The notes beneath the pieces are model-generated. The model did no database searches and had not been told where the DNA came from. It was given only the letters and a program-made list of their open reading frames with translations. Below are positions 1-64,000 of a DNA stretch of 64,000 nucleotides, piece by piece. The DNA comes from Portibacter lacus. Lineage in GTDB: Bacteria > Bacteroidota > Bacteroidia > Chitinophagales > Saprospiraceae. The stretch is taken from contig NZ_JAJNKA010000016.1 of NCBI RefSeq assembly GCF_021533215.1, forward strand, positions 1 to 64,000. The letters are read 5' to 3'. Within the stretch, counting starts at the first letter, position 1. Each line of letters starts with the position of its first letter. The translations under genes were made by a program, and so were the position numbers.

Positions 1-729
1 CCAGGTCCTGGTAATCATCCCGGTTCCATTGCATCCTGATAAATCTGCTACATCTGCAAACGTCGCTTCTACTACTCCACAATTATCGGCTTCGTCTTCT
101 ACATCGCCTGTATTTGCAATTGTTGGCTTTACTTCACAATTGATCGTAATAGCTGATGGGACAGTGAAGCTTGGCGGTGTGGTGTCTTGAACAGTAATGG
201 TTTGCTCTTGCACATTCATATTTCCACAGGCATCAACTAAGGTCCAGGTCCTGGTAATCATCCCGGTTCCATTGCATCCTGATAAATCTGCTACATCTGC
301 AAACGTCGCTTCTCCCACTCCACAATTATCGGTTTCGTCTTCTACATCGCCTGTATTTGCTATGGTTGGCATTACTTCACAATTGATTGTAATATTTGAT
401 GGGACGGTAAAGCTCGGCGGTGAGGTGTCTTGAACAGTGATGATCTGCTCTTGCACATTCATATTTCCACAGGCATCAACTAAGGTCCAGGTCCTGGTAA
501 TCATCCCGGTTCCATTGCATCCTGATAAATCTGCTACATCTGCAAACGTCGCTTCTCCCACTCCACAATTATCGGCTTCATCCAATACATCGCCTGTATT
601 TGCAATTGTTGGCATTACTTCACAATTGATCGTAATATTTGATGGCACGGTAAAGCTTGGAGGTGTGGTGTCTACAACATTAATAATTTGCACTATCATA
701 TTGCTTAACCCACAAGAATCAACAACCGT
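1..729 (-). repeat. tandem 243-bp (81-codon) coding repeats, three visible units
   Basis: The same 69-base start (ccaggtcctggtaatcatcc and onward) recurs at 1, 244 and 487, an exact period of 243 bp. Units 1 and 2 differ at about 16 of 243 positions. The third is diverged in its last quarter, and a degenerate fourth follows near 730. The array continues beyond the left edge. Each unit encodes one HYR-like domain with two or three cysteines. The conserved half is nearly identical at the DNA level, which suggests recent duplication or gene conversion. Confidence 0.95.
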
Positions 730-3525
730 AATAGTTCTTTCTACGACTCCAGTATTATTACATTGACCTAACGAAGGTAAAAATACTTCCATCGTATCTG
801 AAATCCCTGATATACTAGAAATTACTTCAACCTGCCCGATTAAACTCTTATGTGTATAATCTTCTTCACACGAAATAGTAATCGGTGATTGAATATTCAA
901 ACTTGGGACTGTATTCCCCAAAATAATGATATCCACCATATCAAAAACTGGATCGCAAGTATTATTCCCATCTACATTCCAGGTTAGACTTACCGTATTC
1001 CCAATTTCAGAACTTTCAGGTGTATAAATTGCCAAAGGATCATTAATATTTGAAAACATTCCATCTCCACCAGTCCATATCCCTGTTTCCCCACTGGCCA
1101 AAGTAGCTGCTAATTGGGCATCTTCATCATAACAAATTAATAAATCTTCTCCAGCATTTGCAATACTTTCATTTTCAATTGTTATCGCAAATGATGAAAA
1201 TGCTTCACACCCAAATCTATCAGTAACTGTAGTGCTGAAAATTGAAGATTCTGTGACATCGACTTCAATTTCAGGAGTGGTTTCACCTGTATTCCACAGG
1301 TATAAATAACCTTCATGCCCTCCTAAATTTTCATGTTTCAAAGTACCTGAATATGATTCACATACTGTTGTATCCATCGCTGAATTCGTCATCACATCAA
1401 TAATAAATCCACTGTTATATGATATGGAATAGACTATACATGCAGATCCTGTAACACCTAATTCATTTTCAAAAGAAACTGTCACCGTATCATTACCATT
1501 AAAATCATCTGGAGGAGTATATAATATACAAATATCTCTAATCGCAGAAGCACTAGATTGAGAATTCGCAGTTACTATTGACGTGATTTGATAAGTCTCT
1601 CCACAACCAGCAAAGTCCAAGCACATTTCATTAGGTTCACCAGCACAAATAGTATCCGAGTAAAAAAAGGTACTAGGAAGTCCGTTTTCTGGATCAACTA
1701 TAAAGATTCTCTCTTCAAAAGATGAAAGGTACCCAAAAGTGCCACTTGCACCATCGCCAACAATTAGCCCAGCAGTAAAATTAATATCTGCTGTAATTGT
1801 ATTTTCATCTTCAACTTCAGAATTTGGAATTGTTACCGCTATATGCGCCGGACTTAATCCAGGAACGACATCCGTAATAGCATTGCCAATATCATTAACT
1901 AATGTGTTATTAAATCTCAATGAATTAAATCCAGAAACAGGAATAATAATTTGCACCACATTTTGGCCTGCATTAAATTTTGCAAAACTAATACTAGTAG
2001 AACCTGAACATTCAGAAATCGGTCCTGCTATTCCCATTCCTACTTCTTCAGAAGACTGGCCTGTGATATGATAAACGTACGAAGGCTTAGAGGTATTTAT
2101 ATAATGTGATTCTCCTTCTGTATTGCCTCCTAAGTAATATTCATAGAATTGGCCTGCATCTAAAATAACCTCAGGACTTGCATTTCCATCGATATAAACA
2201 CTCGTATTATTATCCACAGCTATAATGATCGCGTAATCATCATCAGCATCGACTCCACCTCTAACCACAACATAATCGTTGCCCAAACTTTCAATCGGGA
2301 CTAACTGATCTATTCCGCCATCTAAATCACCACCTTCTAAAAGCCTTGAATGCTGTGAACCTGAAATAGCAGCAATGTCCTTAGTTGAAGTAATTTTTAT
2401 ACCTGAAACCGTTACGTTGTTTTCATTATCTTTTATCAAGTAAGTTTCTCCCCTATTAAGGGTAACAGTATGTGGACTAGTTATCCCTTGCATAGGTACA
2501 TCAAATATAAAAGTTACATCCGTATCATCTTCCACAGCCATGACTGATATAAAGTGATTCTCTGATAAACCAGTTCCTTGATTTCTCGCAATTGCCATTC
2601 TGGTTTGACTACCTGCAATAAATGAACGCCCTAATGCTTCTATACCTTTACCAGTCATTAAAACTTTATTATTTCTTGCGTCAATTTTATAGATAAGCTG
2701 GATAGGGAAATCAGAAGTTACGATTACACCATTATCCAACTCCTTTGCATTATTGTTGGGTGTTTGCATAATATTCTCCCCTTGCAAATCTACTGTTAAT
2801 GAATTCATACTATTTACAACACCTGAATAAGTGTATGACCCATCTGCAGAGGTAATGTTAAAATTTGCTTCGGGAAAAATTGTAGATATATTAAAAGAAG
2901 ATGGTTCCATATAATCAGTATTGCCTGCATTAGACATTCTCCATACTGGTGGGATGTAATATGTTAAGGCATTATCACAGTCAAATTGCTCCATAACACC
3001 ATCTTCTATACAACTTAAATCCAATTCATCTATAAACTGGTCTCCATCGTTATCTATGCCATCTGTACAATCTTCAATTTCTGACATGGTGTCATAAGGG
3101 TCTTCACAATAAATTTGGGCAACCCATCCTGCCCTATTGGTGCTGCCATCAGAAATAAAATGAAATGTCAGACAGTTAGTTGAAGCAACAATTAAACTAC
3201 GCATATCTCCTTCATTTCCGTTATAAGTCCCAATTAGTGAAGAACTTGTATTCGGACCATCATATATAAGAAAATCGTCAGAACTATGAACATTAAACGC
3301 TGAAAAAATAGCACGAATTCTTCCACCTCCGTTATCTGAGCAAAAAGTTGAAACTATATTTTGATTATTGCCATAATTTGATCCAGTTCCTCCAGAATCT
3401 GTAAACGTAGTGCTACAGGTATTAATCACCTGAGCTACCATAGTTGTCGGGCTAAAAAAATACAGCACACTCAAAAGCATAATCAGCACAGATTTACACT
3501 GCGAGTTTACTAGGTGTTTAGTCAT
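1..3525 (-). CDS. giant secreted surface protein (CUB, IgGFc-binding-like, HYR-like repeats), C-terminus outside window
   Basis: An open frame runs from an ATG at 3525 to the window edge without a stop, so at least 1175 residues are seen and the C-terminus is missing. Residues 1-36 form a signal peptide ending in a VAQ-type cleavage site. Residues about 38-150 resemble a CUB domain. A short Asp-rich segment near 160-180 (DGIDNDGD) resembles calcium-binding surface repeats. Residues about 190-560 resemble the IgGFc-binding domain family, with the pattern of a structural protein lacking catalytic residues. The last visible 245 residues are 81-residue Cys-containing HYR-like repeats starting DTTPPSFTVPS. 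By family this should be an adhesin or matrix protein exported by T9SS, but the expected sorting domain lies beyond the edge. The domain names are pattern recognition and have not been searched. Confidence 0.85.
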   Translation of the reverse strand, partial: MTKHLVNSQCKSVLIMLLSVLYFFSPTTMVAQVINTCSTTFTDSGGTGSNYGNNQNIVSTFCSDNGGGRIRAIFSAFNVHSSDDFLIYDGPNTSSSLIGTYNGNEGDMRSLIVASTNCLTFHFISDGSTNRAGWVAQIYCEDPYDTMSEIEDCTDGIDNDGDQFIDELDLSCIEDGVMEQFDCDNALTYYIPPVWRMSNAGNTDYMEPSSFNISTIFPEANFNITSADGSYTYSGVVNSMNSLTVDLQGENIMQTPNNNAKELDNGVIVTSDFPIQLIYKIDARNNKVLMTGKGIEALGRSFIAGSQTRMAIARNQGTGLSENHFISVMAVEDDTDVTFIFDVPMQGITSPHTVTLNRGETYLIKDNENNVTVSGIKITSTKDIAAISGSQHSRLLEGGDLDGGIDQLVPIESLGNDYVVVRGGVDADDDYAIIIAVDNNTSVYIDGNASPEVILDAGQFYEYYLGGNTEGESHYINTSKPSYVYHITGQSSEEVGMGIAGPISECSGSTSISFAKFNAGQNVVQIIIPVSGFNSLRFNNTLVNDIGNAITDVVPGLSPAHIAVTIPNSEVEDENTITADINFTAGLIVGDGASGTFGYLSSFEERIFIVDPENGLPSTFFYSDTICAGEPNEMCLDFAGCGETYQITSIVTANSQSSASAIRDICILYTPPDDFNGNDTVTVSFENELGVTGSACIVYSISYNSGFIIDVMTNSAMDTTVCESYSGTLKHENLGGHEGYLYLWNTGETTPEIEVDVTESSIFSTTVTDRFGCEAFSSFAITIENESIANAGEDLLICYDEDAQLAATLASGETGIWTGGDGMFSNINDPLAIYTPESSEIGNTVSLTWNVDGNNTCDPVFDMVDIIILGNTVPSLNIQSPITISCEEDYTHKSLIGQVEVISSISGISDTMEVFLPSLGQCNNTGVVERTITVVDSCGLSNMIVQIINVVDTTPPSFTVPSNITINCEVMPTIANTGDVLDEADNCGVGEATFADVADLSGCNGTGMITRTWTLVDACGNMNVQEQIITVQDTSPPSFTVPSNITINCEVMPTIANTGDVEDETDNCGVGEATFADVADLSGCNGTGMITRTWTLVDACGNMNVQEQTITVQDTTPPSFTVPSAITINCEVKPTIANTGDVEDEADNCGVVEATFADVADLSGCNGTGMITRTW

Positions 3526-3582
3526 TTTACTTCAAAATATTTATATTAGACTACTTCCCATTCAAATGAAATAGCCTAGTTA

Positions 3583-3621
3583 ATTTTATTCCAGGTAACG
3601 ATTTCTCATCGTGAATAAAAT
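3583..3621 (-). promoter_or_regulatory. bulged hairpin in the leader of the surface-protein gene
   Basis: The arms attttattc (3583-3591) and gaataaaat (3613-3621) pair perfectly. Inside them acgat (3598-3602) pairs with atcgt (3608-3612) across a ttctc loop, leaving six unpaired bases on one side. No T-run follows on either strand, so it is not an intrinsic terminator. It lies about 60-100 bp upstream of the ATG at 3525 and could be a 5'-UTR structure or an operator. Confidence 0.45.
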
Positions 3622-3930
3622 CAGAACATCCCTATTCTAGCATGAAAAGTAATAATAAATAGTTCATTCTATATCTTTTACATAGAATTATTTTTAATAT
3701 AAATTATAAAAATTTATATTATACTGATAAAGTGTTAATTAAACATTATTAAATATTTTAATATCAAATTTATATATCTATAAGTGTATCACTTTTAATA
3801 AAAACGTATTATATAATTCACTTTTGGTCAATAAGAAACATATCACAAAATAGAACCCTATGATAATTCATATTATGATTTTATTAATACACTTTTTCTG
3901 AACTAAACAAGGCTTATTATTCTTTATTTG

Positions 3931-3938
3931 TATATTTG
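3931..3938 (+). promoter_or_regulatory. -7 element of the ferredoxin promoter
   Basis: tatatttg matches the Bacteroidota -7 consensus TAnnTTTG, 25 bp before the ATG at 3964. No convincing TTTG -33 element is seen at the usual spacing. Confidence 0.5.
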
Positions 3939-3963
3939 CATCCTAATACTTGAATGAACACAT

Positions 3964-4311
3964 ATGGCAATTTATATAACAGATGAATGTATTAACTGTG
4001 GAGCATGTGAACCTGAATGCCCTAATAATGCAATTTATGAAGGTGGAGTTAACTGGCAAATTGCTGAAGGAACAGGAGTTTCTGGAAAGTATGAGCTAGA
4101 AACAGGTGAATTTGTAGACGCAGAACATGATAACGAACCAGTCAGTGATGAATTCTATTTTATTGCTCCTGATAAATGTACAGAATGTAAAGGTTTTCAT
4201 GATGAACCTCAGTGTGCAGCTGTTTGTCCAGTGGATTGTTGTTTACCTGATCCAGACAGGGAAGAAACAGAAGAAGAATTGTTAGCAAGAAAAGCTAGAC
4301 TACACTTATAA
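3964..4311 (+). CDS. 2[4Fe-4S] ferredoxin, Alvin type
   Basis: This 115-residue soluble ferredoxin should carry two [4Fe-4S] clusters and serve as a low-potential electron carrier. The first cluster motif is C9-x2-C12-x2-C15-x3-C19-P. The second is C-x2-C-x8-C-x3-C-P, with the six-residue insertion (GFHDEP) between cysteines 2 and 3 and a C-terminal extension. Both traits are typical of Allochromatium (Alvin)-type ferredoxins. A 35-residue acidic insertion separates the two motifs. The gene stands alone. Its stop codon shares the palindrome TTATAA (4306-4311) with the stop of the convergent gene. The redox partner cannot be inferred from the neighbours. Confidence 0.95.
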
Positions 4312-5646
4312 TTTGTAGGCTACTCCTACATTAATATAGGACAATCTATTCTTTGAATCCAATTTGGCTTCAGTTTTCAGAATTTTATTCAAACCATAAT
4401 TTGTAGTAAGGTTGACGCCTAATTTATTGGTTATCTCATATCTATACTGACCTCTGAAAGCAAAGTTATGCTTTGTTAATAGGTTATTATCATTCAGAGT
4501 AGAAACTCCTAAGAAACTATTAGAATTGGAAAGGCTCGTCACAATTTCAGCAAGATTTATTTCATCATTATATCCTTTTATAAGATAACTATATTGAACT
4601 CCCAATCCTACATGATGTTTTTGAGTAATCTTGTAATTTATCTGCAGTGGGATATTCAGAAAATAGAGTTTGGTTAATTTCTGAGACACAAGACTGTAGT
4701 ATTTCTCAGATATTTTATTCTTACCAAGCTCCTCAACTGTATTATACCCGACAAATTCATCTGTCACTTCGGTTGGAGCGCCAAAACTAACATCAAATTC
4801 TTCAGTCCTATAATTAGATAAAAAACTATAATTTTTATTGCTTAATAAAAAATGAATCCCAGTTTGTAATTCCCAACGGCGGCCTAACACTTTTCCAGCA
4901 TTAAAACCAAATTCAGGCCCTTTTACATCAGAGGCTAATGGAAAGGCATACCCAGCATAAAATCTAAAGAATATTGGATTAGGATTCATAATTTCTACAA
5001 TTTCGGGAGATTCGCTGATTCTATCTTCAATTAAAAACATTTTAAGATCTTGACTTGACAATCCATCTAGTAAATTTATGGATGGCTTTTTAATTATCGC
5101 TTCAACCTTTTCCGTTTGATTGCCACTATCTTTAATGCTTGTGTCATGTTCGAGGTTAGAATAGGATTTCAACTTAATTTCTTCAATACTTGTTGCCTTA
5201 TTTATATCATCATCTGAAAAGTTAGTGCTTTCATGACTATTCTGACCATCACCCTTTTGAAGAAGGCTAGGTAAACTATGGTCACCACTTAGGTTTTTCA
5301 CAGGAGTAATATTTACAGCTTCGCTTTCACTCCTTGCTGTTTTAGGTAAAACGGAAGTTTCTTGGATTGTGTTATTTACTAAGAGTTCAGTAGTTATCTT
5401 TTCTTTATTCACTTTACTTTCCAGGTTCTCATCTAATGCGACATCTTCAATTTTTGTCTTGACATCATTTTCTAAAATTAAATTATTTAATGTAAAATAA
5501 CCTAAAGTAGAAGCAACCATGCCGAACAATAGAAAAAAGATCAAAGCTCTCCTTCTATTATCTCTTACAGGCATTTCTTTATCGAGCAATGCCTCCATCG
5601 ACTTCCAGCCTATTTCGCTAAGATCTTTATGTTTATTATCCTGCAT
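4306..5646 (-). CDS. inner-membrane anchored protein with C-terminal outer-membrane beta-barrel domain, probable sigma regulator
   Basis: The 446-residue protein has a short charged cytoplasmic-looking N-terminus (1-33), one hydrophobic helix (about 34-54), a long Ser/Glu/Lys-rich low-complexity linker (55-220) and a C-terminal part (about 225-446) with alternating aromatic and polar strands. That last part resembles the PorT/OMP_b-brl beta-barrel family ([22 protein letters not shown]). Its ATG overlaps the end of the ECF sigma gene by 11 bp, so the two are translationally coupled. By this position the N-terminus is a candidate anti-sigma segment, but no zinc HxxxCxxC anti-sigma motif is seen. 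The coupling suggests envelope sensing; the mechanism is inference. Confidence 0.75.
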
Positions 5647-6184
5647 GATTAAGTGTTGCCTTTGATTCTTTAATTATTTCCTTTAATTTTCTACGAGCTT
5701 CAGATAGATGCCATTTAGATGTTCCTTCACTGATGCATAGCTTTTCTGCAATTTCTCTGTGATTAAAACCTTCTATAGCGTAAAGACTAAAAACTTTGTG
5801 AGTATTACCAGATAATCGATTGATAAGTAAGATCAAATCATCATAGAAAAGCCTTTCTAATATGGTTTCATCTGATTTCTTTTCTGGCTCTTCGAAAATC
5901 ATAAACTTTAAGTACTTATTCTCCTTCCGAAAATAATCGGACAAACTAGTAAATATGATTCTTCTAACCCATCCTTCGAATGAGCCACGATTTTCAAAAT
6001 TTTGAATATTCTTGAATACTTTTAGAAATCCGTCATTAACTACCATCATGGCAGTGTCTTGGTCAGATGTATATCTGAGACACATAGCAATCATCTTAGA
6101 GAAATACATTTTGTATAACTCTTCCTGGTAGCGCCTTTTATTAGCAATACAACCCGATATGATTTTATCTAATGAAGAACCCAT
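5636..6184 (-). CDS. ECF RNA polymerase sigma factor (sigma-70 family)
   Basis: The protein has 182 residues, the usual ECF length. The region 2 helix lies at about 25-95 (MCLRYTSDQDTAMMVVNDGFLKVFKN, split here: TSDQDTAMMVVNDGF then the -10 reading segment with WVRRI). Region 4 lies at about 125-175 with the HTH pattern GFNHREIAEKL...EGTSKWHLSEARRKLK. It is coupled by an 11-bp overlap to the downstream membrane/beta-barrel gene, which is probably its regulator. A terminator at 6231-6262 ends the preceding small transcript, so the sigma gene either has its own promoter in the 46-bp gap or depends on read-through. Target promoters are unknown. Confidence 0.95.
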   Translation of the reverse strand: MGSSLDKIISGCIANKRRYQEELYKMYFSKMIAMCLRYTSDQDTAMMVVNDGFLKVFKNIQNFENRGSFEGWVRRIIFTSLSDYFRKENKYLKFMIFEEPEKKSDETILERLFYDDLILLINRLSGNTHKVFSLYAIEGFNHREIAEKLCISEGTSKWHLSEARRKLKEIIKESKATLNHAG

Positions 6185-6230
6185 TATTTAAATAGACGGA
6201 AGGAAATAGAAAAAGGTTGGCTAAGGGTAT

Positions 6231-6262
6231 AAAAAAAGGCTAGGAAATTTAAATTCCTAACC
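6231..6262 (-). terminator. intrinsic terminator overlapping the stop of a small gene
   Basis: Read on the minus strand, ggttaggaa pairs with ttcctagcc (nine pairs, one G-U) around a tttaaat loop, followed by seven T. The stem includes the TAA stop of the 38-residue gene at 6249-6365 and lies 47 bp before the sigma ATG. Confidence 0.75.
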
Positions 6263-6365
6263 ATCTTTCGTAATCCTCTTCTGGGCCCATGGCAATCTTC
6301 CGCTTTCTGGAAGTAAAAATTAGAAAACTGAAGAAGGATTTGAGCAAGCTCTTTAATTTGTTCAT
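6249..6365 (-). CDS. small basic hypothetical protein, 38 residues
   Basis: ATG at 6365 opens a 38-codon frame ending in TAA at 6249. The product starts MNKLKSLLKSFFSFLIF, an amphipathic or membrane-seeking helix, followed by a basic patch (SRKRK) and an acidic, aromatic tail ending EDYERWLGI. Two things favour a real gene: the clean segregation of hydrophobic, basic and acidic blocks, and an intrinsic terminator exactly overlapping the stop. It lies upstream of and in the same direction as the sigma factor gene. No family is recognised and no Shine-Dalgarno is present, as is usual in this phylum. Confidence 0.55.
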   Translation of the reverse strand: MNKLKSLLKSFFSFLIFTSRKRKIAMGPEEDYERWLGI

Positions 6366-6580
6366 AATAGTTGGATTAATAATGTTACTTAATAAAGTTA
6401 ATTTTCATAGTGTCAAAGAATTCAAAATACATTTTGCAACTTTTGAATAAAGTCATATAATGTTCTGCACATCTCAAATTCTTCCTTCTATATAATAAGA
6501 ACGATATTAGATTCAATTATGTTGATGCTAATATGTTAATAATTTATAATTTTTTAAAAAATGTCTTACAAAAGCATAAA

Positions 6581-7720
6581 TCAGTCTAAAAATTTGATTT
6601 TATCAAGATTATTTAACTTTCGTTCAATATTTCTAGATTTCGCTCCAGCCGTTTCGATTATCTTATTTGCCTCTAGAATTTTTCTTTGAGTTTTATCTAA
6701 AATATCTCCGAACTTGTGAAATTCATTTTTTACTACATTTAGTAATTTCCACACTTCACCAGTTTGTTTTTCAATTGCTAAGCTTTTAAATCCTTGCTGC
6801 AGTGAAGATAAGAATGCCCCTAAATTACTAGGACCTACAATCATTATCTTATATGCACTTTGTACATCCATTATTAAGCCAGGAATTCTTAAAACTTCAG
6901 CATAAAGACTTTCTGTCGGCAAAAACATGATACCGAAATCTGTTGTGTATGGTGGATAGACATATTTCGTGTTTATTTCAGAGGCCATTTGCTTAACAGT
7001 TACTCCTAATTGTTTCCGCTTCTTTGTAATTTCATCTTTATCATTGCTTTCATACGCATTTAATAGATGTTCATATATATCTAGGGGAAACTTAGCATCT
7101 ACAGGAAGCCAGATATAGGGCAAACTTTCTGTATTTCCTGGAAATTTTATTGCGAATTCAACATGGTTTCTCGTATTGGGAATTGTCGTTACATTTAAAG
7201 AATATTGATCTTGAGTCAACAATTGTTCTAGTAGATTACTGAGTTGTATTTCCCCTAAAACACCTCTTGATTTTGTATTGGACAATACTCGCTTTAAGTC
7301 GCCTACCCCATTCGCTAAAATTTGCATTTCTCCAAGTCCTTTCTGAACTTTAGTTAACGAATCAGAAACCAATTGAAAAGAATGGGTCAACCTAGTTTCA
7401 AGTGTCTTTTGTAATTTTTCATCGACTACAAATTTTATTTCTTCTAATTTCTTGTGTACTGTTTCATCTAACGACTTGCTACTTTTCTCTAGCTCCTCAA
7501 AAACAAACTGGTGATGATTGGCTGTATTTTCTAGTTGACCAAAAATTGACTTCTGGAAATTAAAAAAGTTTTCTTGAACATGCTTATTTAGACTAAGTTC
7601 TAACTGATTAGAAATAGCCTTCTGAGACTGGAAGGATTTCTGGTGTTGGATTAAGTTGATGAACAAAATACAAATCACTAGAATTAGCATGATGATAATG
7701 ACAACAAGAAGCTGGTTCAT
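6581..7720 (-). CDS. rmuC: RmuC-family DNA recombination protein
   Basis: With the start at the ATG at 7720 the protein has 379 residues. The frame extends upstream to 7828, but that would overlap the divergent gene and adds a non-homologous stretch. An N-terminal membrane helix (3-24) is followed by a long coiled coil (about 30-160) and the RmuC domain (about 160-370). That domain has the typical segments GVLGEIQLSNLLEQLL, WLPVDAKFPLDIYE and PTESLYAEVL. The family is related to PD-(D/E)XK nucleases, and E. coli RmuC limits inverted-repeat recombination. It is transcribed away from the gene at 7803, with an 82-bp shared promoter region. Confidence 0.93.
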   Translation of the reverse strand: MNQLLVVIIIMLILVICILFINLIQHQKSFQSQKAISNQLELSLNKHVQENFFNFQKSIFGQLENTANHHQFVFEELEKSSKSLDETVHKKLEEIKFVVDEKLQKTLETRLTHSFQLVSDSLTKVQKGLGEMQILANGVGDLKRVLSNTKSRGVLGEIQLSNLLEQLLTQDQYSLNVTTIPNTRNHVEFAIKFPGNTESLPYIWLPVDAKFPLDIYEHLLNAYESNDKDEITKKRKQLGVTVKQMASEINTKYVYPPYTTDFGIMFLPTESLYAEVLRIPGLIMDVQSAYKIMIVGPSNLGAFLSSLQQGFKSLAIEKQTGEVWKLLNVVKNEFHKFGDILDKTQRKILEANKIIETAGAKSRNIERKLNNLDKIKFLD

Positions 7721-7802
7721 AGTACAAATATATATTATATTTTTATTTAATATATACCTTAATAAGAAATTTTGTATTTTAACTTTTATAATTCGATAAT
7801 TA

Positions 7803-8522
7803 ATGAAATTAAGAAACCTATTTGCCAAAAAAATAGACCCTGCAATTCAACATTCGATAGAATTAAAAGCTTTATCGAAAGTACCGCTGGCCGAACGAAA
7901 TTTGACGTGGGATAAGAACTTTATGAAGCATGCTGGTGAAGCTCATCTAGCTTGTAGAATTCCACAAATAGAAAAAGGAGACGATGGATTCCCATATTTC
8001 CAGCTTGAAATCCCAAATGTAGGTGCTCCATTTCAGGCGTATACCATATCTAAACTAATCGAAGATCATTTATTAAAAGATGGTTTGGGTGCATCTATCA
8101 CTGCTTATGGTGAGAAACCAGAAATGAGATTTTCTTATGGGGAACTCCTGAACTACCATTATAGGAAATCGTTCAGAAGCAACTTGCAAAACTGGCTACC
8201 ACCCTCGCCTACTCAGTTTCAAAATGAAAAAGAAATATTAGGTGGGAATCCAACAGCCAGTATATTACATCCACTGACTCGTAAAGTTATACTAGCATAC
8301 CTTGTGAAGAATAATTACCATTTTCCAAAGGTCTCTTTATTGAATATTATGACAGAAAATGGAATTATGAATCAACTTGTATTCAATCTAGTTCCTTCGA
8401 AGTTTAATAGTGAAAAACATTTTCAGGCGGTGTTAAGCAGTTTGAAGTGGTACCTTCCAGTACATTACACTTATACATCTATGCCAGAGCACTATCTTGG
8501 AGAATTATTTTTTGATTTATAG
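7803..8522 (+). CDS. hypothetical protein, unrecognised family
   Basis: The 239-residue soluble protein has no signal peptide or membrane helix. Its composition is ordinary and its codon use resembles the neighbours, so it is surely a gene, but no family is recognised. Visible features are a central GDDGFPYFQLEIP segment, an aromatic motif GELLNYHYRKSFRSN near 120-135, and a C-terminal aromatic stretch LKWYLPVHYTYTS. It is divergent from rmuC and followed by a 230-bp gap. It could be a Bacteroidota-specific cytoplasmic protein. No function is proposed. Confidence 0.8.
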   Translation: MKLRNLFAKKIDPAIQHSIELKALSKVPLAERNLTWDKNFMKHAGEAHLACRIPQIEKGDDGFPYFQLEIPNVGAPFQAYTISKLIEDHLLKDGLGASITAYGEKPEMRFSYGELLNYHYRKSFRSNLQNWLPPSPTQFQNEKEILGGNPTASILHPLTRKVILAYLVKNNYHFPKVSLLNIMTENGIMNQLVFNLVPSKFNSEKHFQAVLSSLKWYLPVHYTYTSMPEHYLGELFFDL

Positions 8523-8653
8523 AACAATTTAACAGAAGTAAATTCTTTTTAAATGAAATCTACCTTATAAATCATCATGAGATGCCTTATATTGTGAAGA
8601 TTATAAATAATGTGTCAAGTGATTGACGCTCAAAATACTATTAAACATAAACT

Positions 8654-8743
8654 TTGAAAGAGAAAAAATTTCTAAGGAATTGGGGACTAGGTATTATTGT
8701 GGGTTTCATCATTTATAAAATTATTATGGCTATAATTACGTAA
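8654..8743 (+). CDS. possible 29-residue single-helix membrane peptide (TTG start)
   Basis: A TTG at 8654 opens a 29-codon frame ending TAA at 8743. It gives a basic N-terminus (KEKKFLRNW) and one strongly hydrophobic helix (GLGIIVGFIIYKIIMAIIT). The pattern is that of bacterial small membrane proteins, and it ends 11 bp before the aminopeptidase start. Only a TTG start is available, because an in-frame TAA precedes it at 8648. AT-rich spacers can give such frames by chance, so support is weak. Confidence 0.3.
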   Translation: MKEKKFLRNWGLGIIVGFIIYKIIMAIIT

Positions 8744-8754
8744 ATTTAAATCGC

Positions 8755-10116
8755 ATGATGATCCACACATTTAGTGCAGAAACCTATATTAAAAGGAGAG
8801 AACAATTAGCAAAGACCATTTCTAACGGGAAAATATTCTTATTAGGAAATAGAGAAAGCAGTGTTAATTTCAAAGATAATTGGTATCCATTCCGACAAGA
8901 TTCTACATTTTTATATTATGCAGGTCTGAATATTCCCAGCCTTGATTTAATCATTGATACAGATACAGGAGAAACAACACTTTATGGAGACGAGTTAACG
9001 ATAGAAGATATTGTGTGGACTGGGCCACTTCCTACGGTCAAAGAAATGGCTGAAAAAGTTGGAATCACAAATGTAAAACCGTTATCTGATCTTGCTAAAG
9101 ATTTAGGAGGTAACATTCATCACTTACCACCATATCGGCCGCTTCATCAGATGAGAGTTGCAAGTTTAGGAGATCACTCTGAAGAACTTATAGAAGCAAT
9201 CGTAGCACAACGAAATGTAAAATCACCAGAAGAGATTGATTCTTTACATGAAGCATGTACTTTCACTAGCCACATGCACTTAGAAGTAATGTCTAAAGCT
9301 AGGCGTGGAATGCATGAATATGATCTGGTGGCGATAGCTAAAGCATTTGGTGCTAGTAAGAATGTCGATTTTAGTTTTTTACCAATATGTACAAAACGTG
9401 GTCATGTACTTCATAATCATTCCTATGATAATGTCTTAGAACACGGAGACATGATTCTTTTCGATAGTGGTCTGGAATCCACTTTGCATTATGCAGGGGA
9501 TATGACAAGGACATTCCCTGTCGATAGAAAATTCTCTGCAATACAAGCAGATATGTACCAAATTGTTCTTAATGCGCAGAAGGCAGCCATTAGAAAATCA
9601 AAAGTTGGTGTAAAGTTTCTTGATGTTCATTTAGAATCTTCTAAAACTTTAGTAAAAGGTTTAATTGAGTTAGGCATCATGAAAGGTGATCCAGAAGAAG
9701 CTGTTGCTAATGGTGCACATACTATGTTTTTCCAATGCGGCCTAGGTCATCTTATGGGACTCGATGTTCACGATATGGAAAACTTAGGAGAACAGCATGT
9801 AGGTTATGGCGGTGGAATGATTAAAAGCAAAGAATTCGGATTAAAATCTTTGAGGTTAGGAAGATCTTTGGAAGAAGATTTTGTCATTACGATCGAACCT
9901 GGATTGTATATTATACCAGAATTAATTGATCAATTAAGTGCTGAAAAGAAGCACACTTCCTTTATCGATTACAAAGAATTAAATAAAATACGAGATTTCG
10001 GTGGTATTAGAATCGAAGATGACTACTTAATAAAGCAAGATGGAATCGAATTACTAGGAGAACCACTAGCTAAAGAAATCAAAGAAATAGAAGATATTAG
10101 ATCAGCAAATCAATAA
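8755..10116 (+). CDS. Xaa-Pro aminopeptidase (aminopeptidase P family, M24B)
   Basis: The protein has 453 residues. It begins with an AMP_N-type domain (about 5-130; FRQDSTFLYYAGL) and continues with the pita-bread M24 catalytic domain. Metal ligands are recognisable in order: Asp in LFDSGLE (about 236), Asp in AGDMTRTFP (about 247), His in GLGHLMGLDVHD (about 332), Glu in ITIEPGLYI (about 379) and Glu in GIRIEDDYL (about 420). It should remove N-terminal residues preceding proline in the cytoplasm, since no signal peptide is seen. ATG at 8758 is an equally possible start. The 3' end overlaps the convergent HAD gene by 7 bp. Confidence 0.95.
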   Translation: MMIHTFSAETYIKRREQLAKTISNGKIFLLGNRESSVNFKDNWYPFRQDSTFLYYAGLNIPSLDLIIDTDTGETTLYGDELTIEDIVWTGPLPTVKEMAEKVGITNVKPLSDLAKDLGGNIHHLPPYRPLHQMRVASLGDHSEELIEAIVAQRNVKSPEEIDSLHEACTFTSHMHLEVMSKARRGMHEYDLVAIAKAFGASKNVDFSFLPICTKRGHVLHNHSYDNVLEHGDMILFDSGLESTLHYAGDMTRTFPVDRKFSAIQADMYQIVLNAQKAAIRKSKVGVKFLDVHLESSKTLVKGLIELGIMKGDPEEAVANGAHTMFFQCGLGHLMGLDVHDMENLGEQHVGYGGGMIKSKEFGLKSLRLGRSLEEDFVITIEPGLYIIPELIDQLSAEKKHTSFIDYKELNKIRDFGGIRIEDDYLIKQDGIELLGEPLAKEIKEIEDIRSANQ

Positions 10117-10982
10117 TGGTCCATAGCGATACTCGGGCAGATATAATTTGGAATTATACCGGTACTTTTGATGTAGGTCCTCATCTGATTTTCAGATGTA
10201 TTCCCACTGAGTACGAGTGCGGTGCCTAGTCCGAATTTATTACCACCCATAATGTCTGTTCTCAGCGTATCACCTACCATCAGAATCTCATTCCTCTTCA
10301 AGTTCTTTTTGTTGACAATGCGCTCATAAGCAAACATAAACATTTGAGAATCTGGCTTCCCAAAGTAAATGAACTTTTTCTTGCTAATCTTTTCTATCAT
10401 TCTTGCAATTGCGCCAGTTGCTATGTTTACTTCCGTGGAAGAAACAGGATATGTATTATCTGTATTAGCCACAACCACTGGAATACTCTTCATTCTCAGA
10501 ATATTAATAGTTTTATTTAAGTGCATCTGCCAATCATATCCTTCGTCATCCAGAAAAACTAGTGCTGAAACATCCTTTATATCTTTCAAATTAAAGTCTC
10601 GAATAGAAATAAAATTTCTTCCTGTTTCTTCTACATAGAATGAAGATTGCTTTGTTCCAACGTAAACAATAGTCCCCTTTTTGATTTTATTTTTCAAAAA
10701 AGCCAAAGCCATCATTCCTGAGCTAATTATATTTTCTTCGTTGACCATATCCATACCCAACCGGCGAAAGTTCTGTGCAAGCAATGCAGGACTTTTAGAA
10801 GAGTCATTTGTCAAAACAATTACCTCCTTGCCCATTTCTTTTAAGGTATTCACTGAATCTATAACACCAGGAATAATTCCATGAGCATTTTTTATTACTC
10901 CAAATGAATCAAGGAACACGGCTTTATAGTTTTTTAAAACCGATTCAAAGCTTCTCAGCTTCATTCTGTGCGACATAGTCAT
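10110..10982 (-). CDS. HAD superfamily class IIA hydrolase
   Basis: The 290-residue protein has HAD-IIA architecture. Motif I is D25-S-F-G-V near the N-terminus. Motif II is VLTNDSSK near 58, motif III the Lys in FGKPDSQMF near 223, and motif IV GDTLRTDIMGG near 237-246. The second Asp of the DxD motif is replaced by Phe. An aromatic residue here is also known in the HAD-IIA-hyp4 (TIGR01459-like) group, so this is not necessarily inactivation. The start overlaps the stop of the upstream kinase gene as ATGA, a strong coupling signal. A phosphatase acting on the kinase's product or a related sugar or nucleotide phosphate is plausible; the substrate is unknown. Confidence 0.88.
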   Translation of the reverse strand: MTMSHRMKLRSFESVLKNYKAVFLDSFGVIKNAHGIIPGVIDSVNTLKEMGKEVIVLTNDSSKSPALLAQNFRRLGMDMVNEENIISSGMMALAFLKNKIKKGTIVYVGTKQSSFYVEETGRNFISIRDFNLKDIKDVSALVFLDDEGYDWQMHLNKTINILRMKSIPVVVANTDNTYPVSSTEVNIATGAIARMIEKISKKKFIYFGKPDSQMFMFAYERIVNKKNLKRNEILMVGDTLRTDIMGGNKFGLGTALVLSGNTSENQMRTYIKSTGIIPNYICPSIAMDHY

Positions 10983-12010
10983 ATCTTAAGATGTTTTAAA
11001 TAGATATCAGTATCTAGATCATTGTCTAATTGAGGTAAATAATGATATGCATCTTCCTGTAATTTATAGCTGTAGTCATTATGGAAAAAACGTCTTCCTT
11101 CTCTCACTACATAGTTCAATATGAAGAATCGATAGCTTTCTTTGATAAAATGCAGCTCTTCTCCTGAAAAAGGAAAAACCTCGTGGTATGATTTGAGAAA
11201 GTGCATAAATCGATCTTCTTTTAAAATTTCAAATCCATAATGAAATGAAGTTTTGTCCCCTACTTCAGAGACGACTCTTGCCAGAAAGTAAAGATCCATT
11301 ATTCTACTGTCTATTCTGAACCAATCATAATCCCATCGTGAGAAAAGCGAAAAATTTTCATTGACACTAAAGTTTCCAATATTCCAATCTAAGAATACAG
11401 GAATTTTATTAAATGACCTATAATTTAAAGTAGCTGCATTTACTAAAAACTTTTCTATGTGTTCATGTATTAATGGAGCATGAGCACCGAACTGCGTGTG
11501 ACCATTATATAAGTCTGTTTTTAGATGTCTCAAATCATCATACAGATCTTTCTTTGATTCTGGAAGTGTATTTCTTATTTGATCACAGCAGAGATGAAAA
11601 TGAGCTATGCTTCTTGCTAACTTAGTGATTTGATTCTCATCTAATTTCTTCGGAGGTCTTTGGTTAATTTTAACAGGCAAGTAAAATACAAGTGAAGCAT
11701 CTATTTCTACATCTTTAAATCGATAGATGTATAATTTTTTTCCTTGCATTAAAGAGCGAGCTAAGAATCCATCAAATGGTAAACCCAAATTATTAGAAAG
11801 CACGTTGATTATCCTATGATCATTAGAAAAAGCTTCATGTTTTCCGAAATAGGATAATTTGGCAAACAGAATATTCTTATCCTCTAAGTCTATTTTATAA
11901 ACAGCATTTGTAGATACTTCAATACTAATATTTGTAATATTTCTAATCTTCCTGGTATCCCCATAACCATCCCAAGCTTTCTGAATAATCGCTGTGTAAT
12001 CAATCTGCAT
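10979..12010 (-). CDS. aminoglycoside-phosphotransferase-fold small-molecule kinase
   Basis: The protein has 343 residues and the bilobal APH/choline-kinase fold. Lys51 (FAKLSYF) is the candidate ATP lysine. The catalytic loop is FLD208-WNIGN213, giving the D-x4-N spacing, and D227/D229 in WDYDW form the metal motif. The His that usually precedes the catalytic Asp by two positions (HGD) is Phe here. The upper half otherwise looks typical and no antibiotic-resistance signature is apparent. It is the first gene of a two-gene operon with the HAD-IIA hydrolase (ATGA overlap). Likely a metabolite kinase; its substrate is not deducible. Confidence 0.8.
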   Translation of the reverse strand: MQIDYTAIIQKAWDGYGDTRKIRNITNISIEVSTNAVYKIDLEDKNILFAKLSYFGKHEAFSNDHRIINVLSNNLGLPFDGFLARSLMQGKKLYIYRFKDVEIDASLVFYLPVKINQRPPKKLDENQITKLARSIAHFHLCCDQIRNTLPESKKDLYDDLRHLKTDLYNGHTQFGAHAPLIHEHIEKFLVNAATLNYRSFNKIPVFLDWNIGNFSVNENFSLFSRWDYDWFRIDSRIMDLYFLARVVSEVGDKTSFHYGFEILKEDRFMHFLKSYHEVFPFSGEELHFIKESYRFFILNYVVREGRRFFHNDYSYKLQEDAYHYLPQLDNDLDTDIYLKHLKI

Positions 12011-12168
12011 AAGAAGTTTGTTTGACTAAAGGTAATTTTTTTTCTGTCGTTGAAAAAGGAACACCTAAATAAACCAATAAATATTAGTTCTAAAAAATTA
12101 ATTGGTAAATATGATAAAGTAAATGCCTTCTATTTAAAGATAAAGAATTTGCCTCCGTGTCACAATCA

Positions 12169-13068
12169 TTACCTCGGGATAAGATGTGGATCCTTTTTCT
12201 TTTCTCTGATTAAATATATACCTATAAGGATTAAAAGTCCGCCGATCACATAAATAATGGAAAATTCTTCTCCATCTATTAAACCCCACATGACAGCAAC
12301 AACCGGAAGAAGGTAAGTTACGGTACTTGCGAAAATAGGTGAAGTACTTTGAATTAGTTTAAAATACAAAATCATCGCTATTGCTGTACCCATAATAGTC
12401 AGAATACTCAAGTATCCCAAGGATTGCAATGTTTCACTATCCAAGTTTGTGTTTTCAAAGAAGCCAGAAAATATTAATAATACAAAAGAAGGAATCATCC
12501 AAATGGTGAAGACACCACCCGAAAGCTGCAAGGAAGGGACGTGTTGCAATTTCTCTTTTACAATTAATCCATTAGTTGCATAGCAAATGGTTGCTAATAC
12601 TATTAATAAGGCATACCCAATTTGAGAATCGGTACTACTACTCTTAGAATAATACATCAAGAGAGCTGCTCCTATAAACCCAATCACTGCTCCTATTAAT
12701 TGGAACCATCGACTTTTAATCCCGAAAAAGAGAAATCCGAGAACTAACACAAAAACTGGAACCAAAGAGTTAAGAATACCAGCGATCGAACTACTAATAT
12801 GCGTCTGGGCAATTGGAAATAAAAACATTGGTAAAAAATTCCCTAAGAAACCTGATACGGTTACCCAGAATAAGGTTTTCTTCTTCATCTTTAATAAAGC
12901 CGGTATTCCATAGATGGACATTATCAGACCGGAAACGCCAACTCTGAATGCTCCTATTTCCAGCGGCGTAAAGGAAATAAGTGTTTTCTTAATTAAGATA
13001 AAAGAACTCCCCCAAGTAAGTGCTATAATGATTAATAAAAACCAGCGATTTTCTAGTAGATTCTTCAT
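12169..13068 (-). CDS. EamA-family drug/metabolite transporter
   Basis: The 299-residue protein has about ten hydrophobic helices in two repeated EamA halves (about 6-140 and 150-290). Typical signatures include WGSSFILIKK at the first helix and TYLLPVVAVMWG near the ninth. The C-terminus is short and basic (EKKKDPHLIPR). DMT exporters of this kind move amino acids or metabolites out of the cytoplasm; the substrate is unknown. It has its own transcription unit, with a 158-bp gap to the kinase gene downstream of it and the tRNA-Ser gene upstream. The family call is solid. Confidence 0.93.
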   Translation of the reverse strand: MKNLLENRWFLLIIIALTWGSSFILIKKTLISFTPLEIGAFRVGVSGLIMSIYGIPALLKMKKKTLFWVTVSGFLGNFLPMFLFPIAQTHISSSIAGILNSLVPVFVLVLGFLFFGIKSRWFQLIGAVIGFIGAALLMYYSKSSSTDSQIGYALLIVLATICYATNGLIVKEKLQHVPSLQLSGGVFTIWMIPSFVLLIFSGFFENTNLDSETLQSLGYLSILTIMGTAIAMILYFKLIQSTSPIFASTVTYLLPVVAVMWGLIDGEEFSIIYVIGGLLILIGIYLIREKKKDPHLIPR

Positions 13069-13178
13069 ATCAATCTAAAAATTTGATCACAAGAAATAGA
13101 TTTAAGACTTCATAGCACTTCTAACATTATTCATTACTTCATGAAGAATACAATATTCTAGCAATTATATGTAAAATA

Positions 13179-13213
13179 AAAAAGAGGCAATCTCTATTGA
13201 GAAAGCCTCTTTA
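13179..13213 (-). terminator. intrinsic terminator of tRNA-Ser
   Basis: On the minus strand aaagaggc pairs with gcctcttt around an inner tctc/gaga stem, followed by a run of T. It lies 11 bp after the tRNA 3' end. Confidence 0.85.
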
Positions 13214-13223
13214 TTAGTATTTG

Positions 13224-13311
13224 CGGAGGAGGAGGGATTCGAACCCCCGGTACCGGTAAGGGTACGTCGGTTTTCAAGACCGGTGCATTAAACCAGCTCT
13301 GCCACTCCTCC
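13224..13311 (-). tRNA. tRNA-Ser (UGA anticodon)
   Basis: The 88-nt class II tRNA runs from G at 13311 to discriminator G at 13224. The acceptor stem is GGAGGAG/CTCCTCC. The anticodon loop holds TGA within CTTGAAA, flanked by CCGGT/ACCGA-type pairing, and there is a long variable arm. The T-arm is GGGGG-TTCGAAT-CCCTC. CCA is not encoded. A -7 element lies upstream and a terminator downstream. Confidence 0.97.
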
Positions 13312-13321
13312 GAAATAAAAA

Positions 13322-13343
13322 CATTCTAATCATTTTTAGAATG
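13322..13343 (-). promoter_or_regulatory. leader hairpin plus T-run before tRNA-Ser
   Basis: cattctaa and ttagaatg pair perfectly (8 bp) around a six-base loop. On the minus strand this is followed by five T. It sits between the -7 element at 13349 and the mature tRNA start at 13311, so it would be part of the pre-tRNA leader. Confidence 0.5.
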
Positions 13344-13348
13344 GGACA

Positions 13349-13356
13349 CAAAAGTA
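13349..13356 (-). promoter_or_regulatory. -7 element of tRNA-Ser promoter
   Basis: On the minus strand the sequence is tacttttg, an exact TAnnTTTG match, 37 bp upstream of the tRNA 5' end. No clear TTTG -33 is seen. Confidence 0.6.
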
Positions 13357-13400
13357 CATTTCCTTTTTGAATTGAGAAATATTTTTTGGTTTTTTTTTAT

Positions 13401-13442
13401 AAAAAAGGAAAAAGGCACGCAATCTTTTTTGCATGCCTTTTA
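13401..13442 (-). terminator. intrinsic terminator downstream of the Crp/Fnr gene
   Basis: On the minus strand aaaaggcatgcaa pairs with ttgcgtgcctttt (one G-U) around aaaaga, followed by tttttcctttttt. The hairpin is nearly symmetrical but the longer T-run is on the minus strand. It lies about 90 bp past the stop at 13529. Confidence 0.85.
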
Positions 13443-13528
13443 GTGCTTCTTGTTTGAGTGGCTAAGCTGGCCACATGAAAACATTAACTAAACCTAATTA
13501 CTAATTACTACTTACGTCTTATATATTT

Positions 13529-14287
13529 TTAAACTAATGCTGCCATATCTCTGATAAGAATACTCTTACGCTTGAAATATATTAGATTAGATTTTTTCAA
13601 ATCATTTAATACGGAGGTGACAGTTTGCCTGCTCGTACCCGTAAAATTTGCGATATCTTGCTGGGTTAAACTATGTTTTAACAACATTTCAAATCCAACT
13701 TTTCTACCTTGATTTCTAGCATTATCTTTCAAGAAATCAATTATCCTTGCTCTTGCATCTTTTAAGATCATTGACTCTAATCGCATTTCCGTATTTTTCA
13801 GTTTTCTTCCTAACATGGAAATCAACTTCATACTTAACTGCGAATTAGATCTTACAACTTCTTTAAAGTCAGCAACCTTCATTATATAGTATACCGTTGC
13901 AGAATCCATTGTTTTAGCAAAATCTGCTCTTTTCTCTTCTCCAAGTAAAGACAGCTCACCAAACATTGCTTTCGGATGCAATATTGATTTTATAACTTCT
14001 TTGCCTTCTTTAGAATGAGTGCCAATTTTCAAAGTACCTTTTTCTAAGAAGTATATGGTATCCGTTAGGTCGCCGGCTTGGTATATAAAATGATATTTTG
14101 GCGATTCTTTTTTATCAATGATACTGGCTAACTTTACCAAATCTTGATTCGGAAGGTCCTCAAAAAGAGGAAAATTTCTTAAAAAATCTGCTTTAATCTG
14201 AATTTCCACGTCACTACATTTTTTATTTCTAACACTAATTTTAGATTTGATAATTTTCAAAACCGCATCTGTATAATAGACACTCAC
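13529..14287 (-). CDS. Crp/Fnr-family transcriptional regulator
   Basis: The 252-residue regulator has a cyclic-nucleotide-binding-like beta-roll (about 40-150; FGELSLLGEEKRADF near 109-123), a dimer helix and a winged HTH (about 200-250; LTQQDIANFTGTSRQTVTSV). Only one Cys (24) is present, so it is not an Fe-S Fnr sensor. The FGEL and downstream Arg-Ala fit a ligand pocket, but which ligand cannot be said. The start is GTG at 14287, chosen because no ATG lies near the N-terminus and a strong Shine-Dalgarno sits 8 bp upstream. It is monocistronic, with a terminator at 13401-13442. Confidence 0.93.
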   Translation of the reverse strand: MSVYYTDAVLKIIKSKISVRNKKCSDVEIQIKADFLRNFPLFEDLPNQDLVKLASIIDKKESPKYHFIYQAGDLTDTIYFLEKGTLKIGTHSKEGKEVIKSILHPKAMFGELSLLGEEKRADFAKTMDSATVYYIMKVADFKEVVRSNSQLSMKLISMLGRKLKNTEMRLESMILKDARARIIDFLKDNARNQGRKVGFEMLLKHSLTQQDIANFTGTSRQTVTSVLNDLKKSNLIYFKRKSILIRDMAALV

Positions 14288-14295
14288 AACTCTCT

Positions 14296-14302
14296 CCTCC
14301 CC
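14296..14302 (-). promoter_or_regulatory. strong Shine-Dalgarno before a GTG start
   Basis: On the minus strand the leader reads ggggaggagagagttgtg. GGAGG is spaced 8 nt from the GTG of the Crp/Fnr gene. Genes in this window otherwise lack such motifs, so here it decides the start. Confidence 0.75.
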
Positions 14303-14422
14303 TATGTTTATATTTAAATAAGAACTTTACTATCGGGCACATATACGCTTAAGCCCTTTAAAATGGGGAATACTCGCTAATTTTAAAGCTAATATTAATT
14401 GATAAAAAAAAATATATGTTAT

Positions 14423-15301
14423 TTAATTGATAAGGAAACTGGCACTACTTTTAGCATAACCTGTGAAAAGGCCTAGTCCATTTTCGAAATTTGTCTGACG
14501 AATAATTGGTTCCGATACAGAAATACTTTGAGAAACAACTTCTAGTGAATACTTTTCATAATACTTATAAGCCTCTTTAGTAATACTTCTTAATTCTATG
14601 TCTAGTAGATTACCAGTTAAAACTTCATCAGATGTCACCTCAAAGATGAGATCTTCCTCTAACTCTGCTTTAGAAATTAATAATTTATTCTCATTAATAA
14701 TTGATCTTAGAGATACATTAGTATTTTCTATATCGCTTATTTCAGTCCTTAAAAAGGCTCCTTGATAACTCTTAAACTTAGGTATTAGCATGAAATACTC
14801 ATTTTCTAAGTTCTTAAATCCGCAAGAAACTCTTATGTGACTTTCATCTATTTTCTCAATTAATACATTACTTAGAGTGTCCTTTACAGGTATAGATGTT
14901 TCTGCATAAATTTCCTTAATCTTTGAAGTCTTATCCGTTAATTCAACATGCAAACCATAAACTGCATTTGTTTCAGGTCGAAAGGATCCAAGAGACACAA
15001 AAGCTGCTTTAGAAGATATATATCTAAATCCTGGGTTATCTAATGGAACTCCATCTTTATAAAGGGTCACATTAGCACCTTCCTGTCCTGGAAAATAAAA
15101 TCGGTCGTCAGTATTAATACCTATACTGGTATTAACTTTAACTTCTATTAAATCTTCAGTATTAATTTCTGAAAACGCAAACAATTTTGACTCTCCATCT
15201 GGAACTTCAAAATAAGCATCAGATTCACAAGATGTGAATCCTATAGATATCATAACAAGTAAGGCTATGATAGAACGAATTGTAAGTAGTGGTCTAATCA
15301 T
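14423..15301 (-). CDS. DUF4249 lipoprotein (copy 2)
   Basis: ATG at 15301 gives 292 residues with a lipoprotein signal ending SIGFTSC (Cys25). An alternative TTG at 15319 adds six residues. The mature part shares long segments with the paralogue upstream: VPDGESKLFAFSEI, the INTDD segment, PGFRYISS, FRPE and the C-terminal NFENGLGLFTGY. These mark the DUF4249 family. Members are outer-membrane lipoproteins usually encoded after TonB-dependent receptors, and they probably help substrate capture. It is the last gene of the sigma/FecR/receptor locus, 165 bp after copy 1. The role is inferred from context. Confidence 0.9.
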   Translation of the reverse strand: MIRPLLTIRSIIALLVMISIGFTSCESDAYFEVPDGESKLFAFSEINTEDLIEVKVNTSIGINTDDRFYFPGQEGANVTLYKDGVPLDNPGFRYISSKAAFVSLGSFRPETNAVYGLHVELTDKTSKIKEIYAETSIPVKDTLSNVLIEKIDESHIRVSCGFKNLENEYFMLIPKFKSYQGAFLRTEISDIENTNVSLRSIINENKLLISKAELEEDLIFEVTSDEVLTGNLLDIELRSITKEAYKYYEKYSLEVVSQSISVSEPIIRQTNFENGLGLFTGYAKSSASFLIN

Positions 15302-15363
15302 ATCGTTAAGACGATACAACTTTTGATTGTCACACTTTAGGCAAAAAAAATTTACAAATTAAA

Positions 15364-15388
15364 TTTGCATATTAACTACGTATGCAAA
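15364..15388. repeat. 8-bp inverted repeat upstream of DUF4249 copy 2
   Basis: tttgcata (15364-15371) and tatgcaaa (15381-15388) are perfect inverted copies separated by nine bases. They lie 63-87 bp before the ATG at 15301, a reasonable place for an operator. It may be chance in AT-rich DNA. Confidence 0.4.
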
Positions 15389-15423
15389 ATATTTATAATA
15401 TATGACTATGTAATTATGGAGAA

Positions 15424-15448
15424 TGGAGTATATAATATATATACTCCA
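15424..15448. repeat. 11-bp stem hairpin between the two DUF4249 genes
   Basis: tggagtatata and tatatactcca pair perfectly around three bases, 18 bp after the stop of DUF4249 copy 1. No long T-run follows on either strand. It could stabilise the 3' end of the upstream message or weakly terminate it. Confidence 0.5.
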
Positions 15449-15466
15449 GAGAAATGTAGAAAGATT

Positions 15467-16375
15467 TTAATTTACGCTAACCGTAAGCTCTGTAGATGAA
15501 TATCCTGTGAATAAACCCAAACCATTTTCAAAATTAGTATAAGAAATTACTGGTTCAGCAATCCCTGCAGATTGAGAAGCAACTTGCTTTGCAAAAGATT
15601 TATAATAATTATAAGCATCTGATGTAATAGATAACAATTCAAATTGTATTTCATCGATTAATAAATCGCCATCTACATTTTTTCTATTAGTAAATTCAAT
15701 AGTTAATTCATCAGTTAATTTATCCTTATTAATTAATACTCCTTTATTATAATTAGAAATGTATGCACCTTCCCCTTCTTGATTAATATCTCGAACTAGT
15801 AAATTTTCTTTAACACCATTATTATCGAAATAAGCTCTTAAGATATAAAGACCATTTTCCATATCGTCAAAACCAATGTTAAAAGAAGCTACGAAATCTT
15901 TCATATTATAGGCTAGAAATTGCTCTTTAAGAGATTTTACTTTTACAACTTTCAAAGTATCAGGAATAGGAATCATCGTATTCCCTAAAATAGGATTAAT
16001 ACGATTATTTTCACTCAATATAACTTTAAGTCCATAATTTATGCCAGCTTCAGGCCTGAAAGCCCCTTGCGATACAAATGCTCCTTCTGAACTAATATAT
16101 CTAAACCCCGGATCTTCTAGTGCAACACCATCGATCATCAGAATAACTTCTGCGTCAGATTGTTTCGGATAAATAAAGCTGTCGTCAGTATTAATACCAA
16201 CTGCTGTGTTAACAAATACCTTTACCTTTTCTTTAGTAGATATTTCTGAAAAAGCAAATAATTTAGAATCCCCATCGGGAACTGTAAAAAATGCGTCTTG
16301 CTCGCAGGATGAAAATAGCAAGAGGGCGAATAAAAAAATAGTTAGTCTTTTCAAAGTATTCCTAGTTGGTTCCAT
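15467..16375 (-). CDS. DUF4249 lipoprotein (copy 1)
   Basis: ATG at 16375 gives 302 residues; the TTG at 16384 is a less likely start. The lipobox ends LLLFSSC (Cys24). The mature protein is clearly homologous along its whole length to the next gene (VPDGDSKLFAFSEI, PGFRYISSEGAFVS, FRPEAGINYG, NFENGLGLFTGYSS). It therefore arose by tandem duplication followed by considerable divergence. It follows the TonB-dependent receptor by 178 bp. As for other DUF4249 proteins, an outer-membrane location beside the receptor is expected. The substrate is unknown, and no SusD or glycoside hydrolase is nearby. Confidence 0.9.
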   Translation of the reverse strand: MEPTRNTLKRLTIFLFALLLFSSCEQDAFFTVPDGDSKLFAFSEISTKEKVKVFVNTAVGINTDDSFIYPKQSDAEVILMIDGVALEDPGFRYISSEGAFVSQGAFRPEAGINYGLKVILSENNRINPILGNTMIPIPDTLKVVKVKSLKEQFLAYNMKDFVASFNIGFDDMENGLYILRAYFDNNGVKENLLVRDINQEGEGAYISNYNKGVLINKDKLTDELTIEFTNRKNVDGDLLIDEIQFELLSITSDAYNYYKSFAKQVASQSAGIAEPVISYTNFENGLGLFTGYSSTELTVSVN

Positions 16376-16553
16376 AAATCTCAATGCAAATATACAATTT
16401 ACATTTAAGTCCTCATTAATTTTAACATATTACACTTTTCTCATAAGTGATTGATTCTCATACAGTAAAGTTACAAATAATTTATTCTAATATCCATAAA
16501 AATAACTTTTTGCAAGATTACTTACTTATTACACTTAACATCATATGTAACCT

Positions 16554-19199
16554 TTAGAAAGTCAGACTGTAACTTAATGAAGGTAAAAGGGGTAAAATGG
16601 AAATTTGTTTCCTTTCGGGTTGGGTTATATTATCTTTGTTTCTTCTGACATAATAAAACAGGGGATTTTGCCAGTTAAATAAGTTGTAAACACCTATGGT
16701 AAGTTTTTGGCGTCCCCAAGCATATTTATTAAATATGTTAACCGAAACATCTATTCTTTTATAATCAGAGAGTCTGATATTATTTTTTTCTGTATAAACA
16801 CTTATAAAATCCGGTGAATCTGGCCCTACCGGTAAAAATTGAGAGGGAACTGTAACTGGGTTGCCAGTTAAGTAAAGACCATTCATTGCTATTTCTATGT
16901 TACTATTTATTCTATAAGATGCACTCGTGTTAACCATATGCCTCCTATCATATCTAAAATAATAAGGATTTCCATTATTTACTTCATCAAATAAACGGGT
17001 AGCTTTAGACCATGTATACGAGGCCGAACCTTTGAATTTTCCTACATTCTTTACTAAAGTGGTTTCGATTCCATAACTTAAGCCACTTCCCGTAGGTATG
17101 TCACTTTCCCAGTTTGTGCCACTATTAATATCTAAAACAGGGCCTTCCCTTAAAGTAAGAATCTGACTTAAATTTTTGTAAAATCCTCCTATTTCTAAAT
17201 GCCCAAATTCCGTAAACCTAGACAAAATACTTGCACTGTATTGCCAAGCACGTTCTGGCTGTAACTCATCTGTCGTAGGCAACCAAACATCTGTAGGCAA
17301 TCCCAAACCTGATGTCGTAAGTAAATGTAGAAATTGGTTAGATCTAGAATAAGTCAATCTCAATAAAAAATCTTCTGATAATTCTGAATTTATGATTACA
17401 GAAGGTAAAAAGGAAATATAATTTTTCTTCCTTGATCTAATGAATGAAGCTCGTGCACCTAATACAACATCTATATTATCTGTCGCTTTTATCTTATCTT
17501 CAAAATATAAATTCCCCTCTAGACCCGATTCAGTTGTTGGGTCTAAATATTCTTTTAAGTCCGCTCTTCTCAGGACTTCGTCATCAAATACTATTGAATC
17601 TGATTCATTTACAACTGCTAAACCTGGATCAAACTGATGTCTAACTAAATCTAACCCAAACTGGAGTTGGTGGTAATTATTAGCATTCAGGTTAAAGTCA
17701 AGTCTATACCCTATATCTGTTATTTTACTTTGGAAAAGACTTCCATCATATTTTAATGTATTCGGTTCTAGGTCAATGGTAGATCTAGATTGTTCATTTT
17801 TGAAGGCATCAAACGAAAATTGAGAATAGTAAGCTGTAGAATTCATAAACAGCTTCTTGCCTATTTTTGTGCTTAACCTTGCAGAACCTATTCTATTCCC
17901 CCAGTTCCAGGCATTTTCATAATTATCAATAATATCTAATGAATCCTCTCTAGATTCACTAATTGTTTCATCACCGAATACATCTTTTCCCTCATAATAA
18001 CTCAAATAGAAAGTAGAACTTTTTCCAACTCTGAAAGTCAGTTTTGCATTTAAGTCATAAAAACTATAAGATACTTGTCCATCATTCTGAGCAGCATTTT
18101 TGAAAGATCTCGAAAATGATTTTATCCATGGATCTATCATCGATCGTCGACCAGAAATAATAAATGAACTTCTATCTTTCTTAATAGGTCCTTCTAGAAC
18201 AAACTTTGCAGAAATAGTCCCTAGTGAAACATCTCCTGCAAATTTCTTAAGGTTTCCTTCTTTCGTTCTTACATCTAACACAGAGGATAATCTTCCTCCA
18301 TACTTAGCAGGAAATGCATCTTTGTAAAGTTTCGCACTTTTAACCATAGAGGTATTGAACACTGAAAACATTCCTAGTGTATGACCTGTATTATAAACTG
18401 GAACACCATCCATTAATATTAAATTCTGATCAATAGAACCACCTCTCACATTTATTCCTCCCAGACCATCAGCTCCAGTTGATACTCCTGCTTGCATTCC
18501 GGCAAGTCTAATTACATCAGGATCACCACCAAGGGCGGTCATATTATTTAAGATATGAAGTGGGAAAGTATTGACTTCCTGGATGTTCTCTTTCTTTACA
18601 AGTCTAGTATCCTCAATGATAATTTCATTCAATAAGATATTAGGCGTCATGCTGATCACATGATTTTTCTTTTCGTATGATAAAGTAGCAGTAAAAGCTT
18701 CATAACCTAAGTATGTAAATCTTAAATTGACGATACTATCTTTTGCCGTAAAACTAAAATATCCATATTCATTTGCAGAAACACCCACATTAAGTTTCAT
18801 GCTATAAACATTCGCATATGCCAGTCGCTCCCTACTTACTGCATCTTCTATATATCCAGAAAAAATAAATTTGCCCACCTTATCCTTGAGCGGATTAGCA
18901 GTTATTATAATTTGGCCTCCGAGCATTTCATATTCCAGATTCGTGTCAGCGAGGATAACACTTAACACATCTGCTAAAGATTCTTTCTGAATATTAATAG
19001 AAATAATATATTCTTCAGAAATGACGGAAGGATCAAAGGCAATATTAATATCTGTAGCGGTACTTAGATCTACCAGAACTGCGGAAAGCGGTTTCTTAAA
19101 ACAAGAATATGTTATATTCTTAGCGAATACATCATTCTGCCCAAAGGCTAATATTGGTAGTCCAAAAACGATTAGTATGAGTAGTATTTTCTTGTGCAT
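16554..19199 (-). CDS. TonB-dependent receptor with STN signalling domain
   Basis: The 881-residue outer-membrane transporter has a signal peptide (1-20, ILAFGQ). An STN domain follows (about 30-105; LSAVLVDLSTATDINIAFDP), which is the part that signals to FecR. Then come a carboxypeptidase-regulatory-like Ig fold (about 114-190), the plug (about 215-330; GGINVRGGSIDQNLILMDGV), and a 22-strand barrel ending with a C-terminal Phe. It is preceded by fecR and the sigma gene but separated from them by a terminator (19271-19301), so it should have its own sigma-dependent promoter. It is followed by two DUF4249 lipoproteins. The imported ligand is unknown. Confidence 0.95.
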   Translation of the reverse strand: MHKKILLILIVFGLPILAFGQNDVFAKNITYSCFKKPLSAVLVDLSTATDINIAFDPSVISEEYIISINIQKESLADVLSVILADTNLEYEMLGGQIIITANPLKDKVGKFIFSGYIEDAVSRERLAYANVYSMKLNVGVSANEYGYFSFTAKDSIVNLRFTYLGYEAFTATLSYEKKNHVISMTPNILLNEIIIEDTRLVKKENIQEVNTFPLHILNNMTALGGDPDVIRLAGMQAGVSTGADGLGGINVRGGSIDQNLILMDGVPVYNTGHTLGMFSVFNTSMVKSAKLYKDAFPAKYGGRLSSVLDVRTKEGNLKKFAGDVSLGTISAKFVLEGPIKKDRSSFIISGRRSMIDPWIKSFSRSFKNAAQNDGQVSYSFYDLNAKLTFRVGKSSTFYLSYYEGKDVFGDETISESREDSLDIIDNYENAWNWGNRIGSARLSTKIGKKLFMNSTAYYSQFSFDAFKNEQSRSTIDLEPNTLKYDGSLFQSKITDIGYRLDFNLNANNYHQLQFGLDLVRHQFDPGLAVVNESDSIVFDDEVLRRADLKEYLDPTTESGLEGNLYFEDKIKATDNIDVVLGARASFIRSRKKNYISFLPSVIINSELSEDFLLRLTYSRSNQFLHLLTTSGLGLPTDVWLPTTDELQPERAWQYSASILSRFTEFGHLEIGGFYKNLSQILTLREGPVLDINSGTNWESDIPTGSGLSYGIETTLVKNVGKFKGSASYTWSKATRLFDEVNNGNPYYFRYDRRHMVNTSASYRINSNIEIAMNGLYLTGNPVTVPSQFLPVGPDSPDFISVYTEKNNIRLSDYKRIDVSVNIFNKYAWGRQKLTIGVYNLFNWQNPLFYYVRRNKDNITQPERKQISILPLLPSLSYSLTF

Positions 19200-19270
19200 A
19201 GGTTGTTACCTATCTGAATTGACAAAATCATGCCAAACTTGCATCAATAAAGGGTTTTTGCTCTATAAAC

Positions 19271-19301
19271 AAAAAAAAGCTCTTGGAAACCAAGAGCTTT
19301 T
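19271..19301 (-). terminator. intrinsic terminator between fecR-like and receptor genes
   Basis: aaaagctcttgg and ccaagagctttt form a perfect 12-bp stem with a three-base loop, followed on the minus strand by eight T. It starts 24 bp after the FecR stop and separates the regulatory pair from the receptor. Confidence 0.9.
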
Positions 19302-19324
19302 AAAAATTATATTTTTTTTAAAAT

Positions 19325-20350
19325 CTAATTACAAGGATCAGCATTAATAATATATTTATTATTCTCTACTTTCTCAATGGTTAAATTTCTATTCTTGTAT
19401 ACTCTTTCGATAACATTCAAAGCACTTTGAATATTATTTTTATCAAATTCTATCGGACTTGTAAATTCACAGTTCTCTAATCCTTCATTTCCGAATTCAA
19501 AATCTACATCATATACATCTTCTAAAACTCCGAAAACAAATGTGTATTTAGAATTAACAAACTTATACTTATTAGTGATAAAGAAATCCGCGTTAGAGAC
19601 TGAAAGTAATTCTTTTTCTAGGAACATCTTCTTATCTGAATCGAAGTAACCTTTCTCATTCTTTGTAAGAACAAATGATTCACTACTTCCTTTAGGTTTG
19701 ATTTCTACTGTCCCCGTTTTAACTTCTACTTCCATTAGGCCATCCATGTTTTCAGTATCAAAGGAAAATGAAGTTCCTAATACTTTAACATCTGCATCAC
19801 CACCTTGTATAATAAAAGGTTTTTTTGCATTTTTTTCAATTTCAAAGAAAGCTTGGCCATCTAGAGAGACCACTCTTTCACTTCCATTAAATTTATCTGG
19901 ATAACTAAAAGAACTTTTCTCGTTAATCCACACCTTAGAACCGTCAGGTAAATCTATTGACTTTATTTCATTCGAAATTGTCGATACCATCAGTTGATTA
20001 ACATTAACAGATTGCGTGAGTTGCCAGACTAGAACTGAACTGATCAGAACAGCAGCGACTGCAGCGTACTTCATCCAAGCTTTAATTGGATTTAATGATA
20101 ATACTTTAGTGGGTTGTGGAATAGCTTCTTTCTGTATTCGATTAGAAAATCGTTCGAAACCTTTATTTACATCAGGTTCGAAAGAAGGCTCATAATTTCC
20201 AGAAAGCTCCCAAATCTTGGACACATCTTTCTGTTCCTCTACATTCTGTGAGGAATTTTCCAACCAGTCTAGTAAAAGCCTCTTATCGGGACCTTCCAAC
20301 TGATTAGTCAGTTGCTTATGCAACAGCGTTATTACTGAATTGTCATGCAT
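19325..20350 (-). CDS. FecR-type anti-sigma/sigma-regulator with DUF4974
   Basis: The protein has 341 residues. A cytoplasmic anti-sigma-like segment (1-90; LLLDWLENSSQN) is followed by one transmembrane helix (92-111) and a periplasmic FecR domain (about 120-220; SIDLPDGSKVWINEKSSFSYP and the GQAFFEI segment). A C-terminal DUF4974 domain (about 260-338) completes it. It should hold the adjacent ECF sigma factor inactive until the STN domain of the receptor signals ligand binding. The gene lies 63 bp after the sigma gene, and their transcript ends at the terminator at 19271-19301. This is a textbook Bacteroidota surface-signalling regulator. Confidence 0.95.
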   Translation of the reverse strand: MHDNSVITLLHKQLTNQLEGPDKRLLLDWLENSSQNVEEQKDVSKIWELSGNYEPSFEPDVNKGFERFSNRIQKEAIPQPTKVLSLNPIKAWMKYAAVAAVLISSVLVWQLTQSVNVNQLMVSTISNEIKSIDLPDGSKVWINEKSSFSYPDKFNGSERVVSLDGQAFFEIEKNAKKPFIIQGGDADVKVLGTSFSFDTENMDGLMEVEVKTGTVEIKPKGSSESFVLTKNEKGYFDSDKKMFLEKELLSVSNADFFITNKYKFVNSKYTFVFGVLEDVYDVDFEFGNEGLENCEFTSPIEFDKNNIQSALNVIERVYKNRNLTIEKVENNKYIINADPCN

Positions 20351-20413
20351 AGTTTTAAGCGTATATGACAGTAAGACACCATTACTTTAATGTCCCCCTA
20401 CTCTTTTTAAAGA

Positions 20414-20971
20414 TTATTTTAAATCTTTATCAAGATAAGGGTTTACTGCTTTTTTCAAAATCTTTAAAGCCTTTGAAATTTGGTTCTCTACGGTTTTAAT
20501 AGAGATTTCCAGCTGGGCAGCAATTTCCTTATAACTCATTTCCTCAAAACGACTCATCATAAATACGATGCGACACTTTTCAGGAAGTGTGTCAATGGAA
20601 GCGTTAATAATATCCTGCAATTCCATTGCTTCAAAGCTGTTTTCAGAGCTAGCAACAGAAATATTAATTACAGTATCATTATCATCACTATCAAACTTCA
20701 TCTTCTTACTACGAATGTAATTCAATGCTTTATTGATAGCTGCGCGTTTCAAATAGGCTTTCAAAGAACTATTAATCTGAATCTTCTCCCTCTTTCTCCA
20801 CAACTCATAAAAAACATCTTGGGCTAAATCTTCCGTCAGTACAGGATCTGGGATAATCTTATAAACCGCACTACATATATAAGAGTAGTATTGTTTAAAG
20901 ATTTTTTCAATCGCACCGTCGTCAGTATCATTTAAAAAGCCAACAAGTTCTTTATCGGTATAGTTGCTCAT
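20414..20971 (-). CDS. FecI-type ECF sigma factor
   Basis: ATG at 20971 gives 185 residues; a TTG at 20992 adds seven unneeded residues. Region 2 (about 20-90) includes DPVLTEDLAQDVFYELWRK. Region 4 (about 120-175) includes the HTH signature EMSYKEIAAQLEISIKTVENQISKALK. This is the Bacteroidota sigma-70 family 1 type associated with FecR. It is the first gene of the five-gene signalling locus. It should direct transcription of the TonB receptor and DUF4249 genes, and possibly itself, when released by FecR. Confidence 0.95.
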   Translation of the reverse strand: MSNYTDKELVGFLNDTDDGAIEKIFKQYYSYICSAVYKIIPDPVLTEDLAQDVFYELWRKREKIQINSSLKAYLKRAAINKALNYIRSKKMKFDSDDNDTVINISVASSENSFEAMELQDIINASIDTLPEKCRIVFMMSRFEEMSYKEIAAQLEISIKTVENQISKALKILKKAVNPYLDKDLK

Positions 20972-21291
20972 ACAAGGAACACTAAGGTTCAAAGATTTAA
21001 ATTTAAAATAACTCTAATTTAGAAAAACACACTTTTGTCAAGCACTTATCGAAATTAAATTTTCAAATCATATAAAGCAACAATCATGCAATTTAATTCC
21101 AATTTCACATATTACATAATTTTATAATGTAAAAATTCAACAAAATCAACACGCTTCGTCCAAAAAAAAAATATTATATTTTTATTAACATATTAAACCA
21201 CAATAAAAAAAAGTGTTTTACCGAACAATTAATGCTTATTCAATATTTTAATAGTATTAAACCTTACCTTTGAGTAAACAAAATTATTAAA
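20972..21291. other. AT-rich divergent intergenic region
   Basis: The 320-bp spacer lies between the divergent sigma and lipoprotein genes. It has several A/T runs and no coding frame. The only recognisable element is a -7 box before the lipoprotein gene. Confidence 0.6.
21265..21272 (+). promoter_or_regulatory. -7 element of lipoprotein promoter
   Basis: tacctttg matches TAnnTTTG exactly, 19 bp before the ATG at 21292. The -33 element is not clear. Confidence 0.5.
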
Positions 21292-22098
21292 ATGAAAACT
21301 TATATTTTAAGACTATCCATATTTATTGCAGTGGCTTCATTCGCATCTTGTGACAATGCAACTAAGACTGCAGACACTATGGATGCTAAAGATGATGTGA
21401 CTGTAGCGGAGATGAAATACACTATTAGTCCATTCTCAGAATCACCTGCTTTTACAGATGCTGCTATTCAATCTATGGATTATCAAAATGGTAAATTCAA
21501 CTTTGGGGTTACAGGATCGGAATACAAACTAGGAAACCAGACTCCAGATGCTGAAGTGAAAATGTGCGCTAATTCTAGTAAGGGCCAACATATTCACTTA
21601 ATTGTAGATAATGAGCCATACGCTGCTAAATATACTGCAGACTTTGACTATGAAATTGCTGATGGAGAACACTACTTACTTGCTTTCTTAAGTAGATCTT
21701 ATCATGAATCGATCAAAACAGATCAAGCAAATGTTGCGCAAAAAATAGAAGTTAAGAACAATTCTATTGTTGCAGGAGAAGACATTAAGGAGCCTATGTT
21801 GTTTTACAGCAGACCTAAAGGAACTTATGTAGGTCAGAAGGACACAGAGAAAATCATGCTTGATTTCTACCTCGCTAATACGACACTAGCAGCCAATGGT
21901 AATAAAGTAAAAGCTGAAATAAATGGTGAGGAACATATGTTTGACAAATGGCAACCATATTTTATAGAAGGCTTACCAATGGGAGATAATACAATCACCT
22001 TGACCTTAGTAGATAAAGATGGTAAAACGGTGGACACTCCGTTAAATCCAGTAACTAGAACCTTTAAATTAGAAAAAGATCCAGCTCCAGCTGACTAA
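21292..22098 (+). CDS. hypothetical lipoprotein
   Basis: The 268-residue protein has a lipobox ending SFASC (Cys20) and an Asp/Thr-rich linker. The mature part is acidic and beta-rich. Visible segments are GQHIHLIVDNEPYAAKY near 103-119 and, in the second half, NKVKAEINGEEHMFDKWQPYF followed by a GDNTITLTLVDKDGK Ig-like hairpin. The HIH and EHM histidines could bind metal, but this is speculative. It is monocistronic, between a -7 box and a terminator. No domain family is named with confidence; an outer-membrane or periplasmic binding role is possible. Confidence 0.85.
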   Translation: MKTYILRLSIFIAVASFASCDNATKTADTMDAKDDVTVAEMKYTISPFSESPAFTDAAIQSMDYQNGKFNFGVTGSEYKLGNQTPDAEVKMCANSSKGQHIHLIVDNEPYAAKYTADFDYEIADGEHYLLAFLSRSYHESIKTDQANVAQKIEVKNNSIVAGEDIKEPMLFYSRPKGTYVGQKDTEKIMLDFYLANTTLAANGNKVKAEINGEEHMFDKWQPYFIEGLPMGDNTITLTLVDKDGKTVDTPLNPVTRTFKLEKDPAPAD

Positions 22099-22121
22099 TT
22101 CTTTTCTTAAAAGATATAATA

Positions 22122-22154
22122 AAAAGACTGTCACTAACTGGCAGTCTTTTTTTT
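22122..22154 (+). terminator. intrinsic terminator of the lipoprotein gene
   Basis: aaaagactg pairs with cagtctttt around an 11-base loop and is followed by a T-run to 22154, 24 bp after the stop codon. Confidence 0.88.
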
Positions 22155-22238
22155 GTCGTTAACTGAGCGGTTCCTATATACAATGCCCATAAATTGACAT
22201 AAATACTGAGTATTATCTAATCAATAAACTCTAACAAC

Positions 22239-23768
22239 CTATTCCTTCTCTTTCCATATTTCAAACCAGACGTGATTCATTTCAAAACGTTTTAATAAGT
22301 CTCCATTAAAATTATCTCGCCTTTCGTCTAGTTCCACATTATTAAAAATGTAGATCGCTTCCCTACTTTCTTTACCTCCATTTACATTTTCAAAGGTTTC
22401 TGAAGTTTTCCGGTAACCTGCTTTATCATCAGTCAATGCGATATACATAAGAAACTTTGTATTAATCCTTTCTTTGTACCATTCATTCTCTTCTAGGAAT
22501 TCGACAGCCTCCATCTGCAGTGGACAATAGCTTAGATAAGATAAATTGACATCATTTACCGCTTTTGGATTCAATAATTCAAAAATGAATAGTGGAACAA
22601 ATACGATAAACAAATAAGGTATATATTTCTTGAATACACTATCGGTTAGTAAAAAATAAATCGGGATGAATAGAATGTACAAAAATGTGGATAGCAAATA
22701 TCTGACGGTATAAAAATTAGCCGCAGAAAAGAGGCAATAAATTATGATGAAAATAAAAAACAATAGAATTATTTTCTCTCGCTCTTTACCTTTTATAAAT
22801 CTTTCGATTGCAAAATGTCCTGCAAACAAAATGTATAAGACAGTAATTACAAAATGATTGCCGTAAAATGTATTAAAATATAAACTGATTAGGATGCTTA
22901 TTATTATAAAGACTATGGAGGCAAAATTTTTCTTCAACACAATATGATAACCGTATAAAAGAATAAACGGCACAGTTATCAGAAATCGCCATTGATTCCA
23001 TACTTGATCTTTAATTGTTGAACTAAATGCTATAATGACTCTATTAATATCGCTCTTAATCAACCCTGTATGTTCTGGGTATAAATACCAGCCAAAAACT
23101 GCTTTCAAATAGATCATGTGAGCTACTAATGCTAGTATGGGACAGATATAAATAAAACCGCTCTTTATGATCTCAATAAAACTTCGCTTCTCTGCAATGT
23201 TCTTAATAAAGTCATACAATGCAATTGCTCCGATGATCAGAATTCCTGTTTCTTTCGTTAGAATAGTCAACACGCCAAAACATATATATAATAGTGTCCT
23301 GCCTTTCACATAGAAGTAAATACTACATAACGTTAAGGTAGCAAGCAGCATTTCAGGTAAGACAATAGAAGCTTGAGCTACAAATAAAGGTTGGATACAA
23401 AGAAGTAAGGTAACCCAAAAAGTTACTTGATCATTTTCAAATGTTTTAAGAAGCGCTACAGCAGTAAATAAAAATCCTATGGTTATGGTCAATGCAAAAA
23501 AATGCATACTAAAAAAACCACTTCCAAAAATTAAGATCCATGAACTTCCAAGAAAATGAAAAAGTAGTGGATGTCCTCTAGAATAATCTAGTGGAATAGA
23601 ATCTGGTAATAAGGAAGGTCCAATTTCTGCCATCGAGCGAATTGCAGGTGCATAAACCCACGATTCATCCCAAAAAAAACTAACATTTAGGTGAAAAAGC
23701 TTAAAAATCACAAAGATCATGATCAAAAGATAAGGACTTAAACTTCTGACTACCTGACTGTTATACAT
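22239..23768 (-). CDS. GT-C fold membrane glycosyltransferase (ArnT/PMT-like)
   Basis: The 509-residue polytopic protein has about 11-12 membrane helices and a soluble C-terminal tail (about 430-509). The first periplasmic loop carries the acidic motif FWDESWVY (Asp-Glu near 33-34), followed by SRGHPLLFHF. This is the arrangement of family 39/83-like glycosyltransferases that use polyprenyl-phosphate sugars, where the acidic pair is catalytic. The acceptor could be lipid A, a surface polysaccharide or a protein and cannot be told. It is a single gene flanked by the lipoprotein terminator and tRNA-His. Confidence 0.82.
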   Translation of the reverse strand: MYNSQVVRSLSPYLLIMIFVIFKLFHLNVSFFWDESWVYAPAIRSMAEIGPSLLPDSIPLDYSRGHPLLFHFLGSSWILIFGSGFFSMHFFALTITIGFLFTAVALLKTFENDQVTFWVTLLLCIQPLFVAQASIVLPEMLLATLTLCSIYFYVKGRTLLYICFGVLTILTKETGILIIGAIALYDFIKNIAEKRSFIEIIKSGFIYICPILALVAHMIYLKAVFGWYLYPEHTGLIKSDINRVIIAFSSTIKDQVWNQWRFLITVPFILLYGYHIVLKKNFASIVFIIISILISLYFNTFYGNHFVITVLYILFAGHFAIERFIKGKEREKIILLFFIFIIIYCLFSAANFYTVRYLLSTFLYILFIPIYFLLTDSVFKKYIPYLFIVFVPLFIFELLNPKAVNDVNLSYLSYCPLQMEAVEFLEENEWYKERINTKFLMYIALTDDKAGYRKTSETFENVNGGKESREAIYIFNNVELDERRDNFNGDLLKRFEMNHVWFEIWKEKE

Positions 23769-23827
23769 AAATTAGCGAAAATTTTAATCAAATATTGAAA
23801 AAATTTACATAAATATGCAATATATAT

Positions 23828-23835
23828 TATTTTTG
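23828..23835 (+). promoter_or_regulatory. -7 element of tRNA-His promoter
   Basis: tatttttg matches TAnnTTTG, 26 bp before the tRNA-His G at 23861. Confidence 0.5.
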
Positions 23836-23860
23836 CAGCGCTTTACGAAGGTAAATATAT

Positions 23861-23938
23861 GGTGGTTGTAGCTCAGCTGGTTAGAGCATCGGTTTGTGGT
23901 ACCGAGGGTCGCGGGTTCGAATCCCGTCTTCCACCCCA
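23861..23938 (+). tRNA. tRNA-His (GUG anticodon), CCA encoded
   Basis: G-1 at 23861 is opposite C73, as expected for tRNA-His. The anticodon stem-loop is TCGGT-TTGTGGT-ACCGA with GTG. The T-arm is GCGGG-TTCGAAT-CCCGT and CCA ends at 23938. The acceptor stem GTGGTTG/CTTCCAC has two adjacent T-T oppositions at positions 5-68 and 6-67. Confidence 0.97.
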
Positions 23939-23941
23939 CTT

Positions 23942-23979
23942 AAGACATTATTCTGAAAAGGATAATGTCTTTTTTTTTT
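23942..23979 (+). terminator. intrinsic terminator of tRNA-His
   Basis: aagacattat pairs with ataatgtctt (10 bp) around a ten-base loop, followed by eight more T. It begins four bases after CCA. Confidence 0.92.
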
Positions 23980-24041
23980 GCAACACTTCTACCTATCCAA
24001 CTCAGACTAAACCTCTTACTATTCTATATTTAACTAGCTAG

Positions 24042-26846
24042 CTACAGTTTGACAATTTTATATACTTCCGAAGCTATCTTTAGGAAGTAAATACCAGAAT
24101 GCAATGAAGACAGATCTATTTTATGATCCATTCTTTCTTTCTTTAGTAATCTGCCATCCATGCTAAGTATATGATAAGCCATATCTTCTTCGAAATCTCC
24201 TCTTATAAAGACAACATCATCTACAGGATTAGGAAATATTTCTAATCTAGCTGAGGAAATTGATGAAATAGAGCTGCTTTGATCCACAATGATCGGAACC
24301 CCTACTCTATCTGAAACACAACTAAGAGCAGAAACAATAGTTTTCCAATTATAGAAGGAATAATAAGAATCTGGCGTTCCAGTGGATGCCTGAATAACGA
24401 CATTACCATCCTTCGATTTTAAATCATAAACACTCTCATTGTAAAGGCCTCTAAAAAGCCTAGGAGATCGTGAGCCTAGATTTTCCTGATTATATGCTTC
24501 ATCGGTCGTTAACAAATAATAAGAAGCAGGTTGCATTTTGAATCCTAACTGAATTACAGAGTCTGTAGGAGAGATGAATACTTCTTTTTCATGAATTACC
24601 GTTCCCCAGTAATCTTTAATCTGAATCCTCCTCATCGCAGCCGTATCCGTGTAGCTATTGACTGATTCTAAAATCGTATTGTAATGCTCTACTGAAAAGA
24701 TGACACCGCCATTTATATGACTTGGTGGCAATCCAAATTCACTTGCAGTCAAATCTATTTGGATAGAATCTATAATTTTCTTGCTTACTCTATTTTCAGC
24801 AAATATGATCGTGTCCGATTGCAAGTTCGCTATAACAAATTCATTCCCTTCAGCTAAAGCAGCTTCCGCTGATTCTGTCTCAAACCAAGAAATATCACTT
24901 CCAGTTACTTTAAAAATTGCATCATCTCCTTTCATGATGGTATCGATGCTAAATGCTGGAGTATCCACTATGAAAAGGTTAGCATTGTAAATTTCAGAGG
25001 TTAATGTATCACATAGATGATAGGTTGCATATACTGGCTCACCTGCAGACGCGAGATAAGTAGTGGCTTTTATCTTATTGTTCCACCACACACTATCATA
25101 CTGAGTTTCCAGCACTATCATATCACTTGCGCAATATATCGCCTCAGGATCAACCGCCGAAATAAAAGGCTTCGCTATTTCAGATACGTCTCGAATATAA
25201 AGAGAAGTAGATGGAAACGTACAACCAGATTCATCTGTAACAGAAATTTTATATAAGCCTGAGTTCTCGACTTCTATCGTCTGACTTGTAGAACCATTGC
25301 TCCATTTATATTCAGCAAAATCTGGAGAGGTCAATGTTAGAGTAGTATTAGAGCAAATTATATCTTCCTCATAATTCAAATCGATCTGCTTGTGAATACA
25401 ATCTGAATCATTGACTATGTAGTTATTATTTACCTCTAAGTCAATATAAACACTTCGATATCCATTGGGCCATTTCACAACTAATGAATCAATTGTTGAG
25501 TGAGTCCCTAATCCGAAGATGACAGACAATGAATTATTGATTCCATAGCTTTCTCCCGACCTAAGTTCGTAAGATTGAACTCCCCAGTCTCCATACAATT
25601 CACATGTGCTTCCTATGGCATCCGAATTTCCATTTTCGGACATTAAATTAACTTTAAAAAAGGTATTATCATTTTTATGATTAATCATGATTTCATCAGC
25701 AACGTAGTCATTTTCGTCAGTAATGCCATTACTGTAACTATTATAAACATCCCAAAATCCATCATTATTTAAGTCTCCGACTGCAAGTGATACCGCTTCT
25801 TTATTTCCGAAAAAATGCGGATCCTCTTCAAACTCTAACCCGCCCTTATTCCAGAACAATTTTGACTTGATCCCACCTATTAAAATATCTTTCAGTCCAT
25901 CATTATCAAAATCACGTATAATCAATTGTAATCCTTCGAATAGTGCATTCCAGTTATCTTCCGTATCTACAATCGAATAACTACCATCTCCATTGTTCTC
26001 ATAAATATTATTTCCTCCCGTATGGTTGATGACAACGACATCCTTATCTCCATCATTGTCAAGATCTGCAAAATCAGAAACCCAAGATTGTTCTCCATCA
26101 TCCAAACCATAATCTCCTGCTTGTTCTAAGAAACCGCCTAAGCCATCATTAACAAATAGCTGGTTGATTCTCCTAGGATCCGCAGCGTCATTTACTCCAA
26201 GTCTGCATTTCGATATGTATAAATCAAGATCACCATCATCATCGAAATCCGTCCATATAGATCCATAATTCCCTGAAGCATCCTCTCCTTCATAACCGAA
26301 ATCTATCCATTCTACCTTTTCATAACTGCTGCCATCAGCATTTCCAAATATTTTTGGTGGCCCATCATCATCATTTACGTACAAATCGAGAAATCCATCT
26401 CCATTAATATCTACTAGAGATATATTCTGTGTGTAAAAAGTGGCTTCCGTTTTGCTAAATTGTAGATAATCTTCTGAACCTGCAAATGCTTTGTAAATCT
26501 TGATTCCATCATAATAACCACCAACAAAAATCTCTTTTAGTCCATCATTATCTAGATCTCCTACTCCTAATGCTAGCTGATCGAAAGTAGAAACCAATCC
26601 ATAATCTTTAGCATAAAACTCCTCGGAATTATGGCTCTGATAAAAAACTTTTAAATGATTTCCCTTGTCTAAAGTGACTATATCGTCAAGTAAATCATTA
26701 TTAATATCGACAACGGCAATAGGAATTTGGGAATGAATTTCTATATTTCCGAAAGCTTTTTGATTTGGTTGAAAAGAAACTTGCCCTAATAGGTAAATGG
26801 GCAGCAATAATAAAAACAAACACTTTAACTTCAACACTATATACAT
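24042..26846 (-). CDS. secreted FG-GAP/VCBS and ASPIC/UnbV repeat protein with T9SS sorting domain
   Basis: The 934-residue protein has a signal peptide (1-22) and six or seven FG-GAP/VCBS beta-propeller repeats (about 40-400). These have the calcium-binding pattern D-x-D/N-x-DG-x-x-D (VDINNDLLDD, VGDLDNDGLKE, VDINGDGFLDL, DFDNDGLKDI). An ASPIC/UnbV segment follows (about 405-475; VKWPNGYRSVY), then Ig/PKD-like domains with paired cysteines. A type A T9SS sorting domain ends it (about 865-934; LEIFPNPVDD ... GIYFLKI). It should be exported through T9SS and anchored at the surface, with integrin-like propeller adhesion or scaffolding as the probable role. No catalytic residues are seen. Confidence 0.9.
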   Translation of the reverse strand: MYIVLKLKCLFLLLLPIYLLGQVSFQPNQKAFGNIEIHSQIPIAVVDINNDLLDDIVTLDKGNHLKVFYQSHNSEEFYAKDYGLVSTFDQLALGVGDLDNDGLKEIFVGGYYDGIKIYKAFAGSEDYLQFSKTEATFYTQNISLVDINGDGFLDLYVNDDDGPPKIFGNADGSSYEKVEWIDFGYEGEDASGNYGSIWTDFDDDGDLDLYISKCRLGVNDAADPRRINQLFVNDGLGGFLEQAGDYGLDDGEQSWVSDFADLDNDGDKDVVVINHTGGNNIYENNGDGSYSIVDTEDNWNALFEGLQLIIRDFDNDGLKDILIGGIKSKLFWNKGGLEFEEDPHFFGNKEAVSLAVGDLNNDGFWDVYNSYSNGITDENDYVADEIMINHKNDNTFFKVNLMSENGNSDAIGSTCELYGDWGVQSYELRSGESYGINNSLSVIFGLGTHSTIDSLVVKWPNGYRSVYIDLEVNNNYIVNDSDCIHKQIDLNYEEDIICSNTTLTLTSPDFAEYKWSNGSTSQTIEVENSGLYKISVTDESGCTFPSTSLYIRDVSEIAKPFISAVDPEAIYCASDMIVLETQYDSVWWNNKIKATTYLASAGEPVYATYHLCDTLTSEIYNANLFIVDTPAFSIDTIMKGDDAIFKVTGSDISWFETESAEAALAEGNEFVIANLQSDTIIFAENRVSKKIIDSIQIDLTASEFGLPPSHINGGVIFSVEHYNTILESVNSYTDTAAMRRIQIKDYWGTVIHEKEVFISPTDSVIQLGFKMQPASYYLLTTDEAYNQENLGSRSPRLFRGLYNESVYDLKSKDGNVVIQASTGTPDSYYSFYNWKTIVSALSCVSDRVGVPIIVDQSSSISSISSARLEIFPNPVDDVVFIRGDFEEDMAYHILSMDGRLLKKERMDHKIDLSSLHSGIYFLKIASEVYKIVKL

Positions 26847-26995
26847 TTAAGTAAATCAAAATATAAGATTACTTTCGCAAGTTAATAAAACTAAGATTCA
26901 TTTATCAATTAATCAAATACATAAAATTTCTACTCGTTGCTAAAAACCTGCGAGGACTGAAATCTACCTCTTTAACAGATTGGTACAAGCAAGTC

Positions 26996-27700
26996 GTGCA
27001 AGATAACGAGGATGATTCTGCTTTTTCTATCATAGAAAAATTAAGAACGGAGCTGAAAGCCAACAAACAGAGCATTAACTTCCAAGAATATGGAGCTGGC
27101 TCGTCTATCTCGAATGGGCAAAAGCGAAAAATTGCAACTATTGCACAAAATGCTTTATCTGGGCCTTATCAATGTAGAGTTATGCATCGATTGGTTAACT
27201 ACACTAAAGCAGAAACCGTAGTCGAGTTAGGAACTTCTCTAGGGATTAGCGCACTTTACTTAGGCAGTCCAGCACATCATCCACAGGTATATACACTGGA
27301 AGGCGATGAAAATTCTTTCAATATTGCTTCCGGCTTATTTGAAAAATTAAGTTGCGATAATATACATCCGATTTTAGGTAAATTTTCGGACACCTTGATT
27401 CCAACATTGAATAAAGTAAAGCAAGTTGACATTGCTTTTATCGATGGACATCATAGCAAAGATGCTACTCTTGATTATTTCTCAATGATTCAACCTTATT
27501 GCAAGCAAAGCAGTATCATTATCGTCGATGATATTTATTGGTCTCAAGGAATGAACGAAGCGTGGAATATTATAAAAGATCTTCCTGGAGTAACTTATTC
27601 TATTGATTTATTCTTCTGTGGGTTCATTTTTTTCGACAAAAAATTTACAGAAAAAGAACACATTAAAATCAAGCCTGGAAAGCTTTTATTCCATATTTAA
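26996..27700 (+). CDS. class I SAM-dependent methyltransferase
   Basis: From the GTG at 26996 the protein has 234 residues. The Rossmann core shows motif I VVELGTSLGISALYLG, an acidic residue after strand 2 (YTLEGDENS), and motif IV VDIAFIDGHHSKDATLDYF. That pattern resembles O-methyltransferases of the Methyltransf_24 type. The frame is open back to 26867. It encodes a further plausible N-terminus (IKYIKFLLVAKNLRGLKS) resembling the conserved start of Bacteroidota relatives, yet no ATG, GTG or TTG lies there. The true start may therefore be ATT near 26900 or CTG near 26948. The 3' end overlaps scoB by 15 bp. The substrate is unknown. Confidence 0.82.
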   Translation: MQDNEDDSAFSIIEKLRTELKANKQSINFQEYGAGSSISNGQKRKIATIAQNALSGPYQCRVMHRLVNYTKAETVVELGTSLGISALYLGSPAHHPQVYTLEGDENSFNIASGLFEKLSCDNIHPILGKFSDTLIPTLNKVKQVDIAFIDGHHSKDATLDYFSMIQPYCKQSSIIIVDDIYWSQGMNEAWNIIKDLPGVTYSIDLFFCGFIFFDKKFTEKEHIKIKPGKLLFHI

Positions 27701-28348
27701 TTTCATTTCAGGAATATCACCTTCTATAATTAGTTTTCCTTCTGTTGCATTTTGAATTTCTTCTACTGAAACTCCTGGCGCCCTTTCTAAAAGTCTGAAC
27801 GCTCCATTCTCTATATCTAAAACGGCCAAGTTTGTTACAATTTTATTAACACACTTTACGCCTGTAATAGGCAAAGAACAAGTTTTTAGTAATTTGGACT
27901 CACCTCTTTTATTCGTGTGCATCATGGCCACGATTATATTATCAGCAGAAGCAACAAGATCCATTGCACCGCCCATACCTTTCACCATTTTTCCTGGAAT
28001 TTTCCAGTTCGCGATATCCCCATTCTCAGAAACTTCCATCGCTCCCAGAACGGTAAGTTGAATATGCTTTCCGCGAATCATTGCAAAACTTACCGAAGAA
28101 TCAAAGATTGCTGCTCCTGGATTCAGAGTGACGGTTTGCTTTCCCGCATTGATCATATCTGCATCTTCCTCTCCATCAAATGGAAAAGCCCCCATACCCA
28201 AAATTCCATTTTCTGACTGGAATTCGACTTCTATGCCTTCTGGAACATAATTCGCGACTAATGTCGGGATCCCAATTCCTAAATTGACATACCAACCATC
28301 CTTTAACTCCTGTGCAATTCTCTGAGCGATTTGATTTTTATTTAGCAT
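27686..28348 (-). CDS. scoB: succinyl-CoA:3-ketoacid CoA-transferase subunit B
   Basis: The 220-residue protein is the beta subunit of the 3-oxoacid CoA-transferase. It moves CoA from succinyl-CoA to acetoacetate (or a related pair) in ketone-body and short-chain acid metabolism. The catalytic glutamate is E46 in SENGILGMG. Further family segments are LGIGIPTLVANY near 23-34, GGAMDLV and GVKCVNKIVTNLAVL. It starts one base after the scoA stop, so the two are co-translated as an alpha/beta enzyme. The length is normal and no part is missing. Confidence 0.96.
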   Translation of the reverse strand: MLNKNQIAQRIAQELKDGWYVNLGIGIPTLVANYVPEGIEVEFQSENGILGMGAFPFDGEEDADMINAGKQTVTLNPGAAIFDSSVSFAMIRGKHIQLTVLGAMEVSENGDIANWKIPGKMVKGMGGAMDLVASADNIIVAMMHTNKRGESKLLKTCSLPITGVKCVNKIVTNLAVLDIENGAFRLLERAPGVSVEEIQNATEGKLIIEGDIPEMKLNME

Positions 28349-28349
28349 G

Positions 28350-29045
28350 TTATTTAGTTCTTACTGTTCTTTGTTCAATTCTTTTCTCATAATTAGATCC
28401 TTGGAAGATCCGCTGTACAAATACTCCAGGCGTATGAATAAAATATGGATCTAATTCTCCAGGCTCTACTAATTCTTCCACTTCTGCTACCGTTATTTTT
28501 CCTGCAGTTGCCATAACTGGATTAAAATTACGAGCTGTTCCTTTGTATATTAAATTTCCATAACGGTCTCCTTTCCATGCTTTCACAAAAGCAAAGTCAG
28601 CTTCTAACGCGTGTTCTAAAATATGTGCTTTACCATTGAAAAATCTCACTTCTTTGCCTTCTGCCACTTCTGTTCCATAGCCAGCTGGTGTGAAAAATGC
28701 AGGAATTCCAGCTCCTCCAGCTCTACATCTTTCTGCTAATGAACCTTGTGGAATTAAATCCACTTCTAATTCACCAGACAACATTTGTCGCTCGAATTCA
28801 TCATTCTCTCCTACATATGAGGAAATCATTTTCTTTATCTGACGCTTTTGCAATAATAATCCAAGACCGAAATCATCTACTCCTGCATTATTCGAAATAC
28901 ATGTTAGGTCCGTTAAACCAAGCTCCATCAGTTCTGCAATGCAATTTTCAGGTATACCACACAACCCAAAACCTCCTAGCATTAGGGTCATTCCTGATTC
29001 TACTCCTGCTAACGCCTCCTTTGCGTTTTTATATACTTTATTCAT
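28350..29045 (-). CDS. scoA: succinyl-CoA:3-ketoacid CoA-transferase subunit A
   Basis: The 231-residue alpha subunit pairs with ScoB. The glycine loop is [15 protein letters not shown] near residues 21-35. Family segments include [22 protein letters not shown] and the [13 protein letters not shown] stretch that shapes the CoA site. The gene is first in a two-gene operon and divergent from the pseudouridine synthase gene, with a 75-bp shared promoter region. Together the pair lets the cell activate acetoacetate or butyrate-type acids. Confidence 0.96.
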
Positions 29046-29082
29046 AGTTCATATTATTCTTGCTAAGTTATGAAAATATATT

Positions 29083-29115
29083 TTTGGTGATGTCAACTTA
29101 TTCTTTTTAGATTTG
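29083..29115 (+). promoter_or_regulatory. complete Bacteroidota promoter of the RluA-type gene
   Basis: A -33 element tttg (29083-29086) and a -7 element tagatttg (29108-29115) are separated by 21 bp, within the normal range. The GTG start lies only five bases after the -7 element, so the message is predicted to be leaderless or nearly so. Confidence 0.65.
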
Positions 29116-29120
29116 TACTC

Positions 29121-30794
29121 GTGAAGCATTTTACTCAGTTTTCTTCAGATATTTCCAATTACGAACTTCCAGAAAGATTTAACTTTCCGTTCTATTACAC
29201 ACCTCATCCGCTTGCAGTATTGGCTGCTCATGAATTACAAGATGAATTACGAAACAATCAGGAGTTGGATCATAATTTTGGGTTGGATGACGAAAAGCAA
29301 GGGTTAGTTATTGGAAAAATGTTTGGTGTACTTGTCGTAGAGAATGCGGCAGGAGAAATTGGTTACTTAAAAGCTTTTTCTGGGAAACTAGCTAACGCTA
29401 ATCATCATATGGGTTTTGTGCCTCCAGTTTTTGACATGTTAACTGAAAAGGGATTTTTCAAGAAAGAAGAGGAAGTCATTTCCAGTTTAAATTTTGAGCT
29501 AGAAATTAAGGAAGAGGATGTTAATTATATCAATGTGAAGAAAAAGCTTGAAGAACTGAAATTACAATCCATTAGTGAAATTGCAGCCGAAAAGCAGCGG
29601 GTAAAAGACGGAAAGAAATCAAGGAAAATTCAACGGGCGGAAGCTAAAACAACATTATCTAACGAGGAATTTGAAGTATTTAATGAAGTCCTAAGACTAG
29701 AAAGTATTAAAAGCAATTTTTCGCTGAGAGATTTAATTCGGATTTGGGCTATTAAAATTGAAGAAGCAGAAACGGAATACAACAAATATGCAATTCCGAT
29801 CCAACAATTAAGAGAAGAAAGGAAGAAACGATCTTCTGCGCTACAGAATCAACTATTCGACAGTTACACGTTTCTAAATGCTGAAGGTGATAAGAAATCA
29901 TTGCTTACCATCTTCGAAAATACAATATCTAACAGACCGCCAGCCGGTGCAGGTGAATGTGCTGCACCCAAATTGTTACAATATGCTTTTCTCAATGATC
30001 TAAAGCCAATCACGATGGCAGAATTCTGGTGGGGCCAATCGCCAAGTGCTGAAGTCAGAATGAGTGAGACGTTCTACCCGGCTTGTCGTGGAAAATGTGA
30101 ACCGATCCTTGGCCACATGCTTTCAGCAACGAATATGGATCCTAATCCAATGCTAGAAAATCCAGCTCTAGGCAAAACTATAAAGATCGTTTATGAAGAT
30201 GATGATATCGCCATCATTAATAAGCCAGCGGAGTTTCTTTCCGTTCCTGGGAAAAACATTGTTGATTCTGTGTATGCTAGATTGAAAATCCTGTATCCCA
30301 AGGCGGAAGGCCCATTACTCGTTCATCGGCTAGATATGTCTACATCAGGAATCATGATTATGGCTAAGAATCTAAAAGCACATAAATTCATACAACAACA
30401 GTTTATCAAGCGAGAAGTATATAAGAGGTATGTTGCGATTCTAGAGGGAGAAATAAAGGATACTAAAGGTTTTATAGACCTACCATTAAGAGTTGACTTA
30501 AATGATCGACCGAGACAGTTAGTTTGCTATGAGCATGGAAAATCAGCAAGAACAAAATGGAAGGTTGTAGAAGTCAAGGACAAAAAAACTAGAATACATT
30601 TTATTCCATTGACAGGAAGAACACACCAACTGAGGGTCCACGCAGCACATTCCAAAGGATTGTTTGCACCCATTGTCGGTGATGATTTATATGGGACTAA
30701 AAAAGATAGACTTCTACTACATGCGGAATCCATAATTTTCATTCATCCTACAACAAGAAAAGAAATGAAATTTAAAATCAAAGCCCCATTTTAA
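29121..30794 (+). CDS. RluA-family pseudouridine synthase with long N-terminal extension
   Basis: The 557-residue protein has its catalytic RluA domain at about 350-557. The catalytic Asp405 lies in HRLDMSTSG, and further conserved segments are VYEDDDIAIINKP and GRTHQLRVH. The first 350 residues are an unusual extension. It holds a conserved-looking YTPHPLAVLAAHELQDEL (about 24-41), a charged coiled coil (about 130-255), and a Cys-containing block with GECAAPKLL, FWWG and FYPACRGKC. The enzyme should isomerise uridine in rRNA or tRNA; the target site cannot be assigned. The GTG at 29121 is chosen because the extension is conserved in style up to it and the promoter ends five bases before. Confidence 0.92.
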   Translation: MKHFTQFSSDISNYELPERFNFPFYYTPHPLAVLAAHELQDELRNNQELDHNFGLDDEKQGLVIGKMFGVLVVENAAGEIGYLKAFSGKLANANHHMGFVPPVFDMLTEKGFFKKEEEVISSLNFELEIKEEDVNYINVKKKLEELKLQSISEIAAEKQRVKDGKKSRKIQRAEAKTTLSNEEFEVFNEVLRLESIKSNFSLRDLIRIWAIKIEEAETEYNKYAIPIQQLREERKKRSSALQNQLFDSYTFLNAEGDKKSLLTIFENTISNRPPAGAGECAAPKLLQYAFLNDLKPITMAEFWWGQSPSAEVRMSETFYPACRGKCEPILGHMLSATNMDPNPMLENPALGKTIKIVYEDDDIAIINKPAEFLSVPGKNIVDSVYARLKILYPKAEGPLLVHRLDMSTSGIMIMAKNLKAHKFIQQQFIKREVYKRYVAILEGEIKDTKGFIDLPLRVDLNDRPRQLVCYEHGKSARTKWKVVEVKDKKTRIHFIPLTGRTHQLRVHAAHSKGLFAPIVGDDLYGTKKDRLLLHAESIIFIHPTTRKEMKFKIKAPF

Positions 30795-30801
30795 ATACTT
30801 A

Positions 30802-30969
30802 TTATGCTAATTCAGAATCCTCTTTTTGTGATAGCAAATTATCCAAATAGCTTTTATTCATGACTACAGGTACTTCTGAAAATGAAAAATGAACTTTGTA
30901 CTTTCCGTTCTCCAAAGCCTCAATTTTCTGTATGCCTGAAACTCCAGTTTTATTATTCACTCGATTCAT
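30802..30969 (-). CDS. small hypothetical protein, 55 residues
   Basis: ATG at 30969 gives 55 residues; the TTG at 30984 would add five. The product starts NRVNNKTGVSGIQKIE, has a beta-type segment GKYKVHFSFSEVPV and ends acidic (KEDSELA). Composition and third-codon usage are protein-like. It is convergent with the RluA-type gene, 7 bp apart. No family is recognised. The GVSGI...GKYKV pattern superficially recalls AP2-like DNA-binding sheets, but the match is too short to claim. Confidence 0.55.
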   Translation of the reverse strand: MNRVNNKTGVSGIQKIEALENGKYKVHFSFSEVPVVMNKSYLDNLLSQKEDSELA

Positions 30970-31106
30970 ACAATATGATTTCAATTAATGTGTAATTATA
31001 TAAACTGATTTATTTCAACTTTGTTGCACATATAATATTTTTTCACATGTAAAATTCATTCTTAATTTAGGTTTGGATTGTCAAAAAAAGTTATTAAACT
31101 GCAGCT

Positions 31107-32060
31107 ATGAAAAGGTATTCGATATTATTTATAGCATGGATATTAATTTCCTGCAATGCAAGTAAAAATTTGCACGTCCAAAATGTTCAAGATAAAAAAC
31201 TTGAAACAGGTTCAAGTGGAATGGCCCAGGTAAATGATAACACCTATCTCGCTGTCTACGATCTTAAAAATTTCCAAAAAGGATATCGCCTAGGACTCAT
31301 TTCATCTTATGCAGATTCTATAACTGTTGTTCCTATAAAAGTTGAGAATTGGGTCTCTGAAGGAGGCATCCCAAGTGATTTAGAAGCTATTTCTGTTATT
31401 CCAGACAGACCTTATGAGTTTTTAATGACTGAATCTGGTAACTGGCAAGGAAATCTTGGAAGAATTTTTCATATCAAGTTAAATATAATTTCAAGATCTG
31501 CCGAAGTGTTAGGCGTCTTCCAATTGCCGATGATTCACAAAAATGATATTGGATTAACAGGTGATCAGTATGAAGGCATTGCATGTGTTAAAAACGATGA
31601 TGGCGCTTACCAAGTCATTTTGGCTGAAAGAGGAGGATCTTCTGCCTACCCTAATGGATTGTTAAAATGGGCAAACATAGATTTCACAACTCATCAGATA
31701 AATTTTTCAGAACAAGGAAAAACTGGAATACCAGTAGCTGCTCCTGGAGAATGGAGCAATGCAAGTTCTAAGCGGGACTTAACCGATCTTTATATTGACA
31801 AAAATGGTGAATTATGGGCTGCCGCATCTCAAGATTTAGGCGACTCTGGACCATTTAATTCTATCATTTATAAAGTTGGAAATACAAATTCATCGAATAA
31901 TGCTCCTTTTACTGTTTTTGGAACTTTAGAAGTGTATAAATCATTATCTGGATATAAAATAGAAGCGCTTTCAGGACCAAGTATTGCCGCACCGGCAAGC
32001 AAATTCACATTTGGAACAGAAGATGAAATCTACGGTGGAACTTGGAGACCTATAGAATAA
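31107..32060 (+). CDS. beta-propeller lipoprotein, SdiA-regulated/phytase-like
   Basis: The 317-residue protein has a lipobox ending ILISC (Cys16). The mature part looks like a six-bladed propeller related to the SdiA-regulated and esterase-like phytase families. Segments that fit are SDLEAISVIPDRPYEFLMTES near 90-110, DQYEGIACV near 152, and SKRDLTDLYIDKNGELWAAASQ near 222-243. The DLEAI/EGIA motifs correspond to acidic residues that bind calcium in related propellers. The protein would sit on the outer membrane facing the periplasm or surface. The substrate and the enzymatic status are unknown. The next gene follows after 29 bp. Confidence 0.72.
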   Translation: MKRYSILFIAWILISCNASKNLHVQNVQDKKLETGSSGMAQVNDNTYLAVYDLKNFQKGYRLGLISSYADSITVVPIKVENWVSEGGIPSDLEAISVIPDRPYEFLMTESGNWQGNLGRIFHIKLNIISRSAEVLGVFQLPMIHKNDIGLTGDQYEGIACVKNDDGAYQVILAERGGSSAYPNGLLKWANIDFTTHQINFSEQGKTGIPVAAPGEWSNASSKRDLTDLYIDKNGELWAAASQDLGDSGPFNSIIYKVGNTNSSNNAPFTVFGTLEVYKSLSGYKIEALSGPSIAAPASKFTFGTEDEIYGGTWRPIE

Positions 32061-32089
32061 AAAGATAAATTTAGAGTTAAAAAAAATAT

Positions 32090-32557
32090 ATGAATAATAG
32101 CGATGTACTTCGAAACATTAGATTCACATTTGATTTGAATGATGATAAAATGATGAAGATGTGTAGTTTCGAAGATTACAATGCCTCGAGGGCTGAGATT
32201 AGTGCTTGGTTGAAAAGAGATGAAGATCCAGATTTTATAGAAATTCCAGATAGAAATTTATCTATATTCTTGAATTCATTCATCGAAAAAAAGCGAGGAA
32301 AGAAAGAAGGTGTGGTCATGCAGCCAGATAAATACTTGAATAATAATGTAATTCTCCGTAAATTAAAGATAGCATTGAACTTGAAAGTGGAGGACATGGT
32401 TGAAATATTTAAGTATGTAGGAATGCGAGTAAGTCCCCATGAAATCAGTGCTTTTTTCAGAAAACCCGATCAGCGCCAATATCGCAAATGTATGGATCAG
32501 TTTCTGAGAAAATTTTTACATGGCATTCAAATAAAATATAAAGGAGCAATAGAATAA
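32090..32557 (+). CDS. DUF1456 (YehS-like) protein
   Basis: The 155-residue cytoplasmic protein consists of two tandem homologous halves (about 3-68 and 84-150). Each starts N-[SN]-[DV]-[VI]-L-R-[NK]-[IL] and contains an EIS-A-[WF] segment followed by a basic turn. This duplicated layout is diagnostic of DUF1456, a family of unknown function present in many gamma-proteobacteria and Bacteroidota. It lies 29 bp after the propeller lipoprotein gene and could be co-transcribed with it. Confidence 0.9.
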   Translation: MNNSDVLRNIRFTFDLNDDKMMKMCSFEDYNASRAEISAWLKRDEDPDFIEIPDRNLSIFLNSFIEKKRGKKEGVVMQPDKYLNNNVILRKLKIALNLKVEDMVEIFKYVGMRVSPHEISAFFRKPDQRQYRKCMDQFLRKFLHGIQIKYKGAIE

Positions 32558-32682
32558 AAAAGTAGCAAATGTCTAGTTAACCGGATTTCAAACCCAATCA
32601 TACCTTGAATATTGATTGTTTTAATTCTTGATTTCAGAATTGAATTAAATTCTATTTAGTATTTTACTTGAAAAAGTACTAA

Positions 32683-33957
32683 ATGATTAAGATCTCAACT
32701 TTACTTACCTGTCTATTATTTATTTTCTCATCACTGAACGCTCAGCAAGCGAGTCCTAACTTCATATTCGGAGATGCTTTGCCCGATGCTCCAGAATTAG
32801 CTACAAGAGGAAATTTAAAAGTTGGCGTTAGAACGATAGAATTCATCAATAAAGATCAAATTGACATCCTAAATGCCGTAGATGGAGTTGCACCCAATTA
32901 CGATAGAGATTTAAAAGTTGAGATATGGTATCCAGCTGCGTTAAAGCAGAATGAAGCAGAGCTTGTGATGTATGATCAAGTTATGGGTTCTTTAAATGAT
33001 AAAGATCGACCTATTGTACCATTCACCTTTGCTGGAAGAGCAGCTAGGGACGCCACGCCATCCACTGGAAAGTTCCCTTTAATTGTGGTCTCACATGGTT
33101 ACTTAGGCTCAAGAGTACTCATGACTTATTTGACTGAAAACCTGGCATCGAAAGGCTACATTGTTGCTGCAATAGGTCACAAAGAATCCACATTCGAAGA
33201 TGCTAATGGCTTTCAATCAACTTTATTAAATCGACCAAAAGACATTCTTTTCGTGATGAATGAAATTTTAGAAGGAGATCATTTTTTAAGCAACAATGTT
33301 CAAGATGATAATGTCGGAATTATAGGTTATTCTATGGGAGGATATGGCGTATTAAATGTCGGAGGTGCTGGTTATAGTGAAGGACTAGCGAAATTCTTCA
33401 GTGGAATGACAGGTGGGAATAAATCTATAGAATCCTTAACCATCAATAATCCGGATCACTCAGCCATGTTTGATGATCGAATCAAGTGTATTGTTGCCTT
33501 TGCGCCATGGGGAATGGAAAGAGGCATATGGAATGCCGAAGGACTAAAAGGATTAAAGCTTCCTACATTCTTTGTAGCTGGTAGTGAAGATGATATTTCA
33601 GGATACGAAAAAGGAATTAAGGCTATATATGAAGGAGCATCTAATACAGATCGCTACTTACTTACCTATACGAATGCAAGGCATAACGTGGCTCCTAATC
33701 CACCTGCGGAGATTACAATGCAACCAGGTCTTCATTTCGATGAATACTATCGATATGCTGAACCTTCTTGGGATGAAAGAAGAATTAACAACATCAACCA
33801 GCATTTTGTAACTGCGTTTTTAGGGACTTATTTAAAAGCTGAAGATCATTCCGACTATCTTAAAATGAAAGTAGATTCAAATGAAGAAACCTGGAAAGGA
33901 TTTAAGCCAAGGTCATCTACAGGAATGAAACTTGAATATCTAGAAAAGGCAAAATAA
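32683..33957 (+). CDS. secreted alpha/beta hydrolase (dienelactone hydrolase / PAF-acetylhydrolase-like)
   Basis: The 424-residue protein has a signal peptide (1-20, SLNAQQ). The oxyanion strand is PLIVVSHGYLGSR, and the nucleophile elbow is GYSMGGYG with Ser217. The acid is probably Asp in VAGSEDDISG (about 300-308), and the His lies in ARHNVAPNPP (about 335). The arrangement is that of PAF-acetylhydrolase and dienelactone-hydrolase relatives. It should act on an ester in the periplasm or outside the cell; the substrate is unknown. The gene stands alone after a 125-bp spacer with two weak 6-bp hairpins. Confidence 0.88.
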   Translation: MIKISTLLTCLLFIFSSLNAQQASPNFIFGDALPDAPELATRGNLKVGVRTIEFINKDQIDILNAVDGVAPNYDRDLKVEIWYPAALKQNEAELVMYDQVMGSLNDKDRPIVPFTFAGRAARDATPSTGKFPLIVVSHGYLGSRVLMTYLTENLASKGYIVAAIGHKESTFEDANGFQSTLLNRPKDILFVMNEILEGDHFLSNNVQDDNVGIIGYSMGGYGVLNVGGAGYSEGLAKFFSGMTGGNKSIESLTINNPDHSAMFDDRIKCIVAFAPWGMERGIWNAEGLKGLKLPTFFVAGSEDDISGYEKGIKAIYEGASNTDRYLLTYTNARHNVAPNPPAEITMQPGLHFDEYYRYAEPSWDERRINNINQHFVTAFLGTYLKAEDHSDYLKMKVDSNEETWKGFKPRSSTGMKLEYLEKAK

Positions 33958-34051
33958 TTGTCAACGGAAGAAAAATAGCTTTTTATTTACTAATTTTCGC
34001 TCGTAATAATTCATTCAGGAATTAAATAGTCATTCAATATTTAGAAAAAAC

Positions 34052-34507
34052 ATGGATCAGAATAGTTTTACAAGTAGAATATCGATCATCCATATGGCTT
34101 TATTTTCAGGTCAATTGATACTTTTAGCAGTGATGTTATATCTCAAAGCATCCTACACTGTGAGTCTAGACATACAAGACGATATTTATATATTTTTAGT
34201 TCTAGGATTAGCAGTTGCTAGCTATATGCTCGGTAATTATTTATACAAAGCAAGAATTTCTTCTATTATTCCCTCAGAGTCATTTGATGTAAAATTGAAC
34301 AGTTTTCGATCTGCAGCTATTCTGAGAATGGCTTTAATAGAAGCAGCCACACTATTTGCTATTATAGCTTATTTTTTTAATGGAAATTTCTTATTTATTT
34401 TAGTTGCCTTTATCATGTTAATTTATTTCTTTATGATAAAACCTTCTAGACCTATCATTCAACAAGAAGCCAAGTTAAATGCATCGGAATCTAAGCAATT
34501 AGGCTAG
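34052..34507 (+). CDS. four-helix membrane protein, hypothetical
   Basis: The 151-residue protein has four predicted membrane helices: about 13-33, 44-63, 92-112 and 114-132. The N-terminus is short and polar (MDQNSFTSRIS). The loop between helices 2 and 3 contains KARISSIIPSESFDVKLNSFRSAAILRMALIEA (a basic patch, a hydrophilic bend, then the third helix; given as one region, about residues 70-100). The type is common in Bacteroidota with no assigned function. The 3' end overlaps the convergent mtfA-like gene by 9 bp. Confidence 0.8.
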   Translation: MDQNSFTSRISIIHMALFSGQLILLAVMLYLKASYTVSLDIQDDIYIFLVLGLAVASYMLGNYLYKARISSIIPSESFDVKLNSFRSAAILRMALIEAATLFAIIAYFFNGNFLFILVAFIMLIYFFMIKPSRPIIQQEAKLNASESKQLG

Positions 34508-35281
34508 GTCTTGAGCATACATTTTTTCAAGAATATCGAACAAGTCTGGGTGTTTCTCTTTCATTAATTCAGGTTGTTCAAAGAAGTATTCTGAAACAAC
34601 ACTAAGGAATTCTATTTCGCTTTTTGCAGCATAAGGATTGATATCAGATTCATTCTCGTGAATTGCTTTAATTTCCATATGAACTAGCTTTAGCCAAGGT
34701 TTCAGATATTCAGACTTGAGTAGGATCTTAGGTAAGCCGTCTACCTTTCCATCAGCCTTATCAAGCAGATGGACAAATTCATGAATACCTACATTTTGTC
34801 TGCTGTTCTTATTTTGAAAACCACGATAGAGCTCTGGTTTAGAAAGGATCATCATTCTATTCATTGCGCCCTCTCCTACCATACCTAGAATATTGCGTTC
34901 ATTTCCTTCTGTCTCATAGTCTTGATTGAAGGTAGTTTTGTACAACAGAACTTCATCAAGGTTTCTAAAGCTCCAACCTGGAAAACCAAAGAGGGGAATA
35001 ACTGCGCTTGATGCAACTAATAACTTATCCGTTTCTGTGATTTCCGTTTCTACTCCTGTTACCGTAACTTTATTTAAAAAGTTAATGATACCTTTCTCGA
35101 ATCGGATTTTATCCGCCTCACTTGATAATTCTCGGTAAAAAGCAACCTCTTGCTCAAGAATCTTCTTCCAATTTGATGGAAACTCATCATTCACATCAAC
35201 AGCTGGCTCCTTCTTTCTAAATAGAAAATAGAGGGCCGCAATAAATAGAGCAATAAATATGGGAATAACGATGTATTGCAT
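34499..35281 (-). CDS. MtfA-family zinc peptidase (M90), membrane-anchored
   Basis: The 260-residue protein has the MtfA/M90 core with the zinc motif H167-E-F-V-H171-x2-D174. A downstream Glu (in the AAKSEIEFLSVVSEYFFE segment, about 219-236) is the probable third ligand. Unlike E. coli MtfA it starts with a hydrophobic anchor (residues 2-21), so the catalytic part could face either side of the membrane. E. coli MtfA binds Mlc and controls glucose PTS expression, but no Mlc or PTS genes occur here. It is last in a tight operon after a GNAT gene and a 70-residue GST/thioredoxin-like gene. Confidence 0.92.
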   Translation of the reverse strand: MQYIVIPIFIALFIAALYFLFRKKEPAVDVNDEFPSNWKKILEQEVAFYRELSSEADKIRFEKGIINFLNKVTVTGVETEITETDKLLVASSAVIPLFGFPGWSFRNLDEVLLYKTTFNQDYETEGNERNILGMVGEGAMNRMMILSKPELYRGFQNKNSRQNVGIHEFVHLLDKADGKVDGLPKILLKSEYLKPWLKLVHMEIKAIHENESDINPYAAKSEIEFLSVVSEYFFEQPELMKEKHPDLFDILEKMYAQDLA

Positions 35282-35290
35282 ATAATAAGT

Positions 35291-35503
35291 TTAACAGTTA
35301 CAATAATACCAGTTATGCAATTCTCCAGCAATCTGATCTAGATGCTTAGCAATCGCGTTTTCTCCTTGAAAAACTTCCTTCCCATCTTCCAATTTTAACA
35401 GATGTTCTGGTATCATTTCAGCTGTAAAAGCTAAGCTCATCGATTTCATTCTTTCTCGAATTTCTACGCCAGCATCGGATTGACTATTATAATATAATTT
35501 CAT
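35291..35503 (-). CDS. small thioredoxin/GST-N-like protein, 70 residues
   Basis: The 70-residue protein begins MKLYYNSQSDAG, the first strand and turn of a glutaredoxin/GST-N-like fold. It later has LEDGKEVFQGENAIAKHL, resembling the GST-N segment that follows the cis-proline. The usual CxxC is replaced by QSDA, and the only cysteines are at the very end (YYCNC). It is therefore unlikely to be a classical oxidoreductase. It lies 9 bp after the GNAT gene and 9 bp before the mtfA-like gene, which supports a real, co-transcribed gene. The fold assignment is tentative. Confidence 0.7.
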   Translation of the reverse strand: MKLYYNSQSDAGVEIRERMKSMSLAFTAEMIPEHLLKLEDGKEVFQGENAIAKHLDQIAGELHNWYYCNC

Positions 35504-35512
35504 TCGTATTTT

Positions 35513-36049
35513 TTATTCTAACCAATATCCCATCGAGATCATATCATAATATTGGTCATTGATATAAAACTCTTTAGTGATTCTTCCTTCCATAGTAAAT
35601 TCATATTTTCTATAAAGGTTTATAGCGGACTCATTATTAGAGATCACTTTCAAGTTTAATTTTTTAATATGAGCATTCGATCTAGCCCAATCCAGCATAT
35701 ATTCTATCAAGCAACTGCCTACTCCTATTCCCCAGAAATCCTTTCGAACTGACAGACCAAATTCAGCTGAATGCCTAATTCGTTTTTTATGGCTTGCTGA
35801 AACATCAAGAAGTCCAATAATCTGATTATCTAGCTCCGCGTATATATACAATTGATTTTCAGCATTACAGTATTGCTGAAGTATTATCTCTTCTTCTGGA
35901 ATGGTTTTATCAAATTCACTAGCACCGAAAGACAAATAATCCGTTTCGCCACCTACTCTTTGGCAATATTCAATTATACGACTTGCATCCACTGGCAAGG
36001 CTAGTTTAACCAATAAATGTTGACCGGATTTCAATAAATACTCACGCAT
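35513..36049 (-). CDS. GNAT-family N-acetyltransferase
   Basis: The 178-residue protein has the full GNAT fold. Motif A, AEFGLSVRKDFWGIGVGSCL (about 97-116), contains the pyrophosphate loop WGIGVGS. Motif B, LNLKVISNNESAINLYRKYEF, carries the conserved NLYRKYEF near 147-154. The C-terminus EFYINDQYYDMISMGYWL is typical of the RimJ/RimL-like and PhnO-like subgroups. The acceptor amine is unknown. It is the first gene of the three-gene operon ending in the mtfA-like gene. Confidence 0.93.
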   Translation of the reverse strand: MREYLLKSGQHLLVKLALPVDASRIIEYCQRVGGETDYLSFGASEFDKTIPEEEIILQQYCNAENQLYIYAELDNQIIGLLDVSASHKKRIRHSAEFGLSVRKDFWGIGVGSCLIEYMLDWARSNAHIKKLNLKVISNNESAINLYRKYEFTMEGRITKEFYINDQYYDMISMGYWLE

Positions 36050-36224
36050 AACTTTAGTCTTTTTTAGACTTCTAATTCAATATTTTAAAATCAGTCGAAA
36101 TATAAGAAATCCTTACTTCTGAAAGTTCTTTTGTAAATATTTTGTTAAATCATTAAGCTTATGTAGTATAAATTGAAGAATTTTCAATAATTTAAGATTT
36201 TAGTTTTACTATACTAAACAATAT

Positions 36225-38087
36225 ATGACTAAACTTATAGGACTTGATTTTTCAAATATCAAGGGTGATCTCTTTGGGGGTATAACAGCGGGAATCGTTG
36301 CTTTACCTCTAGCGCTTGCCTTTGGACTCCAATCTGGCCTTGGAGCAACTGCTGGACTTTATGGCGCAATATTCATTAGCTTTTTTGCGGCATTATTAGG
36401 TGGTACGAACACCCAAATTTCAGGGCCTACCGCCCCAATGACGGCAGTTAGTATGGTGATTATAGCCGGAATTGTCGCCGCAAATGAAGGTGATCTTCAA
36501 AAAGCTATCCCATCCATTCTCATCGTATTTCTATTAGCTGGTTTGATTCAGATTCTAATGGGAGTTCTTAAGTTGGGACAATACATTGAGTATATTCCTT
36601 ATCCAGTGGTTTCTGGTTTCATGACTGGAATCGGTGTGATTATTATTATTACACAGATTCTGCCTATGTTAGGATACTATCCTAAAGAAGATGCGCAATT
36701 TGTCAATAGTTTCAAGCCCCAAGCAGAAGAAGTTATTTTAGAAAGAATTTTACGGGAAGAAGCCGCGGAAGAGATTCTGGTATTAGATGATTTTGAAGAA
36801 ACGGTGAGAAGAGCACAAGAAATAACAGAAGACGATATATTTCAAGAGGCTCAGGTGCTAACAGCAAATCATTCTGCAGGAGTAATTGGTTCTCTTAAAG
36901 TGATGGGGAAAGCCTTAAAGAATATTAACATTATAGATCTCATACTGGGTTTAATAACTATAGGTATAATTTATGGATTCAGGTATATAACAACAAAAGT
37001 GCCTAGTACATTAGTAGCCTTGCTGGTCGTCACATTAGGAGCTTACTTCTTCTTGCCCGAATACAGAGATATTGGTAATATTCCTAGTGGATTTCCTTCG
37101 TTTCAGTTTTCCATGTTTACGAACTTCAGGCTAGGAGCTATTATGCCTTACATTGTATCTGCAATTTCACTAGCCGCACTTGGAGCAATAGATTCTCTAT
37201 TAACGTCTATCGTCGCAGATAATATGACCAAGACAAAACACAAGCCAAATAAAGAATTAATAGGACAAGGCGTAGGTAATTCAATTGCCGCAATGTTCGG
37301 TGGAATTCCGGGAGCTGGGGCAACCATAAGAACTGTTGTAAATATCAATTCAGGTGGAAAAACAAGAATATCTGGGATGATTGCCGGTTTAGTGATTCTA
37401 GTTATTCTTTTATCATTAGGACCCTTAGCTTCCAAAATACCAGCCGCTGTTTTAGCAGGAATTCTTGTAACAGTAGGAATAGGTGTTATGGATTATAAAG
37501 GTCTTAGACATATTAGATCTTTACCTAAAAGTGAAGTTGTAGTGATGTTGATCGTTCTTGCTTTGACAGTATTCATCGGTTTAATAGAAGCAGTAATCGT
37601 AGGGATGATATTATCATCGGTATTATTCATGAAGAAGATTTCTGATGTGGTTGAAAACCGAACAAAAACATCTCCATTAAGAACTTTCTCTAGAGAAATT
37701 CCTTGGATGGATGAAGAAGAATTCTTTAAAAAATACGGAGATAAAGTCTATATCAAGCACTTAGATGGACCGTTATTTTTTGGTTTTGCGTCTCGCTTCC
37801 AGGAAATGATTAAAGCACTGCCTGATATTTCTACGGTTGTGATCAGAATGGATAAAGTACCTTATGTAGATCAATCAGGACTTTATGCAATGGAGGATGC
37901 CATTAATGATCTTCAGAGTCAAAATATAACTGTTGTGTTTACAGGCTTAGAAGGACAACCAAAAGACATGCTAAGTGAATTCAGTATTGTTCCTGGTTTA
38001 GTGGATTCGAAATATTGTTTTGCTACTTTCGAAGAGTGTGCTATATGGTTAGAAAAGCATGTAGACGAGGAAGTAGAAAGTAATTAA
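36225..38087 (+). CDS. SulP-family anion transporter with STAS domain
   Basis: The 620-residue protein has the SulP membrane domain (about 12-480) with family signatures GITAGIVALPLALAFGLQSG near 19-38 and TNTQISGPTAPM near 60-71. A cytoplasmic STAS domain follows (about 500-612), with the phosphorylatable-type Ser551 in VDQSG. It should move sulfate, bicarbonate or another small anion across the inner membrane. An acidic insertion of roughly 50 residues (about 155-215; rich in Glu, Asp and Ile) interrupts the loop after the fifth helix region. The stop overlaps the next start as TAATG, so the YwbE-family gene is coupled to it. Confidence 0.94.
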   Translation: MTKLIGLDFSNIKGDLFGGITAGIVALPLALAFGLQSGLGATAGLYGAIFISFFAALLGGTNTQISGPTAPMTAVSMVIIAGIVAANEGDLQKAIPSILIVFLLAGLIQILMGVLKLGQYIEYIPYPVVSGFMTGIGVIIIITQILPMLGYYPKEDAQFVNSFKPQAEEVILERILREEAAEEILVLDDFEETVRRAQEITEDDIFQEAQVLTANHSAGVIGSLKVMGKALKNINIIDLILGLITIGIIYGFRYITTKVPSTLVALLVVTLGAYFFLPEYRDIGNIPSGFPSFQFSMFTNFRLGAIMPYIVSAISLAALGAIDSLLTSIVADNMTKTKHKPNKELIGQGVGNSIAAMFGGIPGAGATIRTVVNINSGGKTRISGMIAGLVILVILLSLGPLASKIPAAVLAGILVTVGIGVMDYKGLRHIRSLPKSEVVVMLIVLALTVFIGLIEAVIVGMILSSVLFMKKISDVVENRTKTSPLRTFSREIPWMDEEEFFKKYGDKVYIKHLDGPLFFGFASRFQEMIKALPDISTVVIRMDKVPYVDQSGLYAMEDAINDLQSQNITVVFTGLEGQPKDMLSEFSIVPGLVDSKYCFATFEECAIWLEKHVDEEVESN

Positions 38088-38287
38088 TGATGGATGGAAA
38101 CCAGAGAGCAAATATAAAAGTTGGTGCACTTGTCGAGATCGTTCAAAAACACCATCAGCGATCAGGAGAATTGACGGAAGGCTTTGTAAAACGTATCTTA
38201 ACAAAGTCTCCTAATCATCCTCATGGTATTAAAGTTATGCTGGATACGAAGGAAGTAGGTCGCGTAAAAAATATCATAGAGGAATAG
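38087..38287 (+). CDS. YwbE-family protein (DUF2196)
   Basis: The 66-residue protein (65 if the second ATG at 38090 is used) matches the YwbE/DUF2196 pattern. Its segments are RANIKVGALVEIVQKHHQRSGEL, GFVKRIL, NHPHGIKVML and GRVKNI, recognisable in order with a small SH3-like or KOW-like barrel feel. The function is unknown. The start overlaps the SulP stop (TAATG), which gives strong translational coupling to the transporter. The family is broadly distributed, so the linkage may be local. Confidence 0.9.
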   Translation: MMDGNQRANIKVGALVEIVQKHHQRSGELTEGFVKRILTKSPNHPHGIKVMLDTKEVGRVKNIIEE

Positions 38288-38338
38288 CAATTTGTGTAAT
38301 TTTCTAGGATTTTGCATCTAATGTTAAAAATCAATCCT

Positions 38339-39121
38339 ATGAAAATTAAAATCTATCTATTATTTCTCGCACTATTCTTAATGAGTTGTGAAAATTCAAG
38401 CGAAAGTAAAATTGCTTTTGCTCCTGAAGCAGATGAGCTTTATATGGAAGAAGCTTCTTTTCAAGACGAATCCGGTTCAGTTGAAAGAAAATTAATTACA
38501 GAAGGAGCTCTAAGTTTTGAAACTTCGGATCTAATCAATTCTAGAAAGCAAATATTAGAATCCGTGAAAAAACATGGCGGATATATTGCTTCAGATCAAG
38601 AATCAAATTCTACAACTACCCTATCAAATGATATTACGGTTAGAATTCCATCTGACAAAATGGATCTTTTTCTTGCAGAAGCTACTAGTGGAATTACCAA
38701 GTTCGATTTTAAAAATATCAATGCTAGAGATGTAACTGATCAGTTTTTGGATTTAACTACTCGTATAAAAACAAATAGAGAGCTAGAAAGTAGATTCTTA
38801 GAAATACTTCAAAAAGCAAATAAAGTGGATGAATTACTCCAAGTAGAAAGAGAACTTGGTAGAATTAGAAATGAAATTGAGTCGCAAGAAGGACGTTTAA
38901 AATTGATGAATAATCAAATTTCATATGCTACCCTATCTATTCATTTTTATAAAAAAGTTTCCTCCCCATTGTCAAACGGTCCTCAGTTTGCTAGAGGCTT
39001 TGAAAATGGATGGAAAAACCTAATCCAATTTATCATTGGGATAGTGAATCTATGGCCATTTATTATTATACTTATTGTAGCCTTGATTGGATTTAGAAAA
39101 TGGAGAAAAAACAAAACTTAA
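38339..39121 (+). CDS. DUF4349 lipoprotein
   Basis: ATG at 38339 gives 260 residues and a clean lipobox ending LFLMSC (Cys17); upstream TTG and ATG starts at 38312 and 38321 would spoil the signal peptide. The DUF4349 domain covers about 50-215, with the typical KLITEGALSFET start, VRIPSDKMDLFL, the DVTDQFLDLTTRIKTNREL segment and a central coiled coil. A C-terminal membrane helix (about 230-250) precedes RKWRKNKT. Lipid anchor plus C-terminal helix is the family norm. Members are linked to membrane or envelope stress but lack a defined function. Confidence 0.92.
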   Translation: MKIKIYLLFLALFLMSCENSSESKIAFAPEADELYMEEASFQDESGSVERKLITEGALSFETSDLINSRKQILESVKKHGGYIASDQESNSTTTLSNDITVRIPSDKMDLFLAEATSGITKFDFKNINARDVTDQFLDLTTRIKTNRELESRFLEILQKANKVDELLQVERELGRIRNEIESQEGRLKLMNNQISYATLSIHFYKKVSSPLSNGPQFARGFENGWKNLIQFIIGIVNLWPFIIILIVALIGFRKWRKNKT

Positions 39122-39140
39122 GTTTAGCCGTTAAATTGAG

Positions 39141-40241
39141 GTGAAGTATGCTTATCTATTTTTGTGTCTATTCATTGTCTCTTGCGGAATTGAGGAACTA
39201 ATTATTCCAAGTGACGCTAGACAGCAATATGAGAAATCGCTCACTGACTTAGAAAGAACTTATTGGAACAATGTGAGTCAGGTAGCTTTAAAGGACAGTA
39301 TCGTCATTGACCTACCTTATAAAGAAAGTATAATTCAAGATTCTTCCTCTTCAATTTCTGCAGGATATATCCTTTCTCTTCAGCAAGGAAAAATCTTACA
39401 AGTAAGTCTTGGCTCTATTTCTATTTTGATGGATGTGTTCTTTATAGAAACTGATACTGCCCAAACACTTAAATCTGTTTATAGCCCACGATACTTAAGT
39501 GACCAGTATGATGTTGAAATTGAAAAAAGTGGACGATACTTCATTAGAGTTCAATCAAAATTAAAAACAGATACAAATTTCGAAATTACATTTAATACAA
39601 AGCCAGTATTTACTTTTCCAGTCGCTGGAGGGAAGAATGCAGACATCGGAAGCTTCTGGGGAGACCCAAGAGATGGTGGAAAAAGAAAACATAAAGGAAT
39701 TGATATTTTTGCAAAGAAAGGCACACCACTTGTTGCTGTTTCAGATGCTAGAGTCTCTACAGTAAGAAATCGAGGACTTGGTGGAAAGCAGATTTGGTTA
39801 CACGATGCGAAAAGAAAATTGAATATTTATTATGCGCACCTTGATAGTCAATATGTTAACCAAGGACAAGCTGTATTTCGTGGGGATACGATAGGAACTG
39901 TTGGAAATACGGGAAATGCCCGAACCACGCCTCCACATCTGCATTTCGGAATTTATAAGTCCTTTTCTGGTGCAATTAATCCATTAGATTTTGTTAAAGT
40001 TGCTACCCTTAAGTTTACTGAACCGACTGCCCCAAGCTTAGTTGCTGGAAGTATCAAGGAGATAAGCAATGTGAAGGCCAATTTTAGAGCCTCTCCTCAT
40101 AGTAAGAACTCCATTGTACAAGTCCTTCAAAAGGGTGATCAAATTAAAATTATCGGTGTTTCTGGGGATTGGTATCATGTAAGAACGGTGGAAGGCACTG
40201 CAGGTTATCTCCATAAATCTCTTATCAATAAGGTTACGTAA
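39141..40241 (+). CDS. M23-family metallopeptidase lipoprotein with SH3b domain
   Basis: A GTG at 39141 starts 366 residues with a lipobox ending FIVSC (Cys15). A beta-rich N-terminal part (20-150) resembles a PPC-like domain. The LytM/M23 domain (about 160-290) holds zinc ligands H184 and D188 (HKGID) and H266-x-H268 (HLHFG). A bacterial SH3 domain (about 298-362; VKANFRASPHSKNSIV) completes it. It should cut peptidoglycan cross-links from the outer-membrane side. The gene follows the DUF4349 gene by 19 bp and is probably co-transcribed. Confidence 0.94.
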   Translation: MKYAYLFLCLFIVSCGIEELIIPSDARQQYEKSLTDLERTYWNNVSQVALKDSIVIDLPYKESIIQDSSSSISAGYILSLQQGKILQVSLGSISILMDVFFIETDTAQTLKSVYSPRYLSDQYDVEIEKSGRYFIRVQSKLKTDTNFEITFNTKPVFTFPVAGGKNADIGSFWGDPRDGGKRKHKGIDIFAKKGTPLVAVSDARVSTVRNRGLGGKQIWLHDAKRKLNIYYAHLDSQYVNQGQAVFRGDTIGTVGNTGNARTTPPHLHFGIYKSFSGAINPLDFVKVATLKFTEPTAPSLVAGSIKEISNVKANFRASPHSKNSIVQVLQKGDQIKIIGVSGDWYHVRTVEGTAGYLHKSLINKVT

Positions 40242-40284
40242 TAATCTAGATACTTATTTCGTTTTCATTCATGATGCTTAATAG

Positions 40285-40893
40285 ATGAAAAAACGACTGC
40301 TATTCTTTTTTATATTCATCATTTCCCTTTCTCTTCATGCCCAAAAAAGCATCTTGAGTGATTGGCATTTAGGCATCTCTTACCTAGGAAATAATTTATG
40401 GAACCCTGGAGCGCAAGTCACTGGTCAGAAATTACTATTTGATCGTACCATTTCAAGAACTAATCGTAGAGATCAACTAAAAATAAAACATCGACAAATC
40501 TTCCTTGACGCCAATATCGGATTCTACTATGATAATCCAACACATTGGTCGATTTTCAATAATTATCAGGTTCAGTATAGAAGAGTACGTAAGAAAGGAA
40601 GATATCAGAATTTAGGAATTGGTGCTGGTGCACTTAGAACATTGCTTCCCGAAACCTATAATGTAGCAAATGGTACCGTTAGTAAAGTAAAATATCCTGG
40701 GAATTGGCATTTCACACCGATGGTATCAATCGGCATAGGACGGTTATGGAAACGAAGAGGTACGAATCCTTGGAGGCTTCAGGTTCATACGATGATCCTC
40801 ACGAATTACAATGTTTCTTTTACTCCACTTCTAAATATTGAATATGGCTACGTTTTCGGATACCACTCTAAAGAAATCATTAATGAAATCTAA
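40285..40893 (+). CDS. hypothetical secreted or outer-membrane protein
   Basis: The 202-residue protein has a signal peptide (1-19, SLHAQK). The mature part is basic and aromatic with alternating strands (DWHLGISYLGNNLWNPG, HWSIFNNYQVQYRRV, WHFTPMVSIGIGRLW, TPLLNIEYGYVFGY). This is consistent with a small outer-membrane beta-barrel of 8-10 strands. No family is recognised. Its 3' end overlaps the start of the next lipoprotein gene by 11 bp, so the two genes form an operon, probably with the M23 peptidase 43 bp upstream. Confidence 0.8.
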   Translation: MKKRLLFFFIFIISLSLHAQKSILSDWHLGISYLGNNLWNPGAQVTGQKLLFDRTISRTNRRDQLKIKHRQIFLDANIGFYYDNPTHWSIFNNYQVQYRRVRKKGRYQNLGIGAGALRTLLPETYNVANGTVSKVKYPGNWHFTPMVSIGIGRLWKRRGTNPWRLQVHTMILTNYNVSFTPLLNIEYGYVFGYHSKEIINEI

Positions 40894-41950
40894 ACTCAAA
40901 TTTCTATTCCTATTAGGTATGATGGTGATCTCTTCTTGCTCATGGGAAGTAGATACCGCAGAGAAATTCTATGACTTATTCTATGTCGAAAGAAATGGTG
41001 CTCAAATGCCTATTCATGTCCATGGCAATATCCAAAGCAAAACTTTTATCCTTATTCTACATGGCGGACCAGGTGGCAATGGTCTACAATATAGACCAGG
41101 TGTATTCCAGGAATCACTAGAAGAAAGCTATGCCTTAGTCTACATAGACCAACGAGGTCAAGGCATGTCCCAAGGCCAGCTCGATGAAAAAAACTTGACT
41201 TTAGACGAGATGATAGAGGATATTAATGCAATTATTTCTGTACTCGATCATAAATATGGTACTGATAATAGCTTATTTCTACTTGGACATAGTTGGGGCG
41301 GAACGCTCGGTACAGCTTTTCTTACCACTAAAGATAATCAAGACAATTTTAAAGGTTGGATAGAAGTCGATGGTGCTCATGATTTTGACCTCTTGGTCAA
41401 ATCCCAATTTCGTCTTGTCCAAAAGGTGGCTGCAGAGGAGATGGCGATGGATCGAGATACTGATTTCTGGAATGAGTTTATAGATAAATTAAGCGAAGTA
41501 GATACTTTTAATATCACGAATGAAAACATTAGTGAATTGAATGCATTGGCATTTGAAGCAGAAGGAAAACTATTTGACGCTGAAATCATACGAGACGGCA
41601 CCGCTGATTATTTAAACCTTGAATCATTAACCAAAAGTTATTTGTTTTCTGTGAATCCGCTCACGAGTTGGATGACCGGAACATTTACAAATAATTATTT
41701 AACCAGTGAGCAAGATTTATTTATGACCAACTTAGAAAGTGAATTAAAGAAGATTCACATTCCGTCTCTATTACTGTGGGGCAAATATGACTTTGTTGTT
41801 CCAGCAGAACTTGGCGTTCAAGCATTTGAAAATATAGATACCGAAGATAAAAAGCTGGTCATCTTTGAAGAATCTGGACACAGTCCGATGACCAATGAAG
41901 CCAAACTATTCAATGGCGAAGTAATATCGTTTATCGAGCAATACAAATAA
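40883..41950 (+). CDS. alpha/beta hydrolase lipoprotein, proline iminopeptidase-like
   Basis: ATG at 40883 gives 355 residues with a lipobox ending VISSC (Cys19). An earlier in-frame ATG at 40838 lies inside the previous gene and lacks a signal peptide. The oxyanion motif HGGPGG, the following YIDQRGQGMS and the nucleophile elbow GHSWGGTLG (Ser137) are signatures of the prolyl aminopeptidase group (S33). The acid and His are likely in LLWGKYDFVVP and EESGHSPM. As a lipoprotein it would act in the periplasm or on the surface, releasing N-terminal proline or acting on a related ester or amide. Confidence 0.9.
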   Translation: MKSKLKFLFLLGMMVISSCSWEVDTAEKFYDLFYVERNGAQMPIHVHGNIQSKTFILILHGGPGGNGLQYRPGVFQESLEESYALVYIDQRGQGMSQGQLDEKNLTLDEMIEDINAIISVLDHKYGTDNSLFLLGHSWGGTLGTAFLTTKDNQDNFKGWIEVDGAHDFDLLVKSQFRLVQKVAAEEMAMDRDTDFWNEFIDKLSEVDTFNITNENISELNALAFEAEGKLFDAEIIRDGTADYLNLESLTKSYLFSVNPLTSWMTGTFTNNYLTSEQDLFMTNLESELKKIHIPSLLLWGKYDFVVPAELGVQAFENIDTEDKKLVIFEESGHSPMTNEAKLFNGEVISFIEQYK

Positions 41951-41985
41951 GAAAATCTAGCAATGAATTAGAAAAGCAAGTTGTC

Positions 41986-43959
41986 TTATTGTTTTACAAA
42001 TTTCAATGTTTGCATTTCAGAATCAAAGAACAACTGTATAAAATAAATACCAGAAGCATACGATTCCAGATTGATACTAATTGTTTTCGAGGCAAATCCT
42101 GTTTCCACTGCATTCAAAAATTGACCATTAAAACCTACAATATTAGCTTTCATGAGTGTTCCTGTATACTCCAGATAAAGCACAGAATTAACTGGATTAG
42201 GGTAGATTTCTACTTCTTGAATAGCAGCATCATGCGTAGACGATCCTAGTTCAATAGTTATTGGTTCTGAATGGATAACACAACCACTTCCATCTGTTAC
42301 TTTCACAACGTAACTTCCTGGATCTAAATTACTAACATCTTCGAAACTGGAAACAACCATGGTGTCATTCATTATCCATTCATAATTAAAAACACCAGTT
42401 CCGCCACCTGCAGTAATCATAATACTTCCACCATTATTAGCACTAGCATCTTGCACTTCATCGATCTCCAACATCAAATTATTATTGGTTACCACATAAA
42501 AAGTGCAGGTACCACTATTGCCCGAAAAGTCATAAAACTCATAAGTGACTTTAGTGCTATCTTTTGGAAACTGAGCTCCTGAAGCTAGCCCTTCTATAAG
42601 TAAGACTGTATCTATTCCACAATTGTCTATAAAATCCGGTAAGGCATAATCTACTGGACTACAGCCATCTTGAATAATGTCTTCTCTGCATGGTGAGGTC
42701 GGTGGAAAGGTGTCTATGATTCCATTGATATATACCGATGCATCTGCAACATTTCCATTTACATCTGTGACCTTATAATTAAGGTTTCTTGCAGATAACT
42801 CATTGCAAGATTTATTGCCAGATAGTAAAACCGAAGCTACTCCACAATTATCTGTTTCATTTAAATTCAAAGGTGTAAAATCCAACGTACCATCCGCCCC
42901 AATATATAAATCCACACTATCTGTAAAACTGATGACTGGCGGTTCTTTGTCTTTAAGCTCGAATACATATTGATCCATAGCAACACAGCCACTTTCATCA
43001 GTAATTGTAACAGAATAATTACCAACTGTAACGTTTTGCAGCACTTCATCAGAAGAGCCATTATTCCATTTGTAAGTATACTTACCTGTTCCGCCTCTGA
43101 CATCTGCTACTAAAGAATTCATTGTTAAATCATCACAATTTTCAAATTTCGAACGTAATGATACTTCGAGCAAATCTGGTTCTACAATTTCAAACGCTTC
43201 TACTATGCTACATCCTGAACCGTCTGTTACGGTGATATCATATTTCCCCGCAGATAAAGCCGCCATAGCGATAAATAATTTTTCACCATTAGACCACTCG
43301 AACTTCAAAGGCTGCTGGAAACCTTCTGGGTCAATGGTTACTTCACCGTCATTTGCGCCAAAACAAGAAATCTGATTAACATTTAAGTTTAAACTGAAAT
43401 CACAGGTAGAGCTTGCTGCTTGTACTTTAATTTTTTCTTCTTTAAATTTTATTGCGTCTCCAGATGAAGCACCACCGTTAGCAATATTACCAGCAGCATA
43501 CATGGTAATTTCTGTATCTTCATCAACATCGGGTGCAACCCAATCAAAAATCCAAGTTGCAACATTGTCTTCAAAATTTTTAGGACCTCGATGTTCTAGA
43601 TACTGCCTATCACCGATTTTCGAAACATCAGAATCACTAGACTGCGAAATATAATCTCCGGCATTCTTGAAATCCTCATCAAATAATGAAACCAATTGGA
43701 ATCCTGCTCTTACAGCCTTAGCATCAGTATTGGTAACAGCTACCGTCATCTTGTAACGCTGACCACTTACGACTGTAGAAGGAAGATCTAGAATATTAAT
43801 ATGGCCTTCGAAGTTATTTCCTCCATGGCATGAAGTACATACACCATCTCCCGGTGCTCCTGTTCTACCATTCGGCGGATCTGCTGAATTGCTTAGAAAT
43901 AAGGCAATTACAAAGAAGCCAGCAACGATCTTGCTCGCTAGATTTAAAGATTTATTCAT
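41986..43959 (-). CDS. T9SS-exported protein with choice-of-anchor V, SprB-type and HYR-like domains
   Basis: The 657-residue protein has a signal peptide (1-26). A choice-of-anchor V/Reeler-like domain follows (about 30-180) that starts with C41-T-S-C44-H45. SprB-type repeats occupy about 190-330 (FEWSNGEKLF, AGKYDITVTDGSGC), with two HYR-like units (about 335-500). Another SprB repeat follows (about 505-570; YEWIMND). A T9SS type A sorting domain ends it (about 580-657; VEIYPNPVNSVLYLEY). It should be secreted and surface-attached. The CxxCH is in the correct form for covalent heme. Its closest relatives carry the same motif, so it may be a family feature whose heme content is untested. Confidence 0.9.
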   Translation of the reverse strand: MNKSLNLASKIVAGFFVIALFLSNSADPPNGRTGAPGDGVCTSCHGGNNFEGHINILDLPSTVVSGQRYKMTVAVTNTDAKAVRAGFQLVSLFDEDFKNAGDYISQSSDSDVSKIGDRQYLEHRGPKNFEDNVATWIFDWVAPDVDEDTEITMYAAGNIANGGASSGDAIKFKEEKIKVQAASSTCDFSLNLNVNQISCFGANDGEVTIDPEGFQQPLKFEWSNGEKLFIAMAALSAGKYDITVTDGSGCSIVEAFEIVEPDLLEVSLRSKFENCDDLTMNSLVADVRGGTGKYTYKWNNGSSDEVLQNVTVGNYSVTITDESGCVAMDQYVFELKDKEPPVISFTDSVDLYIGADGTLDFTPLNLNETDNCGVASVLLSGNKSCNELSARNLNYKVTDVNGNVADASVYINGIIDTFPPTSPCREDIIQDGCSPVDYALPDFIDNCGIDTVLLIEGLASGAQFPKDSTKVTYEFYDFSGNSGTCTFYVVTNNNLMLEIDEVQDASANNGGSIMITAGGGTGVFNYEWIMNDTMVVSSFEDVSNLDPGSYVVKVTDGSGCVIHSEPITIELGSSTHDAAIQEVEIYPNPVNSVLYLEYTGTLMKANIVGFNGQFLNAVETGFASKTISINLESYASGIYFIQLFFDSEMQTLKFVKQ

Positions 43960-44067
43960 AAAATTAGTACTAGGTCATGCAAATATGATAAAATATATTC
44001 ACATTATAACTAATCATAATACGAGTAAAATTCTTTCAGACCTGGAAATAGAAATTGCAGCAAAACA

Positions 44068-45114
44068 TTATCCTAGGAAAATCGAAATATCCACTTCTTT
44101 ATCTAGTGCTGAATCCTTTTCTAAATAATTCATGAAATGATCTGCCCAGTATGGACCTAGAGAAGATCCTTTCGTGCCAAGCCCATTAAATATATGAATA
44201 TATTTATGAGTAGGATGCGATCCCATAAATGGTCTGCGCTGGTCAGTAGAAGGTCGAACACCTGCTTTATGATCTATAACTTTGTATGGAATATCTAGCA
44301 CCTTATCTAAAGTTTTTAGAAGTGTGACTTTCTTTTCTTCTGAAGGTCTTTCGTTTAAATCATCCCATGCGTAAGTCGCACCAGCCCAAAAGATATCTTT
44401 TTCTAATTGGACTAAGAAAACACCATCTTTTAGAATTTTATCAGACTCTAGACCAGGAATTTCAACGATTAATAATTCACCTTTCGCTAGCGCAAATGGC
44501 AATTGATTAAAATATGGATTTTCTATTGCTTTATAACCTTCACAGAATATAATATGATCTGCATGTATATCTCGGTAAGTGATGCTATTTTCCTCAAGAT
44601 CTACTTCCGCATGATCGAAACTCATTTCACGATAAGCACCTTTATTAATTAAGTAGTTTTTAAAATCTTCTAGTAATTCACTTACTTTCAATTGATAACC
44701 GTGCACCTTTCCGTAACCGATCTTCAACTTAACCTTGTTTTCAAAATCTGTGAAATCATAGTCAGATTGCATAAATGGACCAGCATCTTCGCTCAGAGAT
44801 CTTGCATCCCAGTTATTCTGATCGGAGATCTTCGGAAAAGCTCTAATAATTTCTTTCTCAACTAGATACTTCTTTGCGAGCAAATCTTCAAAAGCTTTGT
44901 AGCCAGGAATAAACGCCTCTTCAAGCGCTTCATACATCCAAGTCTTAACAAACTTTCGTCCTGTGATCGGGTTTATGATTCCTGCAGCAATTCGAGATGC
45001 ACTGCTCTTCGATGGATCATCAATGAGTAAAAAAGAAACTCCCCTCTTAAGGCACTCCATTGCAACTAGACTCCCCGCAATCCCTTGACCTACTATTAAA
45101 TACTTATAATTCAC
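44068..45114 (-). CDS. FAD-dependent oxidoreductase (DAO family)
   Basis: GTG at 45114 gives 348 residues. The Rossmann FAD motif is YLIVGQGIAGSLVAME near 5-20, followed by IDDPSKSSASRIAAGIINPITG, which recalls DAO-type amino-acid or glycine oxidases and MnmC-like proteins. The C-terminal FAD contact is HIFNGLGTKGSSLGP near 308-322, and the substrate sheet contains VRPSTDQRRPFMG. No transmembrane segment is seen. The start overlaps the YjbR-like gene by 11 bp, so it is third in the ribA operon. A flavoenzyme beside a riboflavin gene is suggestive, but the substrate is unknown. Confidence 0.88.
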   Translation of the reverse strand: MNYKYLIVGQGIAGSLVAMECLKRGVSFLLIDDPSKSSASRIAAGIINPITGRKFVKTWMYEALEEAFIPGYKAFEDLLAKKYLVEKEIIRAFPKISDQNNWDARSLSEDAGPFMQSDYDFTDFENKVKLKIGYGKVHGYQLKVSELLEDFKNYLINKGAYREMSFDHAEVDLEENSITYRDIHADHIIFCEGYKAIENPYFNQLPFALAKGELLIVEIPGLESDKILKDGVFLVQLEKDIFWAGATYAWDDLNERPSEEKKVTLLKTLDKVLDIPYKVIDHKAGVRPSTDQRRPFMGSHPTHKYIHIFNGLGTKGSSLGPYWADHFMNYLEKDSALDKEVDISIFLG

Positions 45115-45460
45115 TCAGCTGTGCTTTTTGGCTTTTCGTAAGTTTACTGACCACCAATTCATAACTATGATCTATCAATTTTTTAATCAATTTATCATCT
45201 AATTCTCTTTCACAATAAACTGTGTTCCAGTGCTTTTTGCTCATATGCCAACCCGGAATAATATCTGAATACTCATTTCTTAGTTCCAAGGCATAATCTG
45301 GATCACACTTTAAGTTGCATCTAAACTCTGCTTCATTCAGGCTTGTTAAAGCAAACATTTTCGTCATCACTTTATAGACTAAAGTATCAGGACCGAAAGG
45401 TGTCTCTTCCGTTATCCCCTTTTTACTTAAGCAATAAAATCTAAATGTTTCTATATCCAT
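45104..45460 (-). CDS. MmcQ/YjbR-family protein
   Basis: The 118-residue protein has the MmcQ/YjbR fold pattern. It begins MDIETFRFYCLSKKG and continues with ETPFGPDTLVYKV, FALTSLN, the FRCNLKCDP segment, and PGWHMSKKHWNTVYC near 69-83. These mark a double-wing, cyclophilin-like small protein. Members are predicted DNA- or ligand-binding and lack a proved function. It lies 5 bp after ribA and overlaps the FAD oxidoreductase gene, so it is part of a three-gene operon. Confidence 0.92.
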   Translation of the reverse strand: MDIETFRFYCLSKKGITEETPFGPDTLVYKVMTKMFALTSLNEAEFRCNLKCDPDYALELRNEYSDIIPGWHMSKKHWNTVYCERELDDKLIKKLIDHSYELVVSKLTKSQKAQLSEL

Positions 45461-45465
45461 AATGA

Positions 45466-46047
45466 CTAGTCTAAAAGATGGCCCATCAAATCATTCTTGA
45501 TCTGCAAGTACGCCTTATTTTCTTTCGACGGCGAAATGATTATCGGTAATCTTTCCGCCACTTGAATACCATACTCATTTAAGCCATTCACCTTTTCTGG
45601 ATTATTGGTGAGTAATCGTACACTTTTAACGCCCAAGTCTTTCAATATTTCACTCGCCACTTCATAATCCCTTTCGTCGGGTTCGAAACCTAGGTGGATA
45701 TTAGCATCGATCGTATTCATTCCTGTATCCTGGAGCTGATAGGCCTTCAGCTTATTGATCAAGCCTATACCTCTACCTTCTTGTCTCAGGTAAATTAAAA
45801 TCCCTTTTTCCTCTCCAATAATCTGGAGCGCTTTATCAAGCTGCTCACCACAATCACACCTTTTGGATCCGAATAAATCACCAGTGAGGCACTCAGAGTG
45901 AATACGCATCACCACATTATCATAGGAATCTAAGTCTTCATGGACTAAAACCACGTGAGGCATTAAATCTTTATTATCGTCTGCATAAGCAATCATTCGA
46001 AAAACACCATTCGGTGTCGGAATCATAGCTTCTGATTGCTTTTTCAT
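45466..46047 (-). CDS. ribA: GTP cyclohydrolase II
   Basis: The 193-residue protein is a stand-alone RibA. It opens the imidazole ring of GTP to the first pyrimidine precursor of riboflavin. Zinc ligands are C53, C64 and C66 in HSECLTGDLFGSKRCDCG (about 50-67). The GTP-binding loop is YLRQEGRGIGL near 86-96, and the C-terminal core is RLLTNNPEKVNGL near 143-155. The fused DHBP synthase domain (RibB) that many bacteria have is absent, so that step must be encoded elsewhere. It is the first gene of the operon with YjbR-like and FAD oxidoreductase genes. Confidence 0.96.
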   Translation of the reverse strand: MKKQSEAMIPTPNGVFRMIAYADDNKDLMPHVVLVHEDLDSYDNVVMRIHSECLTGDLFGSKRCDCGEQLDKALQIIGEEKGILIYLRQEGRGIGLINKLKAYQLQDTGMNTIDANIHLGFEPDERDYEVASEILKDLGVKSVRLLTNNPEKVNGLNEYGIQVAERLPIIISPSKENKAYLQIKNDLMGHLLD

Positions 46048-46064
46048 TTCTTAACTTCTAAATA

Positions 46065-46072
46065 CAAATATA
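46065..46072 (-). promoter_or_regulatory. -7 element of ribA promoter
   Basis: On the minus strand tatatttg matches TAnnTTTG, 17 bp before the ribA ATG at 46047. No TTTG -33 at the right spacing is seen. No FMN riboswitch fits the short leader. Confidence 0.5.
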
Positions 46073-46128
46073 AGTATAACAGATTTATAGTATAAAGTTC
46101 ATGCAAAAAACATCTTATTTTCTAATAT

Positions 46129-49100
46129 TTAATGCCTGCATGAGCAAGTACTTTCCATAAAACTTTGCGTCATTGTATTAAATGGATAAGCATTCCCTGA
46201 GCCTTCCAGCTCCCAGTAAAACTTAGACCGTTTCTTATCATAATTCCCGACTTCATTCATAGTTGCTGAATCATAAACTCGACCATTAATGATCGTGTAT
46301 AAGACATGCTCTGAATCCTGAATATTTTCGAGCGGATTACCATCAATAACAATTAAATCAGCCAATTTTCCTTCTTTTACCGATCCTAGCATTTTTCCCA
46401 TTCCTAGGTATTCTGCTCCATTAATCGTTGCTGCCTTTAGTGCTTCCAAGTTAGACATTCCTCCTTGTTCAAGCATCCATAATTCCCAGTGCGCTCCGAG
46501 TCCTTGCAATTGTCCGTGTGCACCTAGGTTTATTTTCACACCTGCATCTGCCAGCATCTTACACGACTGAGATGTTAAAATGTGCCCATTTTCATATTCC
46601 TCATCTGGCGCCATGGTTCTATGTCTAGATCTCGAATCAATTATGGCTCTAGGTGTGAAAGTTAGTAACCGCTCTTTTTCCCAAACATTCGTTTTTTGGT
46701 ACCAGTAATATTCTCCGTTTAAACCAGCATAATTCACAATAAGTGTAGGTGTATTAGAGGTTTTCGAAGCAGCCCAAAATTGAATTACATCCTTGTGTAA
46801 TGGTGCAACTGGAATATTATGTTCTACACTGGAATGGCCATCGGCAACCATCGACATATTATGGTAGAAAAATGATCCACCTTCCGGAAATACCATGATA
46901 TCTAATTCTCGAGCTGCCTGAATAATTTGTTGTCGTTGCTCTCTTCTTGGTTGATTATAAGATTTCACTGAAAAAGCACCATAAGCCTTCGTTCTTCTTA
47001 AGGCAGATTTCGCATCTTCTAGACTATTAATTTCTGCTTTAAAGTCTCCATCTGCACCATATAATATAGTTCCAGTTGAAAATATTCTAGGACCGATCAT
47101 TTCACCCGACTTCACCATTTCAGATTGAGCAAATGTAATTTCTGTGTTTACAGAAGGATCATGTGTTGTTGTTACACCGTAAGCTAGGTTCGCAAAATAT
47201 TGATAATGCTTTTGTGGACTTAAGCCGCCTCTAAAAGCACCCAGATGCGCATGTACATCAATCAAGCCAGGCATAATGGTTTTTCCTTCTAAATCTATCA
47301 CTTTTGTGTTCGCTGGAATGGCAACCTCCCCTACTCCTATGATCTTATTTTCTTTAATTAGGACCGTTCCACTTTCTATTACTTCATCATTTTCCATGGT
47401 GATAATTCTTGCATTGGTAAATGCAATCATTCCTTCTGGTTTATCAGCTTTAACTGTCAATGAAATTTTCATTCCAGTCGTGTCTAATGGCGGGACAGAA
47501 TCTACGGCATTTTCTAAGAATAAAAAGTGATCTGTTAATGGAGCTGAGAAGTATTCATTTCCCAATGTCCAGTTCACAGATTTAGAATCCCCATCCCAAT
47601 GCAAATTAATTCCAGCATCTACTGCAACTTGTGCCACTGGAATAGCTTTAGTTTTAGCACTTAATTCGAACGTTTTTCCCAATTTCGGCATAGGTGCAAT
47701 ATAAACCTTGAACAATTCTACGAAGGCAACCCATTTATTATCCGGACTTGGTGTGAACATCGTTGTATAACTTGTATTGAAAACGGGTTCAACTTTCTTA
47801 GACTTTAGATTATATTTTTTAAATGCCTTCTTTATACTACCGAAAACGAATCCACCAGTTTGGTAGAAAATATGCTGATCATCTACACTGAACTTTGGAT
47901 TCTCTCCTTCACCTTGTAGGTATTCAGCTTTTTTTGTAGTCAAGTCATAGATATACAGTCCAGGTTTCTTTGTAAAAGAAAATCCTTGATGCCCATTTCC
48001 TGCGGCTTTCACATAAACGATTTTCGTCCCATCATTAGAAAAGGATGGTTGACGATAAATTCCTTTTTCCTCATTGATTTTCACTCTAGATCCATTCTGT
48101 AGATCCATCACATAGATATTTCCTAAGTCTTCATCGTCCCATGTCACATAAACTAACTTCTTACCATCTTTAGAAAAAGAAGGTTCTGCTTCGAAATCTT
48201 TGTTATCCGTAAGTCTTCTCATAGAAGGATAACTGTATAAATGTCCAAGAGCATTAAAAATGATTGTCTTCCCATTTGGCGACTTGGTAACATTTCTGAG
48301 CACTTTAACATCTATTTCTTCGTCGAAAGCACTATTTTCAAATTGCACGGTATTCATGATTCGGTGCTCTATATCAACTTCAAATGGAATTTCTACAGCA
48401 TCACCATTATTTACATCTACCTTCCATATCTTTCCTTTCCCCCAAATGATAATATGCTTATCATCTGGCGTCCAGTCAAATCCTGTATAAATACCAAAAA
48501 TGGTCCAAGCTTCTTGTTGATCTTTAGTTAATCCCTTGAAAAGTGGAAAATCTTGTCCGGTTTCTAAGTCATGTATAAAAAGTACAGATTCTGTTCTAAC
48601 TCTTCTCACATAAGCTATCTTCTTTCCTGAATTAGAAATTTCAGGTCTACATGCACCACCAGGGCCACCCACTACTGTTTCTACCTCACCTTTCTCAAAA
48701 TCGTATCTACGGATGACAAAAATCTGATCATTGGGATCTTTATTATATTGGAAGTAACCCCCAGGATACATATCCTCACTGAAATAAAGATATTTTCCAT
48801 CTTTAGATGTGGAGGGCTCATTTACATCTTGCTGGTCATTTTTTTTCTTTGTCAATTGAATACCTGAACCACCTGTTTTATGATACATCCACATTTCACC
48901 TGCACCTAGGGAACGTGTAGATGAAAAGTGCTTTCTTCCGATAAGATATTCCCCATCAGCAGACCACACGCCGTTATTTAATAAGCGAAACGATTCTTTC
49001 GTGATTTGCTTAGCATTCGAACCATCTTTATCCATAACCCATATATTATCACCTCCACCTGCATCACTTGTAAATGAAATTGACTTTCCATCAGGGCTGA

Positions 49101-49371
49101 ATCTAGGCTGAACTTCCCACGCTAGACCTGAACGTAAAACTTTCGCGTTTCCTCCTGAGAACGGCATAATAAATATATCCCCGAGCATATCAAATACTAT
49201 AGACTGACCATCTGGACTTACATCTAAGTTCATCCAAGTCCCTTCATCGGTATTGATATTTACGGTTGTATAATCTCCTGGAGGATTGTTAACATCCCAC
49301 TTGTCTTTTTCTTGAGCAAAAAGAGCGATTGAGAAAAAATAAAAAATAGCAATAGTAAATGTGGCTTTCAT
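46129..49371 (-). CDS. periplasmic TolB-like beta-propeller amidohydrolase
   Basis: ATG at 49371 gives 1080 residues with a signal peptide (1-19, IALFAQ); the frame extends upstream to 49506 but without a signal peptide. Residues about 30-590 are PD40/TolB-type propeller repeats (PDGQSIVFD, PDGKSISFTSDAGG, DGKKLVYVTWDD). Residues about 650-1050 form an amidohydrolase barrel with metal His705/707 in LIDVHAHLG, Lys in VKSYNQPRR, His in SSVEHNIP and the late NLGAHGQ. The combination is known in Bacteroidota peptidase-like imidazolonepropionase relatives. A peptide or cyclic amide substrate outside the cytoplasm is likely. The C-terminus ends SCRH with two Cys close together. Confidence 0.93.
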   Translation of the reverse strand: MKATFTIAIFYFFSIALFAQEKDKWDVNNPPGDYTTVNINTDEGTWMNLDVSPDGQSIVFDMLGDIFIMPFSGGNAKVLRSGLAWEVQPRFSPDGKSISFTSDAGGGDNIWVMDKDGSNAKQITKESFRLLNNGVWSADGEYLIGRKHFSSTRSLGAGEMWMYHKTGGSGIQLTKKKNDQQDVNEPSTSKDGKYLYFSEDMYPGGYFQYNKDPNDQIFVIRRYDFEKGEVETVVGGPGGACRPEISNSGKKIAYVRRVRTESVLFIHDLETGQDFPLFKGLTKDQQEAWTIFGIYTGFDWTPDDKHIIIWGKGKIWKVDVNNGDAVEIPFEVDIEHRIMNTVQFENSAFDEEIDVKVLRNVTKSPNGKTIIFNALGHLYSYPSMRRLTDNKDFEAEPSFSKDGKKLVYVTWDDEDLGNIYVMDLQNGSRVKINEEKGIYRQPSFSNDGTKIVYVKAAGNGHQGFSFTKKPGLYIYDLTTKKAEYLQGEGENPKFSVDDQHIFYQTGGFVFGSIKKAFKKYNLKSKKVEPVFNTSYTTMFTPSPDNKWVAFVELFKVYIAPMPKLGKTFELSAKTKAIPVAQVAVDAGINLHWDGDSKSVNWTLGNEYFSAPLTDHFLFLENAVDSVPPLDTTGMKISLTVKADKPEGMIAFTNARIITMENDEVIESGTVLIKENKIIGVGEVAIPANTKVIDLEGKTIMPGLIDVHAHLGAFRGGLSPQKHYQYFANLAYGVTTTHDPSVNTEITFAQSEMVKSGEMIGPRIFSTGTILYGADGDFKAEINSLEDAKSALRRTKAYGAFSVKSYNQPRREQRQQIIQAARELDIMVFPEGGSFFYHNMSMVADGHSSVEHNIPVAPLHKDVIQFWAASKTSNTPTLIVNYAGLNGEYYWYQKTNVWEKERLLTFTPRAIIDSRSRHRTMAPDEEYENGHILTSQSCKMLADAGVKINLGAHGQLQGLGAHWELWMLEQGGMSNLEALKAATINGAEYLGMGKMLGSVKEGKLADLIVIDGNPLENIQDSEHVLYTIINGRVYDSATMNEVGNYDKKRSKFYWELEGSGNAYPFNTMTQSFMESTCSCRH

Positions 49372-49541
49372 GTAAGATTGTTTTGATTTTCCAAAGATAT
49401 AAATTTCACGCGGAGGTAGTCCCATAATCATGACAGGAAGTCTTATGATTTTTTTAACACATTTATTAATATATGAATTAAACCTATCGAAAGAGGAATG
49501 GTCCAAGTGTGTAAGAAGTTAATATTTAAAATAAAAAAAAG

Positions 49542-50267
49542 ATGAAAAAATTAAAAATGACAGGAATGATCATGTTCGCATTAATGATTGCAACATTTTC
49601 ATTTGCACAGAAAGGACATAAAAAAGATTTGAACAAACTTAATAGTGAATTAAATCTGACAGATGATCAATCCCTTGAATTACAGAAAGCTAGAACTGCG
49701 GCCCAAGCTAAAATGAAAGTTATCAGAGCTGATGAGAACTTATCAAAAGATGAAAAAAGAACTGAGATCAGGAAGATGAGAACAGAACAAAAAGAGGTTA
49801 TGGATAAGGTCTTAACAGATGAGCAGAAATTAAAAATGAAAGAACTCAGAAAAGAAGGAAGGAAAAATGGTGAGATGAAAAGAGAGAGAGGTAAGGAAGA
49901 TCGTGCTGAACTGAAAAAAATGAGAGCTGAATTTGACAGTAAAATTTCGGCAGAAGATAAAGCTGAAATCACTAGAATTAAGGAAGCTTTGAAAGGAGAC
50001 AGAGAGAAAGGAAAAATGGAAGCTGAAGATAGAGAGGCATTCAGAGAAGCGCATAAAGCTGATTTTGAAAAACTGAAAGAAATTTCAGAAAAGTACAAAC
50101 CTGAAATTCAAGCTCTAATGAAAGACAAATCAGAAATGAGAAATAAAGAAAAATCTGGAGAGAAGAAAATGAAGAGTGAAGATCAGAAAAGAGAGCACAA
50201 AGGAAAAAGAGATGGAAAAGGTAAGAGAGGTAATAAGACAACTGGATTCCTTTTAATGGATTTCTAG
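49542..50267 (+). CDS. Spy/CpxP-like highly charged periplasmic protein
   Basis: The 241-residue protein has a signal peptide (1-22, FSFAQK). An LTxxQ-type helix follows (LNLTDDQSLELQKAR, about 36-50) and the remainder is an almost uninterrupted charged alpha-helix or coiled coil. It has several repeats of the type DKAEI/DREAF and a Lys/Glu-rich tail ending GFLLMDF. Periplasmic chaperones of the Spy/CpxP group have the same LTxxQ feature and are helical. The length is greater than Spy and the C-terminal half is low complexity. A role in envelope stress or chaperoning is plausible but unproved. It is divergent from the amidohydrolase and followed by a strong terminator. Confidence 0.85.
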   Translation: MKKLKMTGMIMFALMIATFSFAQKGHKKDLNKLNSELNLTDDQSLELQKARTAAQAKMKVIRADENLSKDEKRTEIRKMRTEQKEVMDKVLTDEQKLKMKELRKEGRKNGEMKRERGKEDRAELKKMRAEFDSKISAEDKAEITRIKEALKGDREKGKMEAEDREAFREAHKADFEKLKEISEKYKPEIQALMKDKSEMRNKEKSGEKKMKSEDQKREHKGKRDGKGKRGNKTTGFLLMDF

Positions 50268-50320
50268 AATAAGAAGTAAAACCCGTAGCCTAGAGATCTA
50301 TGGAGTTTTCATTGGTAATG

Positions 50321-50357
50321 TTTCCAGTTAAAATCATATTTTAGCTGGAAATTTTTT
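50321..50357 (+). terminator. strong intrinsic terminator abutting the next gene
   Basis: tttccagttaaaat pairs with attttagctggaaa (14 bp, one G-U) around cat, followed by six T. It ends the charged-protein message and lies only four bases before the ATG of the TfoX-N gene at 50362. Confidence 0.92.
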
Positions 50358-50361
50358 ATTT

Positions 50362-50709
50362 ATGGCATATGATGAACATTTAGGAGACCGTATAAGTATT
50401 CAATTAGAACAAAAAAAAATAACCTTTCAAGCAAAAAAAATGTTTGGTGGTCTTTGCTTTATGGTCAATGATAAAATGTGTGTCGGAATTAATGGTGATA
50501 CACTGATGATTCGCATCGATCCAGAATTAGAAAAAGAACTAAAACTAAAAGAAGGTGTTAGAGATATGAACTTTACTGGACGTCCTATGAAGGGTTTTCT
50601 ATACGTTAATCCTGAAGCAATAGACAATGAAGAAGGTCTCCGTTATTTCATAGACAAAGCATTAGAATACAATCCTATTGCTAAATCGAGCAAGAAAAAG
50701 AAAAAGTAA
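50362..50709 (+). CDS. TfoX/Sxy N-terminal-domain protein
   Basis: The 115-residue protein matches the TfoX-N domain. The segments are KKMFGGLCFMVNDKMCVGI near 25-43, IRIDPE near 51-56, and FTGRPMKGFLYVNPEA near 72-87, with a Lys-rich tail. It lacks the C-terminal TfoX domain of the competence regulator, so a DNA-uptake role should not be assumed. A terminator hairpin lies immediately upstream, so its promoter must overlap or follow that hairpin. The next gene begins one base after its stop. Confidence 0.9.
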   Translation: MAYDEHLGDRISIQLEQKKITFQAKKMFGGLCFMVNDKMCVGINGDTLMIRIDPELEKELKLKEGVRDMNFTGRPMKGFLYVNPEAIDNEEGLRYFIDKALEYNPIAKSSKKKKK

Positions 50710-50710
50710 T

Positions 50711-51646
50711 TTGCAAGAATATCGACCTAGTGTATTATTAAGAAATGGGCACATTAACACCATTTATACCTCTTTATTCAGAAATGAGCCTGAAGTCAAA
50801 TTCGAACGCAAACGGATTTCTACCTACGATGAAGACTTCCTTGACTTAGACCTTATCACACAGAATTCCAAGAAGGTTGTAATTTTATGTCATGGCTTAG
50901 AAGGATCTAGTGGTTCCAAGTACATTTCAGGAACTTCTCACCTATTATCGGAAAACGGTTATGACATATGTGCTATGAACTATCGATATTGTTCAGGAGA
51001 GATTAATAGAACACCTCAATTGTATCACAGTGGGTACACTCCTGATCTTCATTGTGTCATCGAAAGTATTGAATCTGATTATGAAGAAATATACTTAGTT
51101 GGATTTTCTCTGGGAGGTAACTTAATATTAAAATATTTAGGTGAAAAGTTATTTGCTAGAACAAGTAAATTAAAGCAGGCGGTTGCCATCTCCGCTCCAG
51201 TTGATTTAAAATCCTCTTCTATGCAAATGTTGAAATTCGAAAACAAATTATACACCAATCGTTTTTTGAAAACTTTGAACCAGAAAGTAAAAGAAAAGCA
51301 TAAACAATATCCGGAACTGTTTGACTTAAAGTATATCCCTAAAGTAAAGACGGTCTATGATTTTGATGACTATTATACAGGTCCATTGAATGGTTTCAAA
51401 GATGCAGATGATTACTACGCGCAATGTAGTTCACGACAATTTTTGCCTAGAATCGAGATCCCTACGATGTTACTTAATTCTAAGGATGATCCATTCTTAG
51501 GGATAGATTGCTATCCTAGTAAAGAGGAAGTTAAAAATGATCTTATGAACTTAAAGTATAGTAAATATGGTGGCCATGTCGGATTTTACCAAAAAGGATC
51601 CTCATGCTGGGATGAAGAGAAAGTGCTAGAATTCTTTTCAAAATAG
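50711..51646 (+). CDS. YheT-family alpha/beta hydrolase
   Basis: TTG at 50711, one base after the previous stop, gives 312 residues. An earlier TTG at 50678 lies within the TfoX-N gene. The order RNGHINTIYTSLFR, then CHGLEGSSGSKY, the nucleophile elbow GFSLGGN (Ser133), the acid in NSKDDPFL and the His in YGGHVGF is that of the YheT/EMB8 family of cytoplasmic esterases. The ligand is unknown. It is probably in an operon with the TfoX-N gene. Confidence 0.92.
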   Translation: MQEYRPSVLLRNGHINTIYTSLFRNEPEVKFERKRISTYDEDFLDLDLITQNSKKVVILCHGLEGSSGSKYISGTSHLLSENGYDICAMNYRYCSGEINRTPQLYHSGYTPDLHCVIESIESDYEEIYLVGFSLGGNLILKYLGEKLFARTSKLKQAVAISAPVDLKSSSMQMLKFENKLYTNRFLKTLNQKVKEKHKQYPELFDLKYIPKVKTVYDFDDYYTGPLNGFKDADDYYAQCSSRQFLPRIEIPTMLLNSKDDPFLGIDCYPSKEEVKNDLMNLKYSKYGGHVGFYQKGSSCWDEEKVLEFFSK

Positions 51647-51751
51647 ATTATTCATGGCGGGCTTTCTTAAGCTTTATGAAACTTTTGCCTATTCATGTCA
51701 GCCTACTTCCTGTAATGTGATAAGAGTGTTTTGGTGATTGGAATGCATCAA

Positions 51752-52156
51752 CTACTCATCAGGTGCCCTCCTTAATTCTATATACCCATCCCCTAAAATT
51801 GTGAGTTTCTTTCCGGAAATGAAATATGCTATCTTCTTATTACCAAAAGCTTTAGGAAGTGCATCGCTAAAATCTGTTTCTCTTCCGCCTACTAATGTAC
51901 ATGTTGGAAAATCATGTTCAAAAGCACCATCATTCCCAGCATTATAAGTAAACCCACATGAATTATGATCAGTATGAAAAATGCCATATTCATCTGTGAA
52001 AGTTATGAAATAAGGGTCACTAGCTCTTAAAACATTGGAAGTTGAATCTACCTTAATCTCTTTAAATTTCCATCTTCCTATGATTTGCTCGGATAATTCG
52101 TCTTTTGAACAAGAACATAAAAAGACTAAAGTGATGAAGATGAGTAAGTTTTTCAT
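51752..52156 (-). CDS. lipocalin-like lipoprotein
   Basis: The 134-residue protein has a signal peptide with lipobox ending LCSC (Cys16). The mature domain begins LSEQIIGRWKFKEIKVD, the GxW start of lipocalin-like (Lipocalin_4/5) domains in Bacteroidota. It continues with beta strands including YFITFTDEYGIF and FISGKKLTILGDGYIEL. Two cysteines (SCGF and TCTL) could form a disulfide. The function is unknown. It is a single gene convergent with the YheT-type gene. Confidence 0.82.
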   Translation of the reverse strand: MKNLLIFITLVFLCSCSKDELSEQIIGRWKFKEIKVDSTSNVLRASDPYFITFTDEYGIFHTDHNSCGFTYNAGNDGAFEHDFPTCTLVGGRETDFSDALPKAFGNKKIAYFISGKKLTILGDGYIELRRAPDE

Positions 52157-52222
52157 GACTAGTTGTTAATTATTACATTAACGCAAAAAGTAATTATTAT
52201 GTATCAAAATTTAAAAATGAAC

Positions 52223-52256
52223 AAAAAAAAGGGGCTAAGCTCCCCAGCTTAACCCC
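52223..52256 (-). terminator. intrinsic terminator of the TonB receptor/hydrolase operon
   Basis: On the minus strand ggggttaagct pairs with agcttagcccc (one G-U) around gggg, followed by eight T. It starts 21 bp after the hydrolase stop. Confidence 0.93.
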
Positions 52257-52276
52257 AAATTCTATTGTCTCAATCT

Positions 52277-53854
52277 TTATTCAAATAATAATTGCTTCAC
52301 CACTGCTCCTTCTTCTACAAAAATTCTAGCAAAGTAACTTCCTGAAGGTAGATCATTTCGCTTCAAATTATAAATATTGCTATTAATATTCGTAACGGCC
52401 TGAACTAATTTTCCTTCTGTGTTGTAAAGATATACTTTTTGTATTGATTCGTCAGCATTAACTTGTAATGTTGTTTCAGTCAATACTGGATTAGGGAATG
52501 CTTTTAATCCAATTTCAAGTGGCTTTAAATCCTGAACGCCAGAAACTTGGCAACCTAGATTTAAAGCTAAACATGCTCTTGGAGCAAAATGTAAAAACAT
52601 GGTATCTAAGTATGTATTTCCTAATTCAGCACTCATATTTGGATTTGTTAATAAACCACTTAAGTGTAAAGTATCTGAACTATAATCCGTCCCTAGTACA
52701 AAATTTACTTGCGGGATTATAGCATCTAGTGTTGGTTTATCCCACCAGTTCCAAGGAGAACCAATTGGAACAGGCGTCTGGAATGCATACATATTATCTG
52801 CTCCTGCTTCAGTAGAATATTCAGCCGACCAATTTATTGTTTTAGCTTTTTGAGCCTCTACTTGATCTTTCAGAGGATCAAATTCTGGAAGAAGCGATGC
52901 AAATACATCATTATTTCCTTTCGCATTAGCACTATCAATGACTGTTTTTGTACCTGATACATTCACAACAAATTGCATTGTTGTAGGAACGATAACTGGA
53001 CCATCTGCGAATGGAGCAAATACATCTCCTGTTGCATGATATCCAATAAACGCTGGCTCGTTTTCCTTTCCATCTAACCATGAGATATCGCCCATTGCAC
53101 CACCTACATTTACACAAAGTGCAAAATCACTGCTATATCCTACGTGATTAGGAAGATTAAGCTGTGTTTGATTTGTTCCATAAAAATTCCCTAAAAGCAC
53201 CGTGTCAGCAAGTGGTAATAATGTCTCTGAATTCAAAAACTTATCTAATGTCACTTCTTCATAATCATCTAAAGTAGCAGCTCCTAAAGATACATAACCT
53301 CCAGTTCCAATACCCCAGATTCCAATTTTTTCAGGATCTACACCATATGGATTTCCCTCTTCAGCTACAGACTTTCTGATGAATCTCACAGCAGTTCTAG
53401 CATCTTGAATTCCTCTATACGCAGCTTGTAATAAGGTACCTGTTCTGGTATCTTGATCAGGTGCAATCGGATTCCAACCTTGTCTGTACGTAAATGCAGC
53501 GGCAACATAACCTTTCGCAGTTAATCTTTTACAAGTATTAACAACAACTGAATCAGACATTCCACCTCCTATACCACCATTTATATACTGTGGTAAAAAG
53601 TTTCCTGTGTGCGCTACTAAGATAATAGGTCTATCTGTGTGATCATCTCCTTCAGGTGTATATATCTTCATCGCTAGATCAATGGGTTCAATGATTCCCT
53701 GGGGAGCTCTTAGAATAGAAATATTCGTAGAATAAACCGTATCCTTAGTGGTATAGGATGTAAAGACATCATCGATATACCTGGTTTGACTCTGAGCGAA
53801 AAACCCGCTCAACATTAAGCCTAAAAAAATAATTAAAGTGTAATTCTGTTTCAT
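52277..53854 (-). CDS. T9SS-exported alpha/beta-hydrolase-fold protein lacking the nucleophile serine
   Basis: ATG at 53854 gives 525 residues with a signal peptide (1-22). An alpha/beta-hydrolase domain (about 45-390) is recognised by RPIILVAHTGNFLP, the segment AAYRGIQDARTAVRFI, and the elbow GIWG-IGTGGYVSLGA near 177-191. At the nucleophile position Gly183 stands where GxSxG proteins have Ser, followed by Thr184. A T9SS type A sorting domain (about 455-525; AFPNPVLTETTLQV) ends it. It is 22 bp after a TonB receptor gene in the same operon. It may bind rather than hydrolyse an ester or ligand that the receptor imports. Confidence 0.85.
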   Translation of the reverse strand: MKQNYTLIIFLGLMLSGFFAQSQTRYIDDVFTSYTTKDTVYSTNISILRAPQGIIEPIDLAMKIYTPEGDDHTDRPIILVAHTGNFLPQYINGGIGGGMSDSVVVNTCKRLTAKGYVAAAFTYRQGWNPIAPDQDTRTGTLLQAAYRGIQDARTAVRFIRKSVAEEGNPYGVDPEKIGIWGIGTGGYVSLGAATLDDYEEVTLDKFLNSETLLPLADTVLLGNFYGTNQTQLNLPNHVGYSSDFALCVNVGGAMGDISWLDGKENEPAFIGYHATGDVFAPFADGPVIVPTTMQFVVNVSGTKTVIDSANAKGNNDVFASLLPEFDPLKDQVEAQKAKTINWSAEYSTEAGADNMYAFQTPVPIGSPWNWWDKPTLDAIIPQVNFVLGTDYSSDTLHLSGLLTNPNMSAELGNTYLDTMFLHFAPRACLALNLGCQVSGVQDLKPLEIGLKAFPNPVLTETTLQVNADESIQKVYLYNTEGKLVQAVTNINSNIYNLKRNDLPSGSYFARIFVEEGAVVKQLLFE

Positions 53855-53876
53855 ATTCAAAATATTTAAATTGTTT

Positions 53877-56693
53877 TTAAGTTTTTTTATTCCAATCATA
53901 AAGTACTGAGAAGTAAGCCATACGGCCTATTCTTGGGCCTCCATAAGTCTGAAAATTCATTGTATTTAATAAATTAGATGCACCTAACTTAAATGTTAAA
54001 TTTCTAGCTTTCCAATTCCAATTTACTTGTCCATCTAAAAGTGCGTAAGTTGGAATAAATCCTGTAAACTGCGGAGAACCTTCATAAATGAATCCTTCTA
54101 TCCATTTGTATTGAAAATTGAATCCGAAATTCTTCATTTTAAGACTACCTAAATTCATCATCATATCTCTACCTGACAAACTTAAATTATATTTATGTTC
54201 AGGCGTATTAAATGCTGGAATTATTGGATCATCTGTCTGCGTATTTAACTTATTCCAAGAATAATTTCCAGTGACGAGAAAGTATTTAGCAAAATAATAA
54301 CTTAATCCAATAGAAAATCCCTGTGTCGTGACAACATCTGTTGCATTCGAACTCACCCGATATGCTTGAACACTCGTGGGATTATTTATAAAATTATCAA
54401 ACGTTGCGTCTATCCCTATTTGGTAGCCAATAAAATCTCTATATCTAGAATAGTAATAGGTTGCATCAACATAAACTTTATTAAATAAGGTCGTTCTGAA
54501 TCCAGACTCTATCGTTCTAACTTTCTCAGGTTGTATCGGATCCACGTCAAAATACTCTAATAAAGTGATATCTTGAGCATTCAGGTAATCTCCGAAAGAC
54601 TCTACTCTAATTAAATCTTCAACCCCACCTATGTTACCTAGTAAAATTGCTCTACCTACATTATAATAAAGATACTGATCCGTTAATGTTGGATTTCTCA
54701 CTGCAGCAGAATATGATAACCTTAAGTAAGTGTTCCTTCCAGGATTATACACTAAAGAGCCAGCTGGTGAAAACAAATAATTAAAATTCTGATGCTTATC
54801 TAGCCTTGCTGAAAAATTAAATTTCAACTTACTCTCCATAAATGAGACGGTAGAACCTCCGTAGATACCATATTCATAGGTGTTAATATTCCTTCCCATC
54901 GTATCGGAAAGAATAGAACCTTGTGAGTTAGGAATATAATACCTGCCACTTCCTCCTACTAATAAATCTATACCATTCAACACTCCTGCGCTCTGATATA
55001 CATCATTAAACTTATATTCTCCATGTACGTGCCCAAGCGCTGACTTATCGAAGAATTTGGTTCCTCCTTCAGAATTCGCAACTCTCGAAATAATATCGTT
55101 AAAAGCTAAATTAAAAGGATCCGTTCCTGGAAGTAAAAAATCATTTGTTTGATTAAAAGTGACTCCCTTATTCGCGGATTCTTCTGCTGAAGCATGCAAC
55201 TGATTCAATAAGGTAGAATTGTTTGATAAAAATTGATTTATAGCTGCCCGATATCCGTCTGGATCTCCCGGAAAACTTGATGTTTTAGGAAATCCTTCTA
55301 ATCCTTTAATTTGTGGATTCGCTGTAATATTCCAATAGTTTATATAAGCGCTTCCCCACTCTCCGTTTTCCGCAGCTCGCTCTTGCAATTTTAAGGCTGT
55401 AAAATATGGATCATATGAATCCCCAGAATCTTCATGTGTAACGAAAGCTCTTAAAAAATACTTATCTCGCTTTTTCAATTCAACTTTATGTTGAAAAAAA
55501 CGAATATTCTTTAAGCTAAATCGATTGTCTCCTTGATATACAGTCGTTCCTCCACCGTAGTTAGATGCAACAACTAATTCTGGTGACTCAAAATCCATTT
55601 CCGGTCTCAATCTAAAATGTAGAGACGCATTGGCTTTTAAGTTTTCAGTATTGTAATCGACAAGATCTGTTTCTTTATATCCAGTCCTGTGAAAAATTCC
55701 AAGACCTGGATTAGATAATGATTTTCTTAAATCGTAATTGGATTGGTATTCATCACCGTAGATATTGACCGCATCAAATCGTCCTGGATTGTTTTTACCC
55801 GTATCTGTGTCAAATACAGGTTCATAGTTGTCCGCTTCCCAATCATTCGCTTTCAGATAGAAAAAATTGATCTTATAAGCGAAAGAATAATCTCCATTCT
55901 TATTCCTGATAGCGTCTGCAAATCTAAACGATGGATTAAGCATGTTTCGCTCCCCTACTTTAACCTTCGCAGAAAGTCCTCGATTAATAAATGGATCTTT
56001 AGTGGTCATGCTAATCACACCATTAAATGCATTAGGTCCGTAGAACGCTGAACTAGCTCCCACGATTAGATCCACTTTATTGATATCTAATTCTGATGCT
56101 CCGAGGAAATTCCCTAGTGAGAAATTCAGCCCTGGAGATTGATTATCTACACCATCTATAATCTGCAATGAACGAACTGGACTTGTACTATTAAATCCTC
56201 TTGTATTAATTATCGTAAATCCTAAACTAGCTGTTGTAAGATCTACATCTTTCAGTGCACCTAAACCATCGTAAAAGTTAGCTGATGCAGTTTGCTTTAT
56301 TCCGATAATATCTAATGATTCTACGGTAAGTGGTGCAGCTTTCTGTTTATCAGAAATTCTCTGTCCTTTAACTTCTACACCTTCTACAATTACACTTGCT
56401 TCTGAAAGCTCGAATGTCAACTTCTCTCCTACTTCAGTCATTTGTAAAGTAGAAAGTTCATATCCTAAGTAAGAGGATTCAACAGTAAAAGGAAGATCAA
56501 CTTCTGCAGCGAAACTGAATGAACCATCCCAATCTGTAACGGTTCCATTCGTTGTTCCTGCCACTACGACATTCGCTCCTATTAAAGGTTCCTTTGTTAT
56601 TTTATCAACAACAATTCCAGAAACCTCAACTTGCCCAACCAGTTGAATTATTGATATTAAAAAAAGTGCAAACAGTATCCCTATTCTTTCCAT
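53877..56693 (-). CDS. TonB-dependent receptor
   Basis: The 938-residue protein has a signal peptide (1-20). A carboxypeptidase-regulatory-like domain (about 22-105; GIVVDKITKEPLIGANVVV) precedes the plug (about 125-235; NTRGFNSTSPVRSLQIIDGV). A long barrel ends in Trp-Asn-Lys-Lys-Thr rather than the usual terminal aromatic. No STN domain is present, so this receptor does not signal. It is the first gene of an operon with the serine-less T9SS hydrolase and shares its terminator. There is no SusD-like lipoprotein, so a polysaccharide-utilisation locus is unlikely; a lipid, ester or peptide-type ligand is possible. Confidence 0.94.
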   Translation of the reverse strand: MERIGILFALFLISIIQLVGQVEVSGIVVDKITKEPLIGANVVVAGTTNGTVTDWDGSFSFAAEVDLPFTVESSYLGYELSTLQMTEVGEKLTFELSEASVIVEGVEVKGQRISDKQKAAPLTVESLDIIGIKQTASANFYDGLGALKDVDLTTASLGFTIINTRGFNSTSPVRSLQIIDGVDNQSPGLNFSLGNFLGASELDINKVDLIVGASSAFYGPNAFNGVISMTTKDPFINRGLSAKVKVGERNMLNPSFRFADAIRNKNGDYSFAYKINFFYLKANDWEADNYEPVFDTDTGKNNPGRFDAVNIYGDEYQSNYDLRKSLSNPGLGIFHRTGYKETDLVDYNTENLKANASLHFRLRPEMDFESPELVVASNYGGGTTVYQGDNRFSLKNIRFFQHKVELKKRDKYFLRAFVTHEDSGDSYDPYFTALKLQERAAENGEWGSAYINYWNITANPQIKGLEGFPKTSSFPGDPDGYRAAINQFLSNNSTLLNQLHASAEESANKGVTFNQTNDFLLPGTDPFNLAFNDIISRVANSEGGTKFFDKSALGHVHGEYKFNDVYQSAGVLNGIDLLVGGSGRYYIPNSQGSILSDTMGRNINTYEYGIYGGSTVSFMESKLKFNFSARLDKHQNFNYLFSPAGSLVYNPGRNTYLRLSYSAAVRNPTLTDQYLYYNVGRAILLGNIGGVEDLIRVESFGDYLNAQDITLLEYFDVDPIQPEKVRTIESGFRTTLFNKVYVDATYYYSRYRDFIGYQIGIDATFDNFINNPTSVQAYRVSSNATDVVTTQGFSIGLSYYFAKYFLVTGNYSWNKLNTQTDDPIIPAFNTPEHKYNLSLSGRDMMMNLGSLKMKNFGFNFQYKWIEGFIYEGSPQFTGFIPTYALLDGQVNWNWKARNLTFKLGASNLLNTMNFQTYGGPRIGRMAYFSVLYDWNKKT

Positions 56694-56827
56694 ACATTAT
56701 GATCTTAAGGCGAAAGATATTAAATATCTTTTATTAATTGACTTAAAGTCAAAATATTAATTTGAGGCTTACCACAATGTACGAAATATTTTATCTGAAT
56801 ATTTGCATTTTAAGAAATAATAAAGTC

Positions 56828-59665
56828 TTAGTTTATAACTTCATTTAAAAGAATAGGCTTACCAAAGCCAAGCTTTTCTAATTTATTCATTTGGGTCTTA
56901 GCATCACCAACTAGTAAATAAATCATTTTATCAGGATTGATATATTTTTCTGCGAGATCCTTGATGTCATCTATTGTTATATTCTTTACAATTTCTTCTC
57001 TTTCATTGATGTAATCATCTGAATAACCATAATTACTGATATTCGACAACATATTAAGCTTTGCATTCAAAGTTTCAAAGGCTCTTGCATTACTTTTTAT
57101 CATTGAACTCTTGGTGATTTCAAGATCTTCCGCTGAAAATCGTCTTCCATACTTCCGCATGATCCTTTTAATCAATCGAGATGAGTGATAAGTTACATTA
57201 GATCTTACATTACTTGATATAGAAAAAGTCCCTGGAATCTCCGTACCAGCAAACTCAGAGCGTATATTATAAGTATATCCCTTCGATTCACGTAATACTT
57301 GCGTAAGATCAGAAGCGAAACCACCACCTCCAAGTCTGAAATTCATGATTTGAACAGGATAGAAATCTTCATTCTTAGCCGAAATGGCAAGGTTACCGAA
57401 TTTTAAAGCAGTTTGTTTCGCATCGGGAACATTATAAAAATAGACTACTGATTTCTCTGGCCCCTTAGGTGCATCAACTGCAGGAAAATCAACCTCCTTA
57501 GGTGACCAATGGTTTTCGAATTGATCCATAGAGCTTATGACTTCTCTTCGAGTAATATCTCCGACGATCTGAAGGATAGAAATATTCGGAGCTATATTCT
57601 TTTCATAAAAAGCTTTCAAGTCCTCCATATATATTCCTTTTATTGACTCTTCAGTTCCTAGTATATTATGTGCCAATAAATGACCTTCTCCATAGACTAA
57701 TTTCTCGAATTCATTAGCAGCTATACTGTTTGGATTAACAGACTCTTGTTGAATTCTACTTATGATACTACGCTTGAGCAACGACAACTCAGTATCACAC
57801 CATCGAGGATGCAAGATAAGTTCTGCAATCAAGTCCATTGTCTTCTGAAAATTCCTAGCTAGCGTTGTTACTTCGAATATGATAGCTTCATTTGTAGAAT
57901 AAGACCTCAAACTAGCACCCAGTTTTTGAGCAGCAATTTCCAGTTCAGCTGTAGATTTCTTTTCAGTACCCTTGAGCAGCATTTTAGCCAACAAATTAGA
58001 AATCCCTTTTTCATTCGATTTTTCTAATAAAAGTCCTCCTTTGATGGTCAATTTTAACTGGACCAATGGAACTTCATCATTCGTTATACCATACAGTTCC
58101 ATACCTGTTGAAAATCGCTCCTTCCATACTTTCGGGACTTGCATAACTGGTGCCTCTCCATATGTCGGCTCCATGCTTCGATCAAAAGAAGAAACTGTTT
58201 TCTGATATTCCGCTTGAGCATTGGAATTAAAAGTCTCTTCTGCACCATCTATAATGACTTCTTCTATGACATCGGCTTGCTCTGCTCCTGTTAAAATTAA
58301 TTCTACTTCACCTCTGGGAACGAAACTAGTGGATACAAAGGGTTTATCCTTTATGTACTTTCTATAAACACGCTGAACGTCCATTGCCGTAACCGCTAAA
58401 ATATTCTGTACATCCTCATTAATATACCCTGGATCACCAGCAAATATTTCATATTGTGCAAGTTGGAATCCTTTGCCTAATACACTAGATAATCCAGTAT
58501 AAAATGCGGTTTCTTTTACAGCTTTTATTCTCTCTAGGTCCGCCTGTGAAATTCCAGTTTTTTCGAAATCTTTAAATGCGGTTTCGATGCCTTTCATCAC
58601 CTGATCTAATGGTGTTTTCTCGAAAGCTCTAATACGTAGGTGCAATTCCCCTGCTAATTCAGAATTGTAATTATACATGGAGACATTAGAACTTAACTGC
58701 AATTGGTCAACTAAGATTTGATTGAGCGGAGCTGTTTTGCCTTCTGATAAATAACTGGCCAATACTTCTAAAGGATAAGCATCCGGATGATATTGATAAA
58801 CTGTGGGAAAAGTCATAGTTAACTGAGGTAGTCTCGCAAAGTTATCCTCATAATATAGATGTTTCGTACGATCAAGAGCAACTGGCTGCTTTGCAATATC
58901 TTCAACTTCCTCACCACGCTTAATTTCATCGAAGTATTTATGAACCCATACTTTAGTCTGGGCTACATCGATATCACCAGCAATGGTTAATGTCACATTA
59001 TTAGGTGTATACCAACGATTAAAAAATGATTTAACATCATCTAGGTTTGCGTTCTGAAGATCTTCCAGTGAACCTATAACTTGCCAATTATATGGATGAT
59101 TTTCAGGATATAGATGCTTACCTATTACATAAGAAACATGACCATAAGGACGATTGTCTACTGCTTGCCGCTTTTCATTTTTAACTACTTGCTTTTCCTT
59201 TGCGAGAACAGGTTCAGTCACTGTATTTATAAAATAACCAAGTTTATCTGCTTCCGCCCAAATCATTTTCTCTAGTGCATCCTTTGGAACTGTCTGGAAA
59301 TAATTAGTTCTATCTCGACTAGTAGATCCATTCGCACCTGATCCACCTATCTTAGCACTCATTTTATCAAGACCACCTTTACCTAAATTTTCAGATTCCA
59401 GAAATAGAAGATGTTCGAAGAGGTGTGCGAAGCCAGTTTTTCCTTTACTTTCTCTTGCAGAACCTACATGCGCAGTGAGTGCAACAGCAACAACTGGATC
59501 TGATCGATCAACATGTAGAATGACTTGAAGACCGTTATCTAGGGTAAATTTTTCAAAGTCAATGTTAAATCCTACTTTTTCGTTATTCCCAAAATCTTCT
59601 GCTTCCTGACAAGCATTGAATGTCAGAACCAAAATGATAAAAAGAAAACCAAAACAAATTCTCAT
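56828..59665 (-). CDS. M16-family zinc peptidase lipoprotein
   Basis: The 945-residue protein has a lipobox ending LTFNAC (Cys19). The first M16 domain carries the inverted zinc motif H81-L-F-E-H85 and the downstream Glu in VKNEKRQ. A second M16 pair (about 515-940), without the zinc motif, forms the closing half. This is a pitrilysin/processing-peptidase-like clam fused in one chain. It would degrade or process short peptides at the outer membrane or periplasm. It is a single gene, downstream of the TonB receptor in genome order but with a 134-bp gap and its own leader. Confidence 0.94.
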   Translation of the reverse strand: MRICFGFLFIILVLTFNACQEAEDFGNNEKVGFNIDFEKFTLDNGLQVILHVDRSDPVVAVALTAHVGSARESKGKTGFAHLFEHLLFLESENLGKGGLDKMSAKIGGSGANGSTSRDRTNYFQTVPKDALEKMIWAEADKLGYFINTVTEPVLAKEKQVVKNEKRQAVDNRPYGHVSYVIGKHLYPENHPYNWQVIGSLEDLQNANLDDVKSFFNRWYTPNNVTLTIAGDIDVAQTKVWVHKYFDEIKRGEEVEDIAKQPVALDRTKHLYYEDNFARLPQLTMTFPTVYQYHPDAYPLEVLASYLSEGKTAPLNQILVDQLQLSSNVSMYNYNSELAGELHLRIRAFEKTPLDQVMKGIETAFKDFEKTGISQADLERIKAVKETAFYTGLSSVLGKGFQLAQYEIFAGDPGYINEDVQNILAVTAMDVQRVYRKYIKDKPFVSTSFVPRGEVELILTGAEQADVIEEVIIDGAEETFNSNAQAEYQKTVSSFDRSMEPTYGEAPVMQVPKVWKERFSTGMELYGITNDEVPLVQLKLTIKGGLLLEKSNEKGISNLLAKMLLKGTEKKSTAELEIAAQKLGASLRSYSTNEAIIFEVTTLARNFQKTMDLIAELILHPRWCDTELSLLKRSIISRIQQESVNPNSIAANEFEKLVYGEGHLLAHNILGTEESIKGIYMEDLKAFYEKNIAPNISILQIVGDITRREVISSMDQFENHWSPKEVDFPAVDAPKGPEKSVVYFYNVPDAKQTALKFGNLAISAKNEDFYPVQIMNFRLGGGGFASDLTQVLRESKGYTYNIRSEFAGTEIPGTFSISSNVRSNVTYHSSRLIKRIMRKYGRRFSAEDLEITKSSMIKSNARAFETLNAKLNMLSNISNYGYSDDYINEREEIVKNITIDDIKDLAEKYINPDKMIYLLVGDAKTQMNKLEKLGFGKPILLNEVIN

Positions 59666-59805
59666 TGAAACTTAATTTGGATCAAAGATATAAACGAGAA
59701 CCCATTATTTCAATTAATACGTGTGATGATGAAAATCTTATTCAAAAGAAATCCTTTCGATATTCAATGAATTTAGGAAATGAACTACAAACCAATTATG
59801 AGAAA

Positions 59806-60543
59806 TTACTGCAAGGCAAGGTATAAACCTGCTGCGCAAACTGCACCTATTAAAGGCGCTACCACAGGAATCCAAGCATACGACCATGCGCTATCTCTGC
59901 GTTCTCCTATCGGTAGAATACCATGCATAATCCTAGGTATTAAATCCCTCGCAGGGTTAATAGCATATCCTGTAGGTCCACCTAAAGAGAAACCAATAAC
60001 CACAACGATCAAGGCAACTGGCAAGGCGCCAAGTGATCCTAATCCTATGGTTGTATCTTCCATACCTTCTAGAGTCAATTCCGGACCAGCGATATATAAT
60101 ACTGAAAACAATAGCACAAATGTTCCTATCGCTTCTGTTAAAATATTCGGAATGACATTAGGAATGGCAGGTGTCGTCGCAAATGAAGCTAACTTAAAAT
60201 CTAGATTATCCGTTTGCTTGTAATGATCATAATAAGATAGAACCACAAGAATACTTCCTAATGCAGCCCCGATACATTGACCAGCGATATAAATAGGAAC
60301 TAATCCCCATTCAAACTGTCCCGTCACTGCCAGACCAACACTTACCGCTGGATTAAGATGAGCGCCACTGTAAGGTCCAGCAACAAGAACGCCTACATAA
60401 ACCGCTAGTCCCCAAGCAATTGCTATTCCCACTATTCCTGCATCACCACCTTTGGTTTTACTCAATAATGCATTAGCAACTACACCGTTACCAAGAAGTA
60501 TTAACAGCATTGTACCTATAATTTCTGCAACAAAAGGGCTCAT
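59806..60543 (-). CDS. glpF: glycerol facilitator (aquaglyceroporin)
   Basis: The 245-residue MIP channel has two NPA motifs: N64-P-A in HLNPAVS and N196-P-A-R-D200 in INPARD. The Asp after the second NPAR distinguishes glycerol facilitators from water-only aquaporins. Six membrane helices are present. It should admit glycerol and is paired with glpK, which starts the operon 87 bp upstream. Together they form the glycerol entry and trapping step. Confidence 0.96.
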   Translation of the reverse strand: MSPFVAEIIGTMLLILLGNGVVANALLSKTKGGDAGIVGIAIAWGLAVYVGVLVAGPYSGAHLNPAVSVGLAVTGQFEWGLVPIYIAGQCIGAALGSILVVLSYYDHYKQTDNLDFKLASFATTPAIPNVIPNILTEAIGTFVLLFSVLYIAGPELTLEGMEDTTIGLGSLGALPVALIVVVIGFSLGGPTGYAINPARDLIPRIMHGILPIGERRDSAWSYAWIPVVAPLIGAVCAAGLYLALQ

Positions 60544-60602
60544 AAATTCTATTTTACATTCTAACTTTTAAGTGATATATATTTTAATATAAGTGAGTAG
60601 AA

Positions 60603-60620
60603 GCACAGAAATTCCTGTGC
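60603..60620. repeat. short palindrome between glpK and glpF
   Basis: gcacag and ctgtgc form a 6-bp dyad around six bases, 11 bp after the glpK stop. It could be an intercistronic hairpin that adjusts glpF expression or a regulator site. No T-run follows. Confidence 0.45.
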
Positions 60621-60630
60621 ATTGAAACAA

Positions 60631-62115
<1,485 letters not shown>

Positions 62116-62247
62116 TTAAATTGTGTTTCTTTAAAATAAAACCTTAAGTTAATTGAAAATGTGACAAATAATAAAATATTATTTAGTTCAAAACATTTTA
62201 TTTAGGATGTAAAAGTAATTCAAGGCAATACAATATTCCAAAATCTG

Positions 62248-63609
62248 CTAATTGGCAAAATCATAATTTAGAACTAATTCACCTTTTAAGATATAGTTAT
62301 TGAAGATGGACTGCTCTTCTTGGTCGAAAAAATCAAGGAGTATTTTCTCAAAATATTGATTGGTAAATAGTTTGTTTTCCGTATCTGACAGAATTTGTAG
62401 CATCACATCCTTTAATGAAGTCTTCCCATCAGATTGTGCTTGCAGCTTTTCATCTAAATAATGAGCGTACAAAAGACCTCTTTGATATGGTATTTCTTCT
62501 ATTTGGCTGTTATTCGTTGTCAGACTTAATTCATTGTTGCGCAGTTTACCATATGGTGATTCCTCAAGCTTTTCATAAGTTCTTTGAATTTCTTGGTCAA
62601 ATTCTTTCTGGGTCATTTCATTTTGCTGAAGTATCAATTTCATAGAAAAATACTCCGTAAAGCCTTCTGAAAACCACAGTTCCTCTCCAGGTGAACTATT
62701 TCTGATCTTTCCACCTATCCAGTGATGCATTAATTCATGATAATACAAACTAGAAAGGTTCTCTAATTTGGATTTTTTGCTATTCGTACAATAGGAAGCA
62801 AACCCATTAGCTAATCCAGTCCCTCCAAGATAATTTCCTCCATTTTGATCAAATGGAAGTAAGGTTACTGTATATATATCATCAGAGTAGTCATTCCAAA
62901 AATCTCTCTGAACATGAACAATACGCTCTAATTTCTGGAGTAATTCTTCATCATCAAAACTTTTCCAGCTTCCTCGCGTAAGTAAGTGTAAATTGATTCC
63001 ATTAAAGTTTACACTATGCCTTCTAAAGTCACCACCCACGACTACAGATTCTAATAATTCGTCTCGCGTTAAATAATAAACACCTTCGCTTTCTGTTCCA
63101 AAATTGTGCTGAACTAGATATGGTACTTCTTCCCAATTAATCTCAATGGTATTTTTATTTTTAGACTTAAAAATCTTGTCAGGGATTAAAAAAAGACGAT
63201 GCCCAAATAAATGAAAGTATTCTTTATTAATAATAGGCCGATAATAATCAGATATATTAGCCTCTCCGTCGAAATCTTGTTTTAAAACATATTCTATTAA
63301 CAGTAAATGCCTAGGAAGAGACTTAATAATAATGCTATTCGTTTCTGGGTCAATTTTAATATCAGCTTTCGAATTAAGAACTTCTAATGATTGTAAGCAA
63401 TTAAAAAGATTCTGTTCTCCCCATGCTTCATCAAAATAAACAAGACTTGCTACACCGTCTTCATTGGTTTTTACTTCTAACTGAACTCTAATTGTTGATT
63501 GGCTTGCAGAAAGATTTGGTGTAATTGTATAACTTGCATCAATGGCTAAGACCGCATTATTTATGCAGATTAGGAATAAAAAAGACCAGATGTAATTGAT
63601 TATTCTCAT
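62248..63609 (-). CDS. M1/M61-like zinc aminopeptidase, secreted
   Basis: ATG at 63609 gives 453 residues; a TTG at 63621 would add four. A signal peptide ends VLAID. The zinc motif is H291-E292-x2-H295 in YYHELMHHW, and the downstream Glu315 lies in LWFSEGFTEYFS (24 residues later). This is the gluzincin layout of M1 and M61 peptidases, and the beta-rich first half (about 25-220) fits M61. The GAMEN motif of M1 is not seen; SEGFTEYF is closest to glycyl aminopeptidases. It probably cuts peptides in the periplasm. It is divergent from the rhodanese lipoprotein gene. Confidence 0.88.
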   Translation of the reverse strand: MRIINYIWSFLFLICINNAVLAIDASYTITPNLSASQSTIRVQLEVKTNEDGVASLVYFDEAWGEQNLFNCLQSLEVLNSKADIKIDPETNSIIIKSLPRHLLLIEYVLKQDFDGEANISDYYRPIINKEYFHLFGHRLFLIPDKIFKSKNKNTIEINWEEVPYLVQHNFGTESEGVYYLTRDELLESVVVGGDFRRHSVNFNGINLHLLTRGSWKSFDDEELLQKLERIVHVQRDFWNDYSDDIYTVTLLPFDQNGGNYLGGTGLANGFASYCTNSKKSKLENLSSLYYHELMHHWIGGKIRNSSPGEELWFSEGFTEYFSMKLILQQNEMTQKEFDQEIQRTYEKLEESPYGKLRNNELSLTTNNSQIEEIPYQRGLLYAHYLDEKLQAQSDGKTSLKDVMLQILSDTENKLFTNQYFEKILLDFFDQEEQSIFNNYILKGELVLNYDFAN

Positions 63610-63656
63610 TATAATGTACAATGCCTGCTCTAAAAGACATGATTATTAGCACTAAA

Positions 63657-63717
63657 TTTACATAAAACCAGCGTTTAATTCATATTAAATTTACATTTAG
63701 TTTACATTAAATTAACA
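63657..63717 (+). promoter_or_regulatory. 11-bp-phased direct repeats TTTACAT with Pho-box architecture
   Basis: TTTACA occurs at 63657, 63690 and 63701, and TTAACA at 63712. The last three are spaced exactly 11 bp apart, and the first lies 33 bp (3 x 11) before the second. Each is a 7-base core with a 4-base AT-rich spacer, like the CTGTCAT-AAA Pho box and the TTAACA-N5 PhoP box. The array ends 37 bp before the ATG at 63754 and lies in the divergent promoter with the M1/M61-like gene. Confidence 0.6.
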
Positions 63718-63753
63718 TTGGAAGATTAAATGTTGTACAAATACTCAATAACA

Positions 63754-64000
63754 ATGAAATATTATTTTATCATTATCTCACTTTTTTTAATAGGTTGTAA
63801 TACAAATTCTAACTCTAAAAGTGATCCAACATCATCAACAGCTTCCGCTACTTATAACAACATAGATGTTGCTACTTTTAATCAGGGCCTGAAAGGTGAA
63901 AATAGTGTAGTAATAGATGTTCGTACTCCACAAGAAATTGCAGGCGGAAAGATTGAAAATGCTGTAGAGCTAGATTATTACGACAAGGAATTCGCTTCTA
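63754..64000 (+). CDS. rhodanese-domain lipoprotein (C-terminus outside window)
   Basis: ATG at 63754 opens a frame still open at the window edge (82 codons seen). The lipobox ends LFLIGC (Cys14) and a Ser/Thr-rich linker follows. The start of a rhodanese domain is seen: the segment NIDVATFNQGLKGENSVVIDVRTPQE near 35-60, then GGKIENAVELDYY. The catalytic Cys lies beyond the edge, so activity cannot be judged. Sulfur transfer or a structural rhodanese in the periplasm is expected. The gene sits behind the 11-bp-phased repeat array. Confidence 0.85.
   Translation, partial: MKYYFIIISLFLIGCNTNSNSKSDPTSSTASATYNNIDVATFNQGLKGENSVVIDVRTPQEIAGGKIENAVELDYYDKEFAS

Follow-up and report, generated by a model that had tools for sequence, protein, structure and literature searches.

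A probable Bacteroidota-type Pho box in the divergent peptidase/rhodanese promoter of Portibacter lacus

An array of 7-nt repeats, spaced at exact multiples of 11 bp, is located between two divergent genes of Portibacter lacus, which encode a metallopeptidase and a rhodanese-domain protein. The array is probably a Bacteroidota-type Pho box and thus a putative operator for a PhoB-family regulator. The same motif with the same step was found before phosphate genes of the order and of the class, which supports the Pho-box reading that had been proposed in a first-pass annotation of this DNA. Because the same spaced repeats precede phosphate-uptake genes of relatives, the array is very probably a docking site of the phosphate switch. 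Phosphate control of the peptidase/rhodanese gene pair is likely, as judged from sequence comparisons.

Results

Architecture of the array and the flanking genes

The analyzed stretch of 64,000 nt is called the window throughout, and the features of the region are collected in Table 1. The previously annotated observation of phased repeats was confirmed with small corrections. Direct reading of the sequence verified that all offsets of the cores are exact multiples of 11, as had been annotated, but the last core is TTAACAT and not TTTACAT. The annotated start was also correct, while the true end of the array is position 63718 instead of 63717. The spacers had been described as four AT bases each; this did not hold for two of the four spacers that follow cores 1–4 (AAAA, TTAG, TAAA, and TGGA), as TTAG and TGGA carry non-AT bases. 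The array thus consists of 7-nt direct repeats with a 4-nt spacing (11-nt units) in at least two copies, as is characteristic for a PHO box.

The divergent context was annotated correctly. The Pfam searches yielded Peptidase_M1 for the peptidase (E = 2e-8) and Rhodanese for the rhodanese protein (E = 5.7e-19), whereas the additional labels "secreted" and "lipoprotein" are by-eye readings of the signal-like N-termini. The rhodanese gene is followed by genes for a DUF7009 protein, FdhD, and a molybdopterin oxidoreductase, in this order.

Table 1. Features of the intergenic region and the neighboring genes (positions in the window)
Feature	Position	Strand	Remarks
Pho-box-like array	63657..63718	+	Four full TTWACAT cores in 11-bp register, offsets 0, 33, 44, 55
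Core 1, TTTACAT	63657..63663	+	Same sequence and offset in P. marinus
Core 2, TTTACAT	63690..63696	+	TTCACAT in P. marinus
Core 3, TTTACAT	63701..63707	+	
Core 4, TTAACAT	63712..63718	+	TGG after the core, likewise in P. marinus
Weak in-register core TTCATAT (5/7)	63679..63685	+	Not conserved, 2/7 in P. marinus
Weak in-register core TTAGCAC (5/7)	starts at 63646		
Possible degenerate -7 element TAAATGTT	63727..63734	+	4/6 to TAnnTTTG; 8 bp past the last core; weak
Rhodanese-domain protein, lipoprotein-like N-terminus	63730..64000, on to C7:64155	+	Probable start ATG 63754, MKYYFIIISLFLIGC
M1/M61-like metallopeptidase, signal-like N-terminus	62248..63621	-	Probable start ATG 63609
FGGY-family kinase (glycerol kinase by eye)	60631..62112	-	Behind the peptidase gene, same strand
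MIP-family channel (aquaglyceroporin-like)	59806..60543	-	Behind the kinase gene

Frequency of pairs and triples

Pairs of cores turned out to be uninformative. With up to three mismatches, 90 pairs were seen in the window and 81 were expected, i.e., loose pairs gave no signal of enrichment across the window. In the whole genome, 47 pairs with at most one mismatch were found compared with 36 for a reversed control pattern. Because of these results a pair alone means little, and pairs were not used as evidence.

The perfect triple gave a different result. It occurs once in the 6.31-Mb genome, and five of 298 genomes of the order contain one site each, while the reversed control pattern was found in none. 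Shuffling of the 108-bp intergenic region, which has a GC content of 24%, did not generate a perfect triple in any of 20,000 attempts, and 60 shuffles of the whole window did not generate one either. The four remaining perfect triples in the order precede genes for a DUF2252 protein (with the site reversed), a TonB_C protein, a TonB receptor, and a DUF2490 protein, and none of these four genes has a phosphate-related name.

Repeats before porin and PstS genes

The sequence of the motif came from the focal site and was set before the loci described below were inspected. For the porin test set, 13 of 40 genomes had a match, and 14 of the 15 matches were used, including that of P. lacus itself; the weak match L129 (E = 8e-4) was dropped. 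A pair with at least 13 of 14 matching positions was present on the coding strand in 10 of the 14 loci, compared with none on the other strand and a mean of 0.05 after shuffling. The result was confined to one spacing, as the 11-bp step was found in 10 loci and the steps of 7–10 and 12–21 bp in 0–1 loci each.

The porin analysis was also performed class-wide. Matches were obtained in 86 of 296 genomes, and the best 29 new loci, which are not a random draw, were chosen; L195 and L202 were dropped because no ORF was found. In the remaining 27 of these best 29 loci, 15 pairs with a score of at least 12 were found in forward and 9 in reverse orientation (shuffle mean 1.04), and at a score of at least 13 the numbers were 7 and 3 (shuffle 0.07). 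Again, the 11-bp step was the most frequent, with 7 of these 27 loci compared with 0–3 for the other steps. The 9 loci that reach at least 12 in reverse indicate that reverse-oriented boxes exist, too. The enrichment was modest for PstS promoters: at a threshold of 12 of 14, a forward pair was found in 6 and a reverse pair in 3 of 29 loci (shuffle mean 0.94, maximum 3). These loci were the best-scoring 30 and not a random sample, from which L159 was dropped because it had no ORF.

In the P. lacus genome itself, the promoter of the porin-NptA operon, which consists of a Porin_O_P gene and a Na/Pi cotransporter gene, carries two repeats, and a lipoprotein-TonB receptor gene pair also has a box. 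Of the 47 pair matches in this genome, 28 could be placed against ORFs, two (L028 and L037) overlap others, and 17 were without a locus. Nine of the 28 placed sites are inside ORFs, and only two, both at the porin gene, precede a recognized phosphate gene. The genome encodes two Na/Pi cotransporters, and in the surroundings of the second NptA gene no matrix score (see below) above 10.3 was obtained. A PstS-type protein (PF12849) was not found in this genome, whereas 98 of the 149 searched genomes of the order have one.

A matrix derived from porin promoters

A matrix was built from 25 of 41 porin promoters, exclusively from other genomes; the 16 excluded promoters were either from P. lacus or had no coding-strand pair of at least 12. 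The focal site reached a score of 24.1, the highest in the window, compared with 12.0 for the next site outside the array and 17.9 for the best site in three shuffled windows. It also had the top score among 25 stretches of the P. lacus genome, above the boxes of the porin gene of this species (20.7 and 18.1).

Two other strong sites in the same genome are at unexpected positions. At C43:177,959-177,998 (L021 7960-7999), a strong four-unit array with 11-bp steps (TTAACAT, TAAACCT, TTAACAT, and TTTACAT) is situated between convergent genes, a place where one would not expect a promoter. A role in the regulation of a sulfatase operon was considered and rejected, because the array lies behind the sulfatase gene and between convergent genes; it is possible that it belongs to a small RNA or is an inert site. 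At C10:63,083-63,111 (L022 5084-5112), a near-perfect triple with one mismatch points away from the gene it precedes. This gene encodes a protein of 162 aa without a Pfam match, and the site lies behind a sigma-factor gene with DUF6596. Because these two strong sites appear misplaced and few pair sites are found at phosphate genes, the matrix score alone is not proof.

A composite promoter with a fixed spacing

In Bacteroidota, TAnnTTTG is the -7 element of promoters, which differs from the -10 of the sigma70 promoters of E. coli. In the porin promoters, the distance between core and TAnnTTTG was 8 modulo 11 in 22 of 41 core/-7 pairs, which are not independent, as several stem from the same locus. 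A composite promoter, TTWACAT-N4-TTWACAT-N8-TAnnTTTG with at most one mismatch, was searched in the order. It yielded 63 matches in 52 of 396 genomes (L217-L279) and 5 control matches. Phosphate-uptake or PhoB-type genes follow 29 of the 63 matches, namely DUF47-PiT (11), porin (9), a PhoB-type regulator (6), NptA (2), and PstS (1). The proposed check of the initial reading, i.e., whether phosphate genes are preferentially preceded by the repeat, had a positive outcome, with the porin promoters of relatives, the porin-NptA operon of P. lacus, and the composite matches in agreement.

The assignments were obtained in several ways. For 52 of the 63 matches, a downstream ORF was found by script and its product was scanned with Pfam. 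These 52 proteins include 9 DUF47 proteins, 6 Porin_O_P proteins, 5 PhoB-type response regulators, 1 Na/Pi cotransporter, and 1 PstS. For the five regulators, PhoB models had the best E-values among the families that all five match. At a later stage, ORF reading served to assign four more loci (L230, L238, L257, and L263), three of which were checked with Pfam (in L257, the PiT gene). L242 and L244 were assigned by alignment to the porin of P. lacus (185/401 and 55/113 aligned columns, respectively), and L264 was assigned by its second gene, Na_Pi_cotrans. A PiT (PHO4) gene follows the DUF47 gene in all four of the eleven loci that were tested with Pfam (L228, L231, L251, and L257).

The 52 downstream proteins also include 15 with CarboxypepD_reg and 8 with PF25183, and many are TonB-receptor-like. 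Three are sigma factors according to Pfam; the sigma-factor loci are L219-L222 and L247, two of which were recognized by eye. Over 346 residues, the protein encoded downstream in L269 has 74% identity with a lipoprotein-like protein encoded on contig C40 of P. lacus. The promoter of this C40 gene, which lies beside a TonB receptor gene, has a box plus TACATTTG at a distance of 30 bp (8 + 22). Pfam searches with both the L269 protein and the C40 protein yielded no match; inspection by eye led to the guess that they are beta-helix proteins.

A membrane protein family without a Pfam match (MWLGF..YSVVGND.IQTLGTFL) was observed near Pho-type boxes in two genomes (L131 2-982 and L264 351-1400). In L264 its gene is located directly 5′ of the NptA gene. 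The family is possibly an unrecognized phosphate permease.

The composite promoter was found neither in the P. lacus genome nor in that of P. marinus (0 matches), and the -7 element of the P. lacus porin gene is at 9 bp and not at 8 bp. The focal site does not follow the 8 + 11k spacing between box and TAnnTTTG, a rule that was derived here from porin promoters and is not a published definition. At 8 + 11k bp from the focal array, no sequence agrees with TAnnTTTG at 5 or 6 positions, and an exact -7 box was thus rejected as a feature of this site. In P. marinus, a perfect -7 element (TATCTTTG) is found at 23 bp.

Conservation in Portibacter

The gene order kinase, peptidase, rhodanese, DUF7009, and FdhD is the same in P. 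marinus, and the rhodanese and the peptidase are 50–52% identical between P. lacus and P. marinus. The intergenic region of P. marinus has cores at offsets 0, 11, 33, 44, and 55, each with 6 or 7 of 7 matching positions. Within the four shared cores, 27 of 28 bases are identical between the two species, compared with 18 of 34 bases between the cores (Fisher p = 1.2e-4), which suggests that the cores are under selection. P. marinus is classified as Saprospiria, Haliscomenobacteraceae, and a further genome of the same genus (G002) is identical to P. marinus in sequence at the locus.

The result was different for the congener G001 (locus L060). In this genome, the FGGY kinase gene adjoins rhodanese-DUF7009, and both the peptidase gene and the box are absent between them. 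The best matrix score in the intergenic region of kinase and rhodanese was 4.3, while between the rhodanese and DUF7009 genes the minus strand has a match with a score of 16.0. From their joint absence, the box may be related to the function of the peptidase gene, or a single deletion may simply have removed both. In summary, the absence of the repeat in close relatives, which had been named as an argument against the initial reading, was not seen in P. marinus, where the array is kept in the same register, but was seen in G001.

Candidate regulators

The P. lacus genome encodes seven Trans_reg_C proteins, five of which were scanned against NCBIfam. The best match of the regulator encoded on contig C1 (at about 196658-197341) was PhoB (Bacteroidota) with 211.7 bits, which is below the cut-off of 270, and the adjacent gene encodes a PnpS/PhoR-like kinase, also below the cut-offs. 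All five compared regulators with composite promoters are closest to the C1 regulator; for example, one of them has 133 of 222 identical residues with the C1 regulator versus 112 of 221 with the C40 regulator. The recognition stretches of the C40 and the C1 regulators, VGERTIDVHISKLREKIG and VGDRTIDVHIRKLREKIG, are nearly the same. No box with a score above 8.5 was found in the 14 kb that surround the gene of the C1 regulator.

The C40 regulator is an orphan. Its gene is divergent from the lipoprotein-like gene and the TonB receptor gene, the promoter of which has an in-phase box; the whole locus is at about 372,276-377,662 of C40 (L172 8277-13663). This regulator/lipoprotein/TonB-receptor locus resembles, by layout alone, the reported layout of the phoBR cluster of Flavobacterium.

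Discussion

Comparison with known PHO boxes

In bacteria such as E. coli, the PHO box has been described as two 11-nt direct-repeat units with 7 conserved and 4 less conserved nucleotides, to which PhoB binds head-to-tail (available part of PMC4415409). The array of P. lacus has the same 7 + 4 direct-repeat architecture and the same 11-bp step, but the core of E. coli is CTGTCAT and that of the array is TTWACAT, and the array comprises four full cores and a two-unit gap. The PhoP box of Bacillus subtilis is TT-ACA-N5, and TTWACAT-N4 can be read as TTWACA-N5, i.e., core and step are the same, although B. subtilis belongs to another phylum and has another RNA polymerase.

Within the phylum, a DAP-seq motif of PhoP has been reported for Riemerella anatipestifer, in which TTTAACA is most conserved, and its PhoPR is reported to be upregulated under phosphate starvation. 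The core of this motif overlaps with TTWACAT, but in that study it was compared with the motif of ArcA and linked to virulence genes; the available part gives neither a direct-repeat step nor a spacing to the -7 element (PMC9603813). In F. johnsoniae, depletion of Pi induces TonB receptors and lipoproteins, some of them in the phoBR cluster; OprP is not induced by Pi depletion, which counts against the Pho-box reading (available part of PMC8115612). TonB-receptor-like and lipoprotein genes are box-bearing in the present study as well, a likeness by gene type. The terms "Pho box", "motif", "promoter", and "rhodanese" have no occurrences in the text of PMC8115612. In B. fragilis, PhoB binds to the pstC promoter (PMC3547664), and putative Pho boxes have been noted in front of the plcP clusters of marine bacteria (PMC4796936); the available parts of both papers give no box sequence. 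A definition of the Bacteroidota Pho box was not among the listed titles and abstract beginnings of open-access papers.

Alternative explanations

The presence of the array might be due to chance, or it might be a signal of AT-rich, curved DNA without a specific regulator. The low GC content of the intergenic region would fit to this, as would the genome-wide number of pairs, which barely exceeds that of the control. However, shuffling of the region never generated the perfect triple, the reversed control pattern had no match in 298 genomes, and the motif returns before porin genes at a single spacing. The chance and curved-DNA readings are therefore disfavored, and we regard them as very improbable.

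It is also conceivable that the site is bound by a PhoB-family member that prefers the same DNA but responds to another signal, e.g., the orphan C40 regulator, so that the genes would not be phosphate-starvation genes. The number of Trans_reg_C proteins and the similar recognition stretches of C40 and C1 leave room for this explanation, which is also in line with the binding of Riemerella PhoP upstream of hundreds of genes via a motif likened to that of ArcA (available part of PMC9603813) and with the 34 of 63 composite matches that could not be assigned to phosphate-uptake or PhoB-type genes, including the CarboxypepD_reg proteins (15 of 52) and the three sigma factors. It is nevertheless unlikely in our view, because nearly half of the composite matches (29) do precede such genes, and because the five regulators with composite promoters are all closest to C1, which adjoins the PhoR/PnpS-like kinase. 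Slightly less probable still is a box to which PhoB binds with no effect on transcription, or one that is a relic. The focal site does not have the usual distance to TAnnTTTG, a comparable array is located between convergent genes of the same genome, and inert PhoB sites have been reported for E. coli (available part of PMC10294691), but the conservation of the cores, which far exceeds that of the bases between them, suggests selection. The reading as a Bacteroidota-type Pho box is thus preferred.

A possible mechanism and its implications

If the array is a Pho box, a PhoB-family regulator would bind the head-to-tail TTWACAT-N4 units in tandem, with one subunit for each helical turn. We infer that the binder is PhoB, probably the C1 regulator with its adjacent PhoR-like kinase, and that phosphate is the signal. 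At low phosphate, the cores would be filled by phosphorylated PhoB, and transcription would be changed on one or both sides. The affected genes could be the rhodanese-DUF7009-FdhD-molybdoenzyme operon on one side and, on the other side, the peptidase gene followed by the glycerol-kinase-like gene and the MIP channel gene. The indications for the regulated side are not uniform: the orientation of the cores points to the rhodanese operon, whereas G001, which lacks the box together with the peptidase gene, points to the peptidase.

A more general model, which we put forward tentatively, is that many phosphate promoters of Bacteroidota contain TTWACAT units at 11-bp steps that end 8 (+11k) bp before TAnnTTTG, so that a PhoB filament would be in phase with RNA polymerase. 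Portibacter might have recruited such a filament site, off the standard spacing, and might thereby couple phosphate starvation to the peptidase/glycerol-uptake-like genes and the rhodanese/FdhD-molybdoenzyme genes.

If this is true, a usable consensus and a spacing rule for phosphate-controlled promoters would be available across a large phylum. The spacing rule could help to predict the phosphate regulons of Bacteroidota from sequence, with the composite promoter as a regulon finder. The focal site would add the peptidase/rhodanese locus, which was unexpected from the gene names, to the candidate phosphate regulon.
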